Of a DNA stretch of 56,274 nucleotides, positions 1 through 56,274 are shown one piece after another. The notes beneath the pieces were generated by a model, which made no database searches, was not told the DNA's origin, and was given only the letters and a program-made list of their open reading frames with translations. Made by a program: the position numbers and the translations under genes. This stretch comes from Clostridia bacterium (GTDB taxonomy: Bacteria; Bacillota_A; Clostridia; Christensenellales; Aristaeellaceae), in NCBI GenBank assembly GCA_017399225.1, contig JAFQEB010000035.1, forward strand, positions 1 through 56,274, in the 5' to 3' direction. Positions within the stretch are counted from its first letter, which is position 1, and each line of letters opens with the position of its first letter.

Positions 1-33
1 GCGCTCTTCTATGGTAAGATGATGGTAGTTCAT
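1..33 (-). CDS. IS30-family transposase, N-terminus only (cut by window edge)
   Basis: The first eleven codons read MNYHHLTIEER, preceded by a good Shine-Dalgarno (AAAGGAG, 6 nt from the ATG). This matches the start of IS30-family transposases, whose N-terminus is a helix-turn-helix beginning M-N-Y-x-H-L-T-x-E-E-R. The rest lies left of the window, so the DDE domain cannot be seen and it is unknown whether the gene is intact. The call rests on a short stretch and could be another small helix-turn-helix protein. Confidence 0.5.
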   Translation of the reverse strand, partial: MNYHHLTIEER

Positions 34-111
34 ACAGTTCTCCTTTCGGTATTCTGGTGTGTGGTAACTCTATTATACCAGAGATCTGTATGAACTTCTT
101 TTATTTCCTAT

Positions 112-140
112 AGTGTTGCACTTGATAGTATAATTCACCG
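112..140. repeat. candidate terminal inverted repeat of the IS30-like element
   Basis: On the plus strand this segment carries TGTTGCACTT followed by an AT-rich stretch. That pattern resembles the ends of Gram-positive IS30 elements and sits where the end should be, about 80-105 bp upstream of the transposase start. The partner repeat and any target duplication are outside the window, so the exact end is a guess. Confidence 0.3.
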
Positions 141-146
141 CCATTG

Positions 147-176
147 AAAAAACCGACAGCAGCATGCTGTCGGTTC
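147..176 (-). terminator. terminator of corA
   Basis: An 11-bp perfect stem (151-161 with 165-175, loop GCA) is followed on the minus strand by six T residues. It lies 7 bp past the corA stop codon. It is a strong intrinsic terminator. Confidence 0.9.
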
Positions 177-181
177 TGACG

Positions 182-1123
182 TCAGTGGAACATATTCTTT
201 CTTGCCATAAAGAATGCGGAAACCAGCGCGACAACTGCGGCGATGCCCAGTACGATCCAGAAGCCCCAACTGCTGCCCTCGAAAGGAACTGCAACGTTCA
301 TACCCCACAGAGAAGCGATGATTGTGGGGACGGAAAGCAGAACCGTTAAAGAGGTCAGCGTCTTCATGGTGATGTTCAGATTGTTGCTGATGACGGAGGC
401 GAAGGCTTCGGTGGTGTTGTTCATGATATCACGGTAAATAGAACACATCTCGATAGCCTGCTTATTCTCGATGATGACGTCCTCCAGCAGATCCGTATCC
501 TCCGGATAGCGCTTCAGCACGTCCTGGCGCATCAGACGCTCAAGAACAAGCGCATTGCCCTTCAGCGAGGTGCTGAAATAAACCAGGGACTTTTCCAGCT
601 TCATCATCTGCAGAAGCTCCTGGTTGCGGCTGGCCTTCTCCAGCTTTTCCTGCACGAGCAGGCTGGCTTTGTCGATCTGCTTCAGATAGGACAGGAAGCG
701 GCCTGCGTTGCGGTGGAGGAGCTGCAGGATGAATCTGGCACGCTTGTAGGTCCAGAAATTGCGGATGCGCTCTTCGGTGAAATCGTTGATGATGGGGGTG
801 TCGCGGGTGCAGACGGTGATGATCACCTCGTCGCACAGCACGATGCCCAAAGGAATGGTGCTGTACACATAGCCGCTGCCTTCGGTTTCGACATACGGGA
901 TGTCGACGAGGATGAGCGTCTGCTGCTTATCCGGGTCATAGTCGACACGGGCGGATTCTTCCTCGTCCAGGGCGGCCGGCAGGAAGGTGGGATCAAGACC
1001 GAAACGGGTGGTAAGTCCGTCGACCTCTTCCTTTGTAGGGCTTTGCAGATGCACCCAAACGCCCTTTTCAAGCGTGGTGCATTCGATCAGGTGATCCTCT
1101 ACGGTTTTAAAGATCCTTCTCAT
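182..1123 (-). CDS. corA: CorA-family magnesium/divalent cation channel
   Basis: The 313-residue protein has the CorA architecture: an acidic cytoplasmic alpha/beta domain, a long helical stalk (about residues 130-245), and two C-terminal transmembrane helices. The signature GMN is present in SLWGMNVAVPFEG just after the first membrane helix, and the chain ends in a basic tail (MARKNMFH). The family forms homopentameric channels that admit Mg2+ (some members Co2+ or Zn2+). The start ATG has an AAGGA 11 nt upstream, and this site is part of a leader hairpin. The gene is monocistronic, with its own promoter, a leader of about 148 nt and a terminator. Regulation through the leader is inferred from its folding. 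Confidence 0.92.
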   Translation of the reverse strand: MRRIFKTVEDHLIECTTLEKGVWVHLQSPTKEEVDGLTTRFGLDPTFLPAALDEEESARVDYDPDKQQTLILVDIPYVETEGSGYVYSTIPLGIVLCDEVIITVCTRDTPIINDFTEERIRNFWTYKRARFILQLLHRNAGRFLSYLKQIDKASLLVQEKLEKASRNQELLQMMKLEKSLVYFSTSLKGNALVLERLMRQDVLKRYPEDTDLLEDVIIENKQAIEMCSIYRDIMNNTTEAFASVISNNLNITMKTLTSLTVLLSVPTIIASLWGMNVAVPFEGSSWGFWIVLGIAAVVALVSAFFMARKNMFH

Positions 1124-1270
1124 GGCACACTTCGTCCTTTCTTTCAGGGACGGCAGTGCTGATCAGCCATGAGTACGGTTGGAGCGCACTGCCGCTGTTG
1201 AATTGTTACTGTACGGGTCGCCGTCCATGTGGTCAGTCGCTCCTTTCTGTGATTGGTGCATACAAGCGCA
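1124..1270 (-). promoter_or_regulatory. structured 5' leader of corA, possible metal-sensing riboswitch
   Basis: Three helices can be drawn that cannot all form at once. P1 pairs 1181-1191 with 1234-1243 (10 bp, one bulge). P2 pairs 1151-1159 with 1186-1194 (9 bp, perfect) and shares 1186-1191 with P1. P3 pairs 1133-1137 with 1148-1152 (5 bp), covers the Shine-Dalgarno AAGGA (1135-1139), and shares two bases with P2. Forming P1 would block P2 and so allow P3 to hide the ribosome site. The leader lacks the conserved start of the M-box, so it is not assigned to that class. The ligand is unknown, with Mg2+ the natural guess. Confidence 0.55.
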
Positions 1271-1277
1271 CTATTTC

Positions 1278-1306
1278 ATGATAATCAAAATGAGGCCGGT
1301 TGTCAA
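1278..1306 (-). promoter_or_regulatory. sigma-A promoter of corA
   Basis: The -35 is TTGACA (1301-1306), a perfect consensus match, and the -10 is TATCAT (1278-1283), with a 17-bp spacer. Transcription should start near 1270, leaving a leader of about 148 nt before the corA ATG. Confidence 0.85.
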
Positions 1307-1346
1307 TCATCCACGTGAAATTCAGTGTTCAAATGCCGCAGGCGCA

Positions 1347-2267
1347 TCATTTGAGCGGGTCGTCCCCTTCTCGGTAAGGTACAAGGGCGGACGGCACCAC
1401 GGCTGAAGCGGGATCTGTGTGCACATGCTGATCGTCAAAGAATATATGTGCGCCGAAGGATGCGAGGATATCTGTCTTTGAAACGCCGCCCAGGAAGAAG
1501 GCTTCGTCGACCCGAACGCCCCAGTTGCGCAGCGTCTTGATGGCGCGCTCGTGGGCCGGCGCGCTTCGGGAGGTGACCAGCGCCGTGCGGATGGGCGCCT
1601 GCTCGCGATCCTGATACAGATGCTGGAGGTTTGAAAGGGTCATCAGGAAATTGGCAAAGGGGCCCTTGGAAAGCGGCATATCGGCGTTGCTCATTTCATG
1701 TTGGATGAAGGCGTCCAGCCCCTGCTGCTTGAAGACCTTCTCGGATTCGGCGGAGAAGAGTACAGCGTCGCCGTCAAAGGCGATCCGGATCTGGCCGATT
1801 TCATCCTCGGGATTGGTGCGGGTGTTGCCAACGAGGATCATACCGGCAGCAATGTCGTGATCCACAGCCTGTTTTACGTCCGGCGCGTGTGCAGAGAGAA
1901 AAAGATCGGTGCGGAAGGCTTTCAGGTAGGGCGTTACCTCCGCGCCGCCGACCAACGCAGCTCTGGTGATGTCAAGGCCGTAATGTTCAATGGATTTGAA
2001 TATACGCAGACTTGTATCGGCAGTGTTCCGGCTCATGATGATGACTTCGACCGTCCGCTGTCCGTGCTGAAGCCGATTCAGGTTCAAAAAAGCCTTGACC
2101 AGCGAGAATGCAGGCCCGGGCGGCAGGATCTCCTGCTCATGCTCCTGCTGGTACTGGCGGTATGCCTGAAGGCCTTGTTGTTCAAACACTTGGTTTTCTG
2201 CCTCCAGATCAAAAAGGGCCCGGGAGGATATCCCGATGACCAGCGGCTGTGTGAGATCAAATGCCAT
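1347..2267 (-). CDS. cytosolic 5'-nucleotidase (NT5C1-like family)
   Basis: The 306-residue protein resembles the 5'-nucleotidase family of PF06189, soluble enzymes that dephosphorylate nucleoside monophosphates such as AMP. Features seen are the N-terminal VIGISSRALFDLEAEN segment, an IAFDGDAVLF motif supplying acidic metal-binding residues, VTSRSAPAHERAIKTLR (the phosphate-binding region), and an IFFDDQ motif near the C-terminus. The second ATG at 2267 is chosen because GGGAGG lies 8 nt upstream, while the upstream ATG has none. It has its own promoter, diverges from the MATE gene, and is probably monocistronic. The substrate is inferred. Confidence 0.8.
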   Translation of the reverse strand: MAFDLTQPLVIGISSRALFDLEAENQVFEQQGLQAYRQYQQEHEQEILPPGPAFSLVKAFLNLNRLQHGQRTVEVIIMSRNTADTSLRIFKSIEHYGLDITRAALVGGAEVTPYLKAFRTDLFLSAHAPDVKQAVDHDIAAGMILVGNTRTNPEDEIGQIRIAFDGDAVLFSAESEKVFKQQGLDAFIQHEMSNADMPLSKGPFANFLMTLSNLQHLYQDREQAPIRTALVTSRSAPAHERAIKTLRNWGVRVDEAFFLGGVSKTDILASFGAHIFFDDQHVHTDPASAVVPSALVPYREGDDPLK

Positions 2268-2295
2268 AGCTGCACCTCCCTCTTGGTACACGGAT

Positions 2296-2325
2296 ATCTT
2301 ACAACAAAGCGCCTCAGGTCGTCAA
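2296..2325 (-). promoter_or_regulatory. sigma-A promoter of the 5'-nucleotidase gene
   Basis: -35 TTGACG (2320-2325) and -10 TAAGAT (2296-2301) with an 18-bp spacer, placed about 28 bp upstream of the start codon. Confidence 0.7.
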
Positions 2326-2361
2326 CCTTTGATTTTTGCAGTATTTCTCTCCCCTGCTGGC

Positions 2362-2390
2362 TTGATTATGCGGGCGTGATTGCGTATAAT
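2362..2390 (+). promoter_or_regulatory. sigma-A promoter of the first MATE gene
   Basis: -35 TTGATT (2362-2367) and -10 TATAAT (2385-2390) with a 17-bp spacer. It diverges from the nucleotidase promoter 36 bp away. Confidence 0.85.
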
Positions 2391-2428
2391 CATAGAGGTT
2401 ATGCTTGGAGCAACGGAGGCGCTTTATT

Positions 2429-3817
2429 ATGGATGAAACGGAAAAATACAAAATGCAGAGCGGATCAGCGAATGATTTCTCGGTCGGCTCCGTACGCCAG
2501 CGGATCATCGCGCAGGCGATCCCGCTGACCCTGGCGCAGATCGTACAGCTTCTGTACAATATCGTGGACCGGCTTTATATCGGGCACCTGCCGGAGGATG
2601 GCGAACTTGCCCTTACCGGACTGGGGGTCACTTTCCCGGTGATTGTGATCATTGCCGCCTTCACAGCGCTGTTCGGAAACGGAGGAACGCCGCTGTTCTC
2701 CATCGCTCGCGGTAAGCGCGATGAGGCAGAGGCAGAAAAGATCATCGGCAACGTATTCGCGCTGCTGGCAGTTTCTTCAGTCGTTTTGTTTGTATTCTGC
2801 TACTTCCTGCGTGAGCCGATCCTGTATCTGTTCGGCGCAAGCAGCCAATCCTATGAATATGCGGATCAGTACCTGCAGATCTATTTGCTCGGCACCTTCT
2901 TTTCGATGATCACAACAGGCATGAACGGATACATCAACGCGCAGGGCTTTCCGCGATTCGGGATGTTCACGACGATCATCGGCGCTGTGATCAATATCGC
3001 GCTTGACCCCATTTTCATATTCGTGCTGCATATGGGTGTACGGGGCGCAGCGTTGGCCACGGTGATCAGTCAGGTGATTTCTGCGGTATGGGTACTGAGG
3101 TTCCTGACGGGAAAGCGAGCGATCCTCCGGCTGCGGCGTGATCAGATACGTATCGACAAGGCAAGAACGAAGCGAATCATGACCCTTGGGCTGCCAGGCT
3201 TTGTGATGCAGGGCACCAACAGCCTGGTGCAGATCGCCTGCAATACGCAGCTGCAGACCTATGGAAGCGCGCTATTTGAAGGCGGCGGCGATCTGTATGT
3301 GGGCGTGATGACGATCATCAACTCCGTCCGTGAGATCCTGTCGCTGCCGGTGGGCGGCATCAGCAGCGGCGCGCAGCCTGTCCTCGGCTACAATTACGGC
3401 GCGGGAAAGAATGAGCGCGTTAAGGAAGGGATTCGGTTCATGTCCATGCTGGGCATTGCTTATACAGCCTTTGCATGGATCATCGTGATGCTGCTGCCGG
3501 GCTTTCTGATGGGCATCTTCACAGATGACCTGGAGACGATACGTATCGGCGCACCGATGCTCAACATGTATTTCTTCGGATTTGTTTTCATGTCTTTCCA
3601 GTTCGTCGGTCAGAGCACCTTTCAGGGCCTTGGCAAGGCAAAGCAGGCGATTTTCTTCTCCCTCCTGCGCAAAGCCATGATCGTTGTGCCGCTGACGTAT
3701 CTGCTGCCCCTGTGGTTCGGCGTCGAGGGCGTGTTCCTGGCCGAACCTATCTCCAATGCGATCGGCGGTCTTGCCTGCTTTATTACCATGTGGTTCACGC
3801 TGTACAAGAAGCTTTGA
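2429..3817 (+). CDS. MATE-family multidrug/sodium antiporter
   Basis: This 462-residue polytopic protein has about twelve membrane segments in two pseudo-symmetric halves. It opens with the MATE pattern IAQAIPLTLAQIVQLLYNIVDRLYIGHL and has the second-half counterpart LPGFVMQGTNSLVQIACN. Family members export cationic drugs or metabolites using a Na+ or H+ gradient; the substrate here is unknown. The ATG at 2429 is used because GGAGG lies 9 nt before it, and the in-frame upstream start at 2405 has no ribosome site. It has its own promoter and a terminator. Several members resemble MepA. Confidence 0.88.
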   Translation: MDETEKYKMQSGSANDFSVGSVRQRIIAQAIPLTLAQIVQLLYNIVDRLYIGHLPEDGELALTGLGVTFPVIVIIAAFTALFGNGGTPLFSIARGKRDEAEAEKIIGNVFALLAVSSVVLFVFCYFLREPILYLFGASSQSYEYADQYLQIYLLGTFFSMITTGMNGYINAQGFPRFGMFTTIIGAVINIALDPIFIFVLHMGVRGAALATVISQVISAVWVLRFLTGKRAILRLRRDQIRIDKARTKRIMTLGLPGFVMQGTNSLVQIACNTQLQTYGSALFEGGGDLYVGVMTIINSVREILSLPVGGISSGAQPVLGYNYGAGKNERVKEGIRFMSMLGIAYTAFAWIIVMLLPGFLMGIFTDDLETIRIGAPMLNMYFFGFVFMSFQFVGQSTFQGLGKAKQAIFFSLLRKAMIVVPLTYLLPLWFGVEGVFLAEPISNAIGGLACFITMWFTLYKKL

Positions 3818-3821
3818 TACT

Positions 3822-3855
3822 ACTCCTGCTGCTATTGCGGCGGGAGTTTTCTTTT
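3822..3855 (+). terminator. terminator of the first MATE gene
   Basis: An 11-bp stem with G-T pairs (3822-3832 with 3837-3847) is followed by TTTTCTTTT, 4 bp past the stop codon. Confidence 0.8.
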
Positions 3856-3966
3856 GCGATGCGGATTCCATTCACGCATGGGACTTATGCAGCAAATTCC
3901 AGCATGATATTTCCTCTGCCCGGACAACATAGCCCCGAACCCGAAGATTTGAAGGAGGCATGTATC

Positions 3967-4524
3967 ATGCGAGCAACCGGCATCGTCAGGCGCATCGATG
4001 AACTGGGACGGGTCGTGATCCCCAAAGAGATTCGCCGCACGCTGCGTATCCGTGAGGGCGACCCGCTTGAGATCTATACAGACCGGGATGGCGAGGTCAT
4101 TCTGAAAAAGTACAGTCCCATAGGCGAAATGTCGTCCTTTGCCAAGGATTATACCGAGAGCCTATTCCGCTCGCTGGGGCATATTGCGGTGATTGTTGAT
4201 CGGGATCAGGTGGTTGCCGCCAGTGGCGTGCCGCGCAAGGAGCTGTGGGACAAGCCGATCTCCCGCGACCTTGAAACGGCCATTGCCAGCCGCCAGACGG
4301 TGGCCCTCAACCGCCAGAGCGGCAGCAGAACCATGGCTGTCACGACAGAGGAGGACGCCAACGCTGCCTACACTGCCCAGGTCATCAGCCCGATCATTGC
4401 GGACGGCGAGGCGATTGGCGCAGTGCTGCTCATGAGCCGCGAAAACGGCGTGCGCATGGGCGACACGGAGCTGAAGGTAGCGGAAACGGCGGCAGGCATT
4501 GTGGGACGGCAGATGGAACAGTGA
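3967..4524 (+). CDS. spoVT: stage V sporulation protein T, AbrB/GAF transcription regulator
   Basis: The 185-residue protein starts with a SpoVT-AbrB swapped-hairpin DNA-binding domain (MRATGIVRRIDELGRVVIPK, through about residue 50). A GAF-like domain follows (about residues 56-180). B. subtilis SpoVT is 178 residues with the same layout and tunes sigma-G genes in the forespore. The ATG at 3967 has AAGGAGG 8 nt upstream; the longer frame upstream overlaps the MATE gene and is rejected. The following spoVB-like and mazG genes match the B. subtilis spoVT-yabM-yabN order, which supports orthology. Confidence 0.95.
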   Translation: MRATGIVRRIDELGRVVIPKEIRRTLRIREGDPLEIYTDRDGEVILKKYSPIGEMSSFAKDYTESLFRSLGHIAVIVDRDQVVAASGVPRKELWDKPISRDLETAIASRQTVALNRQSGSRTMAVTTEEDANAAYTAQVISPIIADGEAIGAVLLMSRENGVRMGDTELKVAETAAGIVGRQMEQ

Positions 4525-4533
4525 TCTCTGTGG

Positions 4534-4560
4534 CGGGTCGGAGCTTGAGGCGCCGACCCG
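4534..4560 (+). terminator. hairpin after spoVT, probable terminator
   Basis: An 8-bp GC-rich stem (4534-4541 with 4553-4560) lies 10 bp past the spoVT stop. Only a weak T-rich run follows, so termination may be partial. Confidence 0.5.
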
Positions 4561-4581
4561 TCACGATTTGTCATTTCTGCC

Positions 4582-4610
4582 TTGTACATTGTGCAAAAGA
4601 GGCGTATAAT
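4582..4610 (+). promoter_or_regulatory. sigma-A promoter of the spoVB-mazG transcript
   Basis: -35 TTGTAC (4582-4587) and -10 TATAAT (4605-4610), 17-bp spacer, about 34 bp upstream of the start codon. Confidence 0.8.
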
Positions 4611-4643
4611 AGGATGTGATCCCCTGTGGAAAGGATGCATCCG

Positions 4644-6245
4644 ATGTCTGAGAAAATGAAGGCGACCTCTGGAAAAACGAAATCCATTATTGGCGGCATG
4701 ACCGTCCTGGGCCTGGCTGGCGTGATCTGCAAGCTTGTCGGCGTGCTGTTTTCCATCCCGCTGCAGTGGATGATCGGCTTGGAGGGCCTGGGCGTTTACA
4801 ATGCGGTATTCCCTACCTATAATCTGCTGCTGACCATTTCCTCCGCCGGCCTTCCGGTGGCTGTGAGCCGACTGGTCGCCCGGAGCCTTGCCAAGGACGA
4901 TCCACGCAGTGCAAAGAAGGTTTTCCGCACGGCGCTGCTGCTGCTTACGGTTCTTGGCTGCATAGCAACGATCATCATCCTGGGCGGCAGCGGTATGCTG
5001 GCTCAGCGGGTCAAGATCCCGGAAAGCCAGTTGGGCTTCCAGCTGATCGCGCCCTGTGTGGCGTTGGTTTGCGTGCTGAGCAGCTTCCGCGGCTTTATGC
5101 AGGGGCAGCAGAACATGACCCCAACGGCCATCAGCCAGCTGATCGAACAGGTGGGCAAGGTTGGCATCGCGCTGCCGCTGGCGCACCTGGGCAGTGTTTA
5201 TGGCGCGAAGAGTGGCATGAGCGCCGCCTATGGCGCAGCGGGCGCCTTGCTCGGCACCACCATCGCAGAGGCAGCAGCGCTTGTGTATATGCTCCTGCTG
5301 TACCTGCGCAACCGCAGCCGCTTCAACGCTCTGCCGCAGCACGCAGCCGAGGATGAGACCGGTGGATCTGTCATGAAGCAGTTGCTGGCGATCTCGATCC
5401 CCATTACCATCGGCGCCTGCATCGTCCCTCTGTCCCAGTGGATCGACAGTGCCATGCTGATGGACCGGCTCCAGGCTGCAGGCAATGCCTATGACGCAGC
5501 CAAGCAGCTCTACGGCCTGTTTACCGGAACGGTCATCCGAATCATCAATATCCCCACCGCGCTGGCGCTGGCGGTCAGCATGTCCCTCGTGCCTGCCATC
5601 AGCTCCGCCAAGGCCCTCAATGATGACGAAACGGTTCGCCGGCAGTCCGATCTTGGTCTGCGATTTGCGTTCCTGATCGGCTTCCCCTGCTCTGTCGGCA
5701 TGAGCGTGCTGGCTGAACCCATCATGCGCTTCTTCTACGAAAATACGATGGAAGAAGCCTACCTGATCACCGGCGGACAGCTTCTGGCGGTTTCAAGCAT
5801 GACGATCGTGCTGTTTACGGTCGTACAGGCCACCAGCAGCATACTTCAGGGGCTGGGCAAGCAGCGGATCCCGATGTATACGCTGGTTGCAGGCGTGGTC
5901 TGCAAGGTCATTCTGAACTATGTGCTTGTTGGCATCCCCGGAATCGGGATCCACGGCGCTCCCATTGCTTCGCTGGTATGCTACACCGTTTCCCTGGTAC
6001 CGAACCTGTACTATGTGCTGAAGTATGGTAAGGTTCGCTTTAACCTGATGGGCTGGCTTGTGCGGCCCGGAATTGCGGCGGCGGCGATGGGACTTGCGGT
6101 CTGGCTGCTGCGCTTGATCCTCCCCTCCCACCGTCTGCTGACGCTGCTGGAGGTTGCAGTCGGCGTAGCGGTCTATGCAGCGGCTGCACTGGCGATCAAA
6201 GCCGTCACCAAGGAAGATCTGCGTGCCTTCCGTCGCAGAAAGTAA
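4644..6245 (+). CDS. SpoVB/MurJ-like polysaccharide flippase (MOP superfamily)
   Basis: The 533-residue protein has about fourteen membrane segments. It resembles the PST/MviN group of the MOP superfamily (opening GGMTVLGLAGVICKLVGVLFSIPL, then GLEGLGVYNAVFPTYNLLLTISSAGLPVAVSRLVA). Relatives are SpoVB, needed for spore cortex, and lipid II flippases. Its place between spoVT and mazG matches B. subtilis yabM. Three in-frame starts exist (GTG 4626, ATG 4635, ATG 4644); 4644 is preferred because AAAGGA stands 9 nt upstream. Whether it serves the cortex, lipid II or another lipid-linked sugar cannot be told from sequence. Confidence 0.88.
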   Translation: MSEKMKATSGKTKSIIGGMTVLGLAGVICKLVGVLFSIPLQWMIGLEGLGVYNAVFPTYNLLLTISSAGLPVAVSRLVARSLAKDDPRSAKKVFRTALLLLTVLGCIATIIILGGSGMLAQRVKIPESQLGFQLIAPCVALVCVLSSFRGFMQGQQNMTPTAISQLIEQVGKVGIALPLAHLGSVYGAKSGMSAAYGAAGALLGTTIAEAAALVYMLLLYLRNRSRFNALPQHAAEDETGGSVMKQLLAISIPITIGACIVPLSQWIDSAMLMDRLQAAGNAYDAAKQLYGLFTGTVIRIINIPTALALAVSMSLVPAISSAKALNDDETVRRQSDLGLRFAFLIGFPCSVGMSVLAEPIMRFFYENTMEEAYLITGGQLLAVSSMTIVLFTVVQATSSILQGLGKQRIPMYTLVAGVVCKVILNYVLVGIPGIGIHGAPIASLVCYTVSLVPNLYYVLKYGKVRFNLMGWLVRPGIAAAAMGLAVWLLRLILPSHRLLTLLEVAVGVAVYAAAALAIKAVTKEDLRAFRRRK

Positions 6246-6262
6246 ATACAAGAGGTGTTAAC

Positions 6263-7729
6263 ATGAAACCGGTCATCACCGTTGTTTCCCTCGGCCCGGG
6301 CAGCCATCAGCTTCTGACCCGCCAGGCCTGCGATACGCTGCTGGAGAGCCGACGTCTCATCCTGCGCACGGCGCAACACAGGGCTGTTGCGTGGCTCGAC
6401 GAAAACGGCGTTGCATATGAAGACTTTGATGAGCTCTACGATCAGTTTGAAGACTTCGATGAGCTCCATGCGAACATGGCGCAGGAATTGTGGGCAGCGG
6501 CTTCAAAGACGCCGGTTACCTTCGCGGTGATCGACGCTTCTACCGACGGTGCGGTTCGGGCACTTCGGACAAAGCGGCCGGCCGATGGCAAATTGACGAT
6601 CCTCCCGGGCGTGAGCATGGCGGACAGCTGCCTTGCGCTGCTCCCGGACACATTTGAGCATAGCGGAAGCGTCCGTATCTTACCGGCCATGGATGCCCTG
6701 ACTGCCTCACCGGATCCGGATACGCCCCTGTTGGTAACAGAGCTCTTTGACCGCGTGCTTGCCAGCGACCTCAAACTGCAGCTGAGCGACGTCTATGGAG
6801 ATGAAGCAGAGGTTGTACTGTTCCCCTCCAGCGTAAAGATCAACCGGAAGCCTCTGGTGCTTCCGCTGATGGAGCTGGATCGCCAGCGGACCTATGACCA
6901 TACGGTGTGCCTGTATATCCCTGCAATGAACATGCAGATGCGTGACCGGTATTGTTTTGCAGATCTGCTGAATGTAATGCGCACCCTGCGCAAAAGCTGC
7001 CCCTGGGATTCCGAGCAGACGCACGAAAGCCTGCGGAAGTATATGATCGAGGAAGCGTACGAGGCGGTCGGCGCCATCGACGAAGATGATATGGATCACC
7101 TGGCAGACGAACTTGGCGACGTGCTGCTGCAGGTTGCCTTCCATGCCGATATTGCGGCTGATATGGGTGAATTCGGCATCAATGACGTTACGACCGCCAT
7201 CGTACGCAAGATGATCTACCGCCATGCTCACATCTTCGGCAATGTACATTGCGAGACGGCGGCGGAGGTCACGGACAGCTGGGAGAAGCTCAAAAAGGCA
7301 GAAAAGGGGCTCACGACGCAGGGCAGCGTTCTTGCAGACGTCAGCCAGGGCCTCCCCGCGCTGATGCGGGCGGCAAAGGTGCAGAAGAAAGCTGCGAACG
7401 TGGGCTTTGACTGGGATGACGCCATCGGAGCCCTGCCCAAGATCCACGAGGAAGCGGACGAGGTGCTTGCGGAGCTGGAGGCAGGGCGCGATCCTGGCGA
7501 GGAACTGGGAGATCTGCTCTTTAGTTGTGTCAATGTAGCCCGTCTTGCCGGGCAGGAGCCGGAGCTGCTGCTGAAAGCCGCAACGGAAAAGTTCATCAAG
7601 CGCTTTACGGCAATGGAAAATCTCATTATTTCTGATGGAAAATCGCTCGAGGGCTTGACTTTAGCGGAAATGGATGTATACTGGAATAGGGTCAAAGCCG
7701 TGCAGAAGCGCGGACTTGACGGGGTTTGA
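6263..7729 (+). CDS. mazG: nucleoside triphosphate pyrophosphohydrolase MazG with N-terminal tetrapyrrole-methylase-like domain
   Basis: This 488-residue protein has the YabN layout. The N-terminal half (about residues 1-215) is a tetrapyrrole-methylase fold beginning ITVVSLGPGSHQLLT. Two MazG domains follow (about 225-345 and 365-480), the first opening with LLNVMRTLRKSCPWDSEQTHESLRKYMIEEAYE. The EExxE-type metal-binding motifs are visible as MIEEAYEAV...DELGDVL and IHEEADEVL...EELGDLL. MazG enzymes hydrolyse (d)NTPs, including aberrant ones, to the monophosphate and pyrophosphate. The role of the methylase-like half is not established. It follows spoVB by 17 bp in one transcript. Confidence 0.94.
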   Translation: MKPVITVVSLGPGSHQLLTRQACDTLLESRRLILRTAQHRAVAWLDENGVAYEDFDELYDQFEDFDELHANMAQELWAAASKTPVTFAVIDASTDGAVRALRTKRPADGKLTILPGVSMADSCLALLPDTFEHSGSVRILPAMDALTASPDPDTPLLVTELFDRVLASDLKLQLSDVYGDEAEVVLFPSSVKINRKPLVLPLMELDRQRTYDHTVCLYIPAMNMQMRDRYCFADLLNVMRTLRKSCPWDSEQTHESLRKYMIEEAYEAVGAIDEDDMDHLADELGDVLLQVAFHADIAADMGEFGINDVTTAIVRKMIYRHAHIFGNVHCETAAEVTDSWEKLKKAEKGLTTQGSVLADVSQGLPALMRAAKVQKKAANVGFDWDDAIGALPKIHEEADEVLAELEAGRDPGEELGDLLFSCVNVARLAGQEPELLLKAATEKFIKRFTAMENLIISDGKSLEGLTLAEMDVYWNRVKAVQKRGLDGV

Positions 7730-7801
7730 CCAGCAAGCTGCGTCCGCCACAAGCTGGGTGGAATGCACGGCAAACCCAACAGATAAGACCCAGACATATT
7801 T

Positions 7802-7820
7802 CCATGCAGCCTACGCATGG
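7802..7820 (+). repeat. small hairpin in the HU leader
   Basis: A 6-bp stem (7802-7807 with 7815-7820, loop of 7) sits just upstream of the HU ribosome site. It has no T-run. It may shape or protect the 5' end of the HU message; no function is shown. No convincing HU promoter was seen in 7730-7801. Confidence 0.3.
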
Positions 7821-7843
7821 GTACTACAAGGAGGAAGTTTTCC

Positions 7844-8125
7844 ATGAACAAGACCGAACTGGTTGCCGCCCTGACTGAGAAGACCGGCTTCACCAAGAAG
7901 GATGCCGAGAAGGCCCTGAACTCTGTTGTGGAAGTCATCACCGAGTCCCTGGTGAAGGGCGATAAGGTGCAGATCGTTGGCTTTGGCTCTTTCGAGGTGA
8001 AGGATCGCCCCGAGCGCGTTGCCCGCAATCCTCAGGCTCCCGAGCAGGAGATCACCATCCCCGCTTCCAAGGCTCCCGTCTTCAAGGCCGGCAAGTCCCT
8101 GAAGGACGCTGTGAACGTGAAGTAA
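7844..8125 (+). CDS. hup: HU-family nucleoid protein
   Basis: The 93-residue histone-like protein has the standard HU sequence: MNKTELVAALTEKTGFTKKDAEKAL at the N-terminal helices, VGFGSFEVKDRPERVARNPQ leading into the DNA-clasping arm, and FKAGKSLKDAVN at the end. HU dimers bend and wrap DNA without sequence preference. The ATG at 7844 has AAGGAGGAAG 9 nt upstream; the longer frame start at 7817 has none. Its position between mazG and rqcP is typical of Clostridia. Confidence 0.97.
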   Translation: MNKTELVAALTEKTGFTKKDAEKALNSVVEVITESLVKGDKVQIVGFGSFEVKDRPERVARNPQAPEQEITIPASKAPVFKAGKSLKDAVNVK

Positions 8126-8139
8126 TTACAAGCCTTCCA

Positions 8140-8171
8140 CAACCCGCAGGAACAATCTTGCGGGTTGTTTT
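8140..8171 (+). terminator. terminator of hup
   Basis: A 9-bp perfect stem (8140-8148 with 8159-8167) is followed by TTTT. It ends only 21 bp before the rqcP start, so rqcP probably depends on read-through, giving much less rqcP than HU. Confidence 0.8.
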
Positions 8172-8192
8172 CGTATCAGGAGGTATGCCAAT

Positions 8193-8474
8193 ATGCGTTT
8201 GGACAAGTTTTTGAAGGTATCCAGGATCATCAAGCGCCGAACCGTTGCCAATGAGGCTTGTAGCGGCGGCCGAGTGACCCTCAACGGCAAGGTAGCCAAA
8301 CCCGGTGCTGATGTGAAGTCCGGCGATGTGATGACCATTCGTTTCGGCGATCATCTGGGCCGCTATGAGATTCTCTCCGTACCGGCTACGGTGCGCAAGG
8401 AAGGCGCGGCGGATCTGTACCGCATCCTTGAGGAAGATGCAGCAATGGCCAGCGAGCGCCAGGCGGAGGAATAA
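8193..8474 (+). CDS. rqcP: RqcP, S4-domain ribosome quality control protein
   Basis: The 93-residue protein has an S4 RNA-binding domain over its first 60 residues (MRLDKFLKVSRIIKRRTVANEAC, then GRVTLNGKVAKPGADVKSGDVM). In Firmicutes RqcP (formerly YabO) works with RqcH on stalled 60S-like 50S subunits to add alanine tails to trapped nascent chains. Start has AGGAGG 9 nt upstream. In B. subtilis yabO follows yabN, as here. The usual next genes yabP, yabQ and divIC are absent; ispDF follows after 3 bp. Confidence 0.9.
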   Translation: MRLDKFLKVSRIIKRRTVANEACSGGRVTLNGKVAKPGADVKSGDVMTIRFGDHLGRYEILSVPATVRKEGAADLYRILEEDAAMASERQAEE

Positions 8475-8477
8475 GCG

Positions 8478-9623
8478 ATGTGGTATGCGATCATCCTTGC
8501 GGGAGGCAGCGGCAGCCGAATGGGCGCCGGCATGAACAAGGTGCTGATGCCCCTCGCCGGAGAAACTGTGATTGCGCGTTCCCTCCGCGCCTTTGCTGGC
8601 ATGGTGGACGGGATGATCCTCGTCTCCCGCAGCGAGGATATGCAGCAGATGCAGCTGGCGGCTGCGCAGGCCGGAATTGACGTCCGGATCGTTATAGGCG
8701 GAGCCACGCGGCAGGAATCCGTCTGGAATGGTCTGTGTGCTCTGCCGGAAGCGTGTACGCACGTGATGATCCATGACGGTGCACGATGCCTGGTGGACAA
8801 GGCGACCATCGAGCGGTGTAAAGCATCCGTTCTTGAGTGCGGCACCGGCGTAGCGGCGATCCCTGTGATCGATACGATCAAGGAAACGGATGCTGAGGAG
8901 TTGGTCGTTTCAACCCCCGACAGAAGCGCTTTAAGGGCCGTTCAGACGCCTCAGGGCTTCAGCCTTGAAATTATCCGCGAAGCGCACCGTAAGGCGCAGG
9001 AGGCCGGCTTTATCGGCACAGATGATGCTTCCCTCGTTGAACGGCTGAATATTCCTGTGAGGCTGACGCTGGGCGACCGCCGCAATATCAAGCTGACGAC
9101 ACCGGAGGACATGCAAATGGCAGAAGCATTCCTGCATAATGACTTCCCTGCCCTGCGCATTGGTCAGGGCTACGATGTACACCGCCTGGTAGAGGGGCGC
9201 GACCTGATCCTGTGCGGTGTAAAGGTGCCTCATCACCTTGGACTGCTGGGGCACTCGGATGCTGATGTTGCGCTGCACGCGCTGATGGACGCTATGCTGG
9301 GTTCCATGGCGCTGGGCGATATCGGCAGGCACTTCCCCGACACGGACGAACAGTACCGCGGTATTTCCTCCATGAAACTGCTGGAACATGTTGCCGCGCT
9401 TCTGCGTGAGCATGGAGCCTGCGTGACCAACTGCGACGTCACCATCGCTGCGCAGAGGCCCAAGCTGCTCCCCTATGTCCCGCAGATGAGGCAGAATATT
9501 GCTTCTTTGCTTGCGCTGCCGCTGGATCGTGTCAATGTGAAGGCGACGACCACGGAGCATCTTGCTTTCGAGGGCCGGGAGGAAGGCATTAGCGCCCGTG
9601 CAGTCTGTATGGTACAGGGCTGA
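8478..9623 (+). CDS. ispDF: bifunctional IspD/IspF enzyme of the MEP isoprenoid pathway
   Basis: The 381-residue fusion carries IspD (about residues 1-222; LAGGSGSRMGAGMNK nucleotide loop, IHDGARC) and IspF (about 225-381; GQGYDVHRL with the metal-binding Asp-x-His, GHSDADVALHALMDA). IspD joins CTP to methylerythritol 4-phosphate; IspF cyclises the later intermediate to MEcPP. The two are normally separated by IspE, which is not in this window. Both halves keep their key motifs, so both should be active. It lies 3 bp after rqcP in the same transcript and ends at a bidirectional terminator. Confidence 0.95.
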   Translation: MWYAIILAGGSGSRMGAGMNKVLMPLAGETVIARSLRAFAGMVDGMILVSRSEDMQQMQLAAAQAGIDVRIVIGGATRQESVWNGLCALPEACTHVMIHDGARCLVDKATIERCKASVLECGTGVAAIPVIDTIKETDAEELVVSTPDRSALRAVQTPQGFSLEIIREAHRKAQEAGFIGTDDASLVERLNIPVRLTLGDRRNIKLTTPEDMQMAEAFLHNDFPALRIGQGYDVHRLVEGRDLILCGVKVPHHLGLLGHSDADVALHALMDAMLGSMALGDIGRHFPDTDEQYRGISSMKLLEHVAALLREHGACVTNCDVTIAAQRPKLLPYVPQMRQNIASLLALPLDRVNVKATTTEHLAFEGREEGISARAVCMVQG

Positions 9624-9634
9624 TCTCTCATAAG

Positions 9635-9675
9635 AAAACGAGCCGAACGTACAAAGGCGTTCAGCTCGTTTTTTA
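9635..9675. terminator. bidirectional terminator between ispDF and the DUF2441-like gene
   Basis: A near-perfect 15-bp stem (9635-9649 with 9658-9672, one mismatch) has A-run on the left and T-run on the right, so it can end both converging transcripts. Confidence 0.9.
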
Positions 9676-10218
9676 TGTAGGGATGTTTGCGCCGTATTCC
9701 CGGACGATGCGCACCACGCGGCTGTCGCCATCTACCAGCATTTCGCGGATCGGCTCTTTTCCCTCATCGTTGGGCTCATTACGCCAGTAACGCTCCGCCA
9801 TGTAACGGTTCGCAGCTGCATCCGGCGTGCCGTCAAAGCAGTTGAGGGCATCGCCGATGAAGCATCGGCCGTTGACCTCGAGCTCCACCACTGCATATGT
9901 GGGACGCCCCAGGCGGACGAAATAGTCCGCCCAGCGAACAGCAGGCTCCTCATCACTGGAAGCATACAGGCAGGCCATACGGGAAGGATATTCCGGGAAT
10001 TTTTCCCGTCGTACCTCCTCAAGTGCCAGCTCACGAAGGGCGACCATCAGCGGATATTCCAGCTCGTCCGTGTATTGCTCGGGGTGTGCAAGAACGTCGG
10101 CTGCTTTATCAGCCAGCTTCATCACACGGGTGTAAACGCCGGTGTGGTTTGATTCGTCCAGACAGATGACCTGCCCGAGCGAAATAGGGCGGTCACAGAC
10201 AACGTGATAAACTCGCAT
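9673..10218 (-). CDS. DUF2441-like protein of unknown function
   Basis: The 181-residue soluble protein begins MRVYHVVCDRPISLGQVICL followed by DESNHTGVYTRVM, a pattern I associate with DUF2441, which has no known function. The middle has RREKFPEYPSRMACLYAS and a tryptophan-rich region, with no signal peptide or membrane helix. Such proteins often look like ADP-ribosyltransferase-fold or toxin-related domains, but I see no catalytic motif to claim that. GGAGG stands 6 nt before the ATG. It follows a terminator after the ATP-grasp gene, so it may be expressed by read-through. Confidence 0.6.
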   Translation of the reverse strand: MRVYHVVCDRPISLGQVICLDESNHTGVYTRVMKLADKAADVLAHPEQYTDELEYPLMVALRELALEEVRREKFPEYPSRMACLYASSDEEPAVRWADYFVRLGRPTYAVVELEVNGRCFIGDALNCFDGTPDAAANRYMAERYWRNEPNDEGKEPIREMLVDGDSRVVRIVREYGANIPT

Positions 10219-10228
10219 ATGGATCCTC

Positions 10229-10260
10229 CAAAAAGGCTGACGGATAATTCCGCCAGCCTT
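10229..10260 (-). terminator. terminator of the ATP-grasp gene
   Basis: On the minus strand an AAGGCTG stem with one mismatch (10233-10244 with 10249-10260, loop 4) is followed by a T-run. It sits between the ATP-grasp stop and the ribosome site of the DUF2441-like gene. Confidence 0.8.
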
Positions 10261-10263
10261 AAA

Positions 10264-11271
10264 TCAGCAGTCGATGAACTTGCGGAACTCCGGCAGGATG
10301 CCGATACCGTCCGGGTAATGTGCGGCAAACTGGGGAACCGCATGGCTTGGGAAGGAATTGCCTTCAATGAAGGTCGGGCCGTTCTCGGTGATGGCCACGT
10401 CCCAGGCGATGAAGCGCATTTGAGGCACCTTGCGGGCAGCCTCCATGCACATGGCCTTGGCCTCCTCCCAGTACGGGATGGTGAAGCCGATGATGTCCGT
10501 GCCGGTAATGGGGTGCTTTGTGAAGGTGTTGCCGGCCTTGTCAGCGCCGACGGTGAGGAGTTTGCCGCTCTCCAGGTCGATGCGGGCCGCCATACCGCCG
10601 CAGTCCACATTGTCCATGACCTTGCCGTTGCCGATGCGCAGGAAGCCGTAGACGATGCCCTCCGCCTTGTCGCCCAGCAGGGTCGCAATGCGGCAGGTAT
10701 TGACGGAGGTGGGGCACATGCGGGCCATCTCGGGATGCTGGATGACGATCTCCTCCAGAATGCCGATGCCGTCACCCTTCAGGCGGGCCAGGAAGGCTTC
10801 AGCACCCTGGGCCCAGTCATCAGGCGTGTACTTGTAGATGCCCTGGCCGCTGGAGCCCTCCAGGGGCTTGCCGATCAGGCTGGGCAGGGTCATCATGTCT
10901 GCGACCTGCTCAGCGGTGGTGCTGTCATTGATCAGCAGCCACTTGCGGGGGATCCACTCCTTGAACAGCTCGTTGAACTGGGTCTTGTCGTCAAAGAAGT
11001 GCCAGTACTCCTTGGGATTCATCCGGCGGACGATGCCGTTGGAGATGCCGCGGGTGATAACTGTGCGGCGCTGGGCGTCATTCAGGTTGTACATCTGGGC
11101 GATCTTGTAATCGACATAGCCCGCGTTGTACTTGACGGCGCATTTGAGCATATCACAAAGGAGCCAGATGCGGGATTTATCGCTGCGCTCCTTGAGGAGG
11201 GCGGTAGTCTTCCACATGGCCTTCCAGTCCATCTTGACAAGGCGCTTAAAAAAATACGAAAGACGGCTCAT
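10264..11271 (-). CDS. sugar-transfer-associated ATP-grasp protein
   Basis: The 335-residue protein matches the ATP-grasp group often found in polysaccharide loci (PF14397). Seen features are the ATP-binding lysine region LPSLIGKPLEGSSGQGI, the EEIVIQHPEMA segment, and the Mg2+-binding end AWDVAITENGPTFIEGN. ATP-grasp enzymes ligate a carboxylate to an amine or thiol; the substrate here is unknown, perhaps a cell-surface glycan or peptide. The ATG at 11271 is chosen because AAGGAAGG lies 8 nt upstream. No glycan genes flank it directly, so its pathway cannot be inferred from context. Confidence 0.8.
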   Translation of the reverse strand: MSRLSYFFKRLVKMDWKAMWKTTALLKERSDKSRIWLLCDMLKCAVKYNAGYVDYKIAQMYNLNDAQRRTVITRGISNGIVRRMNPKEYWHFFDDKTQFNELFKEWIPRKWLLINDSTTAEQVADMMTLPSLIGKPLEGSSGQGIYKYTPDDWAQGAEAFLARLKGDGIGILEEIVIQHPEMARMCPTSVNTCRIATLLGDKAEGIVYGFLRIGNGKVMDNVDCGGMAARIDLESGKLLTVGADKAGNTFTKHPITGTDIIGFTIPYWEEAKAMCMEAARKVPQMRFIAWDVAITENGPTFIEGNSFPSHAVPQFAAHYPDGIGILPEFRKFIDC

Positions 11272-11310
11272 TGGGGTGACCTTCCTTTCGTGAAAAAGTT
11301 GCACTACTGC

Positions 11311-11339
11311 GTCGCGGAGCGCTCTTCGCGCTCCGTGAC
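11311..11339. repeat. strong hairpin between ychF and the ATP-grasp gene
   Basis: A 12-bp stem (11311-11322 with 11328-11339, one G-T pair, loop of 5) has no T-run on either strand, so it is not an ordinary terminator. It may be a processing or stability element in the ychF-ATP-grasp message. Confidence 0.5.
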
Positions 11340-11373
11340 TCCTGCAAAGAAGCCATCGCCGCGCGGCAGCGCC

Positions 11374-11391
11374 AAAACGGGTCGAAGACCC
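11374..11391 (-). terminator. weak terminator at the ychF stop codon
   Basis: A 5-bp stem with a UUC loop (11379-11383 with 11387-11391) is followed on the minus strand by GTTTT, touching the ychF stop codon. The stem is short and read-through into the ATP-grasp gene is likely. Confidence 0.4.
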
Positions 11392-12489
11392 TTAAACATT
11401 GAAACGGAACAGGGTGATGTCGCCATCCTTCATGACATACTCCTTGCCCTCGGAACGGACGAGGCCCTTTTCCTTGCAGGCGTTCATGGAGCCCAGCTCC
11501 ACCAGGGTGTCGAAGGGCACGATCTCGGCACGGATGAAGCCGCGTTCGAAGTCGGTATGGATCTTGCCGGCGGCCTGGGGGGCCTTGGTGCCGGTCTTGA
11601 TCGTCCAGGCGCGGCACTCGTCTTCGCCAGCGGTCAGGAAGGAGATCAGGCCCAGCAGACGATAGCAGGCGGTGATCAGGCGATCCAGGCCGGACTGGCC
11701 GATGCCCAGTTCCTCCAGGAACTCGGCCTTTTCATCCGCATCCATCTGGGCGATCTCTTCTTCGATGGCGGCGGAAATGACCAGCACCTCCGCGCCTTCG
11801 GACTGGGCGATGGCATTCACCTTGTCCAGGCCGGGAATCTCGGAGGGATCGGCGCTCAGCGCGTCCTCCGCGATGTTGGCGGCATAGATGACGGGCTTGG
11901 TGGTCAGCAGGAACCAGCCTTCCACCATGGCGCGCTCTTCCTCGTTCATGAAGCAGGTACGGGCGGGCTTGCCGGATTCGAGGTGGTTATAAATACGCTC
12001 GCACATTTCCACTTCAGCGCCCAGCTTCTTGTCGCCGCCGCGGAAGCCCTTGACAGCCTTGTCCTTGCGGCGCTGGACGGACTCCATGTCGGCAAAGATC
12101 AGCTCAAGGTTGATGGTTTCGATATCGCGGGCGGGATCAATGGAGCCGTCCACATGGATGATGTTTTCATCCTCAAAGCAGCGCACGACATGAACGATGG
12201 CGTCCACCTCGCGGATGTGACTGAGGAACTTGTTGCCCAGGCCCTCACCGTGGGACGCACCCTTCACCAGACCGGCGATGTCCACGAACTCGATGGTGGT
12301 GGGAGTGACCTTCTTGGGATGATACATGTCCGCCAGCACATCCAGACGGCTGTCGGGCACCATCACCATACCGGTGTTGGGCTCAATGGTGCAGAAGGGG
12401 TAATTGGCGGCCTGCGCGCCCGCCTTGGTGATCGCATTGAAAAGGGTGCTCTTGCCGACATTCGGCAGGCCCACAACGCCAAGCTTCAT
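11392..12489 (-). CDS. ychF: YchF/OLA1 ribosome-binding ATPase
   Basis: The 365-residue Obg-related P-loop protein starts MKLGVVGLPNVGKSTLFNAIT (Walker A). It has DIAGLVKGASHGEGLGNKFL as the G3 region and KPVIYAANIAED, where the NxxE motif replaces the G-protein NKxD and makes the family prefer ATP. A coiled-coil insertion (about residues 130-195) and a TGS domain at the C-terminus (TIKTGTKAPQAAGKIHTDFERGFIRAEI) complete the layout. The family binds 50S/70S ribosomes and is linked to stress control. The start at 12489 has AAGGAGAA 7 nt upstream. Confidence 0.97.
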   Translation of the reverse strand: MKLGVVGLPNVGKSTLFNAITKAGAQAANYPFCTIEPNTGMVMVPDSRLDVLADMYHPKKVTPTTIEFVDIAGLVKGASHGEGLGNKFLSHIREVDAIVHVVRCFEDENIIHVDGSIDPARDIETINLELIFADMESVQRRKDKAVKGFRGGDKKLGAEVEMCERIYNHLESGKPARTCFMNEEERAMVEGWFLLTTKPVIYAANIAEDALSADPSEIPGLDKVNAIAQSEGAEVLVISAAIEEEIAQMDADEKAEFLEELGIGQSGLDRLITACYRLLGLISFLTAGEDECRAWTIKTGTKAPQAAGKIHTDFERGFIRAEIVPFDTLVELGSMNACKEKGLVRSEGKEYVMKDGDITLFRFNV

Positions 12490-12530
12490 GAGAAATTCTC
12501 CTTCGTATTTGTTGATTGTCAATCCCTCAT

Positions 12531-12559
12531 ATTATATACGCTTTGCATGGAAAATGCAA
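12531..12559 (-). promoter_or_regulatory. sigma-A promoter of ychF
   Basis: -35 TTGCAT (12554-12559) and -10 TATAAT (12531-12536), 17-bp spacer, about 40 bp upstream of the ychF start. Confidence 0.85.
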
Positions 12560-12584
12560 TCTTTCCGGAAAATTTCAGGACGCA

Positions 12585-12612
12585 AAAAGCTGACAGCATC
12601 TGCTGCCAGCTG
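12585..12612 (-). terminator. terminator of spoIVA
   Basis: On the minus strand an 11-bp stem with one mismatch, centred on GA, is followed by TTTTT. It lies directly after the spoIVA stop codon and upstream of the ychF promoter. Confidence 0.85.
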
Positions 12613-12615
12613 AAT

Positions 12616-14103
12616 TCAAAGGAGAATGCAGATCATTCCGCCGTCGCCCTCATTGACGATGCGCGTCAGGGTCTCCTGTACCTTTTCCTGTGCATCGGCA
12701 GGCATACGCATCAGCTTGTTGCTTAGGCCTTCACGCACCATGCTGTCAAGGGATCTTCCGAAGAAACTTGTTTCCCATACCTTCTTGGGATCGGTTGCAA
12801 ATTCATCGGTCAGCTGTCGCACAAGATCTGCGGACTGTTCTTCTGTGCCGACAACGGGCGTGACCTCCGTTTCGATGTCCACGCGAATCAGATGCAGGGA
12901 CGGTGCATGGGCTTTCAGCTTGACGCCGAACTGACTCCCCTGCTTCACGATCTCCGGTTCCTGCAGCGTCAGCTCGTTCGTGGTCGGCGTGACCAGGCCA
13001 TATCCGGTGCTGCGCACGGATGCAAGCGCATCCGCAACATGATCATACTCAGCCTTTGCGTGTACGAGCTCCTTCATCAGCGCAAGAAGATGGGCGTCCC
13101 CGCGGATTTCCGTGCCGCACTCCTCGCCGAGGATGCGGTTGAACAGGCCATCCTTCATCGGAAGCGAGAAATCCATGCGTCCCTCGCCCGGATAGGTGTT
13201 ATCGATGCGTACCGGCTCTGCATAGGGCGATCCGGTAAAGGCGTCGTCAAATACATCTGTCTCGTGCATGACGCGGGTCTCGATGCCTGCAGCCCTGACG
13301 GCATCCAGTACATGCTGGACAAGCCAGTGCCCCGTATCCAGCGCGCGCATCCATGCCGGAACGGACAGCCGTGCTTCCCTCAGCGGGAATTCCATCAGAA
13401 CAGACTCCAGAACCCGCTGGATGTCTTCAACCTGCATATCCTTGACGTTAAGCAGCATGACCGGAACTGCGTACTTCTCCTCCAGCGCATCCCGCAGCGT
13501 CAGCGTTTCGGCAATGCGAGGCATGGCAGAGTTCAACACGATCACGAAGGGTTTGCCAAGCGCCTTCAGCTCGCCGACCACACGTTCTTCGGCGTCTACA
13601 TAGGCGCTGCGCGGAAGATCTGCGATGCTTCCGTCCGTGGTGACAACAAGCCCGATGGTTGCATGATCCGTCATTACCTTACGCGTCCCAACTTCTGCAG
13701 CCTGCTCAAAAGGAATGTCCTGATCGAACCAGGGCGTATGCACCATTCGTGCGCCGTCTTCATCGACTGCCCCAAGAGCGCCCCGGACGAGATAGCCAAC
13801 GCTGTCAACAAGACGGATCCTCACAGGCGTGTTCTCGCTCAGGGATACCGTCACTGCCTCCCCGGGGACAAATTTAGGCTGCGTGGTCATGATGGACCTC
13901 CCGGAGCCCGATTGCGGCAGCTCGTCGGCGATCCTTGCCTTTCTGGGCGTGTCAGGGAGCTTGGGCAGCACCAGCTGCTCCATGAACCGGGAGATCAGTG
14001 TGCTTTTCCCCGTCCGTACAGGGCCGACGACGCCGATATACACATCGCCGTCTGTGCGCTCTGCAATATCGCGGTACAGGTTGAAATTCGATCCGTTTTC
14101 CAT
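12616..14103 (-). CDS. spoIVA: stage IV sporulation protein A, coat-basement ATPase
   Basis: The 495-residue protein matches SpoIVA (492 residues in B. subtilis). The Walker A motif GPVRTGKST is near residue 27, followed by the SIMTTQPKFVPGEAVTV region and a long middle domain. The C-terminus ends NEGDGGMICILL; the short C-terminal tail is what contacts SpoVM in B. subtilis. SpoIVA polymerises on the forespore outer membrane using ATP and anchors the coat. The ATG at 14103 has GGAGGG 7 nt upstream; the longer frame has none. A sigma-E-like promoter lies upstream, as expected for a mother-cell gene. Confidence 0.97.
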   Translation of the reverse strand: MENGSNFNLYRDIAERTDGDVYIGVVGPVRTGKSTLISRFMEQLVLPKLPDTPRKARIADELPQSGSGRSIMTTQPKFVPGEAVTVSLSENTPVRIRLVDSVGYLVRGALGAVDEDGARMVHTPWFDQDIPFEQAAEVGTRKVMTDHATIGLVVTTDGSIADLPRSAYVDAEERVVGELKALGKPFVIVLNSAMPRIAETLTLRDALEEKYAVPVMLLNVKDMQVEDIQRVLESVLMEFPLREARLSVPAWMRALDTGHWLVQHVLDAVRAAGIETRVMHETDVFDDAFTGSPYAEPVRIDNTYPGEGRMDFSLPMKDGLFNRILGEECGTEIRGDAHLLALMKELVHAKAEYDHVADALASVRSTGYGLVTPTTNELTLQEPEIVKQGSQFGVKLKAHAPSLHLIRVDIETEVTPVVGTEEQSADLVRQLTDEFATDPKKVWETSFFGRSLDSMVREGLSNKLMRMPADAQEKVQETLTRIVNEGDGGMICILL

Positions 14104-14144
14104 GACGTTTCCCTCCATCAGATCAGCGTTTCGACGTCTGTCCA

Positions 14145-14174
14145 ATGGTATGGGCCTTGTCTTACGTGTATGAC
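14145..14174 (-). promoter_or_regulatory. sigma-E-like promoter of spoIVA
   Basis: GTCATACA (14167-14174) and CATACCAT (14145-14152) are separated by 14 bp, close to the sigma-E consensus of B. subtilis (GKMATATT, 14 bp, CATACAHT). There is no sigma-A promoter in the gap. This fits the known mother-cell expression of spoIVA. Confidence 0.6.
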
Positions 14175-14188
14175 AGATTTGTGGCAAC

Positions 14189-14217
14189 AAAAAAGCGAGA
14201 GAGGGATCTCTCTCGCT
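14189..14217 (-). terminator. terminator of rplS
   Basis: A 10-bp perfect stem (14194-14203 with 14208-14217, loop GGAT) is followed on the minus strand by six T residues, about 35 bp past the rplS stop. Confidence 0.92.
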
Positions 14218-14253
14218 GATTCAGCTGTTTCCAATGACCGGAGCAGGCTGCGA

Positions 14254-14604
14254 TTACACGCGCTTGACTTCCTTGATCTTGGCCGCCTTGCCCTGCAGGG
14301 AGCGCAGGTAGTACAGCTTGGCGCGGCGCACCTTACCATGACGGATCACGGTAATGCTGCCCAGACGGGGGCTGTGGACGGGGAAAGTACGCTCCACGCC
14401 GACGCCGTAGGAGACGCGGCGAACGGTGAAGGTCTCGCGGATACCGCCGTTGCGCTTGGCAATGACAACACCCTCGAAGGCCTGCAGACGCTCGGTCTTG
14501 CCCTCAACAACTTTCACCTGCACGCGCACGGTATCACCGATGGCGATGGCAGGCACGTCGTTGCGCAACTGCTTAGCTTCGATAGAACGGATAATTTCGC
14601 TCAT
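14254..14604 (-). CDS. rplS: 50S ribosomal protein L19
   Basis: The 116-residue protein is a standard L19. It includes [34 protein letters not shown] and the highly conserved end of the fold [15 protein letters not shown] followed by [21 protein letters not shown]19 sits at the 30S-50S interface. The ATG at 14604 has AAGGAGG 7 nt upstream. Its usual partners rpsP, rimM and trmD are not next to it; it stands alone with its own promoter and terminator. Confidence 0.98.
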
Positions 14605-14690
14605 GTTGGTTCCTCCTTCCATCATAGACGTTCATATCCGGCTCTGCATGAGGTCAGAGTACCCGGAAAGCGGACCGCCCGTATATCACG
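14605..14690 (-). promoter_or_regulatory. rplS leader, possible L19 autoregulatory element
   Basis: About 85 nt lie between the predicted transcript start and the ATG. A hairpin CTCTG...CAGAG (14643-14660 region) precedes the ribosome site. An L19 leader RNA is described in Firmicutes; placement fits, but the match has not been tested against a model. Confidence 0.35.
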
Positions 14691-14696
14691 CCGATT

Positions 14697-14726
14697 ATTA
14701 TAGCACATAACTTCCTTGAAATGCAA
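14697..14726 (-). promoter_or_regulatory. sigma-A promoter of rplS
   Basis: -35 TTGCAT (14721-14726) and -10 TATAAT (14697-14702) with an 18-bp spacer. Confidence 0.85.
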
Positions 14727-14755
14727 GTGGTTTTTGAAGAAAAATTTGCTTTTTC

Positions 14756-15535
14756 TCAAAGAAATTCTGGCAGTCGGCTTACGCTCGTCCGCAGTGCTTC
14801 GATCGTTTTCGTTTCCAGTACGATGCGAGCCTCATTCTTCTTCGCCCAGGAGAAGCGCTCCCTGAGATCGATCTCCCCATCGCCCAGTGCAAGGTGATTT
14901 TTCCTTCCCAGCGCGTCATGTCCGTGCATATGGATGAGCCGCCCGTCATTCTTGCGGAAGAAGGGCTCGTCTGCATTGTCAACGCCGTGGCTGTGGCCGA
15001 TATCCAGTGTCAGCCCAAAGACGGGGGATTCAAGCAGAAACTCGATGGCTCTCTGTTCATGGGACATCCAACCGCTGGTGTTCTCGACGGCGATGCGGGT
15101 AGCAGTGCCTTGAAGGACTTCTTCGCACATGCTTCGGAAAGCGGTCAGCGCATCGCGGAATTCGTCGCTGTACTTTTCATACAGGAATACCTTCCGGTCA
15201 GGAAGCGTGATGTACACGCCCTTGGGGAAATGGATATTGACGATGGGCATTTCCATTGCAGCGGCAAGTGCCAAAGCATGACAGAGCGTTTTCATCCAGG
15301 CGGTGCGAACAGCATGGTTAAATGCAAAGGGATCGCATTCCTCTTCCACATGCAGTGTGAAGTAAAGGCTGTACTTCCCTGCAAGGCTTTTGAGGGATGC
15401 GGGATCGAGGCATTCGATCGAGCAGGCTGGAAAATTGGCGTTCAGCTCAACAAAGGAAAGCCCCAGCTGATGAGCCAGGGCACAGCATTCTTCGATGGAT
15501 TGCATTTCAAGCAGATACGGCATACCGAAGTCCAT
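14756..15535 (-). CDS. TIM-barrel sugar-phosphate isomerase/epimerase-like protein (AP endonuclease 2 fold)
   Basis: The 259-residue protein fits the xylose-isomerase-like TIM barrel family. Metal-ligand candidates recur at strand ends: FVELNANF, FTLHVEEECDP, PIVNIHFP, RIAVENTSGW (Glu), LTLDIGHSHG (Asp and His), IHMHGHDALGRKNHLALGDGEID (His) and ARIVLETKT (Glu). This pattern matches AP-endonuclease-2-type sugar isomerases and epimerases that use a divalent metal. The substrate is unknown. It starts 2 bp after the stop of the secreted papain-like gene, so the two are co-transcribed. Confidence 0.8.
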   Translation of the reverse strand: MDFGMPYLLEMQSIEECCALAHQLGLSFVELNANFPACSIECLDPASLKSLAGKYSLYFTLHVEEECDPFAFNHAVRTAWMKTLCHALALAAAMEMPIVNIHFPKGVYITLPDRKVFLYEKYSDEFRDALTAFRSMCEEVLQGTATRIAVENTSGWMSHEQRAIEFLLESPVFGLTLDIGHSHGVDNADEPFFRKNDGRLIHMHGHDALGRKNHLALGDGEIDLRERFSWAKKNEARIVLETKTIEALRTSVSRLPEFL

Positions 15536-15537
15536 GT

Positions 15538-16371
15538 TCAGTCCTCCCGGTAAGCAATGTCCTCGCGCAGGCGGTACAGGGTCGCGCCGCGCTTCTTATG
15601 ACAGAAGGTAGACGCCCACCACTCCACGCTGCGCACTTCGTCAAACTGGCATATGCCATAACGGACGCGCTCGCCGTTCACGGTCTTGCTGTGGCCGCGC
15701 ATGTTGGAATCCATCCAGTGGATCTCGTCCTTTTCTGCGTCGTAGCCCATCATGATGGCGCTGTGGGGGCCAGTACCGTATTCGTAATTGGCATTCATCT
15801 GAAAGAAATCGCCGCGCTGCGCCTGGCGCATAAAGTCTTCAGCGAGCTTCAGGTTCTCCTCCTTGGAAAGGCTGGTATCATAGCGGAAGGAAGCAGCCTC
15901 ATAGAAAGGGTTTCCCTTCTCCGCGCTGATCTCTTCCCAGCCAACGCCCTTGTAATAAGGCTTGGCGTCCGCTTCGGTAATGTTGTTGGGGATGCGCAGC
16001 TTGACGTCAGGAAACTCTGCCATGCAGAAATCATCCCGGAGCTCATTGAAGATATGTGTGGTGAAATTCTTGCACAGGTAGATATCGCCCTTCTTCCAGG
16101 CTCGCTGGGCTTTTCCGGCCGCCTTGATATAAAGCTCATGCCCATAGGAAATGATGCGCTCGATGAAGTCCTCGCGGGGCGTCAGTACCGGCATTTCCTC
16201 GGCAATGTCGGGTGTATCGGCCGGTTCTTCCGTGTAAAGGGGCTCAGCTTCGATCGCAAGAGAGGGATCAAACTCGATCACGTCCCAGAAGGAGATCTCC
16301 CCTTCCTCGGCCAAGGCAATGGAAGATAAGGCAGCAATGGCCAGCAGGAGCATCAGGACGATACGGCGCAT
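15538..16371 (-). CDS. secreted papain-fold (CHAP/NlpC-like) protein
   Basis: The 277-residue protein has a clear signal peptide (MRRIVLMLLLAIAALSSIALA, cleaved before EEGEIS) and an acidic linker to about residue 60. A possible cysteine-peptidase core follows: Cys in GDIYLCKNFT, His in TGPHSAIMMGY, and Asp/Asn in IHWMDSN, in the order and spacing of papain-like wall amidases. The region GDFFQMNANYEY before the His fits the same fold. I cannot name the family, and the catalytic call is inference. GGAGG lies 8 nt before the ATG. Exported and possibly wall-active. Confidence 0.65.
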   Translation of the reverse strand: MRRIVLMLLLAIAALSSIALAEEGEISFWDVIEFDPSLAIEAEPLYTEEPADTPDIAEEMPVLTPREDFIERIISYGHELYIKAAGKAQRAWKKGDIYLCKNFTTHIFNELRDDFCMAEFPDVKLRIPNNITEADAKPYYKGVGWEEISAEKGNPFYEAASFRYDTSLSKEENLKLAEDFMRQAQRGDFFQMNANYEYGTGPHSAIMMGYDAEKDEIHWMDSNMRGHSKTVNGERVRYGICQFDEVRSVEWWASTFCHKKRGATLYRLREDIAYRED

Positions 16372-16403
16372 AGCAACACCTCCGTTACAGTGAATACACC
16401 ATC

Positions 16404-16432
16404 ATTGTACACGCATAAGGATTCCTTTGCAA
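16404..16432 (-). promoter_or_regulatory. sigma-A promoter of the papain-like/TIM-barrel operon
   Basis: -35 TTGCAA (16427-16432) and -10 TACAAT (16404-16409), 17-bp spacer, about 32 bp upstream of the start codon. Confidence 0.8.
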
Positions 16433-16460
16433 GCCTTGGAAGAAAAGTTTACGACTTTAT

Positions 16461-16488
16461 GAAAAAGCTGCCGGACTTGGCCGGCAGC
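16461..16488 (-). terminator. terminator after the CapA-fold gene
   Basis: An 8-bp stem GCTGCCGG/CCGGCAGC with a 6-nt loop is followed on the minus strand by TTTTTC, 5 bp past the stop codon. Confidence 0.9.
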
Positions 16489-16493
16489 ACAGG

Positions 16494-17879
16494 TTATTGA
16501 GGTGTTCTCAACGAAACGGGTGAATCACCAAGGGTGTTTTTCAGGTTCTCGAAGGCTCGCTTTGCAAAATCTGCCTGATCTTCGTCCATGCCGTCCGGCG
16601 CAGGCAGATCACTGGCAACAACGCGGTAGCGCTGCTGCCCATCCTGTTTGAAGCGCCAGATGTATGTAGGTGTGTAAGTAACACTGTCAAAGCCCAGCGC
16701 TTCGCCATCGTGGCTGAGGGTAACGTGAACCAGCATACCGGTCACATTGCCATTGCCGCGCTCTCCGTTCATCAGGCTGCCAAGGGACCAGATGCAGAGC
16801 GTCTTCCTGGCGGAGCCGTCTGAACTGGTGCTGGTAAGGAATTCAACTTCCCTCACCGCCTTTGTGCCGGCGCCGACAATGATATCAGCGCCTGCATCGG
16901 CAAGGGACTGCATGAAGCGGGTCATCTTTGAAGAAGTCGTGCTGAGGCTCTCCGAGCCGCTCCAGTTCAGCGAAACGACCACAACGTCAGCACCCTGCTT
17001 CCGCGCATCGGCAATGTCATCTGCGATGGCATAGATATCGCTGTCAGAGGCGGCGGCAGGGATCGCGTAGCTGCTGCCTGCAGACTTCATCTGCTTCTTG
17101 CCCGTACTGCTGATGCTGCGGGTGTAATGCAGATACGCAATTTTGACCTGATCGATCTCGAAGAAACGGATCGTGTCAGCATCCTCCTGCGATTCGTAAG
17201 CTCCGATGACAGAGAGACCACGCTTCTGTGCCTGGTTGAGCGTCGCCTGGAGACCGCTGCTGCCGTAATCATAAGCACGGCTGTAGCCCAGAGCAACGAC
17301 GTCGATATTGGCTATGGAGAGCATATCCCATATCGTCGCCGGGGCATTGGGGATCTGCTTTACATTGCGTGAAGGATCTGTGATTGTTTCAACGCTCACA
17401 AGGGTCAGGTCGCTATCAAGCTCCTCGGCGATCAGGGACAGGTTATCGGTAAAATCGTACTTGTCGCTATCAGCATAATAACCGGATTTGCGGATCAGAT
17501 CATCCGCGACGATGCTTCCGCCGAATGTCAGCGACACGGTGCCGCCCTGTTTGGGGGCCATGGGAACGGCAGGGGCGGGGGCGTCCGTTTGCTGCGCCGA
17601 CAATGCGGGCGTCATCTCAGGGAGCGCCTGTGTATTTTCGGGTAGGCTGGTGCCCTGGGGGCCGCTCTCAGCGAGGGCGATGGGGATTTCTTTCAGCGCA
17701 AGCTCAGGCAGGGCTCCGTTCAGATTTGTGGAGGACCGCATTGCACGATCCTCCATCAGAATATCAGCCGAGCCCATCAGCTTGGGCAGAACATAGCCGA
17801 GGCCGACCGCCACCAGGCATGTCAGTGCAAGCATGACGATCGTTCCCAGCGATACGCCGCGACGCACGTGGTTCTTCAA
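16494..17879 (-). CDS. membrane-anchored CapA-fold protein lacking metal ligands (pseudoenzyme)
   Basis: The 461-residue protein has an N-terminal membrane anchor (about residues 12-35), a Pro/Ala/Thr-rich linker and a CapA/PGA-cap domain from about residue 110. The fold is recognisable, but the ligand motifs are changed. GD at the first strand is GGS (LTFGGSIVADD). ANNHxxDYG is ALGYSRAYDYG. HWGxE is NWSGSE. GHHPHV is GAGTKAV. The other CapA in this window (43521-44582) keeps all of these. The protein therefore probably binds rather than cleaves. It is the last gene of the CNNM operon, after a 43-residue membrane protein. Confidence 0.8.
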   Translation of the reverse strand: MKNHVRRGVSLGTIVMLALTCLVAVGLGYVLPKLMGSADILMEDRAMRSSTNLNGALPELALKEIPIALAESGPQGTSLPENTQALPEMTPALSAQQTDAPAPAVPMAPKQGGTVSLTFGGSIVADDLIRKSGYYADSDKYDFTDNLSLIAEELDSDLTLVSVETITDPSRNVKQIPNAPATIWDMLSIANIDVVALGYSRAYDYGSSGLQATLNQAQKRGLSVIGAYESQEDADTIRFFEIDQVKIAYLHYTRSISSTGKKQMKSAGSSYAIPAAASDSDIYAIADDIADARKQGADVVVVSLNWSGSESLSTTSSKMTRFMQSLADAGADIIVGAGTKAVREVEFLTSTSSDGSARKTLCIWSLGSLMNGERGNGNVTGMLVHVTLSHDGEALGFDSVTYTPTYIWRFKQDGQQRYRVVASDLPAPDGMDEDQADFAKRAFENLKNTLGDSPVSLRTPQ

Positions 17880-17907
17880 GCTGCGTTCTCCCCTCTTGTA
17901 GATTTTA

Positions 17908-18039
17908 TCAGAAGATATTCAGCAGGCTGACCAGAGAAGTCAGCAGCAGGGCACCGACCAGCACGATGCAGACGATGCGCACGACCAGCTTCTTCTGTTC
18001 TTCCTTCTTGTTGTGCTTCTTTTCAACACGGTTGCTCAT
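17908..18039 (-). CDS. 43-residue single-pass membrane protein
   Basis: This short frame encodes a basic N-terminal stretch (SNRVEKKHNKKEEQKK) followed by one hydrophobic helix (LVVRIVCIVLVGALLLTSLV) and SLLNIF. GGAGG lies 7 nt before its ATG, the best evidence that it is translated. The layout resembles Prli42/DUF4044-type micro-proteins, which in Listeria tether the stressosome, but at this length that is only a resemblance in design. It lies 26 bp after the CNNM stop and 28 bp before the CapA-fold start, so the three form one operon. Confidence 0.7.
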   Translation of the reverse strand: MSNRVEKKHNKKEEQKKLVVRIVCIVLVGALLLTSLVSLLNIF

Positions 18040-18065
18040 GATAATGCCTCCATTCGATTTTGTGA

Positions 18066-19361
18066 TCAGGCTTCCTTTTCATCGGAAGACTGAGCGGGTT
18101 CCTTTTTCCAAATTCGGAGCTGAGTCACGCGGCGCTTCTCCATGCGGGTGACAATGCCGCGCAGCTCGTCGGTTTCGAACTTTGCGCCTTCAAAGGGAAT
18201 GATGCCTAGCACCTCGGCTGCAAGGCCGCCGACGGTTTCGGCATTGTAGATGTCCTCTACGCCAAGCATATCCAGCAGCTCGGCCAGCTCCATGCTGCCG
18301 TCAACCAGGCGGGAGCCGTCGTCCATCGTGACGAGCTCTTCGTCCACGTCGTCGTGCTCGTCGTAGATCTCGCCCACCAGCTCCTCCAGCACGTCCTCCA
18401 TGGTCACGATGCCTTCGGTTCCGCCGAATTCATCCAGAACGATCACAATGTGCGTCTTCTGTGACTGGAAGAGCTTCAGGAGCTTGGAAAGGGCCAGGGT
18501 CGTGGGCGCGTAGACCGGCTGCTGCATGATCTGAGTGATGTCGCCGCAGCCCTGATGCTTGTGCAGGTAATAGTCCTTTTCGTTGAGGATGCCGACGATA
18601 TGATCCATATCCTCATGATAGACCGGCAGGCGGGAATAGCCGCTGTTGCGGAACAGCTCGCCTACCTCCTCCATGGTCGCCGTATCCTCCACAGCAGTCA
18701 CGTCTACGCGGGGCGTCAGGATGGAATTGACGTCGCGGTCATCGCTGAACTCGATCACAGAACGGATCAGCTCGCCCTCATGGGCGTCGATGTCGCCCTC
18801 GCTCTGGGCTTCCTCCAGCATCGTCATGATCTCTTCCTCGATGAAGGATTCGCTCTCAGCAGGCTTAAAGATGCGATGCAGCAGCTTTTTCAGGCCAGCA
18901 AAGAGGGCATTGATCGGGGAAATAATGGTGCGGAGGAATCTCAGCGCCGGAGCAAAGGCCATCGCGAGGCGCTCAGGCGATTCCTTGGCGACGGTCTTGG
19001 GCGTCACTTCGCCGAAGATCAGCACAACAATCGTCATGACAGCCGTGGAAACAGGCGTAACAAGCCCCTGGTTATCCTTCAGGAGAATCAGAAAGAGGCT
19101 GGTAGCCAGCGAAGATGCAGCGATATTTACAATGTTGTTGCCGACCAGGATCGTGCTGAGCAGGCGATCATAGTCCTCAGCCAGTTCATACGCAAGCTTG
19201 GCGCGCTTGTTGCCGTTTTGCATCATGGTCTTGAGCTTGACCCGGTTGGCAGAGGTAAAGGCAGTTTCAGAGGAAGAGAAAAATGCGGACAGTGCTACAC
19301 ATATCAGTATAGCAATCAGCATCCAGATTTCAGACGACATGGAATCAAGCAGTCCTTTCAT
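18066..19361 (-). CDS. CNNM/HlyC-CorC family transporter with CBS domains
   Basis: The 431-residue protein has a DUF21 membrane domain (about 1-185; AFFSSSETAFTSANRVKLK and GEVTPKTVAKESPERLA). A CBS pair follows (about 205-325; LTPRVDVTAVEDTATMEE and VLDEFGGTEGIVTMEDVLEELVGEIYDE) and then the CorC/HlyC domain. Family members are tied to Mg2+ efflux or Na+-coupled Mg2+ transport; the CBS pair senses nucleotides. Start is ambiguous: ATG 19361 has no ribosome site, while ATG 19340 has AAAGGA 12 nt upstream. It heads an operon with the small membrane protein and CapA-fold protein, behind a structured leader. Confidence 0.88.
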   Translation of the reverse strand: MKGLLDSMSSEIWMLIAILICVALSAFFSSSETAFTSANRVKLKTMMQNGNKRAKLAYELAEDYDRLLSTILVGNNIVNIAASSLATSLFLILLKDNQGLVTPVSTAVMTIVVLIFGEVTPKTVAKESPERLAMAFAPALRFLRTIISPINALFAGLKKLLHRIFKPAESESFIEEEIMTMLEEAQSEGDIDAHEGELIRSVIEFSDDRDVNSILTPRVDVTAVEDTATMEEVGELFRNSGYSRLPVYHEDMDHIVGILNEKDYYLHKHQGCGDITQIMQQPVYAPTTLALSKLLKLFQSQKTHIVIVLDEFGGTEGIVTMEDVLEELVGEIYDEHDDVDEELVTMDDGSRLVDGSMELAELLDMLGVEDIYNAETVGGLAAEVLGIIPFEGAKFETDELRGIVTRMEKRRVTQLRIWKKEPAQSSDEKEA

Positions 19362-19490
19362 GGTTGAGGCGCGCCGAAAAACGCACCGGTACACCAGCCC
19401 GCGAGGTCATGACCGACCACGCAGGCACAGGACTACAGGGAGGCTGATCCACGAAGCCGTCACACTCCTTCCACAGGCTGAATTTGAATC
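19362..19490 (-). promoter_or_regulatory. long structured leader of the CNNM operon
   Basis: Roughly 130 nt separate the promoter from the start codon. Two hairpins are clear: 19398-19425 (6 bp outer CCTGCG/CGCGGG plus inner GGTC/GACC) and 19368-19387 (6 bp with a T-rich loop), the second ending just before the start codon. A further GGCT can pair with either of two AGCC sites. It is not recognised as a named riboswitch. Confidence 0.45.
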
Positions 19491-19497
19491 AACACAC

Positions 19498-19526
19498 ATT
19501 ATACCATGCAATGCAGCAAAAAGCAA
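19498..19526 (-). promoter_or_regulatory. sigma-A promoter of the CNNM operon
   Basis: -35 TTGCTT (19521-19526) and -10 TATAAT (19498-19503), 17-bp spacer. Confidence 0.75.
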
Positions 19527-19564
19527 ATCTTATTGATAAGAATCGCCGTTTCAAAAATATGGGC

Positions 19565-20779
19565 TCACCAGGGCGCAGTGCGACCATTCAGACCGGCAAG
19601 GATCCCGCTGCCAAAGGCAAACATCAGGTTATAGCCACCGCAGTCGCCGTCCACGTCCAGGATCTCTCCAGCGGCATGTATTCCCGGGAGGATTCTGGAT
19701 TCAAGGGTACAGGGATCAAACTGCTCACACGCCAGGCCGCCGGCGGTCACCTGGGCGCTTTCAAAGCCCTTGACGCCCTTGATCTTCAGCGTGAAGTCGG
19801 CAGCGCATTGCACAAGCCGATCGACGCTGTGTTTTGTGATCACAGCTGTATGCGGATCAATACCCGCTGCACGGAACAGCGCAAGGGAAATTTTCGGCAC
19901 ACACAGGCCGGTCAGCAGTTCAGTTGCCTCCCCCTCCGCTGCGCCGTCCCACAGCTTTATGCGCCGGAGGAGTTCAGCCTTCATCTCTTTCTGATCGGCA
20001 AAGCCCATTGCCTTGGACAGATCGATATGCAGTAGATCTCCCGGGGCGGCATACCTTGCACACTGCATCACACACACGCCGGTAACGCCGTAATCGGCGA
20101 ACAAAACCTCGCCCGCCTCCCGGTACTTTTCTGCGGTGCCGGAGGTAATCCTGACCTCACTGCGAACGCGGATCCCGCTCAGTCCGCGTATGGGCGCCGT
20201 GTCTGTGATGATCTGCGTCAGCGCGGGGCGTGGCTGAACGAGCCTGTGGCCCAGAGCGGTCATGACAGGCCAAAGGCTGCCGTCGCTGCCCAGCTTGGGC
20301 TGCGCACAGCCTCCGCCCGCCACGATGACACGCTGTGCAGTATAGCTATTCTCAGCTGTGCGGACGCACCACCCGTTCTGGACTTTGCTGACGTCCAGGA
20401 CGTGAGCGCCGGTCACCGTTTCCACGCGGAGCGCCCGCATGGCGTGCCTGAGCGTATCCAGCACAGAGGTCGCCGCGCCGCTGATGGGATAGACACGTCC
20501 GCCGTCCTCCTGGCGCATCCGCAGGCCGTGATGCTCCCAGAATCGCCGCTGTTCCTCTGCACCACAGTGGGTCAGAACAGCCCCGGCCAGTTTGTTGCCG
20601 CCAGGATAGCGCAGCGTACCGGTGTTCATCAGATTGCAGCGGCCGTTGCCGGTGGCGAGGATCTTTTTTCCGACACGATCCATTCGTTCAAGCACAGTCA
20701 CCCGATCTCCGCACGACGCGGCCGCGATGGCTGCTGCCATGCCTGCGGCTCCTCCGCCGATGATGATCACGCTGCTCAT
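19565..20779 (-). CDS. HI0933/YhiN-family FAD-dependent oxidoreductase
   Basis: The 404-residue flavoprotein starts with a Rossmann FAD site (VIIIGGGAAGMAAAIAAA), followed by GKKILATGNGRCNLMNT, the family signature. VIVAGGGCAQPKLGSDGSLWP and the C-terminal AGEILDVDGDCGGYNLMFAFGSG complete the FAD-binding elements. The family (BaiN-like in gut clostridia) includes enzymes acting on bile-acid intermediates, but most members have unknown substrates. Start 20779 is chosen because AGGAGG is 7 nt upstream; the ATG at 20785 is only 1 nt from that site. No redox partner genes flank it. Confidence 0.88.
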   Translation of the reverse strand: MSSVIIIGGGAAGMAAAIAAASCGDRVTVLERMDRVGKKILATGNGRCNLMNTGTLRYPGGNKLAGAVLTHCGAEEQRRFWEHHGLRMRQEDGGRVYPISGAATSVLDTLRHAMRALRVETVTGAHVLDVSKVQNGWCVRTAENSYTAQRVIVAGGGCAQPKLGSDGSLWPVMTALGHRLVQPRPALTQIITDTAPIRGLSGIRVRSEVRITSGTAEKYREAGEVLFADYGVTGVCVMQCARYAAPGDLLHIDLSKAMGFADQKEMKAELLRRIKLWDGAAEGEATELLTGLCVPKISLALFRAAGIDPHTAVITKHSVDRLVQCAADFTLKIKGVKGFESAQVTAGGLACEQFDPCTLESRILPGIHAAGEILDVDGDCGGYNLMFAFGSGILAGLNGRTAPW

Positions 20780-20809
20780 GCACATGCCTCCTGATTATCA
20801 GATGATGAT

Positions 20810-20838
20810 ATTATACATGGGATTTTCGTTTCTTGCAA
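20810..20838 (-). promoter_or_regulatory. sigma-A promoter of the HI0933 flavoprotein
   Basis: -35 TTGCAA (20833-20838) and -10 TATAAT (20810-20815), 17-bp spacer. Confidence 0.85.
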
Positions 20839-20843
20839 TCAAG

Positions 20844-20876
20844 AAAAGCAGCAGGGCGGTCAAGCGCTGCTGCGAA
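20844..20876 (-). terminator. terminator-like hairpin between divergent genes
   Basis: A stem GCAGCAG/CTGCTGC with a T-rich run on the minus strand lies between the divergent flavoprotein and tspO genes, where no minus-strand gene ends. It could block antisense transcription running into the flavoprotein promoter. Confidence 0.4.
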
Positions 20877-20946
20877 AGGCTGGTATTCACAAACAGCCCG
20901 AATGCGTGCTGTATCTTCTGCGTACACTACCAGCGAGGTGATGATG

Positions 20947-21432
20947 ATGGAAAAGGAAAATACCCGGAAGCCAACGTGGCGCTCCCTTGTTGTGCTGTGC
21001 GTTATAACCCTGGGTCTGGGAGGACTTGTGGGCTTCCTGACGCAAAGGGACTCGAGTTTTTACGAGGGGCTGAACAAGCCGGCCTTTGCGCCTCCGGGAT
21101 GGCTGTTTCCGGTTGCATGGGGGCTGCTCTATCTGGCAATGGCCACGGCAATGTGGTTTGTGCTGCGTGGTCAGGGCCGTGATCGCTTTATCCTGCTGGG
21201 GCTGTACTTTGCACAGCTGGCGGTGAATTTGATATGGCCCTATATCTTCTTTACCGCTCAGGCCCTGGGGCTTGCCTTTTTCTGGCTGATACTGCTCTGG
21301 CTGCTTGCAGGTATCATGCTCTGGCAGTTCTTTAAAGAAAGTGCTGTGGCTGGCTGGTTGCTGGTGCCCTATCAGTTATGGCTTACCTTTGCGGGGATCC
21401 TGAATTTCATTCTGGCAAGGATGAATCCGTAA
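20947..21432 (+). CDS. tspO: TspO/MBR-family translocator protein
   Basis: The 161-residue protein has five predicted membrane helices and the aromatic-rich TspO loop FYEGLNKPAFAPPGWLFPVAWGLLYLAMA. TspO proteins bind porphyrins and cholesterol-like ligands and are linked to tetrapyrrole handling and stress. Three tandem ATGs occur; 20947 lies 6 nt from GAGGTG and is chosen. Its last 26 bp overlap the 3' end of the convergent methyltransferase. No clear promoter was seen. Confidence 0.92.
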   Translation: MEKENTRKPTWRSLVVLCVITLGLGGLVGFLTQRDSSFYEGLNKPAFAPPGWLFPVAWGLLYLAMATAMWFVLRGQGRDRFILLGLYFAQLAVNLIWPYIFFTAQALGLAFFWLILLWLLAGIMLWQFFKESAVAGWLLVPYQLWLTFAGILNFILARMNP

Positions 21433-22195
21433 TGTGATAAATGCGCATGAGTTCAGGGGTCATGCTGCCGTCGGCCTGGTATACGATAAGCGGCGGCTCC
21501 GGATGCAGCATGGGTCTGGCGTCCTTGACAGCTTCGATCAGCACCAGATTGGCCGGTTTCTCAGCCGTGGGGTAAATCAGCCGGAAGCGCTTGGGCTCCA
21601 GCCTTGACGCTGAGAGAGCCGTCATGGCCTCCAGCATTCTGGGAGCCGGATAGATCATGGAAAAGCGTCCCTTTCCTTTCAGAAGACGGTATGCCATGCG
21701 ATACCATGCAGATAGTCCCTCCGGGGTTTGATGACGGGCGATGGAGAGCGCTGCATTTGGATTGAGCAGTGTCGATCCGGGAAGCCCGTAGGGCGGATTA
21801 CACACAATGGCGTCCAGGGAGCACGGTGGAAGCAAGCGGTCTGCCTGCTCCACGGGACAAGAATGGATTCTGATCCGGTCAGCAAGGCCGTTGAGATGGA
21901 CGCTGCGTGCGGCCATCTCCGCCATATCTTCCTGGAGTTCGAAGGCCTCAAAACAGACGCCACGATTTCGTCCTGCCAGGAGAAGCGGAAGGACCCCTGT
22001 GCCGGTACCGAAGTCGGCCACATGATCGCGGGGATTCACACGGGCGAAATCCGCCAGCAGGACGGCGTCCATTCCAAACCGGAAGCCGCCCTGCTTTTGT
22101 ATGATCCGCAGTCCGGACAGCTGCAAATCGTCCATGCGCTCGCCTTCCCAGATCAGTTCTCCGGCCCGATCAGTTCCAACTGGCTGGTCAGACAA
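21407..22195 (-). CDS. tRNA1(Val) (adenine-N6)-methyltransferase-like protein (YabB/TrmN6 group)
   Basis: The protein, 262 residues from TTG 22195, is a class I SAM-dependent methyltransferase. It has ERMDDLQLSGLRIIQKQGGFRFGMDAVLLADFA at the N-terminus (typical of Firmicutes YabB), the SAM loop VADFGTGTGVLPLLLA and the catalytic NPPY in DAIVCNPPYGLP, as in N6-adenine enzymes. The start is uncertain: TTG 22195 has GGAGG 7 nt upstream; ATG 22228 and ATG 22135 also fit, the last giving a protein that begins inside the conserved ERxDDL block. It overlaps the 3' end of the SpoIID gene, so the two are coupled. Confidence 0.82.
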   Translation of the reverse strand: MSDQPVGTDRAGELIWEGERMDDLQLSGLRIIQKQGGFRFGMDAVLLADFARVNPRDHVADFGTGTGVLPLLLAGRNRGVCFEAFELQEDMAEMAARSVHLNGLADRIRIHSCPVEQADRLLPPCSLDAIVCNPPYGLPGSTLLNPNAALSIARHQTPEGLSAWYRMAYRLLKGKGRFSMIYPAPRMLEAMTALSASRLEPKRFRLIYPTAEKPANLVLIEAVKDARPMLHPEPPLIVYQADGSMTPELMRIYHITDSSLPE

Positions 22196-25100
22196 TAGCC
22201 TTCCTCCCCTTCGTATGTGATCAGGCACCAGATATTGCCCTTCTGCAGCAGCGTGACGCGTGTGAGGTGCTGCAGCTCTGTGACTTCAGGCGCCTCAGTG
22301 GAGCACCATTCCCGGGTAAAGATGGAGCCATTTTCCTTGGCCTTTACGACGCCCTCCCAGCCGGTGACCTCTGTAAGGGTGTAATCCAGGAGCCGTGTAT
22401 CATCGGTGATGTGGGTCTCGGGCTTCTCTGAAGACAGATACCGGGTCGCGCAGTATCCCTTTGACTGACCGTACTGCACATAGCACCAATCGCCCAGGTT
22501 TTCAAGCAAGGTAACGACGCTGCCGCGCCTCATGCGCAGAAGCACAGTGCTGGAGGTGGTCGGCTTGTCTCGAAGGGCAAGCGGATCGATGGCTGTATTC
22601 ACATATCGCACACCGATGGCGCTGAGCGGCTCTGCATAGGTAATGTACTGAGAAAACACATATCCAGTCATGCCTTTGTAAAGGACGAAGCTCCAGGTTT
22701 CCCCCTCGTGAAGGACGGTAATGCTTTCAGCAGAGGCGATCTGCGTGTATATCTCCGCCTCTGTAGAGGCGGCAGAACGCAGGTTCACGCTTGTCACTGT
22801 GGAAGAGATCCAGGCAACGACGCCTTCCTTTTCCGCGTCTGGCTTGCCGTCGAAAGCCTCATCCGCAACCGGGGTGACGGCTGGTGTTATGGTCGGCGTC
22901 GGAGAGGATTCAGGCTCCTCCGGCTGCTCCGTGATGTGCAGCTGAGAAGTCAGCAGCCAGCCGCTCATGCCGTTATAGGCCACCTCGCACCAGGAACTTC
23001 CGATGGCGGTGACGGTGACCTCTGCGCCGGCGGGGATTGAACCCAGCAGCGTGCTGCCGGTATTGGGTTCTTCCCGGAGATGGGCGTCAAGGACGACGGT
23101 GGCCGGCTGGTTTGCTGGCTTAAAGGTGGGCACCGGCGTGGGGCTTGGCGTTGCCGTCGGTGTGGGCGTTGGCGTGGGTGTAGCGGAGGGAGTCGGCGAA
23201 GCGTTTTCCATATCCTGATAAAGCTGCAGGGTGCTGGTCAGCATATAGCCCGTCATGCCGACGTAGCTTACCTGCGTCCAAGTGTCGCCATAGCTGAGCA
23301 CCGTGACCGTTTGCTTCGGCGGGAGCATCAGCTGCATCGTGCTGTCCGTGCTGGGAGAAGTGTACAGGCCGGACAACTCCAGGGTGATCGCAGGGCTGCC
23401 AACAGGCACGTTGGTCGGTGTGGGAGACGGGGTGGCCGGTGACTGGCTGGGAGCATCCGTATCAAAGGACAGATACATTGTCATGACATAGCCTGTCAGG
23501 CTGCCCCAGCGGATCGCGCACCAGTCGCTGCCGTAGGAAGTCACAACGATCTGCGTTCCCTTGGGGATCTCTGCAATGATATCATAGGTCGTCGAGGGGC
23601 CGCTGCGTAGATTCAGCGTAGAAGCTTCAGAGGCGACAATTGCATATATTTCCTCTCCGGTAAGCGGAGGCGCGGTCGCGTCTGTACCAGTGGCGTTGAA
23701 ATCCAGCGCGCTGGTCAGCATATAGCCGGACACGCCGGCCGCCGAAACGCGGCACCAGCTGCCGTCGTTGCTGTAGACGGTGACCTGCGTACCATGATCC
23801 ACAAAGAGGATAATGGTGCCGTCGGTGGATGCAGTGCTTCTCAGCGGCGCGGAGCCGATCCCGCCGGGCAGGCTGACCATCGCTGTGGAGCCGCTGCCGG
23901 AAACACTCGCTGGATAGGTATTGCTGAGCGTCAGATAGCTGGTCATGCAATATCCGACCTGCTGGCCGTACTGCACCCTTGACCAGGTAGAACCATAATC
24001 AAGAATGACGACGATGCCGCCGCCAGGGATGGAGCCGATCACGTTGCCGGAATAGCTCCCGCTGTCACGCAGGTTGAGGGACGAGCTGCCGGTAACAGAA
24101 GCCCACTGCGTGATGTTGGTTGCGGAATGCCCGGAAGACTGGGGCGGCGTGCCTGTGATCACCAGATTCGAGGTCGGAACATATCCAACGATCTCGCCGT
24201 ACCGGATCAGCGTCCAGGATGCAGCATAATCCACCACGGACACGGACGTGCCGTTGGGAATGACCGTCAGCGTTTTGCCGGTATCGGAAGCCGTGTAGCG
24301 AAGGGGCAGGCTGTCCCCTACGCCAACGAGCTGTACCCGGGCATTTGCATCGCTTCCGGGGGCAATGGTCGCCGGCGCTTCCGTGCTGACGACCGGATCA
24401 TCCCCGGAACCTACAGATGGCAGGATCGTATGCGTAAAGGTATATTGAATGCGCTCGCAGCCCTCATAATAGAAGCCAAGGATCTGATCGTAGGTATAAC
24501 CCATGTTGGCCATCTGCTGGGCGCCGCGCTGGCTCATGCCGACGCCGTGTCCGTAACGGGTGATGGTGATCAGGAAATCCCCGTTCTCCCGGGTAACAGA
24601 CCACAGCTCATTCTTGGAGGAATTGATGGACAAGCCAAGAGCGCCCTCGAGCTCGTCAAAAATGCCGAAGGTCAGCGTTGCATTGCCGCCGGTCGACAGG
24701 GTGACACCGAAGTCAAGCTTCGTATAGAGACGGCTGGGTGCTGCGTATTTCGGGGTATGGGGCGTAATGCTGTTGATAGAGCGGATCGAAACGCCGCTGC
24801 CGTAGATGCCCTGCGCCCTGGAGGTCAGGAGGGATTTCAGGGTGCTGTTCTGGGAGGACGCATTGAAACTGCTGTACACGGTCAGCTTTCGCTTGTTGGT
24901 GCTGGGATTGGCAAGGTCAAAGGGATCATCCTTGACGCCGAGATAGGGATATAGCTTGGATCCCCATATGTTGGCCACCGCCTCGGTCTGACCGCCGTTG
25001 GAGGCGGTATAGTACGTTCCGGAAAGCTTGCCGTCATTCATGATGACGATGCCCCTGGTCGCGTCAACAGCCCGGGTCGCGTTGGTCTCGCTTCCCACAT

Positions 25101-25752
25101 AGCCGTTGTAAACCTGATCGCTGGATGTATCGACAAGGTCGTAAATATAGCTGCCGCGGCCGTTCATACGGTTCAGGGTGTAGGTGCGGGCCGCGACGGA
25201 CTGCGCCTTGAGCGCTTCGATGGGCCAGGAAGAGCTCATTTCATAGGGCACGACGCCGTAAAGATAATACTCGATATAAACGTGTACGATAGGATAGAGT
25301 TTATAGGCATTTCCGCTGCTGCGGGCTACCAGCTGCAGGTCGCCGGGATAGAGGTTATTCGGACGATTTGACTGGGCGATCTTCAGCGCGCTGCCGCCGC
25401 TGGTCTGATGGCGGCAAAGGCGCAGTTCCTTGCCCATTGCGTAGGTGGTGCCGTTGACGGTCATCGCAATATTGCCTGATGCTGTATCGAATGCAAAATG
25501 TACCTGCTGCCCGTCATAGAGATACAAACTGGCAGCGCCATCCACGGAGTAGCTGCCAACGACCGTTACGTCCATGGAGGTAAGGCTGCCCATGGACGAC
25601 AGGTATACGCGTACCATACCATCCAGCGTGTCTGCTGCCCTGGAGATGGGGGCAGACCGTACATAGATCATTGGTTCTTCTGCATGAACAGGCATGGCTG
25701 CTGTCAGCATAAACACGGCAGTCAATAAACACATCAGCCTGCGAAAGGTCAT
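22153..25752 (-). CDS. secreted SpoIID/LytB-domain protein with nine SH3-like repeats
   Basis: This 1199-residue protein has a signal peptide (MTFRRLMCLLTAVFMLTAAMPVHA), an N-terminal SpoIID/LytB transglycosylase domain (about 100-420; VVPYEMSSSWPIEALKAQSVAARTYTL, RYGHGVGMSQRGAQQMA), and nine SH3_3-type repeats of about 60 residues ending in G-Y/W-x-x-x-T-S-x-L. Proline-threonine linkers, including PTPTPTPTATPSPTPVPTF, separate repeats 5 to 7. SpoIID cuts peptidoglycan glycan strands stripped of peptides; SH3 repeats usually bind wall polymers. GAGGAGG is 8 nt before ATG 25752. Much larger than SpoIID (about 340 residues), so a wall-anchored paralogue is likely. Confidence 0.88.
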   Translation of the reverse strand: MTFRRLMCLLTAVFMLTAAMPVHAEEPMIYVRSAPISRAADTLDGMVRVYLSSMGSLTSMDVTVVGSYSVDGAASLYLYDGQQVHFAFDTASGNIAMTVNGTTYAMGKELRLCRHQTSGGSALKIAQSNRPNNLYPGDLQLVARSSGNAYKLYPIVHVYIEYYLYGVVPYEMSSSWPIEALKAQSVAARTYTLNRMNGRGSYIYDLVDTSSDQVYNGYVGSETNATRAVDATRGIVIMNDGKLSGTYYTASNGGQTEAVANIWGSKLYPYLGVKDDPFDLANPSTNKRKLTVYSSFNASSQNSTLKSLLTSRAQGIYGSGVSIRSINSITPHTPKYAAPSRLYTKLDFGVTLSTGGNATLTFGIFDELEGALGLSINSSKNELWSVTRENGDFLITITRYGHGVGMSQRGAQQMANMGYTYDQILGFYYEGCERIQYTFTHTILPSVGSGDDPVVSTEAPATIAPGSDANARVQLVGVGDSLPLRYTASDTGKTLTVIPNGTSVSVVDYAASWTLIRYGEIVGYVPTSNLVITGTPPQSSGHSATNITQWASVTGSSSLNLRDSGSYSGNVIGSIPGGGIVVILDYGSTWSRVQYGQQVGYCMTSYLTLSNTYPASVSGSGSTAMVSLPGGIGSAPLRSTASTDGTIILFVDHGTQVTVYSNDGSWCRVSAAGVSGYMLTSALDFNATGTDATAPPLTGEEIYAIVASEASTLNLRSGPSTTYDIIAEIPKGTQIVVTSYGSDWCAIRWGSLTGYVMTMYLSFDTDAPSQSPATPSPTPTNVPVGSPAITLELSGLYTSPSTDSTMQLMLPPKQTVTVLSYGDTWTQVSYVGMTGYMLTSTLQLYQDMENASPTPSATPTPTPTPTATPSPTPVPTFKPANQPATVVLDAHLREEPNTGSTLLGSIPAGAEVTVTAIGSSWCEVAYNGMSGWLLTSQLHITEQPEEPESSPTPTITPAVTPVADEAFDGKPDAEKEGVVAWISSTVTSVNLRSAASTEAEIYTQIASAESITVLHEGETWSFVLYKGMTGYVFSQYITYAEPLSAIGVRYVNTAIDPLALRDKPTTSSTVLLRMRRGSVVTLLENLGDWCYVQYGQSKGYCATRYLSSEKPETHITDDTRLLDYTLTEVTGWEGVVKAKENGSIFTREWCSTEAPEVTELQHLTRVTLLQKGNIWCLITYEGEEGYCLTSQLELIGPEN

Positions 25753-25803
25753 CGGGATTCCTCCTCGTACGGACAAGCAGCTCATCCGCCTCAATACAGC
25801 ATG

Positions 25804-25832
25804 ATTGTACCACATTCCTCCCCTTCTGTCAC
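25804..25832 (-). promoter_or_regulatory. probable sigma-A promoter of the SpoIID-SH3 gene
   Basis: -35 GTGACA (25827-25832) and -10 TACAAT (25804-25809), 17-bp spacer. Lies about 50 bp upstream of the start codon. Confidence 0.6.
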
Positions 25833-25861
25833 GACCATATGTAACAATTTGATCATTCAAT

Positions 25862-25891
25862 AAAAAACGCACCCGCCGTTTGGCAGGTGCG
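25862..25891 (-). terminator. terminator of glgA and the glycogen operon
   Basis: A 10-bp stem with one mismatch (25868-25877 with 25882-25891, loop GTTT) is followed on the minus strand by six T residues, just after the glgA stop. Confidence 0.9.
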
Positions 25892-25904
25892 CAGTAAGCA
25901 TTGA

Positions 25905-27584
25905 TTATTCAGCCTTGGGTTCGTCAGTCTTCTTCTTGCGGGGTGCGCGGGGCTTCTTGGGTTTTTCTTCGGCGGGCGTTTCCGCAGCAGCCTCGGCGGG
26001 CGCAGCCTTCTTGCGGGTACGCTTCGGCTTCTCCTCCGTCACGACCTCTGCAGCGGGCTCTTCGACCTTCTTCTTACGGGGAGCACGGGGCTTCTTGGGC
26101 TTTGCGGGAACTTCCTCAACAGCAGGAGCAGCTTCTTCGACAGGAGCAGCAGCGATCAGGCTGTTGTACAGTTCCACATACTTGCCGGCAGAATTGGTCC
26201 AGCTGTAATCGCCGGTCATGCCGCGCTGCTGCAGCAGGCCCCAAACATCCTTGTGATTCTTGTAGTAATCGATCGCGCGGTTGATGACGTTGAGCATGTC
26301 GTGCGCGTTGTAGTTGAAGAAGGAGAAGCCATTGCCTTCGCCGGTGAACTCATTGTAGCTCAGCACGGTATCGCGCAGACCGCCGGTCTCGCGGACGATC
26401 GGGATCGTGCCGTAGCGCAGGGCAATCAGCTGGCTTAGGCCGCAGGGCTCGAACTGGCTGGGCATCAGGAACATGTCGCAGCCGGCGTAGATCTGGTGCG
26501 CCAGGGCGTGATCCATCGCAAAGCGCGCAGCGACCTTGCCCTTGTATTCGCCTTCAGCCCAGGAGAACAGGTTCACATAGCGGCTCTCGCCCATGCCCAG
26601 CACCACCAGCTGCACGTCCTGCTTCAGCAGGTCGCCGATGATGTAGTCCACCAGGTCCAGGCCCTTCTGGTTGCTCAGACGGCCAACCATACCGATGATG
26701 GGGGTGTCAGGGTTGACGTCCAGGCCCAGCTTTTCCTGAAGCGCAGCCTTACAGGCAGCCTTGCCGGAAAGGTCATCAGCGGTGTAGTTCTTGGCGATAC
26801 GGGCGTCGATCGCGGGATCATAGTCCACCATATCGATGCCGTTGAGGACGCCGAACACCTGATGCTTACGGGCACGGAGCAGACCATCCAGACGCTCGCC
26901 GTAGTAAGCGGTCTGGATCTCCTCGGAATAGGAGGGGCTGACGGTCGTGATCAGGTCGGAGTAGACGAGCGCGGCCTTCATAAAGTTGGCGCAGCCGTAG
27001 CACTCCAGCTTGTCATCCGTCCAGAGGCTGTCGCCCAGGCCCAGGATATCCTTGACCTGATTGATACCGAACACACCCTGATACTGCAGGTTGTGAATGG
27101 TGTACATGGTCTTGATATCCGCGAAGAAGGGCAGATGAGCGTACTGGATCTTCAGCAGCGCGGGCACCATGCCGGACTGCCAGTCGTGGGCATGGATCAC
27201 ATCGGGCTGGAAATCGACGATGGGCAGGAAATTGAGGCTTCCACGGCAGAAAAAGCCGAAGCGCTCGTACTCGTCGCCGCCCATGCCATAGATGTAGGGG
27301 CGGCCAAAGTAGTACTTGTTGTCCATGAAGTACCATTTCACGCCGTCCTGCTCGATCATTTCGATGCCGCAGTACTGCTTGCGCCAGCCGAGCTCGACCT
27401 CAAAGTCGCAAACATGGGTCATTTGCTCGGTATACTTCTCGGGAATAGAGGCGTACAGGGGCATGATCACACGCACGTCATGGCCCTGCTTGGCCAGCAC
27501 GGGTGCAAGTGCGCCCACCACGTCAGCAAGACCGCCGGTCTTGACAAAGGGGACACATTCGCTGGCAGTAAAGAGAATCTTCAT
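25905..27584 (-). CDS. glgA: glycogen synthase with a long basic C-terminal tail
   Basis: The 559-residue protein contains a full GT5 glycogen synthase (about residues 1-478): MKILFTASECVPFVKTGGLADV with the KTGGL ADP-glucose site, HAHDWQSGMVPAL, GMVGRLSNQKGLDL and QFEPCGLSQLIALRYGTIPIVRETGGLRDTV. It adds glucose from ADP-glucose to growing alpha-1,4 chains. The normal length is about 480 residues. Here about 80 more residues follow, rich in Ala, Glu, Pro, Lys and Arg, containing KPKKPRAPRKKK twice. The start at 27584 has GGAGG 11 nt upstream. It is last in the glgC-glgD-glgA cluster. Confidence 0.95.
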   Translation of the reverse strand: MKILFTASECVPFVKTGGLADVVGALAPVLAKQGHDVRVIMPLYASIPEKYTEQMTHVCDFEVELGWRKQYCGIEMIEQDGVKWYFMDNKYYFGRPYIYGMGGDEYERFGFFCRGSLNFLPIVDFQPDVIHAHDWQSGMVPALLKIQYAHLPFFADIKTMYTIHNLQYQGVFGINQVKDILGLGDSLWTDDKLECYGCANFMKAALVYSDLITTVSPSYSEEIQTAYYGERLDGLLRARKHQVFGVLNGIDMVDYDPAIDARIAKNYTADDLSGKAACKAALQEKLGLDVNPDTPIIGMVGRLSNQKGLDLVDYIIGDLLKQDVQLVVLGMGESRYVNLFSWAEGEYKGKVAARFAMDHALAHQIYAGCDMFLMPSQFEPCGLSQLIALRYGTIPIVRETGGLRDTVLSYNEFTGEGNGFSFFNYNAHDMLNVINRAIDYYKNHKDVWGLLQQRGMTGDYSWTNSAGKYVELYNSLIAAAPVEEAAPAVEEVPAKPKKPRAPRKKKVEEPAAEVVTEEKPKRTRKKAAPAEAAAETPAEEKPKKPRAPRKKKTDEPKAE

Positions 27585-27641
27585 ATCTGGTTCAACCTCC
27601 AATTGAAGTCTGAAAGTGTTGGCGGCACATCGCATTGAAGC

Positions 27642-27680
27642 AAAAGGCCGCGCCAACAGTATAACACAAATTGGCGCGGC
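27642..27680 (-). terminator. terminator of glgD
   Basis: A 10-bp perfect stem (27647-27656 with 27671-27680) is followed on the minus strand by CTTTTG. The glgA promoter lies inside the loop and one arm. Confidence 0.75.
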
Positions 27681-27686
27681 ACACAA
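27658..27686 (-). promoter_or_regulatory. probable glgA promoter inside the glgD terminator
   Basis: -35 TTGTGT (27681-27686) and -10 TATACT (27658-27663) with a 17-bp spacer formed by the terminator stem. This allows glgA to be made apart from glgC-glgD. Confidence 0.6.
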
Positions 27687-27692
27687 CGCTTA

Positions 27693-28814
27693 TCAGATCA
27701 CAACATTCTTGGCGATCACGATGGGATAGGCGGCAGGGCCGATCAGGCGGGCGTTGCGCTTGATGACAGCCTGCTTATCGAGAATGCAGTTCTCGATCTC
27801 AGCGCCGGCATGGATCTGGCCATCCTGCATGATGATGCAGTTCTTCACATGCGCGCCGGCAGCGATGCGGACGCCGCGGGCCAGGATGCAGTTTTCGACG
27901 GTACCCTCGATGATGCAGCCGTCAGCGACCAGGCTGTTCACGACAGAGGAACCCTCACCGTAGCGGGCGGGCATCTCGTCACGAACCTTGGTGTAAACGG
28001 GCAGATCAGCCGGGAACAGACGGCGACGGTTCTCGCTGTCCAGCACGTCCATGTTGAACTTGAAGAAGCTCTGCACGGAATCCAGGCGCCAGCAGGGGCC
28101 GGTGTACTCCCAGGCGTTCACGCGGGCCTTGCCCTCCTGCACCATACGCAGCAGCACATCGCGGCGGAAGTCATGCAGACCGTGAGCAACGCCCTTGTCC
28201 ACCAGGGAGCGGAGCAGCTCGCGCTTCATGACGACGACCTCCATGTAGGTCATCTCAAGGCTGGGATGAGTGGGCTCGACCTCGATCTCGGCCACAGCAC
28301 CGTCCTCGGCAACGGTCAGGTAAGTACCATACTCGTCGCGCTTCATGGAGGCGTCCTTAGTGTACATGACTGTCACGTCAGCGCCGGAAGCCTGATGATA
28401 CTTCACGAACTGATCCAGATGGGCATTGTAAATGATGTTGGAGCCGGAGAACACCACATACTCCTGCTTGGAGCGGTTGAGGTAATCGGCGTTGGAGCGC
28501 AGCGCGTCCAGGGTACCGGTGTACACGCCGACATTCTCACGGGTCAGGAAGGGAGGCAGGATGTGCAGACCGTCGTTCTTGCCGTGCAGATCCCATTCCT
28601 TGCCGGAGCCCAGATGATCCATCAGGGAGTGGTAGTTCTTCTGCATAATGACGCCGACGTTCTTCATGCCGGAGTTCACCATGGAGGAAACCAGGAAGTC
28701 GATCACGCGGTAACGGCCGGCCACAGGCAGGGCGGCGATGGCGCGGATCAGCGTAAGCTCGCGCAGGCGAGCGTCGTTTTCGCCGGTGTAAATAACACCC
28801 ATAACGTTCTTCAT
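27693..28814 (-). CDS. glgD: GlgD, regulatory-type subunit of glucose-1-phosphate adenylyltransferase
   Basis: The 373-residue protein is a nucleotidyl-transferase-fold relative of GlgC with a C-terminal left-handed beta helix. Its N-terminus (MGVIYTGENDARLRELT) lacks the GGxGxRL nucleotide loop kept in GlgC, as is usual for GlgD in Firmicutes, which supports the catalytic subunit in a heterotetramer. Conserved RVIDFLVSSMVNSGMKNVGVIMQKNY marks the family. AAAGGA is 8 nt before ATG 28814. It lies 48 bp after glgC. Confidence 0.94.
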   Translation of the reverse strand: MKNVMGVIYTGENDARLRELTLIRAIAALPVAGRYRVIDFLVSSMVNSGMKNVGVIMQKNYHSLMDHLGSGKEWDLHGKNDGLHILPPFLTRENVGVYTGTLDALRSNADYLNRSKQEYVVFSGSNIIYNAHLDQFVKYHQASGADVTVMYTKDASMKRDEYGTYLTVAEDGAVAEIEVEPTHPSLEMTYMEVVVMKRELLRSLVDKGVAHGLHDFRRDVLLRMVQEGKARVNAWEYTGPCWRLDSVQSFFKFNMDVLDSENRRRLFPADLPVYTKVRDEMPARYGEGSSVVNSLVADGCIIEGTVENCILARGVRIAAGAHVKNCIIMQDGQIHAGAEIENCILDKQAVIKRNARLIGPAAYPIVIAKNVVI

Positions 28815-28862
28815 TGCTTTCAATCCTTTCGCTGCTGTGTTGGAGCGGAATCAGCGTATTTC

Positions 28863-30044
28863 TCAGAAGGTCGCAGTTTCGTCGATCTGCTGACCGGCCG
28901 CGACGCTCACGCCTGCGGGCAGGGTCACGCCATTGCCGACGACGGCAATGTTGCCGGTCTCCTCACCCACCAGCGCGCCGGGGCCGACAACGGCCTTTTC
29001 AGCGATGATGGCACGGCGAACCACAGCGCCGCGCTTGATCACGGAGCCGGGCATGATGACAGAATCGACCACGTAAGCGCCTTCCTCGATCTGGACGCCG
29101 GCGAAGATGACGGAATGCTCGACCTTGCCGTAGATCTCGGAGCCCTCGGTCACCAGGCTATCAGTCACCACTGCGCCCTTGGCGATGTAGTGGGGGGCCA
29201 GGCCGGGATTCTTGGCGAAAATGCGCCACTTTTTGTCATGCAGGTCGATGGGCATGGGCTGGGACAGCAGATCCATGTTCGCCTCCCACAGAGACTCGAT
29301 GGTGCCCACGTCCTTCCAGTAGCCTTCAAAGTTGTAGGCCACCATTACCTGCTTGTCATTCAGCATGGCGGGGATGATGTTCTTGCCGAAGTCGTTGGAG
29401 GAGGTCTTGTCGTTCTCGTCCGCGGTCAGATAGGCGCGGAGCTTCTCCCAGGTGAAGATGTAGATGCCCATGGAAGCCTTGTTGGACTTGGGATTCTTGG
29501 GCTTCTCCTCGAATTCGACGATGTTGTCCTCGGCGTCGGTATTCATGATACCAAAGCGGCTGGCTTCCTCCCACGGCACGGGACGGACGGCGATGGTCGC
29601 GTCAGCGCCCTTGCGGATGTGGTAGTTCAGCATCGCATTGTAATCCATCTTATAGATGTGGTCACCGGAGAGGATGAGCACATAGTCGGGATTGTATTGC
29701 TCGATGAAGGCCATGTTCTGATAGATGGCGTTTGCGGTGCCGCGATACCAGTCGCCGGTCTTGCCGGTCTGGTAGGGGGGCAGAACGAACACGCCGCCGT
29801 TGGACAGGTCCAGGTCCCACGGAGCGCCGGAGCCGATGTAGCTGTTCAGCTCAAGAGGCATGTACTGCGTAAGAACGCCGACGGTGTCAATACCGCTGTT
29901 GGTGCAGTTGGACAGCGGGAAGTCGATGATACGGTACTTGCCGCCATAGGGAACGGCAGGCTTGGCAACCTTCTTGGTCAGGACGCCCAGGCGGCTGCCC
30001 TGGCCGCCTGCCAGCAGCATGGCGACACAAGTCTTCTTCTTCAT
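28863..30044 (-). CDS. glgC: glucose-1-phosphate adenylyltransferase, catalytic subunit
   Basis: The 393-residue enzyme makes ADP-glucose from glucose 1-phosphate and ATP, the committed step of glycogen synthesis. It has [39 protein letters not shown] (nucleotide and sugar sites), [11 protein letters not shown] and [13 protein letters not shown], with a beta-helix C-terminus of repeated I-x-x-G-A. AAGGAG lies 9 nt before the ATG. It heads glgC-glgD-glgA behind a leader of about 229 nt. Branching enzyme and phosphorylase are not in the window. Confidence 0.97.
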
Positions 30045-30273
30045 GGGAACACGCTCCTTAATCCTTTATCTTGCGGGTTCGTTCACCTGAAAGGTACGGC
30101 CTGTGCAACCGGTGCTGAAGCACAGACGACTGTGAACCGCTGCATACAGCGATCCGCAGATTTGAAAGACATCTCATTGACGCAGCAAAAGGCAGAGCAG
30201 CTGCCTGGCAATCTGCATTCAGGAGCGCCCCGTCTTACTGGCTGGAATGAGTTCATCTTTCAAGTCCTTATCG
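30045..30273 (-). promoter_or_regulatory. long structured leader of the glg operon
   Basis: The leader holds at least five local hairpins (30085-30095, 30112-30123, 30121-30134, 30139-30150, 30191-30205) enclosed in part by a long-range 8-bp perfect helix pairing 30162-30169 with 30256-30263. Two hairpins overlap at 30121-30123, so they are alternatives. It has no coding frame with a ribosome site. It resembles no riboswitch I can name. Confidence 0.45.
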
Positions 30274-30279
30274 CTATCT

Positions 30280-30309
30280 ATTGTAAACACATATAGGGTG
30301 ATTCGTCAA
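30280..30309 (-). promoter_or_regulatory. sigma-A promoter of the glg operon
   Basis: -35 TTGACG (30304-30309) and -10 TACAAT (30280-30285) with an 18-bp spacer. With the leader and the divergent promoter it accounts for the gene-free stretch 30045-30523; in 30310-30390 I see only AT-rich DNA. Confidence 0.75.
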
Positions 30310-30390
30310 GGTGAATTCGGGATTTTGAGCAAATTTTTTTGATTTCGAAGCGCGTTTTCATTAAGTATTTGGTCGGTAATCTTCCGCGAA

Positions 30391-30419
30391 GGACAAATTT
30401 TGCAACAAAATTGTATAAA
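30391..30419 (+). promoter_or_regulatory. tentative promoter and operator of the LytM gene
   Basis: GGACAA (30391-30396) and TATAAA (30414-30419) are 17 bp apart. An imperfect inverted repeat (30393-30414, ACAAATTTTG against CAAAATTGT) fills the spacer and looks like an operator. A sporulation sigma factor is also possible. Confidence 0.35.
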
Positions 30420-30523
30420 TATGGTATATTGTACCATTATTTCTCATGATGGCTCCTGGTACCCGATACATGAAGGAAGTCATTGTGCACCATAATAGTC
30501 AAAAACAGGAGGCTGACTGATTA

Positions 30524-31180
30524 ATGAAGATGTTGGAACGATTAAAACCCGTAGCAGAAGGATTGAAAACCTTCAGTGACAAAGCCGGTTTTCCGCTACT
30601 TGTTACCATCTGTGTTGGCGTGATCGCTTCAACAGCCGTGTGGACGCGCAGCAATGATGGCGTATATGTTGCAGCAACGCCGCCCCCGGCCGAAGCAGGC
30701 TATGCGGCATTGCAGCTGCAGCAGTCATTACATGAGGCTACGCTCATCACTCCCCTGCCCACTCGTAGTCCTGTACAATGTACCGCTCCTCTGAAAGAAC
30801 TGAAGGTACTGCGGGCGTTTTCCGGAGAGATCCTTGTCCAATCAGGTGTGACAGGGATCTGGTCTGTTCATACCGGTGTTGACCTGGAGGCCTCCGCTGG
30901 TGAGAAAATATTATCTATATCAGAAGGAACGGTGGCTGACCTGGCCGAGGAGGGACTGGAGGGGGCATGGGTCGTTGTCAATCATGCTGATGGCAGCGTT
31001 GCAAAATATGCCGGGCTCTCAATGCTCGGCGCACTCCGGAAGGGCGATCGCATCCGCCAGGGGCAGACGATCGGTTTTGCAGGCAACACGCATATCAGCG
31101 AGCGCAACCTTGGCCCTCACTTGCATCTTGAGATTTGGCAGGATGGTAAACCGATTGATCCGATGCGCATAATCAATTGA
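30524..31180 (+). CDS. membrane-anchored M23 (LytM) peptidase, SpoIIQ-like
   Basis: The 218-residue protein has an N-terminal membrane anchor (about residues 22-42, PLLVTICVGVIASTAVW) and a C-terminal LytM domain (about 95-218). The zinc ligands are present: H116 and D120 in HTGVD, and H199-L-H201 in GPHLHLE. M23 enzymes cut peptide cross-bridges. Size and layout match SpoIIQ, the forespore partner of SpoIIIAH; clostridial SpoIIQ keeps the catalytic residues, as here. GGAGG is 11 nt before the ATG. SpoIIQ identity is inference, as no engulfment genes are adjacent. Confidence 0.8.
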   Translation: MKMLERLKPVAEGLKTFSDKAGFPLLVTICVGVIASTAVWTRSNDGVYVAATPPPAEAGYAALQLQQSLHEATLITPLPTRSPVQCTAPLKELKVLRAFSGEILVQSGVTGIWSVHTGVDLEASAGEKILSISEGTVADLAEEGLEGAWVVVNHADGSVAKYAGLSMLGALRKGDRIRQGQTIGFAGNTHISERNLGPHLHLEIWQDGKPIDPMRIIN

Positions 31181-31205
31181 TTTTCACATAATTTTGAAAA
31201 GAGGG

Positions 31206-31234
31206 TTGCAATCTGTCACTGATGCGTGTATAAT
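31206..31234 (+). promoter_or_regulatory. sigma-A promoter of glmS
   Basis: -35 TTGCAA (31206-31211) and -10 TATAAT (31229-31234), 17-bp spacer. The leader to the glmS start is only about 33 nt. Confidence 0.88.
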
Positions 31235-31273
31235 ATAAGACGTTATAATACGTTTCATCGGGAGGGAACGCAT

Positions 31274-33109
31274 ATGTGTGGTATCGTTGGATATATCGGC
31301 AATCGTCAGGCGCAGGAGATCCTGCTGGACGGCCTGGCCCGTCTGGAGTACCGCGGCTATGACAGTGCCGGCATCGCGGTGATGTCCGACGCCTCGATCA
31401 AGCTCAGCAAGGCCAAAGGCCGCCTGAAGAATCTGATGGACCGCGTTGCTGACGAGCCGCTCACGGGCTGCATCGGCATCGGTCATACCCGTTGGGCAAC
31501 CCACGGCGAGCCCAGCGATATCAACGCTCATCCCCATACGGATATGAAGAGCGGTATCGCCATCGTCCATAACGGCATCATCGAAAACCACGATGAACTG
31601 CGCACGATGCTGCAGGCCAAGGGATGCGTTTTCGTCTCCCAGACCGATACCGAGGTTGTCGCTCATCTGCTGAGCACACTTTACGATGGCGACATGCTCT
31701 CCACGCTCTTCAAGGCGCAGGGTATGCTGGAGGGCAGCTACGCCCTGGGCGTCCTGAGCGTTGCAGAACCCGATAAGCTCTACTGCACCCGCAAGGATAG
31801 TCCCCTGGTCGTCGGCCTGGCTGACGGCGAGCAGATCGTCGCCAGCGATATTCCCGCGCTGATCATGCACACCCGCGAAGTGGAACTGCTGGATGACAAG
31901 GAGATCGCAGTCCTCTCCGGCAGTGAGGCGAAGGTCTACGATCCCTATGGTGTGGAGCGTCCCCTAAAGCCCATTCATGTTGACTGGGACGTTGAGGCAG
32001 CCGAGAAGGGCGGTTATGCGCACTTCATGCTCAAGGAGATCCATGAAGAGCCCGGCGCCCTCAAGAAGACCTTCTCCGCCCACGTCGATCCTGAAACGAT
32101 GACGCTGCGTCCGGAGGTCTTCCCCTTCTCCGAGGAGGAAGCGAAGTCGCTCACAAGCCTGACTATCGTTGCCTGCGGCACGGCTTATCACGCCGGCGTT
32201 GTTGGCAAGTATGTGATCGAAAAGCTCGCACGGCTGCCCGTTACTGTCGACGTTGCCTCTGAGTTCCGCTACCGCGATCCCATCATGGGCCCGGGCGATC
32301 TCTTCATGGCCATCAGCCAGAGCGGTGAAACTGCCGATACCCTTGCCGCCATGCGTGAGGCTGGCCGTCTGGGCGCCAAGGTGATGGCGCTGACCAATGT
32401 AGTCGGTTCCTCCATTGCCCGCGAGGCAGGCAAGAACGTCATGTATACCTATGCCGGCCCTGAGATCGCCGTCGCCAGTACCAAGGCTTACATCACCCAG
32501 GTGGAGGTCATGCTGCTTATCGCGGTGGATCTGGCCGTAAAGCGTGGGAAGATGACTGCCGAAGAGGCGCAGGCTTTCCTGAAGGAGATGGCTGAGATCC
32601 CCGCTCAGGCAGAAGCCCTCATGGCCTGCGAGAGCGATGTGCAGCGTTTCACCAGCAAGTACTATGATCGCAAGCATGTTTTCTACATCGGCCGCGGCAT
32701 CGACAATGCCCTGGCGATGGAAGCATCCCTGAAGCTGAAGGAAGTCAGCTACATCATGTCTGAAGCCTATGCTGCGGGTGAGCTGAAGCATGGCACCATT
32801 GCCCTGATCGAAGAAGGCACGCTCGTGTGCGCGCTGATGTCCCAGGAGCAGCTGGCCGACAAGACCCTCTCCAACGTCCGCGAAGTCAAGAGCCGCGGCG
32901 CCAAGACGCTGATCATCTGCCCGGAAGCGCTTCAGGACAAGGCTCAGCGGGAAGCGGATGAAATGTGGCTTGTTCCGGATACCCGGGCGGAGCTCATGCC
33001 GCTGCTGGCCATCATTCCGGTACAGCTCCTCGCCTACTACATGGCTGTCAATCGCGGCTGTGACGTCGATAAGCCCCGCAATCTCGCAAAATCCGTAACT
33101 GTCGAGTAA
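31274..33109 (+). CDS. glmS: glutamine--fructose-6-phosphate aminotransferase
   Basis: The 611-residue enzyme makes glucosamine 6-phosphate, the entry to wall amino sugars. It has the class II glutaminase start MCGIVGYIG with Cys1 as nucleophile (after Met removal), RGYDSAGIAV, TRWATHGEPSDINAHPH, and two SIS domains (CGTAYHAG; AISQSGETADTLAAM; GRGIDNALAMEASLKLKE), ending PRNLAKSVTVE. The ATG at 31274 has GGGAGGG 8 nt upstream; the longer frame is rejected since Cys must be residue 2. Its product feeds GlmM, encoded just beyond. Confidence 0.98.
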   Translation: MCGIVGYIGNRQAQEILLDGLARLEYRGYDSAGIAVMSDASIKLSKAKGRLKNLMDRVADEPLTGCIGIGHTRWATHGEPSDINAHPHTDMKSGIAIVHNGIIENHDELRTMLQAKGCVFVSQTDTEVVAHLLSTLYDGDMLSTLFKAQGMLEGSYALGVLSVAEPDKLYCTRKDSPLVVGLADGEQIVASDIPALIMHTREVELLDDKEIAVLSGSEAKVYDPYGVERPLKPIHVDWDVEAAEKGGYAHFMLKEIHEEPGALKKTFSAHVDPETMTLRPEVFPFSEEEAKSLTSLTIVACGTAYHAGVVGKYVIEKLARLPVTVDVASEFRYRDPIMGPGDLFMAISQSGETADTLAAMREAGRLGAKVMALTNVVGSSIAREAGKNVMYTYAGPEIAVASTKAYITQVEVMLLIAVDLAVKRGKMTAEEAQAFLKEMAEIPAQAEALMACESDVQRFTSKYYDRKHVFYIGRGIDNALAMEASLKLKEVSYIMSEAYAAGELKHGTIALIEEGTLVCALMSQEQLADKTLSNVREVKSRGAKTLIICPEALQDKAQREADEMWLVPDTRAELMPLLAIIPVQLLAYYMAVNRGCDVDKPRNLAKSVTVE

Positions 33110-33125
33110 TCGGTAAAATTACAAA

Positions 33126-33165
33126 ACAGCTCCCGCTGGATGAAAACCCGGCGGGAGCTGTCTTT
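33126..33165. terminator. bidirectional terminator between glmS and the sugar transferase
   Basis: An 11-bp perfect stem (33126-33136 with 33151-33161) is flanked by CTTT on the right and AAAA on the left, serving both converging genes. Confidence 0.85.
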
Positions 33166-33174
33166 GTGCACAGA

Positions 33175-33834
33175 TTATGCTCTTTTCTGCAGCGCTTTCC
33201 TCGGCACTGCGACGAAGGTCTGCAGAATGATCTTAAGGTCGAACAGGATACCGGCATGTGCTGCATAGTGCAGCTCCATCTGCTGACGTTTTCCGGTCGT
33301 ATAAGTATCGTTCTTACCGGCACATGCCTGCCAATAGCCGGTGAGCCCCGGGGGCACACTGAGAAACAGCGTCTGCTGCACGGGTGAATACATTTTGATC
33401 TCTTCCGGAAGAATAGGCCGCGGGCCGACGAAGCTCAGTTCGCCGCGCAGGATATTCCAGAGCTGCGGAAGTTCGTCAAGGCTGGTCTTGCGCAGAAGGC
33501 ACCCCAGCGGCGTTACCCGGGGATCGTCGTCGATCTTGAATTCCGCCCGGTACTGCGCCAGCTGCGCTTCGCTGAGCAGATGCCATGCCTCTTCTGCACC
33601 TCTGCGCATACTGCGGAATTTGTAGATGCGGATCAGCTTGCCGCACCTTCCCAGACGGGTTTGGGTGTAGAGCGGCGCACCGCCATCCTGCAGGAAGATC
33701 AGCAACACGATCAGGAGCATGAGCGGCAGCAGAAGGATCAAAGCGAGCAGCGCCGCAATGATATCAAACAGCCTTTTGCAGCGCTGATAACCAGCCCTTT
33801 GCGCCGGGAGAATCTTGCCTTTCATTTCTTGCAT
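33175..33834 (-). CDS. undecaprenyl-phosphate sugar phosphotransferase
   Basis: The 219-residue protein is a small bacterial sugar transferase (PglC/WbaP catalytic type). It has one N-terminal hydrophobic re-entrant helix (FDIIAALLALILLLPLMLLIVLLIF), IYKFRSMRRGAEE, IDDDPRVTPLGCLLRKTSLDELPQLWNIL with the catalytic Asp-Glu pair, and GELSFVGPRP. Such enzymes place the first sugar phosphate on the lipid carrier for surface glycans. The start has a weak ribosome site. It follows glmM by 24 bp in the same transcript, linking amino-sugar supply to glycan initiation. Confidence 0.9.
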   Translation of the reverse strand: MQEMKGKILPAQRAGYQRCKRLFDIIAALLALILLLPLMLLIVLLIFLQDGGAPLYTQTRLGRCGKLIRIYKFRSMRRGAEEAWHLLSEAQLAQYRAEFKIDDDPRVTPLGCLLRKTSLDELPQLWNILRGELSFVGPRPILPEEIKMYSPVQQTLFLSVPPGLTGYWQACAGKNDTYTTGKRQQMELHYAAHAGILFDLKIILQTFVAVPRKALQKRA

Positions 33835-33858
33835 ATCAACCCTGTTATATCATGATGG

Positions 33859-35244
33859 TCAGGCGCAATGCCCGTTGCTGCGGATGACGCTGACGATCTT
33901 TTCGCAGCATTCGGCGCAGCGCTCCATGGATTCTGCTTCGACCATCACGCGCACGACGGGCTCCGTGCCGCTTTCGCGCACAAGCACGCGGCCGGTGGCG
34001 CCCAGCTGCTCCGCAACGGCCTTGACGGCGGACTGCACATCCGCATCAGCCTGAGCGGCAGCCTTGTCCTTCACGCGCACGTTGACCAGCTTCTGCGGGT
34101 AGATCACCAGTTCCTTGGCCAGCTCGGAAAGCTTTGCCTTCTTGGCGCACATGACTTCCATCATCTTGAGGCTGGTCAGGATGCCGTCGCCGGTGGACGC
34201 ATAATTGGTGAAAATGATATGACCGGAGTCCTCGCCGCCCAGACGGCAGTTGTTCTGCACCATGTATTCGTACACATACTTGTCGCCCACAGCGGTTTTG
34301 GCATAGTCGATCCCTGCCGCATCAAAGGCGCGGAACAGGCCGAAGTTGGACATGACGGTCGTAACGACGGTGTTGTTGATCAGCTGGCCCCTCTCCTTCA
34401 TGTACTTGCCGTAGATGTACATGATGTGGTCGCCGCTGATCAGCTGACCCTTTTCATCCACGCACAGGCACCGGTCGGCGTCGCCGTCATAGGCAAAGCC
34501 CACGTCGCACGCATGATCCACGACATATTTCTGAAGCCCTTCGATATGGGTAGAGCCGGCATTCTCGTTGATGTTCAGGCCGTTGGGGTCCGCATTGATC
34601 ACGCAGGTCTTGGCGCCCAGAGCCTCAAACACGGCCTTGGCGATATTCCAGGATGCACCGTTGGCGCAGTCCAGCGCGACTTTCTTGCCTTTGAAGGAAT
34701 AAAGCCCCAGAGAGATCAGATAGCCGATATAACGGTTACGGCCGGAGACGTAGTCTACCGTGCAGCCGATCTTCTCCCGGTGTGCAAAGGGAATCTCATC
34801 CCACTTCTGCCCAAAGGCCACAAGCTCATTGTCCAGGTATGCTTCGATCAGCGCCAGGGTCTCCTCATCCATCTTTTCGCCCTGGCCGTTGATCAGCTTG
34901 ATGCCGTTGTCGAAATAGGGATTATGACTTGCAGAGATCATGATGCCGCAGTCAAACTCATCCACACGGGCCACATAGGCTACGGAGGGCGTGGTGGTGA
35001 CGTGCAGCAGATAAGCGTCCGCACCGGAAGCGACCAGACCGCCTACGAGGGTGTACTCAAACATGTAGCTGGAACGGCGGGTGTCCTTACCGATCACGAT
35101 GCGCGGCGGGGTATCATCCCCTGCGCGGCGCTTCTTTTCACCAAAATACCAGCCAAGAAAGCGGCCTACCTTGAAGGCATGATCGGCAGTGAGGTTCATA
35201 TTTGCTTCCCCGCGGAAGCCGTCAGTACCGAAATACTTGCCCAT
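33859..35244 (-). CDS. glmM: phosphoglucosamine mutase
   Basis: The 461-residue enzyme turns glucosamine 6-phosphate into glucosamine 1-phosphate. It starts GKYFGTDGFRGEAN, has the phosphoserine loop IMISASHNPYFDNGIKL, the Mg2+ loop FAYDGDADRCL, the sugar loop GGEDSGHIIF and the phosphate site RESGTEPVVRVMVEA. AAGGAGAG stands 7 nt before the ATG. It shares a transcript with the sugar transferase. Confidence 0.98.
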   Translation of the reverse strand: MGKYFGTDGFRGEANMNLTADHAFKVGRFLGWYFGEKKRRAGDDTPPRIVIGKDTRRSSYMFEYTLVGGLVASGADAYLLHVTTTPSVAYVARVDEFDCGIMISASHNPYFDNGIKLINGQGEKMDEETLALIEAYLDNELVAFGQKWDEIPFAHREKIGCTVDYVSGRNRYIGYLISLGLYSFKGKKVALDCANGASWNIAKAVFEALGAKTCVINADPNGLNINENAGSTHIEGLQKYVVDHACDVGFAYDGDADRCLCVDEKGQLISGDHIMYIYGKYMKERGQLINNTVVTTVMSNFGLFRAFDAAGIDYAKTAVGDKYVYEYMVQNNCRLGGEDSGHIIFTNYASTGDGILTSLKMMEVMCAKKAKLSELAKELVIYPQKLVNVRVKDKAAAQADADVQSAVKAVAEQLGATGRVLVRESGTEPVVRVMVEAESMERCAECCEKIVSVIRSNGHCA

Positions 35245-35311
35245 ATATTACTCTCCTTCATATCCAAACGCTTGGGACGATACACATCCCACATACTGAG
35301 AATCCTGCACC

Positions 35312-35340
35312 ATTATACCACCGGATATAGCGGGTGTCAA
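35312..35340 (-). promoter_or_regulatory. sigma-A promoter of glmM
   Basis: -35 TTGACA (35335-35340) and -10 TATAAT (35312-35317), 17-bp spacer, both perfect consensus: one of the strongest promoters in the window. Confidence 0.92.
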
Positions 35341-35365
35341 TCAAGGAGCCCTGAACGCGAATGTA

Positions 35366-35394
35366 AAATAGGGATGCAGTTCTTGCCGCATCCC
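35366..35394 (-). terminator. terminator of the yqfC-era operon
   Basis: A 7-bp stem GGGATGC/GCATCCC (35371-35377 with 35388-35394) is followed on the minus strand by TATTTT, 7 bp past the era stop. Confidence 0.8.
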
Positions 35395-35400
35395 GTAAGT

Positions 35401-36297
35401 TTATTTGCTCTCGTAGCCAAGATTGCGCAGGTCATCCATACGGTTGCGCCAGTCAGGCCGCACCTTCACCCACAGCTTCAGGTTCACATGCAGGCCCAGC
35501 AGCGCTTCGATGTCCTTTCGGGCCTCGCTGCCGATCAGCTGAAGCATACTGCCCTTCTTGCCGATGATGATGCCCTTGTGGGCGTCACGCTCGCAGTAAA
35601 TGGTGGCATGGATCTCCATGAAGTCCTCGGACTCCTTGTTCATGCCCATCATCTCCACACCGATGCCGTGAGGCACCTCATCCCGCAGGTGGAGCAGGGC
35701 CTTCTCGCGGATCATCTCTGCGCAGATCAGCCGCTCGGGTTGGTCGGTCATCATGTCGTCTGGGAAGTACTTCGGGCCCTCCGGCAGCTTCTCCACCATG
35801 GCGTTGGTAAGCTCCTCAAGGCCGTCGCCGGTACGGGCGCTGATGGGAATGATTGCGTCATAGCCGCTGTCGGCAAAGGAGGCGATCAGTGCCAGCAGCT
35901 TTTCGCGGGGCAGAAGGTCGATCTTGTTGAGCAGCAGCAGCTTGGGCACCTTGCGCGTCGCCATATCCGCGACGATGCTGCGGTCGTGCTCGCCGACCTG
36001 CGTTGCATCCACCAGCACCATCATGCCATCCATGCCGTCCATCGCTTCCCGGACAGACTGCATCATGTAATTGCCCAGCTTGGTGCGAGGCGTGTGGATG
36101 CCGGGGGTATCCAGAAAGACCATCTGCCAGTTTTCACGGGTCATGACGCCCATGATGCGGTTGCGGGTCGTCTGAGGACGGTTGGAGACGATCGCGACCT
36201 TCTCGCCGACCAGCGCGTTCATCAGCGTGGACTTGCCAACGTTGGGACGTCCGACGATGGTCACAAAGCCGGAACGGAATTTCTTGTTTTCAGCCAT
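35401..36297 (-). CDS. era: GTPase Era
   Basis: The 298-residue protein has a Ras-like G domain (GRPNVGKSTLMNAL; FLDTPGIHTP; LLNKIDLL) and a C-terminal KH domain (KGIIIGKKGSMLQLIGSEARKDIEALLG). Era binds the 3' end of 16S rRNA and helps 30S assembly. Start ATG 36297 has AAGGAG 12 nt upstream; the longer frame start at 36396 is inside the previous gene. It lies 34 bp after the ybeY-cdd fusion, keeping the usual link between YbeY and Era. Confidence 0.97.
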   Translation of the reverse strand: MAENKKFRSGFVTIVGRPNVGKSTLMNALVGEKVAIVSNRPQTTRNRIMGVMTRENWQMVFLDTPGIHTPRTKLGNYMMQSVREAMDGMDGMMVLVDATQVGEHDRSIVADMATRKVPKLLLLNKIDLLPREKLLALIASFADSGYDAIIPISARTGDGLEELTNAMVEKLPEGPKYFPDDMMTDQPERLICAEMIREKALLHLRDEVPHGIGVEMMGMNKESEDFMEIHATIYCERDAHKGIIIGKKGSMLQLIGSEARKDIEALLGLHVNLKLWVKVRPDWRNRMDDLRNLGYESK

Positions 36298-36331
36298 TGT
36301 AAAGTTGATCTCCTTTTCTGCAGGACATTTC

Positions 36332-37222
36332 TTATTCGAGGGACTTGGGGCCAAAGCCATGTGGCAGCAGACCGCTGAGCGGCATCTCTTCGACATGACC
36401 GTCCCAGGTGACGATCACGCGGATCTCCGGGGCAAATTCATTCAGCACCTGCCGGCAGGCGCCACAGGGCCAGGGCGCAGATCCGGAAGCGGCGATGGCG
36501 ATGGTCGTAAACTCCTCAGCGCCTTCGCTGATGGCCTTGAACATGGCCGTGCGCTCGGCGCAGTTGGTTAGGCCGAAGGAAGCGTTTTCGATATTGCAGC
36601 CCTGGAACACGCGACCGTCACCGCAAAGCAGCGCTGCTCCGACTGCATAGTGCGAATAGGGCGAATAGCTGCGCTCCATAGCCTTTCGGGCAAGCGCAAG
36701 CAGCGCTTCGTCCGTTACAGACGCCGTACCATCACGCGTCTGACCGATGGCAGAAAGGATCTTTTCCTCCATTGCACGCATCCTCCGCTTATCATCTTCT
36801 TCTATGTGGTCATAGCCCATCAGATGGCACAGGCCGTGTACGATGAGGTACGCAGCTTCCCGTTCGGGCGTATGGCCGTATTCCTCAGCCTGGGCCAGCA
36901 CATGCGGAACTGACAGGATCAGGTCGCCCAGCATACAGGCGTCAAGCTCGTCGTCAAATTCGCGTTTGAGCAGGCGGTCTGCATCCTTCGCGGTCATCCC
37001 CACGGGGTAATTCACCGTCGGAAAGGACAGTACGTCCGTCGCCCGATCGACCTCACGGAACTCACGGTTGATCTCATGGATGACCTCGTCATCGCACAGC
37101 CGGATACTGACGGCACAGGGGCGACCGATTCCCTCCGTGATCTCAGCGCAGTCGGCAGCAGACTGCATCAGCGTCAGCCAGGAGGGCTCAACAGAGGTGT
37201 CGATTTGCCACAGCAGCTTCAT
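36332..37222 (-). CDS. fusion of rRNA maturation factor YbeY with cytidine deaminase
   Basis: The 296-residue protein joins two enzymes. Residues 1-160 are YbeY with the metal-binding HGLCHLMGYDH (H129, H133, H139) and the LSFP motif. Residues 168-296 are cytidine deaminase with CNIENASFGLTNCAER (zinc C221, catalytic E223) and PCGACRQ (C253, C256). Both keep their key residues. YbeY is a metal-dependent factor for rRNA processing; cytidine deaminase salvages cytidine to uridine. GGGGAGG is 7 nt before the ATG, and TGATG overlaps the yqfF stop. In B. subtilis ybeY, dgkA, cdd and era are separate and in this order. Confidence 0.93.
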   Translation of the reverse strand: MKLLWQIDTSVEPSWLTLMQSAADCAEITEGIGRPCAVSIRLCDDEVIHEINREFREVDRATDVLSFPTVNYPVGMTAKDADRLLKREFDDELDACMLGDLILSVPHVLAQAEEYGHTPEREAAYLIVHGLCHLMGYDHIEEDDKRRMRAMEEKILSAIGQTRDGTASVTDEALLALARKAMERSYSPYSHYAVGAALLCGDGRVFQGCNIENASFGLTNCAERTAMFKAISEGAEEFTTIAIAASGSAPWPCGACRQVLNEFAPEIRVIVTWDGHVEEMPLSGLLPHGFGPKSLE

Positions 37223-39549
37223 CACTCTGCCTCCCCTTTTGCGTCTTCAGCCTTCACAGCGTCTGCCTTGGGCAGTTCATCATCCCGAAGCGGTGCATTG
37301 TAGGGCTCCGGCATTGCGTCCGCAGGCGCTGGCGGGGTCACAGTCTTTGCTTCGGCGGCAGGCGCTGCAGGCGCGCTTGCGACCGCCTCGCCCGCGGCGT
37401 TCATCTGCACAGTGGGATACTCGATGCGCTCATGGAAAACGCCGCTGAGCACCTTGCTGAACGCTTCGCAAATGCCGTCGATATCATGCAGCGAGAGTGG
37501 CGAACTGCTCAGCTGACCATCCTCGATCTTCCCGCGAACCAGGCGTTCAATGAAGCGCTGTATGGACTCCGGCGTAGGATCGGCCATGGAGCGCACCGCA
37601 GCCTCAATGGTATCGGCCAGCATGACGATCGCACTTTCCTTGGATACAGGCCTGCTGCCATTGTAACGGAAGTCTTTCACGTCGACCGGCTTGCCGTCGG
37701 CCTGCTGCAGAGCTTTGTGGTAGAAGTACATCACCGGCGTATCGCCATGATGCTCGTAGATGATACGCTGCACCTCCGGGGGCAGATGATGTCGCTGGGC
37801 AAGCTCAAGTCCATCCCGGGTATGTGCGGTAACGATGGCCGCAGATACATACGCATCCGTATGGTCGTGGGGATTCTCTCCCCGCTGATTCTCCTTGAAG
37901 TACATGGGGCGCTTCAGCTTGCCTATATCGTGGAAATATGCTCCGGTTCGGGCCAAAAGCGGATTCGCACCGATCTTCTCTGCGGCGGCTTCGGCCAGGT
38001 TGGCAACGATAATCGAGTGATGATAGGTGCCGGGCGCCTCCATCAACAGACGCCGGAGCAGGGGCTGGTTGGGATTGGCCAGCTCCAGCAGCTTGCTGGG
38101 AGTCGCCAGATTGAAAGCAGCCTCAAACACGGGCTGGAAGCCCAGGGCAATCAGGCCGCTGAGAATGCCGCCGGCCATGACCCATACGGCACTGCCCATG
38201 GTGTTGTGCAGATCAGAAGCAGTCATCAGTCCGACCGCCAGCATGATAATCAGGCTTGCAACAGCAACGATCACACCGCAGATCACCACGCGGACGCGTT
38301 GGGGCTTGGCGGTGAGGAACTGCACGGAAACAGCCGTCCCCACGATGCCACAGAGCATCAGGTTGACCATTTCAGCAGAGAAAGCGCCGCTGCTTGCAGC
38401 CGCCAGGCTGGCGATGATCACCGTAATGGTGAGTCCGCCCGTAACGCCCACCCTGGGCCCCAGGAGGCTCGTGAGCAGGATTGCGCTGAGAGCGATCGGC
38501 GAGAGGTAAACATTGATCAGCTTGACGCAAATGACGGAAAGGGCCTCGCTGATGATCAGCACGAGCATGATCACCAGCACGCTGCGGGGCTCACCCAGGA
38601 TGTGGGGCGTGAAAAGCTTGAGCAGCAGCCCCAGCATGACCATGGCGCAGAGGATCAGCAGCAGCGCGCCAGCAAAGCTGGAAAAATCATAGGTGGAATC
38701 GTCCAACAAGCCAAGCTTTTCCAGCATTCTGATCTGGTTCAGCGTGACCTTGCTGCCCGCGGTAACGATGTTATCACCCTGCTTGACGATCACGGATTCG
38801 ATCGTATCGCGCTGCGCCTGCTTCTGGGCGTTGGTCGCCTCCACGTCGGCAACGACATTGATCTGGATGCACTCCTCCAGCACCGGCCGAACGATGTTGC
38901 TTCTCAGATAATCATCCACGCGGTACTGGCACTGAGTGTAGATGCTCTGAATGATCTCGTCCTTGTTGTCTGCGGTGATCTGCCTCTCAAGGGCACGTTC
39001 GACAGCATGGCGTACCTCGTAGCACATGATGTCAAAGTTCTCGCCCTCTGTACGCAGCATCAGCCGAGTCTGATAGGCTGAGGACAGCTTTGAATTCGTC
39101 AGCAGTGACTGTGCATGGGCAACCTCGTCGTTGCTGAAGCTTGCAGCCGATGTGCCGGCAGTGATCTTTTCCTCCCGCAGCCCGCGACCATATTCCTGCA
39201 CCATGCTCAGCTCTGTAAAAAGCGCATCGAGCTCAGTAAGGATCTGTGCATTGACTGCTTCATCAATCAGATATACGGTATCGACCGACTGCTCAGCGGC
39301 AAAGCGCCTCGCCTCGGTTGTCACGGTGTCCTCAACGTCTTTGGTTGCGACGATGGTCTCATGGGCAATGTCGCCGACATTCAAATGGTAACGCTGGGAC
39401 ATGCAGACCACGCTGAAGAGCATGAACAGCACAAGGCCGCCAACTGCCATGATGAGCAGGGACTGTGCGCTGACGCCGTGGAACCACGCGCCAATACGCC
39501 GTACCCATTCTGATCTGACAGAGGTTTTATCACTCTTTTTGCGCAGCAT
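37222..39549 (-). CDS. pgpH: 7TM-HD c-di-AMP phosphodiesterase, PgpH/YqfF
   Basis: The 775-residue protein has an N-terminal helix (about 28-50), an extracellular 7TMR-HDED domain (to about 270), seven membrane helices (about 280-500) and a cytoplasmic HD domain with GAYFHDIGKLKRP and VTAHTRDGLE. PgpH enzymes degrade c-di-AMP, which controls potassium and osmotic balance. A Pro/Ala/Glu-rich tail of about 65 residues follows the HD domain. Start ATG 39549 has AAGGAG 8 nt upstream; GTG 39558 is less likely. Confidence 0.93.
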   Translation of the reverse strand: MLRKKSDKTSVRSEWVRRIGAWFHGVSAQSLLIMAVGGLVLFMLFSVVCMSQRYHLNVGDIAHETIVATKDVEDTVTTEARRFAAEQSVDTVYLIDEAVNAQILTELDALFTELSMVQEYGRGLREEKITAGTSAASFSNDEVAHAQSLLTNSKLSSAYQTRLMLRTEGENFDIMCYEVRHAVERALERQITADNKDEIIQSIYTQCQYRVDDYLRSNIVRPVLEECIQINVVADVEATNAQKQAQRDTIESVIVKQGDNIVTAGSKVTLNQIRMLEKLGLLDDSTYDFSSFAGALLLILCAMVMLGLLLKLFTPHILGEPRSVLVIMLVLIISEALSVICVKLINVYLSPIALSAILLTSLLGPRVGVTGGLTITVIIASLAAASSGAFSAEMVNLMLCGIVGTAVSVQFLTAKPQRVRVVICGVIVAVASLIIMLAVGLMTASDLHNTMGSAVWVMAGGILSGLIALGFQPVFEAAFNLATPSKLLELANPNQPLLRRLLMEAPGTYHHSIIVANLAEAAAEKIGANPLLARTGAYFHDIGKLKRPMYFKENQRGENPHDHTDAYVSAAIVTAHTRDGLELAQRHHLPPEVQRIIYEHHGDTPVMYFYHKALQQADGKPVDVKDFRYNGSRPVSKESAIVMLADTIEAAVRSMADPTPESIQRFIERLVRGKIEDGQLSSSPLSLHDIDGICEAFSKVLSGVFHERIEYPTVQMNAAGEAVASAPAAPAAEAKTVTPPAPADAMPEPYNAPLRDDELPKADAVKAEDAKGEAE

Positions 39550-39611
39550 TTCATTCACTCCTTCTCATGCGGCGTCAACGAACGCCGTGTCCGGCGGGAA
39601 GTATGTGCGGT

Positions 39612-40592
39612 TCACTTCTGCTCCCGCTTCTGTTGCTCAAAATGACGGTCGTATGCGTCAACGATGCGCTGCACCAGCTCATGGCGTACGACGTCCTTGC
39701 TCGTCAGGCGGATCATCCCGATTTCGGGGATATCCTTCAGAATCTCAAGGGCTTCTGCAAGTCCGGAGCGCTTTCCGTAAGGGAGATCAGTCTGGGTAAC
39801 GTCGCCGGTCACCACGACCTTGCTGTTGAAGCCCAGGCGGGTCAGGAACATCTTCATCTGCTCTGAAGTGGTATTCTGCGCTTCATCAAGAATGATGAAG
39901 GAATCCGAAAGGGTGCGGCCGCGCATGTATGCAAGCGGTGCGACCTCAACCACGCCGCGCTCCACCAGCTTCTGGTAGCTGTCCACCCCCATAAAATCAT
40001 AGAGGGCGTCATACAGCGGGCGCAGGTAGGGATCGACCTTCTGCGTCATATCGCCGGGGAGAAAACCCAGCTTCTCGCCTGCCTCCACCGCCGGACGGGT
40101 CAGAACGATGCGCTCGATCTCCTTGTTTTTCAGCGCGACCACCGCCAGAGCCATGGCCAGATAGGTTTTGCCCGTGCCTGCAGGGCCAACGGCAAAGGTC
40201 AGATCGTGATTGCGGATTGCCTCCACATACTGCTGCTGACCCAGGGTCTTGCAGCGGATCTGCTTTCCGCGATGGGTAATCGCAACGACCGAGCGAAGGA
40301 TCTCGTCGATCATATCGACCTTGCCCTCCCGCGCCAGTGCGATGGCATATCGGATGCGGCTGCGATCCACCAGGTCGCCCCGGCGGATCATATCCAGCAG
40401 CTTGCCGATCACGCTGAAGGCCAGCTCTACATCTGCTTCCTCACCGGAAACAGCAAGCTCCGCGCCTCGGAGCGCGATCGTCACGCTGCACTCCTGTTCG
40501 ATCAGTGCAACATGCTGATCGTTAAAACCAAACAGGGTCATGTATGCATCCATGGAGTCCACGGACAGCATCATTTTCTTGGTCTGTATCAA
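39612..40592 (-). CDS. phoH: PhoH-like ATPase
   Basis: The 326-residue protein has a P-loop (VGPAGTGKTYLAMAL), FIILDEAQNTT as Walker B, and VTGDVTQTDLP. The family is a helicase-like ATPase of uncertain role, linked to RNA metabolism and, through neighbours ybeY and era, to ribosome maturation. The start is TTG 40592 with GGAAGG 8 nt upstream; ATG 40574 is an alternative that removes six residues. It lies 40 bp after yqfD. Confidence 0.92.
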   Translation of the reverse strand: MIQTKKMMLSVDSMDAYMTLFGFNDQHVALIEQECSVTIALRGAELAVSGEEADVELAFSVIGKLLDMIRRGDLVDRSRIRYAIALAREGKVDMIDEILRSVVAITHRGKQIRCKTLGQQQYVEAIRNHDLTFAVGPAGTGKTYLAMALAVVALKNKEIERIVLTRPAVEAGEKLGFLPGDMTQKVDPYLRPLYDALYDFMGVDSYQKLVERGVVEVAPLAYMRGRTLSDSFIILDEAQNTTSEQMKMFLTRLGFNSKVVVTGDVTQTDLPYGKRSGLAEALEILKDIPEIGMIRLTSKDVVRHELVQRIVDAYDRHFEQQKREQK

Positions 40593-40632
40593 AGACAGGA
40601 CCTTCCTTCCTCGCGGCTTATCCGGGTTTCGC

Positions 40633-41796
40633 TCATTCCGTAGCCGTCATGCCGGAATCGCGTTCCTGCTGTGCGATATCCACCACCCGCTCACAGATGG
40701 CTTCAGCCAACAGTATCTCATCATCTATGATACTCCAATTCACCCAATTGTCAACAAGGGATTCTTTTCCGCCAGCCTTTTCAAGCAGTTTTTGGCGCGC
40801 GCCTGCCTCCAGCTCCCTCTTCAATTCCTCGATGTTGCGTGCCTGCTGGGTGATGGAAGCCTCCATCCTGGTCTCCTGCCGCAGCGTCGGCGGCAGGAAA
40901 AAACCGCTCAGCGGAAGCGTGCGAACGTGAACATCCTGACAGGTGTATCCCGACGGCTCCGTATGCCATAGCGGGAACCAGGGACATACAGCTTGATATA
41001 CCGTCTGCGTGCGTCCGGAATACTGCGTTTCTGTCTCATACAGGGATGCAGAAACAGTGGCACAGTCCCAGACTCGGGCATACACATTTCCCCTTGCCGA
41101 AACAGCGCGAACGTTTCCTTCGACGGTTCGCTCCTCACCTTTTATCAGCACCTGCCCCGGCATGACCAGGTCGCCGGCTTTGACGAGCGGAGTTCCTGCC
41201 TTGGTGACAGTACGTTCAACGATACCGGCGCGGGCGGCAATGATGTCGCATGCACCGGCAGCAGCATCTTCTTCCATCGGGATGACGCCCTCCACTGCAC
41301 GAACGACAAACCCCATCCCCCGCCAGCCGCACTCAAACCATGCGACGCGGGGATATCGCCATTCCAGCGCCTGCCGGATGCTGGCTGGATCGATTTTTGC
41401 GCGCAGCATCGGTGCGCTGATCCCCATTTTCTCAAGCGTCATCATCAGATCCGCCCGGTATGTGCCTGCACCTTCCAGCTCAACATACCAGACTACCTGC
41501 GTACACAGGATGCAGCAAAGAATGATCGCAGCAACTGCCATACACAGCATCCACCTTCCGGCGGCATTTTCCAGCAGTTTACCGAGTCCAAGACGTCTGC
41601 CGGGCGTAATGATCCATCCGCCTTTTTCCGCGATCACTGCAAGCTGCGACAGGTTGTCTTCACATGTCTGTGCTTGTATCCTCTTATGGTTCACACGCTT
41701 GACCGATGTGATCCTTATGCCATGCTCACCGGCCGCCCGGATCAGCTTTTCAAGATTCATCCCCTCGGCATAGAAGGTCATATCCCATTTTTTCAT
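40633..41796 (-). CDS. yqfD: sporulation protein YqfD
   Basis: The 387-residue protein has a cytoplasmic N-terminal part (about 1-85), one membrane segment (WMLCMAVAAIILCCILCTQVVWYVEL, about 80-105) and a large outer domain with a coiled C-terminus (about 315-360). This matches YqfD, made in the mother cell in B. subtilis and needed for sporulation in a way not fully understood. It overlaps yqfC by 4 bp (ATGA), implying coupled translation. Confidence 0.92.
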   Translation of the reverse strand: MKKWDMTFYAEGMNLEKLIRAAGEHGIRITSVKRVNHKRIQAQTCEDNLSQLAVIAEKGGWIITPGRRLGLGKLLENAAGRWMLCMAVAAIILCCILCTQVVWYVELEGAGTYRADLMMTLEKMGISAPMLRAKIDPASIRQALEWRYPRVAWFECGWRGMGFVVRAVEGVIPMEEDAAAGACDIIAARAGIVERTVTKAGTPLVKAGDLVMPGQVLIKGEERTVEGNVRAVSARGNVYARVWDCATVSASLYETETQYSGRTQTVYQAVCPWFPLWHTEPSGYTCQDVHVRTLPLSGFFLPPTLRQETRMEASITQQARNIEELKRELEAGARQKLLEKAGGKESLVDNWVNWSIIDDEILLAEAICERVVDIAQQERDSGMTATE

Positions 41797-42047
41797 GCGT
41801 TTCCTCCGTGCCGTGGGTAGCCGACGCTTTCGATATTTCCCGTGATGACAGCTTCACCTGCAGAATAACGCTTGAAGCACAGTTCCGTACCGGTCACATG
41901 CACCAGGCCAGCAGCCGTTCTGAACACGATTTTCTCCTGCTGGTATGCGATCAGCCCCTGGTGCTGCTCAACATGCAGAAGCTCACGCCCGGTCAGCGTC
42001 ATCCTCGGCGCATTGGAGATCACCTCTTGGGGAAACAGATTCTCCAT
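41793..42047 (-). CDS. yqfC: sporulation protein YqfC (YabP family)
   Basis: The 84-residue protein has the YabP/YqfC beta-rich fold: NAPRMTLTGRELLHVEQHQGLIAYQQEKIVFRTAAGLVHVTGTEL. The ATG at 42047 has AGGTGA 9 nt upstream; TTG 42053 has less support. It is first in the operon. I could not place a convincing sigma-E promoter upstream, although yqfC is sigma-E controlled in B. subtilis. Confidence 0.9.
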   Translation of the reverse strand: MENLFPQEVISNAPRMTLTGRELLHVEQHQGLIAYQQEKIVFRTAAGLVHVTGTELCFKRYSAGEAVITGNIESVGYPRHGGNA

Positions 42048-42112
42048 GCTCAATCACCTCTCCCAAGGGTATGCGAAAGCTGCGAAGATCAGCAGCAAGT
42101 CCGAAAAAGATA

Positions 42113-42141
42113 TTTACCTTTTCAGGAAATGATGCTATAAT
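42113..42141 (+). promoter_or_regulatory. sigma-A promoter of mreB
   Basis: -35 TTTACC (42113-42118) and -10 TATAAT (42136-42141), 17-bp spacer. Confidence 0.75.
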
Positions 42142-42198
42142 ATTGTAAGGTGTGTATATATGCACCTTTGAATAAGCAATTTGCAGGTGATTTTGATT

Positions 42199-43224
42199 AT
42201 GGCGCAGGTTAGCGATCTTGGTATTGATCTCGGCACTTCCAACGTGCTGATTTATCAGAAAGGCAAGGGCATCGTCCTTCGGCAGCCCGCGGTGGTCGCC
42301 ATTGAGCGCACCACCAAAAAGGTACTGGCGGTCGGCACAGAGGCGTATAAGATGATCGGCCGTACGCCCGGCAATATCCTGGCGATCCGCCCCCTTCGTC
42401 AGGGTATGGTTTCCGACTTTGAGCTGGCAAACACGATGCTGCGCAACTTTATGAGCATGGTGATCGGCAAGCGATTTTTCGCGCGGCCCCGCGTCGTTCT
42501 TTCCGTGCCCACGGGTGTGAACGAGTCGGAGAAGAGCAACATCGTCAGCATCCTGTTCGATGCGGGCGCCAAGCGCACCCAGCTGCTGGATCGTCCCATT
42601 GCCGCCGCCCTGGGTATTGGCCTGGACTTCTACAAGCCCTACGGCTGCATGATCGTCGACATGGGCGCCGGCGTCACGGATATCGCTGTTTTGGCCACCG
42701 GTCAGGTCATTGAGGCAGCCAGCGTGTGCTACGGCGGCGACTATTTCGATGACGCCATCATCCGTTATCTGCGCAAGAAACACAATCTGCTCATCGGCGA
42801 GCGTACGGCTGAAGAAGTGAAGATCACCATCGGCAGCGCTGTACCGCCTACCTCCGGGATGACCTGCGAGGTCACGGGCCGCAACCTGCTCTCCGGCCTG
42901 CCCAAGGCCCAGACGATCCATGCGACCGAGGTCTACGAGGCCCTCAAGGACGCCGTGGCCGATCTGGTGGAGGCTATCCAGACAGTGCTGGAGCGCACTC
43001 CCCCGCAGCTTGCCTCTGATATCTTCACCGACGGCATTGTCCTGACCGGCGGCGCTGCCTCCCTTCAGGGGCTTCCCGAGGCCATCTACAGCGCGCTGCA
43101 CATCCCCTGCGGCGTATCGGAAGATCCGCAGACGAGCGTCGTTCTGGGCTGTGGACGCGCGCTTGACAACCTCAATGCTTACAAGAGCGTCCTCAATGAG
43201 AGCCACCGCGGCATCCGCCGGTGA
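42199..43224 (+). CDS. mreB: MreB-family rod-shape actin homologue
   Basis: The 341-residue protein has the actin-fold phosphate loops GIDLGTSNVLIY and IVDMGAGVTDIAVLA, RPIAAALGIGLDFY, EEVKITIGSAVP and the adenosine loop IVLTGGAASLQGLP. MreB filaments guide the elongation machinery. The start at 42199 has AGGTG 9 nt upstream. The usual mreC and mreD do not follow; instead the gene ends at a hairpin array, so this may be a stand-alone MreB/Mbl/MreBH paralogue. Confidence 0.94.
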   Translation: MAQVSDLGIDLGTSNVLIYQKGKGIVLRQPAVVAIERTTKKVLAVGTEAYKMIGRTPGNILAIRPLRQGMVSDFELANTMLRNFMSMVIGKRFFARPRVVLSVPTGVNESEKSNIVSILFDAGAKRTQLLDRPIAAALGIGLDFYKPYGCMIVDMGAGVTDIAVLATGQVIEAASVCYGGDYFDDAIIRYLRKKHNLLIGERTAEEVKITIGSAVPPTSGMTCEVTGRNLLSGLPKAQTIHATEVYEALKDAVADLVEAIQTVLERTPPQLASDIFTDGIVLTGGAASLQGLPEAIYSALHIPCGVSEDPQTSVVLGCGRALDNLNAYKSVLNESHRGIRR

Positions 43225-43236
43225 TCATTGCACGAA

Positions 43237-43516
43237 GAAGGCGTACCTCCCGGAGTTGGAGGTACGCCTTCAAAGCATCGACAAAGTGCTGAAGGCACTT
43301 TGTCGAGATATCGCACTCACTCACTGGTCGAACAGCAAGCTGTTCTCCCGGCCGTTCGTTCGTGTAAGGAAGCTTTTCCTAACGGAAAAGCGCGAAAATC
43401 GCCGCGCATGTCGCCGATTTTCGATCTAAAGTCGAAGGGCTTGCGAGCCCTCCGACGCCTCCCTGGGTTTGTTGACAGTCTGAAGGCGTACCTCCTGGAG
43501 TTGGAGGTACGCCTTC
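43237..43516. repeat. array of seven hairpins bounded by near-identical 35-bp palindromes
   Basis: In order, the stems are: H1 43237-43250/43258-43271 (14 bp), H2 43278-43289/43295-43306 (12 bp), H3 43330-43335/43340-43345 (6 bp), H4 43372-43379/43384-43391 (8 bp), H5 43393-43401/43415-43423 (9 bp), H6 43431-43441/43446-43456 (10 bp, one mismatch), H7 43482-43495/43503-43516 (14 bp). H1 and H7 differ at one loop base. Only H7 (then TTTATTA) and the CapA side look like terminators. There is no ribosome site or coding frame. It fills the gap between converging mreB and capA. It may be a dispersed palindromic element or a structured RNA. Confidence 0.75.
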
Positions 43517-43520
43517 TTTA

Positions 43521-44582
43521 TTACTCACCTACAGCGATGCCGTCGGTAAAGTCCATATATCCGTTCTCAATGAAGAACTGGCTGACCGTCGTCATATTCT
43601 TGATCGTCTTGCGATGCACCAGCTTCTCACGCATCGTGCGGATCTCATCCTCGTCCGTAAGGATGTAGGGGCGATAATCCCCGGTGCCCTGCGTGCGGCA
43701 GGCAACGACGGAGAAGCGCTTCAGCACGGGCTCGCCGTCCACTACATCGTAGGTCAGCTGGAAGATGCCGGTGTCGGGATCGACCTTGCTCATCGTTCCG
43801 AAGGTGAAATTGCCGGTGCTGTAGAAGATCGGCTTTCCCTTATAGAACTGCACCGACTGCAGGATGTGAGCATGGTGTCCGTACACGACGTCTGCGCCCA
43901 TATCGATGCAGTAACGGGCGTAAGAGGCTTGTCCGCTATTGGGCTGGGGCTGCTCCTCAGTACCCCAATGGAGGCTCATGACGACGATCTGCGCGCCCAT
44001 TTCCCGCAGGCGCTGGATGCGCAGCTTAATGCGCAGCTTATCATACTCCTGAGGATAGCTGAAGCCGGCAAAGCCGACCTTCACGCCGTTGACGTCAATG
44101 ACCGGACAGATGTCGGAGCCATCCTTCGTGCCGGAGTACAGGGTGCCAAAATGCGGGATGCCCGCAGCATCCAGATGCGACAGGGCGTCGTGATAGCCAG
44201 CCGCCCGGAAATCCCAGGCGTGGTTGTTGGCGGTGTTGACGATATCGATGCCCGATTCAAGGATCACCGCCGTGTGGGAGGGATCTCCGATCAGGTTATG
44301 CTCCTTGCTGTCGCGGGTTTTGGTGTGGTTCGTCAGAACGACCTCCAGGTTTGCAACAGTCAGGTCATCTGCCCGCAGCACATCCTCCACCAGAGAGAAA
44401 GGCCAGTCCGGCCCCTGCTCACGGATGGTGGAATGGTAGCTGATGGCATAATCGCGGTACTGGATAGAATCGCCAATAGAGCAATCGCCAATGAAGGACA
44501 GGGTGATGGACTCGTCCTCAGCCTGTGCAGCTGCAAAGCACAGCAACAGGCACAGCCGCAGGAAGGCAAAACGTTTCATCAT
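43521..44582 (-). CDS. secreted CapA/PGA-cap family metallophosphoesterase-like protein
   Basis: The 353-residue protein has a signal peptide (MMKRFAFLRLCLLLCFAAAQA, then EDESI) and a complete CapA domain: SFIGDCSIGDS, VANLEVVLTNH, IVNTANNHAWDF, MSLHWGTEE, GADVVYGHHAHILQ. These supply the metal ligands of the calcineurin-like family. CapA proteins take part in poly-gamma-glutamate or surface polymer handling; the substrate here is unknown, and capB/capC are absent. GGAGG is 7 nt before the ATG. It contrasts with the ligand-free paralogue at 16494-17879. Confidence 0.9.
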   Translation of the reverse strand: MMKRFAFLRLCLLLCFAAAQAEDESITLSFIGDCSIGDSIQYRDYAISYHSTIREQGPDWPFSLVEDVLRADDLTVANLEVVLTNHTKTRDSKEHNLIGDPSHTAVILESGIDIVNTANNHAWDFRAAGYHDALSHLDAAGIPHFGTLYSGTKDGSDICPVIDVNGVKVGFAGFSYPQEYDKLRIKLRIQRLREMGAQIVVMSLHWGTEEQPQPNSGQASYARYCIDMGADVVYGHHAHILQSVQFYKGKPIFYSTGNFTFGTMSKVDPDTGIFQLTYDVVDGEPVLKRFSVVACRTQGTGDYRPYILTDEDEIRTMREKLVHRKTIKNMTTVSQFFIENGYMDFTDGIAVGE

Positions 44583-44617
44583 CAGAGGGCCTCCGGTAAT
44601 AAATAGCAGTCAATTGC

Positions 44618-44646
44618 ATTATACCATTGCAGGCATGAAAATTCAA
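44618..44646 (-). promoter_or_regulatory. sigma-A promoter of the secreted CapA gene
   Basis: -35 TTGAAT (44641-44646) and -10 TATAAT (44618-44623), 17-bp spacer. Confidence 0.8.
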
Positions 44647-44706
44647 TCGTCCGAGTTGTAAAAACATTGTCTCTGGCATAGGTCATGGCATGGAGGTGAT
44701 CCGGCC

Positions 44707-45135
44707 ATGACAGAGCTTGAGCTGTTTGCAAGGCTGATCCAGTGTGAAGCCGGCGGCGAGGGCGACAACGGTATGCGGGCAGTCGCCAGCGTGGTGATGA
44801 ACCGTGTGCGCACACGCGTGGGGGAATACGGCAGATACAACACCATCAGAGATGTGATCTACCAGACGGGACAATTCAACTGCGCCCGAACGGAGCTTGG
44901 CGGAAGACAGAATCTTCAAAATGTATATAACATGAACCCCCAGCAGATCCATTATGACATTGCCAACTGGGCCATCGCAGGAAACCGGCTGGGCAATTTG
45001 TGGGAAGCGCTGTGGTTTTACAATCCCTACTCCCCTACCTGCCGCAACAATTTTCCTTCATCTGTAGGGTACTTCCAGATCCGCATCGGCAACCACTGCT
45101 TCTATAACCCTGCGCCCTCCTACGCAAATACATGA
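44707..45135 (+). CDS. cwlJ: CwlJ-type spore cortex-lytic hydrolase
   Basis: The 142-residue protein is a Hydrolase_2 family member with LFARLIQCEAGGEGDNGMRAVASVVMNRV (catalytic Glu in CEAGGEG), GQFNCA and the CwlJ-like end LWFYNPYSP...HCFYNPAPSY. It equals B. subtilis CwlJ in length and, like it, has no signal peptide, fitting a mother-cell enzyme placed in the coat that degrades cortex at germination. GGAGGTGATC lies upstream of the ATG with a spacing of about 10 nt. The partner gerQ is not seen. Confidence 0.88.
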   Translation: MTELELFARLIQCEAGGEGDNGMRAVASVVMNRVRTRVGEYGRYNTIRDVIYQTGQFNCARTELGGRQNLQNVYNMNPQQIHYDIANWAIAGNRLGNLWEALWFYNPYSPTCRNNFPSSVGYFQIRIGNHCFYNPAPSYANT

Positions 45136-45145
45136 TGCGTCCTGC

Positions 45146-45604
45146 TCAGAGGGCTCTTACCATCACCAGGCAGGGATTGGCTTCATCCCAGAGCATCGGG
45201 AACACTTCAAGGGCACGGAAGCCAATGTTTTCATAGAAGCGACGCGTTGCGTCGTATTCCGGGTAATGCCCTGCGGCCACCGTCTTGACCTGCACATATT
45301 CATAGCCCTTTGCCCGGGCATATGCTGTAAAGGCAGCAAACAGCGCGCGTCCCGCCCCACAGCGGTGACAGCGCTTTTTTACGCCGCAGACATAGATCTC
45401 GCAGGTAAAAGGACTTGTCTCCTTCATCGCCATAAAGCCGATATGTTCTTCTGCGTCAGTCGCTGCAAAGAAGGGCATATCGCCGCTCTCACGGATGTAT
45501 TCCTCTGTGGATTCGGGGATCCCGAACCACTCCGGCAGGTCTGCCAGGATCTCCCGGGCGATCTCCCGCCTGGCGGCAGTGTCGTTGATAAACTTGATCT
45601 CCAT
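45146..45604 (-). CDS. GNAT-family N-acetyltransferase
   Basis: The 152-residue protein has the GNAT core: HIGFMAMKETSPFTCEIYVCGVKKRCHRCGAGRALFAAFTAYARAKGYEYVQVKT (acetyl-CoA loop RCHRCGAGRAL) and RRFYENIGFRAL. It transfers an acetyl group from acetyl-CoA to an unknown amine; several relatives are annotated as protein or small-molecule acetylases. The ATG at 45604 has GGAGG 6 nt upstream. The longer frame overlaps the ABC-F promoter and is rejected. Confidence 0.85.
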   Translation of the reverse strand: MEIKFINDTAARREIAREILADLPEWFGIPESTEEYIRESGDMPFFAATDAEEHIGFMAMKETSPFTCEIYVCGVKKRCHRCGAGRALFAAFTAYARAKGYEYVQVKTVAAGHYPEYDATRRFYENIGFRALEVFPMLWDEANPCLVMVRAL

Positions 45605-45668
45605 GTTCGTCCTCCGAAGTCTGAATCGCTTTTCTATTCGGCACAGAGGTGGATCATTCCTGCTGTGA

Positions 45669-45697
45669 TTGCCAATGCCGACGAACTGTGCTACAAT
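45669..45697 (+). promoter_or_regulatory. sigma-A promoter of the ABC-F gene
   Basis: -35 TTGCCA (45669-45674) and -10 TACAAT (45692-45697), 17-bp spacer. The leader is only about 22 nt, so there is no room for the attenuator typical of antibiotic-resistance ABC-F genes. Confidence 0.8.
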
Positions 45698-45725
45698 AGC
45701 CCTGTAAATGAAAGGGGCTGAACCC

Positions 45726-47534
45726 ATGGCCTGTGCCTTTAGCTTTAATGACGTGACCATTTTCTACTCTGAGAAAATGCTGATGAACCATGTGGATCTG
45801 ACCATCTCTGACGGTGACAGGATCGGCGTCGTCGGCAAGAACGGGAGCGGCAAGTCCACCTTTCTGCGCTTGCTGGCAGGCGTTGAGAAGCCCGATGACG
45901 GCAGCATATCCGTGCAGCGGAACATGAGCATCGCCTACCTGCCGCAGACGCCGGTGCTGAACCCGGAGGATACCATCACCCAGGCGGCGTTGACCTATCT
46001 GCCTGCGCGCCCCGGCGAGGACGTCGCCGCAGCAGCCTACGAGGCGCAGACGCTGCTGACCCAGCTGGGCTTTGCAGACCTTCAGCAGCCTGTAAGCCAG
46101 CTTTCCGGCGGCCAAAGGATGCGCGTGGCTCTGGCGGGCGTTCTCTGCCGTGACAGCGACGTGCTGCTGCTGGACGAGCCGACCAACCATATTGATCTGG
46201 ATATGGCACAGTGGCTGGAGGACAAGCTGCTGAAATGGCGCAAGACGCTGATCGTTGTCACCCATGACCGGTATTTGCTTGAACGCGCCTTCGGCCGCAT
46301 CTTCCAGGTCGGCGACGGCCGCGTGGATGTGTACAATTGCGCTTATTCCGGATATCTGGAGGAGAAGGCACAGCGCGAGGAGATGCAGGCCGCTACGCTT
46401 CGCAAGAACAAGTCTCTCTACCGCAAGGAGCTGGCCTGGATCCGCCGCGGAGCTCCGGCGCGCTCGACCAAGGCAAAGGGCCGTATCCAACGGTTTGATG
46501 CGGTAGCCGAGGCGATCAGGGAAGCGCCGCCCGAAGCCGAGCTGACGATGAAGTCCGTTGCCAGCAGACTTGGCAAGAAGATCGTCAGCTGGGAGCATCT
46601 TGACGTTGCCATCGGCGGTACCGAACTGATCCGCGACTTCAGCTATACGCTGCTGCGCGACGACCGAGTCGGGATCATCGGCGGAAACGGCGCAGGAAAA
46701 ACCACCCTGCTCCGCACCCTCTGCGGCGAGCTTCCGCCCGCCGGCGGGACGATCGAGATGGGCGAAACCGTCAAGGTGGGATACTTTGCCCAGCATTGTC
46801 CGGAACTGGATCCGGATACGCGCATCATCGACGCAATCAAGGATGTAGCCGTCAAGGTCTATACCCCTGACGGAGATCTGACCGCGTCCCAGATGGCGGA
46901 GACCTTCCTGTTCCCAAGCGCGATGCAATACCAGAAGGTGTCCAGCCTGTCCGGCGGCGAAATGCGCAGGCTCTATCTGCTGCGTATCCTTATGTCTGCG
47001 CCGAATGTGCTGATCCTTGACGAGCCGACCAACGACCTGGATCTGGATACCCTCAACGTGCTGGAGGACTACCTTGACAGCTTCAGCGGCGCGATCATCG
47101 CCGTCAGCCATGACCGCTATTTCCTGGACCGCATCACCCGCCGCCTTTTTGCAGTGGAAGAGGGCCGGATGGTTCCCTACATCAGCGGCTATCAGGCGTA
47201 TCTGGATGCGCAGGAAGAAAAACGGGAACAGGCTTCCCCTGAGAAGCCTGCCGAGAAGGAAACGCCTGTGCAGCGCCGCCAGCAGACGAAGCTCCGCTTT
47301 TCCTACAAGGAGCAGCGGGACTTTGAGACCATTGAGGACACCGTCATGCAGCTGGAGGAAATGCTGGAAAACCTTGCAGGTGAGATCGAGCGCAACGCCG
47401 CGGATTATGTGAAGGTCTCTCAACTCATGGAAGAGCAGGCGCTGACCCAGCATAAGCTGGACGAAGCGACGGAGCGCTGGCTCTTCCTGCAGGAGAAGTG
47501 GGAACAGATCCAGGCGCAGCAGGCTGCGAATTGA
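45726..47534 (+). CDS. ABC-F family ribosome-associated ATPase (Uup-like)
   Basis: The 602-residue protein has two ABC ATPase domains without membrane segments: Walker A GKNGSGKST and GGNGAGKTT, signatures LSGGQRMRVAL and LSGGEMRRLYL, Walker B LLLDEPTNH and LILDEPTND. An inter-domain linker (about 230-300) and a C-terminal coiled coil (about 525-600) follow, as in Uup. ABC-F proteins act at the ribosomal E site in translation control or antibiotic protection; a housekeeping Uup-type role is favoured. AAAGGGG lies 8 nt before the ATG. Confidence 0.92.
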   Translation: MACAFSFNDVTIFYSEKMLMNHVDLTISDGDRIGVVGKNGSGKSTFLRLLAGVEKPDDGSISVQRNMSIAYLPQTPVLNPEDTITQAALTYLPARPGEDVAAAAYEAQTLLTQLGFADLQQPVSQLSGGQRMRVALAGVLCRDSDVLLLDEPTNHIDLDMAQWLEDKLLKWRKTLIVVTHDRYLLERAFGRIFQVGDGRVDVYNCAYSGYLEEKAQREEMQAATLRKNKSLYRKELAWIRRGAPARSTKAKGRIQRFDAVAEAIREAPPEAELTMKSVASRLGKKIVSWEHLDVAIGGTELIRDFSYTLLRDDRVGIIGGNGAGKTTLLRTLCGELPPAGGTIEMGETVKVGYFAQHCPELDPDTRIIDAIKDVAVKVYTPDGDLTASQMAETFLFPSAMQYQKVSSLSGGEMRRLYLLRILMSAPNVLILDEPTNDLDLDTLNVLEDYLDSFSGAIIAVSHDRYFLDRITRRLFAVEEGRMVPYISGYQAYLDAQEEKREQASPEKPAEKETPVQRRQQTKLRFSYKEQRDFETIEDTVMQLEEMLENLAGEIERNAADYVKVSQLMEEQALTQHKLDEATERWLFLQEKWEQIQAQQAAN

Positions 47535-47540
47535 CACATG

Positions 47541-47569
47541 AAAACCCCGACCGTAATGGCCGGGGTTTT
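47541..47569. terminator. bidirectional terminator between ABC-F and MATE genes
   Basis: AAAACCCCG (47541-47549) pairs with CGGGGTTTT (47561-47569). It overlaps no stop codon and serves both converging genes. Confidence 0.9.
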
Positions 47570-47571
47570 GC

Positions 47572-48975
47572 TTATGCTTTTACCTTGACGTCATCAGGAA
47601 TATGAACCTCTTCGTCCCTGAAAAGCCGGCTGCGGCGATAGCAGATGATCAGTAGCGCGGAGGCCAGCATCCAGCCCATCGGGAATGCAAGCGCCATCAG
47701 CTTGAAATGTACGTCGGACTGATAGATGACCAGGCCGCCTTCGATCATCAGGCTTATCCCGAAAAGATATACCTGCCGGAACGCCACAAATGACGCCAGG
47801 AAGATCACCATGGGCGTACGGGCGCTGCCGATCCCTCGCAGGGCGCCGGCATACAGCTGATTGAAGCAGATGGTAACATAGAAGGGCGTGATGATCCGGA
47901 TGAACCGGACGCCGTAGCTGATCTCGCCCGGGTTTTTCGTAACGATGCGAAGCAGCGGCTCAGTGAAGATCAGCATAACTGCCGCCAGCGTGATCAGACA
48001 TATCAGGGACATCCACAGGCCGTAGCGCACACCCTGACGGGCGCGGCGAAGCTGCCTTGCGCCCCAGTTCTGTCCCACAAAGGTTGTGGACGCCTGAGCG
48101 ATGGCCATGACCGGCACCATCAGGAACATATCCAGCTTGCTGTACGCGCCCCAGCCGCTGGTGCAGTCGGCGCCGAAGTCATTGACGTAGCGCATGACGA
48201 ACACATTGGAAAAGCTGGTCAGGCCCTGCTGAATGCTGGAAGGGAGACCCAGGCGGAAGATGTTGCCGAATTCCACCCTGTCCATGCGCAGCTCCTTCAG
48301 GCGAAGGCCGTATGCACCCTGCTCCTTGAACAGGACGATCAGCACGAGAATGGCCGACAAGCCCTGCGCAATGACGGTCGCCAGCGCAACACCGAACACA
48401 TCCCAGTGGAAACCGACTACAAACAGGAAATCCAGGCCGGTGTTGAGCAGGGCCGAGAACATCAGGAAGTAGAGCGGTCTGCGGGAATCGCCCACCGCAC
48501 GAAGGATCGCGCTGCCCATATTGTAGACCAGCAAACCGGAGATGCCCGCGAAATAGGTCGTCAGGTAGGTGACGGACATGGGCTTGATATCTCCCGGTGT
48601 CTTCATCCAGGTAAGCGCCGGTTCTGCGATCACAAGCCCAATGGCCGTTGCGATGACGCACAGGATCAGCGTCGCGCTGATGGTGGTATGGACGATCTTT
48701 CCGACACGCTTTTCATCATGCGCGCCGAAGGCCTGGCTGATAACAACGCCCGCGCCCAGGGACAGACCATTGAAAATGCCGATCAGCATATTGACGATGC
48801 TGCCGGTGGAAGTCACCGCGCCAAGTGCGCCCGGAGGGCCGTAGTTGCCGATCACGGCTGCGTCAACCGTGTTGTAAAGCTGCTGGAACAAAAGCCCCAG
48901 CGCCAGAGGTGCAGCAAAGGATAAATAGTGCTTCAGGATATTTCCCTGCGTCATATCCACATCTTTGCGTGCCAA
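47572..48975 (-). CDS. second MATE-family exporter
   Basis: The 467-residue protein has twelve membrane helices. It opens VDMTQGNILKHYLSFAAPLALGLLFQQLYNTVDAAVIGNY and has FRLGLPSSIQQGLTSFSNVFVMRY in the second half. It is a different subfamily from the first MATE. The start is TTG 48975 with GGAGG 10 nt upstream, giving the usual opening M-A-R-K-D-V-D-M; ATG 48954 is the alternative and would lack a ribosome site. Substrate unknown. Confidence 0.88.
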   Translation of the reverse strand: MARKDVDMTQGNILKHYLSFAAPLALGLLFQQLYNTVDAAVIGNYGPPGALGAVTSTGSIVNMLIGIFNGLSLGAGVVISQAFGAHDEKRVGKIVHTTISATLILCVIATAIGLVIAEPALTWMKTPGDIKPMSVTYLTTYFAGISGLLVYNMGSAILRAVGDSRRPLYFLMFSALLNTGLDFLFVVGFHWDVFGVALATVIAQGLSAILVLIVLFKEQGAYGLRLKELRMDRVEFGNIFRLGLPSSIQQGLTSFSNVFVMRYVNDFGADCTSGWGAYSKLDMFLMVPVMAIAQASTTFVGQNWGARQLRRARQGVRYGLWMSLICLITLAAVMLIFTEPLLRIVTKNPGEISYGVRFIRIITPFYVTICFNQLYAGALRGIGSARTPMVIFLASFVAFRQVYLFGISLMIEGGLVIYQSDVHFKLMALAFPMGWMLASALLIICYRRSRLFRDEEVHIPDDVKVKA

Positions 48976-49080
48976 TGGATCACCGCCTCCTGTATTTAGA
49001 CATACATAACAGGATAGCACTTTTCCCGGCGCATGTCAAAGGTTCGGCGGATGAATTTCATCTTCTTTTGCGGCGGACAT

Positions 49081-50340
49081 TTATTCCACACTGATGTCTG
49101 CGCCAAGGCTGTTGAGCATACCTGGGAGGTCTTCATAACCTCGGCTGATATGCCCGCAGGGATCGTGCAGCAACGTCTCGCCCTCGGCAGCAAGCCCGGC
49201 AAGCATCATGGCTGCACCGCCCCTCAGATCGGTGCTCGTCACCTCAGCGCCGGCCAGCATATGTCCCCCGTTGACCAGTGCGATCCGATCCTCGATGCGG
49301 ATGCCTGCGCCGAGCCGCGCCATTTCACGGGCGTGCATAAAGCGGTTCTCGAACACAGTCTCAAGAAATACGGACGTCCCTCGCAGCTTCAGCGCAAGGG
49401 CCATCATGGGCGCTTGCATATCCGTCGGGAATCCGGGATATGCCAGCGTCCTGACCTGGATGGGCTGGCTGGCACGACCTGTGATACGCAATCCTGCTGG
49501 AGTTTCCCGAAGCGTCACGCCGGTTTCCGACAGCTTGAACAGCACCGCACGCATGTGCTCCGGCCGGACGCCCCGCAGCAGGACGCTCCCCTCCGTCATC
49601 GCCGAGGCGCACAGCAGCGTCCCAGCTTCGATGCGGTCAGGGATCGGGCGGTAAATGCAGCCATGGAGCGCCGGTATGCCTTCTATGACCAGGGTCCCGG
49701 AGCCGATGCCGTTGATCGACGCGCCCATGCTGTTGAGCATGGAGCAAAGGTCTGCGACCTCCGGCTCCTTGGCTGCATTTTCGATCCTTGTCGTCCCCTT
49801 TGCCAGGACGGCGGCCAGGATAATGTTTTCTGTTGCGCCAACACTTGGAAAATCAAGATAGACATTGCCCCCGTGGAGCTTGCCCTGCAGCGTAACTGAA
49901 CCAGGCGTCAGCTGTACCTGCGCGCCCAGGGACTGCATCCCCTTGATGTGCAGGTCGATAGGCCGCTGACCGATGGCGCACCCGCCCGGAAGCGCCACCC
50001 GGGCGTATCCCGTTCTTGCAAGCAGCGGGCCCATCACCAGTACGGAGGCCCGCATCCGGCTGAGCAGGTCGCTGGCGGATGGCGACTGCGGCTCCTCCGC
50101 CCACAGCGTCAGCGTTGACTCAGGCGAGCCCCGATCGCCGTCGCGGCGGATGCTCGTTCCGCAGTCCTGCAGGATGTCCAGCAGAATGTGAACATCTGTC
50201 AGCTCCGGTACGTGCTCGATCGTAACGGGCTCCCGCGTGAGCAATCCTGCGCACATCAGGGGCAGCACGGCATTTTTCGCCGCATGAATGCTGATCTCTC
50301 CGGAGAGCCGCTCACAGTGCCGGATACGATACGTCGCCAT
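49081..50340 (-). CDS. murA: UDP-N-acetylglucosamine 1-carboxyvinyltransferase
   Basis: The 419-residue enzyme starts peptidoglycan synthesis by adding enolpyruvate to UDP-GlcNAc. It has HAAKNAVLPLMCA (UDP-GlcNAc site), the active-site cysteine in LPGGCAIGQRPIDLHI, YPGFPTDMQAPMMALA and FENRFMHA, ending with MLNSLGADISVE. Keeping Cys means it should be sensitive to fosfomycin. AAGGAGG lies 7 nt before ATG 50340. No clear promoter was found in the divergent gap 50341-50586. Confidence 0.96.
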   Translation of the reverse strand: MATYRIRHCERLSGEISIHAAKNAVLPLMCAGLLTREPVTIEHVPELTDVHILLDILQDCGTSIRRDGDRGSPESTLTLWAEEPQSPSASDLLSRMRASVLVMGPLLARTGYARVALPGGCAIGQRPIDLHIKGMQSLGAQVQLTPGSVTLQGKLHGGNVYLDFPSVGATENIILAAVLAKGTTRIENAAKEPEVADLCSMLNSMGASINGIGSGTLVIEGIPALHGCIYRPIPDRIEAGTLLCASAMTEGSVLLRGVRPEHMRAVLFKLSETGVTLRETPAGLRITGRASQPIQVRTLAYPGFPTDMQAPMMALALKLRGTSVFLETVFENRFMHAREMARLGAGIRIEDRIALVNGGHMLAGAEVTSTDLRGGAAMMLAGLAAEGETLLHDPCGHISRGYEDLPGMLNSLGADISVE

Positions 50341-50482
50341 GCTCTCATCCTCCTTCGGGATTTTAGGATGTGCTGCGCTGAAGGCTTCATTCGGAGTGAC
50401 GGAAATTGTCTTTTTCGCCAGCAAAACAGGCAGGATTAGCTGATTCATATCATCGTTTATGCCTCAAACCCTTCCTCCTTTA

Positions 50483-50511
50483 TTGACTTTTGGGCTATTT
50501 TCGCTCATAAT
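50483..50511 (+). promoter_or_regulatory. sigma-A promoter of the DUF512-der transcript
   Basis: -35 TTGACT (50483-50488) and -10 CATAAT (50506-50511), 17-bp spacer. Confidence 0.7.
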
Positions 50512-50586
50512 ATGCTATGATGTGCATAGTATGCGCATCCAGGACCCTGAAGTCATTGTCAAATGTCGGATAAAGGAGGAACGGAC

Positions 50587-51903
50587 ATGTCCACTGCGAT
50601 CACCCACGTCCAGCCGGGTTCCATTGCCGAGCGTCTCGGTCTTTGCGCCGGCGATGTGCTGGAATCCATTGCCGGCGAGCCGATCATCGACCAGATCGAT
50701 TACCAGGCGCTGACTGCCCGTTCCCGTTTTGATCTTGTCGTGCGCAGCGCCCAGGGGGAAATGCGGACGCTGCATGTCCGTAAACAGGATTGGGAGCCTC
50801 TGGGGCTGACGCTGGATCAAACCATCGTTTCCTCTCCTCGCCCCTGCCGCAACCACTGCATCTTCTGCTTCATTGACCAGATGCCGCCGGGGATGCGGAA
50901 GACGCTTTATGTCAAGGATGACGACTGGCGGCTATCGCTGATGATGGGCAATTACATCACCATGACCAACATTGACGACGCAGAGCTCGACCGCATCATC
51001 CGCCGCCGGGTTTCTCCCCTGTACATCTCTGTGCATTGCACAGATCCGGACATGCGGGTTAAGCTGCTGCGTAACCCCAAGGCTGCGCAGATCATGGATA
51101 ATCTGCGAACTCTGAAGGCAGCCGGCATTCGCTTCCATTGCCAGATCGTGCTTTGCCCCGGCTGGAATGACGGTGAGATCCTGATGCGCTCCATCCGTGA
51201 ACTGGCGGAGCTTGCCCCGGCAGCCCAGTCCGTTGCGCTGGTGCCGATCGGGCTTACCAAGCATCGTGACGGTCTCCCTTACATCAAGCCGTATGACCGG
51301 CAGATGGCCACGGAGCTGATCGAAGCGGTAAAGCCACTGCAGGAGCGTTTCTTGGCGGAGATGGGGACACGCTTCGTTTTCCCCGCTGATGAGTTCTACT
51401 GCCTCAGCGGCCTTCCGCTGCCGGAGGATCAGGAATATGAGGATTATCCGCAGATCGAGAACGGCGTGGGAATGCTGCGCATGTTTGAGACCGATCTAAA
51501 ATACGCTGCCGATGACTATCCGGTAGCACAGACCCCGGCCCGCCGCCTGGTGATCGCTACAGGCACCTCGATCGCCCCGTTCCTGCAGCACCTGGCGGAT
51601 CAGTATGCCCCCAAGGGCACGACCGTGGAGGTTCGGCCCATCATCAACCGCTTCTTCGGCGAATCCGTGACCGTGGCCGGACTGATCACTGGCGGCGACC
51701 TTATCGATCAGTGCCGGGACGTGGATGCAGACGAGATCCTGATCGTGCGCAGCATGATACGCGCTGAGGGCGATCTGTTTCTTGACGATATGACCGTGGA
51801 GGAGGTGCGCAAGGCGCTGCCCGCCCCCCTCCGTATCACCGAAAACAGCGGTGAAGGCTTCTGGCGCGCGATTTCCGGATTGGAGGAATGTTCTAATGGC
51901 TAA
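50587..51903 (+). CDS. DUF512 protein with PDZ and radical-SAM-like domains
   Basis: The 438-residue protein has an N-terminal PDZ-like domain (about 1-75), a radical SAM-type cluster CRNHCIFCF (Cys-x3-Cys-x2-Cys), and a C-terminal DUF512 region with ENGVGMLRMF and ATGTSIAPFLQHL. The family is conserved in Clostridia and found next to der. Its function is unknown; a link to ribosome or tRNA modification is only suggested by context. AAAGGAGG lies 8 nt before the ATG. It overlaps der by 8 bp, implying coupled translation. Confidence 0.9.
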   Translation: MSTAITHVQPGSIAERLGLCAGDVLESIAGEPIIDQIDYQALTARSRFDLVVRSAQGEMRTLHVRKQDWEPLGLTLDQTIVSSPRPCRNHCIFCFIDQMPPGMRKTLYVKDDDWRLSLMMGNYITMTNIDDAELDRIIRRRVSPLYISVHCTDPDMRVKLLRNPKAAQIMDNLRTLKAAGIRFHCQIVLCPGWNDGEILMRSIRELAELAPAAQSVALVPIGLTKHRDGLPYIKPYDRQMATELIEAVKPLQERFLAEMGTRFVFPADEFYCLSGLPLPEDQEYEDYPQIENGVGMLRMFETDLKYAADDYPVAQTPARRLVIATGTSIAPFLQHLADQYAPKGTTVEVRPIINRFFGESVTVAGLITGGDLIDQCRDVDADEILIVRSMIRAEGDLFLDDMTVEEVRKALPAPLRITENSGEGFWRAISGLEECSNG

Positions 51904-53230
51904 GCCCCTTGTTGCCATCGTCGGTCGCCCGAACGTTGGCAAATCCACCTTTTTCAACCGCATCACCGGTAAGCGCATCTCCATCGTCGAGGATACCCCC
52001 GGCGTTACCCGTGATCGCATCTACTGCGATGTGGAGTGGCAGAACCGCCGCTTTACCATGATCGACACCGGCGGTATCGACCCCCGCAGCGATGACGTGC
52101 TGCTCTCCCAGATGCGCCGCCAGGCAGAGATCGCTATGGATACCGCTGACGTGATCTGCTTCTTTGCCGACGGCCGCGACGGCCTGACGGATGACGACCG
52201 GGAGGTCGCAAACCTGCTGCGCAAGACCCACAAGCCGTTGCTGCTGGTCGTCAACAAGGTCGACCACATCAACATGCAGGATAACATCTACGAGTTCTAT
52301 GAGCTGGGACTGGGTGATCCCATCGGCATCAGCGCGGCGAATATGATGGGTCTGGGCGATCTGCTGCAGGCCATCTGCGAGCAGCTGCCTCCCCCGGATG
52401 CGGATGAGATGGAGGAAGAAGCCCATGTGCTGCAGCTGGCTGTTGTCGGCAGGCCCAACGTGGGCAAGTCTTCTCTGGTGAACAAGCTCCTGGGCCAGGA
52501 GCGCACCATGGTCTCCAACATCGCCGGCACCACCCGCGACGCCATCGACACGAAATTCACCGTGAACGGCACGGACTACAACATCATCGACACCGCAGGC
52601 ATCCGCCGCAAGAGCCAGATCGAGGATGAAAGTCTGGAGCGCTACAGCGTGCTGCGCTCCATTGCCGCGATCCGCCGCTGCGACGTGGCACTTCTGCTGA
52701 TCGACGCTCAGGACGGCGTTACCGAGCAGGATACCAAGATCGCCGGTCTGATCCGTGATGAAGGCAAGGCGGTGATCGTCGTCGTCAACAAGTGGGACGC
52801 GATCGAAAAGGAGACCGGCACCCTGGAGGCTTACCGCAAGGAAGTGCTTGACGACCTCAAGTTCATGGACTATGCCCCCGTGATGTTCCTCTCTGCCAAG
52901 ACGGGCCAGCGCGTGCATACCGTCATGGACATGGTGGATCAGGTCTGGGCTCAGGCCTGCAAGCGCATCCCCACCGGCGTTCTGAACGATGTGCTCAACG
53001 ACGCCACCGCTGATCTCCAGCCGCCTGCCACCAACGGCCGCCGCCTGAAGATCTACTACATCACCCAGCAGTCCACCTGCCCGCCCCTTTTCATCCTCTT
53101 CGTGAATGATGAAACGCTGATGCACTTTGCCTACGAACGCTATCTGGAAAACTATTTCCGCAAGACCTTCGATTTCACCGGCACCCCCATCCGCTTCATC
53201 CTGCGGGAAAAGAAGAAAGATGACAAATAA
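51896..53230 (+). CDS. der: GTPase Der (EngA)
   Basis: The 444-residue protein has two tandem G domains (GRPNVGKSTFFNRITGK; GRPNVGKSSLVNKLLG) with DTGGIDP and DTAGIRRKSQ switch regions and NKVDH/NKWDA motifs, then a KH-like C-terminus. It assembles the 50S subunit. GGAGG is 8 nt before the ATG, inside the end of the DUF512 gene. Confidence 0.97.
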   Translation: MAKPLVAIVGRPNVGKSTFFNRITGKRISIVEDTPGVTRDRIYCDVEWQNRRFTMIDTGGIDPRSDDVLLSQMRRQAEIAMDTADVICFFADGRDGLTDDDREVANLLRKTHKPLLLVVNKVDHINMQDNIYEFYELGLGDPIGISAANMMGLGDLLQAICEQLPPPDADEMEEEAHVLQLAVVGRPNVGKSSLVNKLLGQERTMVSNIAGTTRDAIDTKFTVNGTDYNIIDTAGIRRKSQIEDESLERYSVLRSIAAIRRCDVALLLIDAQDGVTEQDTKIAGLIRDEGKAVIVVVNKWDAIEKETGTLEAYRKEVLDDLKFMDYAPVMFLSAKTGQRVHTVMDMVDQVWAQACKRIPTGVLNDVLNDATADLQPPATNGRRLKIYYITQQSTCPPLFILFVNDETLMHFAYERYLENYFRKTFDFTGTPIRFILREKKKDDK

Positions 53231-53250
53231 AGACCGTAAGTCGGTCGATT

Positions 53251-53274
53251 CAGACCAGTGGTCTGTTATTTTGA
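53251..53274 (+). terminator. weak terminator after der
   Basis: A 6-bp stem CAGACC/GGTCTG with a 3-nt loop is followed by TTATTTT. A small hairpin lies just before it. Partial read-through to plsY is likely. Confidence 0.45.
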
Positions 53275-53289
53275 AAGGTGATGCTTTGC

Positions 53290-53901
53290 ATGAACTACCT
53301 GATGTACGTCCTTACGGCAGTGATCGCCTATCTGCTGGGTTCCATTTCCGTTGGCATGATCGCCTCCAAGCTGATGGGCGGCCCGAATCTGCGGGAAGTA
53401 GGCAGCGGAAACACCGGTGCGACCAATGCCCTGCGTGCCCTTGGCAAGAAGGGCGGCGCGATCGTCTTTGTCGGAGACATCCTGAAGGCGCTGATCGCCT
53501 CCATCATCGGCAGCTTGCTCTGCGGCTTTGAAGGCAAGCTGATCGCAGCTGTGTTCGTTATCATTGGTCACGTCTGGCCTGTATTTTTCCAATTCAAGGG
53601 CGGCAAGGGCGTTTCCTGCGTCTGCGGTGCGATCTTCCTGACCTATACCTGGCAGGCCGTGGTGTGCTATCTGCTCACGATCGCCATCATTGCGCTGACC
53701 AAGTATGTATCCCTGGGCAGCATTTGCCTGGTATCGATGTTTGCTGTGGCAGTTACACTTACAGAAGCCGTTACAGGCTTTCCTCATTGGGTCGCCATCC
53801 CGTGGGCATTCATCGTAGCTGCACTGGTCATCTGGCGGCATCACGAGAACATCGGCCGGCTCCTCAAGGGCACGGAGCGCAAGCTCGGCGAAAAGAAATG
53901 A
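53290..53901 (+). CDS. plsY: acyl-phosphate:glycerol-3-phosphate acyltransferase
   Basis: The 203-residue membrane protein has five membrane helices and the PlsY signatures GSISVGMIASKLMG, EVGSGNTGATNALRALGKKGG and GHVWPVFFQFKGGKGV. It makes lysophosphatidic acid from acyl-phosphate, starting phospholipid synthesis. The ATG at 53290 has AAAGGTG about 9 nt upstream; ATG 53281 is too close to it. It follows der, as in many Firmicutes, though gpsA is missing here. Confidence 0.96.
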   Translation: MNYLMYVLTAVIAYLLGSISVGMIASKLMGGPNLREVGSGNTGATNALRALGKKGGAIVFVGDILKALIASIIGSLLCGFEGKLIAAVFVIIGHVWPVFFQFKGGKGVSCVCGAIFLTYTWQAVVCYLLTIAIIALTKYVSLGSICLVSMFAVAVTLTEAVTGFPHWVAIPWAFIVAALVIWRHHENIGRLLKGTERKLGEKK

Positions 53902-53906
53902 TCATC

Positions 53907-53934
53907 GCGCACGGGGAAACCTGTGCGCTTTTCC
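53907..53934 (+). terminator. terminator of plsY
   Basis: A 9-bp stem with one mismatch (53907-53915 with 53920-53928, GAAA loop) is followed by TTTT. The next gene begins 22 bp later. Confidence 0.8.
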
Positions 53935-53955
53935 GTATAAGAAAGGAGGCTTATC

Positions 53956-54501
53956 ATGCTGATCCATAAAGGTACACAGATTCTCACCACGTCCCGGCTT
54001 ACCCTCCGGCCCTTCACGCTGGACGACGCACCTGCCATGTACGCCAACTGGGCCAGTGACCCCGAAGTTACGAAATACCTCGCCTGGCCGACCCACGGCA
54101 GCATTGAAGTCAGCGCCTGGGTATGCGGCGACTGGGTCAGTCGTTACTCTGAGCCCGATTATTACCAGTGGGCCATTGTGTGTGATGGCCAGCCCATCGG
54201 AAGCATCGCCGTGGTCAACCATGACGATCACATCGGCAAGGCGGAAGTCGGATATTGCATCGGACGAAGCTGGTGGCGCATGGGCATTGTTTCCGAGGCG
54301 CTCAGGGCGGTAATGGGCTTTTTATTCGATGAAGTCGGCTATCAGCGGCTCGAATCCCGCCATGACCCGCGCAATCCGCATTCCGGCGACGTGATGAAAA
54401 AATGCGGCATGAAGTATGAGGGCACACTGCGCCAATCCGACTGGAACAACCAGGGCGTATGCGATGCCTGCTGGTATGCGCTGCTTAAATGTGAACGGTA
54501 A
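53956..54501 (+). CDS. RimJ/RimL-type GNAT acetyltransferase
   Basis: The 181-residue protein has LTTSRLTLRPFTLDDAPAMYANWASDPEVTKYLAWP, then EVGYCIGRSWWRMGIVSEALRAVMGFLFDEVGYQRLESRHDPRNPHSGDVMKKCGM, the classic RimJ/RimL/SpeG layout. Relatives acetylate N-termini of ribosomal proteins or small amines. AAAGGAGG lies 9 nt before the ATG. Role unknown. Confidence 0.88.
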   Translation: MLIHKGTQILTTSRLTLRPFTLDDAPAMYANWASDPEVTKYLAWPTHGSIEVSAWVCGDWVSRYSEPDYYQWAIVCDGQPIGSIAVVNHDDHIGKAEVGYCIGRSWWRMGIVSEALRAVMGFLFDEVGYQRLESRHDPRNPHSGDVMKKCGMKYEGTLRQSDWNNQGVCDACWYALLKCER

Positions 54502-54559
54502 TGCAAGAGCATAGCAGAAAATGAAAAGGGACGAAGATTAGAAAAGGGATGAAGTCCCC

Positions 54560-54588
54560 TTGCAATCCGCGGGAAAATCAGGTACAAT
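54560..54588 (+). promoter_or_regulatory. sigma-A promoter of lepA
   Basis: -35 TTGCAA (54560-54565) and -10 TACAAT (54583-54588), 17-bp spacer. Confidence 0.82.
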
Positions 54589-54630
54589 ATATTCTGTATT
54601 GATATGCCCATTTGAACGGAGGCAACGACT

Positions 54631-56274
54631 TTGTCTGACAGACTTTCGAAGATTCGCAACTTCTGCATCATCGCCCACATCGACCACGGCAAGTCTACCC
54701 TGGCGGACCGCATCCTGGAGATGACGGGCGTGTTTGAAAAGCGTGAGATGACCGAACAGATCCTGGACAGCATGGAGCTGGAAAGGGAGCGCGGTATCAC
54801 CATCAAATCCAAGGCCGTGAACATGCAGTACAAGGCTAAGGACGGCGAGACCTACACGCTGAACCTGATCGACACCCCCGGCCATGTGGACTTCACCTAT
54901 GAGGTCAGCCGTGCCCTGGCCGCCTGCGAGGGCGCGCTGCTGGTGGTGGATTCCACCCAGGGCATCGAGGCCCAGACCCTGGCGAATGTGTACATGGCTC
55001 TGGATGCTGACCTCGAGATCATCCCTGTCGTCAATAAGATCGACCTGCCCAGTGCTCAGCCGGAGGAGGTCAAGGCGGAGATCGAGGACGTGATCGGCTT
55101 GGACGCTTCTTACGCGCCCTGCGTGAGCGCCAAGACCGGCCTGAACATTCAGGACGTGCTGGAGGCCGTGGTGGAATACGTCCCCTCTCCAAAAGGCGAT
55201 GAGAACGCTCCCCTGCAGGCGCTGATTTTCGATGCGTTTTATGACAACTACCGCGGCGCGATCTGCTTCGTCCGCGTGAAGGAAGGCACCCTGAAGGCCG
55301 GTATGCGCATGAGGCTGATGGCCACCGGCGGCGAATTCGACATCGTCGAGGTGGGTACCTTCAACCCCGGCTATCAGGCCTGTGACTGCCTCAAGCCCGG
55401 TGACGTCGGCTATGTGGCGGCGTCCATCAAGGATGTGCGCGAGACCCGCGTGGGCGACACCATCACCGATGCGGCTCGCCCCGCTGCGGAAGCGCTGCCC
55501 GGCTACCGCCAGGTGACGCCCATGGTTTACTGCGGCGTATATCCCGCCGACGGCGCTGACTATCCGGCCCTGAAGGATGCACTGGAGAAGCTGCGCATGA
55601 ACGACGCTTCCCTGTCCTTTGAGCCGGAGACCTCCGTAGCCCTTGGCTATGGCTTCCGCTGCGGATTCCTCGGTCTTCTCCATATGGATATCATCACTAC
55701 CCGCCTGGAGCGCGAGTGGGATCTGAACCTGGTCACCACCGCCCCCAGCGTTATCTATCGCGTCACCAAGACCGACGGTACGGTCGTGAACATCGACAAT
55801 CCCTCCAATCTGCCGCCGGTCGGTGATATCTCCATGATGGAGGAGCCCTTTGTCAGCGCAACGATCTACACGCCCCAGGACAGCGTCGGCGCGATCATGG
55901 ATCTTTGCCAGGATAAGCGCGGTGTCTTCCTGGACATGCAGTACGAGGGCAGCCGCATCAAGCTCAATTATGAGCTGCCGCTGAACGAGATCATCTTCGA
56001 ATTCTTCGATCAGATCAAGTCCCGCAGCCGCGGCTATGCGTCCTTCGACTACGAGCTGAAGGACTACCGCGAAAGTGACCTGGTGAAGCTGGACATCCTG
56101 CTCAACGGCGATTTGTGCGACGCCTTCTCCATCATCTGCCACCGCGACAAGGCCTACGGCCGCGGCCGCAACATCGCCGAGAAGCTTAAGGACGTGATCC
56201 CGCGACAGATGTTCGAGATCCCGATCCAGGCTGCCATCGGCGGCAAGGTCATCGCCCGCGAGACCGTCAAGGCC
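54631..56274 (+). CDS. lepA: elongation factor 4 (LepA), cut by window end
   Basis: The open frame runs 548 codons from TTG 54631 to the window edge with no stop. GGAGG is 8 nt upstream of the TTG, the only good start. It has [22 protein letters not shown] (G1), [27 protein letters not shown] (G3), NKIDLPSA (G4), and later [15 protein letters not shown] and [19 protein letters not shown]. LepA normally has about 600 residues, so about 50 are missing here only because of the window end. It is a ribosomal GTPase that backtracks or aids late initiation and assembly. Confidence 0.97.

Follow-up and report, generated by a model that had tools for sequence, protein, structure and literature searches.

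A putative ribosome-read Mg2+ switch in the corA leader of a Clostridia bacterium

The closest described systems are leaders of enterobacterial Mg2+ transporter genes, and our account of them follows the available parts of the articles cited. MgtL is the leader peptide of mgtA in Escherichia coli and Salmonella, at whose EPDP sequence ribosomes drop off under low Mg2+ through intrinsic destabilization, and mutation of Glu2 and Asp4 abolishes the regulation (PMC11282234). For mgtQ-mgtB of Salmonella, a scheme has been tested in which pairing of regions 1:2 and 3:4 competes with pairing of regions 2:3, and in which Asp2 and Glu5 are required (PMC8092293). In E. coli, translation of CorL is inversely related to expression of corA, and Rho is involved (PMC11552253). 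Some corA genes are preceded by an M-box (PMC4072509), and a corA motif, which the available text reports from gamma-proteobacteria only, is listed as a riboswitch candidate (PMC6429828). The literature that we searched, with few subscription papers covered, contained no report of a clostridial corA leader peptide or upstream ORF, or of an M-box combined with a leader ORF. To our knowledge, a self-aborting leader peptide for ribosome-based Mg2+ sensing is known only from enterobacteria.

The stretch of DNA analyzed here, called the window throughout, comprises the 56,274 nucleotides at positions 1 to 56,274 of contig JAFQEB010000035.1 from Clostridia bacterium (Christensenellales; Aristaeellaceae; assembly GCA_017399225.1), an organism given as a gut clostridium. 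It harbors a corA gene (Table 1), whose product scores 108.7 bits against the NCBIfam model TIGR00383, under the cut-off of 200.75. The 5' neighbor of corA is a gene for a 5'-nucleotidase (1347-2291, minus strand; PF06189, E 6.1e-131), and corA nonetheless has its own promoter-like site, from which the leader transcript would begin near position 1271; promoter-type sites as good as this one number three within positions 1-2600, compared with 1.7 expected. Further along, the plus strand presumably encodes an AbrB/SpoVT-like regulator (3712-4524) followed by a SpoVB/MurJ-like flippase (4626-6245).

Table 1. Positions of corA and of the parts of its leader in the window
Feature	Position	Strand	Basis
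corA, CorA-family Mg2+ channel, 313 aa	182..1123	-	PF01544, E 1.9e-57
corA leader promoter, TTGACA-17-TATCAT	1278..1306	-	11/12 consensus positions
Upstream ORF Shine-Dalgarno, AAAGGAG; GGAG inside P1 5' arm	1240..1246	-	sequence; present in close relatives
Upstream ORF, ATG to TGA, 21 residues, MDGDPYSNNSTAAVRSNRTHG	1163..1228	-	Shine-Dalgarno-preceded; motif conserved upstream of corA
P1 5' arm, region 1, covers the ORF's Shine-Dalgarno	1234..1243	-	pairs with 1181-1191; equaled by 1/300 partner shuffles
P1 3' arm, region 2, codons of ORF tail	1181..1191	-	sequence, MFE, shuffle test
P2 5' arm, region 2, ORF tail	1186..1194	-	perfect 9 bp with 1151-1159; equaled by 0/300 partner shuffles
P2 3' arm, region 3, spacer	1151..1159	-	sequence, shuffle test
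P3 5' arm, tip of corA RBS hairpin	1148..1152	-	sequence, MFE; alone not above chance
P3 3' arm, region 4, contains GGA of corA Shine-Dalgarno	1133..1137	-	sequence, MFE
RBS hairpin outer stem, 5' arm CUCAUGGC, final ORF codons	1166..1173	-	MFE
RBS hairpin outer stem, 3' arm GCCAUGAG, contains corA start codon	1119..1126	-	MFE
corA Shine-Dalgarno, AAAGGA	1135..1140	-	sequence; GAAAGGA invariant in 12-sequence alignment

A preliminary description had read the leader as a ligand-controlled riboswitch and had overlooked the upstream ORF whose Shine-Dalgarno sequence (SD) sits in the 5' arm of P1; because the leader encodes this ORF of 21 residues, the reading changes. As in MgtL (MEPDP, read from strain MG1655, with E2, D4 and P5), the ORF of the window (MDGDP, with D2, D4 and P5) is a short frame in the leader of an Mg2+ transporter gene, here that of an importer, has acidic and Pro residues within its first five codons, and overlaps alternative helices. 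It differs from MgtL in belonging to another phylum and another transporter family, in its unrelated peptide tail, and in an output that looks translational, through a hairpin over the ribosome-binding site (RBS). The ysgD ORF before corA of E. coli MG1655, which we take to be corL, reads LDTPSRYWLTILSSRINS, i.e., LDTPSRYW.... CorL of E. coli and Salmonella resembles our case as a switch in a corA leader that consists of a translated ORF and responds to Mg2+, and differs in that Pro stands at residue 4 rather than 5, that residue 4 is not acidic, and that Rho is involved (PMC11552253). The anatomy of the window leader is that of MgtQ, where 1:2 plus 3:4 hides the RBS and 2:3 frees it, with early acidic codons deciding (PMC8092293): P1, P2 and the RBS hairpin compete for common strands in the same arrangement, with the gene's RBS in 3:4. 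MgtQ is encoded by an 8-residue ORF between two operon genes (PMC8092293), whereas the ORF of the window has 21 residues and lies in a 5' leader, and, unlike in MgtQ, region 1 is the ORF's own SD.

The three helices of the preliminary description stand exactly where it had placed them on the minus strand. P1 (GGAGCGACUG with CAGUGCGCUCC; 10 pairs and one bulged G) pairs the SD of the ORF with the ORF tail, P2 (CGGCAGUGC with GCACUGCCG; nine pairs, all perfect) joins that tail to the spacer, and P3 (CGUCC with GGACG; five pairs) includes the GGA of the corA SD. As had also been proposed, they are mutually exclusive, with 1186-1191 common to P1 and P2 and 1151-1152 common to P2 and P3. The preliminary description understated P3: in the MFE structure it caps a longer hairpin that contains the corA SD, adds the pairs 1159-1155/1131-1127, and continues into the outer stem over the corA start codon. 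By itself P3 is not above chance: in a test that covers P3 with a 3' arm too short to take in the start-codon stem, 195 of 300 shuffles matched the best pairing available to the region of the corA SD. The MFE of the leader is the closed state, with P1 and the corA hairpin both formed. The fold of the 156-nt leader was matched or bettered by 2 of 200 dinucleotide shuffles (z -2.5), and opening the corA SD-to-AUG region costs 13.1 kcal/mol, an amount reached by 2 of 40 shuffles, compared with a shuffle mean of 7.7. No terminator-like site was found between the ORF and corA in the window leader. The ORF contributes its SD to the 5' arm of P1 and its tail both to the 3' arm of P1 and to the 5' arm of P2, so that the position of a ribosome can be read by the helices; and since P1 is the ORF's SD paired with the ORF's own tail, translation of the ORF would be the natural input.

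To collect relatives, contigs were scanned for corA, and the best 80 of at least 583 confirmed loci together with the window gave 81 upstream regions; gene starts were corrected in the 12 of the 80 loci in which the CorA match starts after residue 1. The strict motif, an SD-preceded ORF of 6-60 codons starting x[DE]xxP, was found upstream of corA in 51 of these 81 regions, a number that the corrected gene starts left unchanged (L045 leaves and L059 enters), while 20 shuffled sets averaged 0.5 such regions, with no more than 3 in any set, and the reverse strand gave 1/81. Across the window and these best 80 of at least 583 loci, Pro occupies residue 5 in 54/81 regions and any other of residues 2-9 in at most 10, residue 2 is D or E in 56/81, and some SD-preceded small ORF is present in 65/81; Pro5 and the acidic residue 2 are the most constant residues in the regions examined. 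The strict motif is absent from 30 of the 81, among which are four relaxed forms (L019, L027, L033, and L052) and two regions with short upstream sequences (L072 and L060); L038 was scored negative, although an ORF is listed for it, because no stop was met before corA. A draw of 299 genomes from the phylum yielded a CorA match in 140 and 29 new best-scoring loci, with the strict motif in 9 and without it in 20, and the motif is present in 8 of the 13 loci L104 to L116.

For closer comparison we used 22 leaders (window, L001 to L007, and L092 to L105), a close set chosen after the sequences had been seen: 21 are every leader in the collection with a CorA identity of approximately 60% or above, and L105 (57%) was included after its motif had been noticed, while the equally distant, motif-less L107 to L110 and L112 were left out. 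Counted by CorA identity in the sequences collected, the motif is found in 21/21 leaders at approximately 60% or more and in 3/8 of L105 to L112 (55-58%). All 22 leaders of the close set have the ORF, with one candidate each, and all 22 have D4 and P5, that is, x[DE]xDP; residues 2 and 5 are demanded by the search pattern, yet no leader of the set lacks a candidate. The P5 codons vary (CCG, CCT, and CCA), and pairwise differences are 160 synonymous and 0 nonsynonymous at P5 and 21 and 0 at D4, while codons 8-16 diverge. By these substitution patterns it is the start of the peptide, rather than the nucleotides, that is conserved in the close set. A promoter-like best match (10-11/12 positions), scored without a shuffle control, lies 43-82 nt 5' of the ORF in 22/22 leaders. 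The ORF of L094, counted from a TTG start (LDGDPYPPTPAGPIAP), is unusually rich in proline, as is MgtL; counting instead from the ATG that precedes it by one codon in the same frame would change its residue numbers by one. Among 67 peptides, 55 have D or G at residue 4, and two acidic residues stand at positions 2-4, as in MgtL, in only 46, with only one in 21. The distance from the stop codon to corA ranges from 12 to 195 nt. For six leader peptides, NCBIfam yielded no model.

Genomes were also scanned for the motif irrespective of corA. A first scan, whose 4-10 nt spacer missed the closest relatives, matched 12 of 150 genomes at 13 places, and in 7 of the 12 the match lies at corA; because the control with the pattern reversed matched just as often (13 places in 11 genomes), only position at corA, and not the total, counts here. 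A second scan with a 5-12 nt spacer and a narrower downstream pattern matched 5 of 291 genomes, 4 of them at corA, with 1 control match. One hit, MDPGPYSW in L134, has no corA nearby and is regarded as chance.

The helices themselves were followed leader by leader. In the 22 leaders the 5% shuffle level is passed by P1 in 12 and by P2 in 11, and by P3 in only 6; the best duplexes overlap in 22/22, which is a weak test since many duplexes are long. P1 of L094, whose letters are very unlike those of the window, still pairs well (1/300 shuffles). In a MAFFT alignment of the leaders the helix arms fall out of register between clades. A table of pairs across leaders was drawn up from per-sequence folds, and because its pairs are canonical by construction it was not used as evidence of covariation, so that the weight rests on the shuffle tests.

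The effect of a ribosome was modeled by keeping 35 nt around the ORF start (-20 to +14) free of pairing, a crude footprint, and reading out the opening cost of the corA SD-to-AUG region. In the window this start block lowered the cost from 13.1 to 6.0 kcal/mol (gain 7.2), which 0 of 40 shuffles equaled; the MFE did not flip, with the corA hairpin remaining the best fold and opening still costing 6.0 kcal/mol. Among the 22 leaders the gain exceeded 1 in 16, and in 12 at most 1 of 40 shuffles was as good; L007 moved the opposite way (-5.5), and L092, L096, L104, and L105 showed no gain. In 24 of 45 distant leaders, scored from corrected gene starts, no more than 1 of 30 shuffles did as well, a count that the correction left unchanged; over the 45 the median gain was 3.0 versus -0.3, with a gain above 1 in 32 and none in 4. 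The 67 leaders form 47 groups by blastn, of which 26 hold at least one leader whose gain is nearly unmatched (at most one shuffle as good). Taken over these leaders, the models suggest that a ribosome at the ORF start would open corA. When the block was slid along 66-67 leaders (6 of the 67 with the CorA match start, after residue 1, used as gene start), the median gain peaked at 2.5-2.6 for blocks starting at -20 to -15, was 0.9 at -5, and was approximately zero from +5; in the window alone it was 6.4-6.6 at -20 to -15, negative from -5 to +20, 4.8 at +25, and 2.5 at +30. With this crude footprint, the models favor ribosomes confined to the ORF start, as in abort and rebind, over a stable stall at codon 5.

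A block over the ORF tail gave a more mixed picture. In the 22 leaders the median stayed closed (12.2 versus 11.1 free), while the cost fell by more than 1 in 7/22, including the window (13.1 to 8.9), and the tail block opened corA more than the start block did in 16 of the 45 distant leaders. Because the tail block also opens corA in these cases, there is little there to back the proposal that corA is "off" once the ORF is translated completely, and closure of corA by complete translation is not well supported by the modeling. The wiring suggested by the folds may differ by clade. In a Sedimentibacter-like group (L016, L023, L028, L035, and L070) the peptide starts MDEVP or MDEIP and corA is opened further by blocking the tail than by blocking the start; leaders of this group are perhaps wired differently, judging from the models.

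On the strength of the observed ORF and the constraint on its N-terminus, of the helices, and of what a ribosome placed at the start of the ORF does in the models, we regard the corA leader as, on balance, probably a ribosome-read Mg2+ switch like MgtL and MgtQ rather than a ligand riboswitch. We infer that the ORF is translated, that Mg2+ is the signal, that ribosome drop-off is the event, and that the direction is as follows, including "off" upon complete translation. The M-D-G-D-P ORF overlaps the three mutually exclusive helices, and its translation would set which of them forms. With no ribosome on the ORF, P1 would mask the SD that serves the ORF itself, corA would be masked by the RBS hairpin (P3 together with the outer stem), and corA would be off. 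Under low Mg2+, ribosomes would pause or fall off at the early acidic and Pro codons, so that the ORF start would stay occupied and the tail would seldom be swept by ribosomes; P2 would then form, the corA hairpin would be weakened, and corA would be translated. With ample Mg2+, ribosomes would run through, P1 and P2 would be melted, and the corA hairpin would re-form behind them, turning corA off.

The same ORF and switch could instead report a signal other than Mg2+, namely, the capacity to translate Asp-Pro or Gly-Pro (EF-P and YfmR-type factors), charged tRNA-Pro, or the general rate of initiation. The constancy of Pro5 together with the acidic residue 2 and the prevalence of D or G at residue 4 would suit such a signal, and overexpression of YfmR in Bacillus subtilis relieves stalls at Asp-Pro repeats, according to the available text (PMC11381351). 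We nevertheless consider it unlikely: the motif was found via corA, the gene of an Mg2+ channel, both genome scans placed it at corA in most of the genomes matched, and seven leaders combine it with an M-box. A stable stall at codon 5, moreover, would free the SD of the ORF, and the modeled median gain drops to 0.9 when the block starts at -5.

Somewhat less expected still is transcription attenuation, in which the RBS hairpin would act mainly as a terminator, intrinsic or Rho-dependent as in E. coli corL and mgtL, under control of the ORF; it overlaps with the ribosome-read switch because the ORF is read alike in both. L004 and L006 have a hairpin followed by a T run directly before corA, L101 and L102 look alike by eye, and E. 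coli corA is controlled via corL with involvement of Rho (PMC11552253, available text). Against it, the window has no such site, and a terminator-like hairpin was scored in only 7 of 49 loci, in several weakly. In L004, L006, L101, and L102 the hairpin contains the corA SD and the T run precedes the start codon, and there it may also work as a terminator.

It is quite improbable that the ORF conveys no signal and simply holds the corA RBS open, as a constitutive aid to translation or through coupling: in the models occupancy of the start, and in many leaders also of the tail, would indeed open the RBS, but the variable spacing between stop codon and corA speaks against this, and simple coupling leaves the fixed acidic residue 2 and Pro5 unexplained. 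Equally hard to credit is a riboswitch in which a bound metal or metabolite stabilizes P1 and thereby closes the corA RBS, as the preliminary description had proposed, for although the three exclusive helices, the closed MFE state, the M-box before some corA genes (PMC4072509), and the proposal of the gamma-proteobacterial corA motif as a riboswitch (PMC6429828) are in its favor, the 5' arm of P1 is a ribosome site and the P1 loop consists of a reading frame in which the first codons keep their amino acids while their third positions vary freely. The covariance search that had been suggested returned 0 matches in the window at gathering against 4227 Rfam families, which sets the leader apart from the corA motif, and RF00380 was matched neither at gathering in the window nor at E up to 10 in positions 1000-1450, in agreement with the earlier statement that the leader does not begin like an M-box. 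In the 22 leaders no conserved unpaired aptamer bases independent of coding were found, the conserved loop being ORF codons with synonymous change. With no Rfam match and a conserved part that is coding, the ligand riboswitch was dropped as the leading reading.

The M-box (ykoK leader, RF00380) is, like the proposed ribosome-read switch, an Mg2+-responsive leader of Mg2+ transporter genes; it differs in that its RNA binds Mg2+ without a ribosome. It was searched for in 60 loci, which include 56 corA loci carrying the ORF in strict or relaxed form, and was found upstream of the same type of ORF, on the corA strand, in seven: L010, L011, L015, L026, L042, L061, and L130, the last of which came from the motif scan. 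The transcripts of these seven loci are therefore tied to Mg2+. L015 and L061 have a terminator-like hairpin between M-box and ORF, and none was scored in L042, which belongs to a cultured species, Ruminiclostridium cellobioparum. Of 30 regions counted without the ORF, 20 were searched and 1 (L013) has an M-box. On this sequence evidence, the seven loci are candidates for two Mg2+ sensors in series, the M-box and then the ORF.

Two of these results stand out, the wide spread of the motif among clostridia and its tandem with the M-box. They raise the possibility, which we put forward tentatively and at less than even confidence, that many clostridia place before corA a ribosome-read Mg2+ sensor, in which early failure on an M-acidic-x-x-Pro peptide exposes the corA RBS via an RNA switch that changes its letters and keeps its function, with an M-box in series in some lineages, and that the likeness to MgtL, MgtQ, and CorL reflects independent invention or very old descent. 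If so, M-box and ORF would put two unlike Mg2+ sensors on one transcript, an RNA aptamer with its terminator and then the ribosome, a natural two-stage control. So sharp a motif in clostridial corA leaders would make Mg2+ sensing by self-aborting peptides a wider principle and would serve as a signature for finding further sensors, and its natural variants, with D or G at residue 4 and with one acid or two, could show which features of the nascent chain render a ribosome sensitive to Mg2+.

Other RNA elements lie near some of these genes: a fluoride riboswitch downstream of the corA match in L022 (1734-1805), a purine riboswitch on the opposite strand in L047 (1103-1203, minus), and a RAGATH-18 RNA near corA in L049 (848-915).
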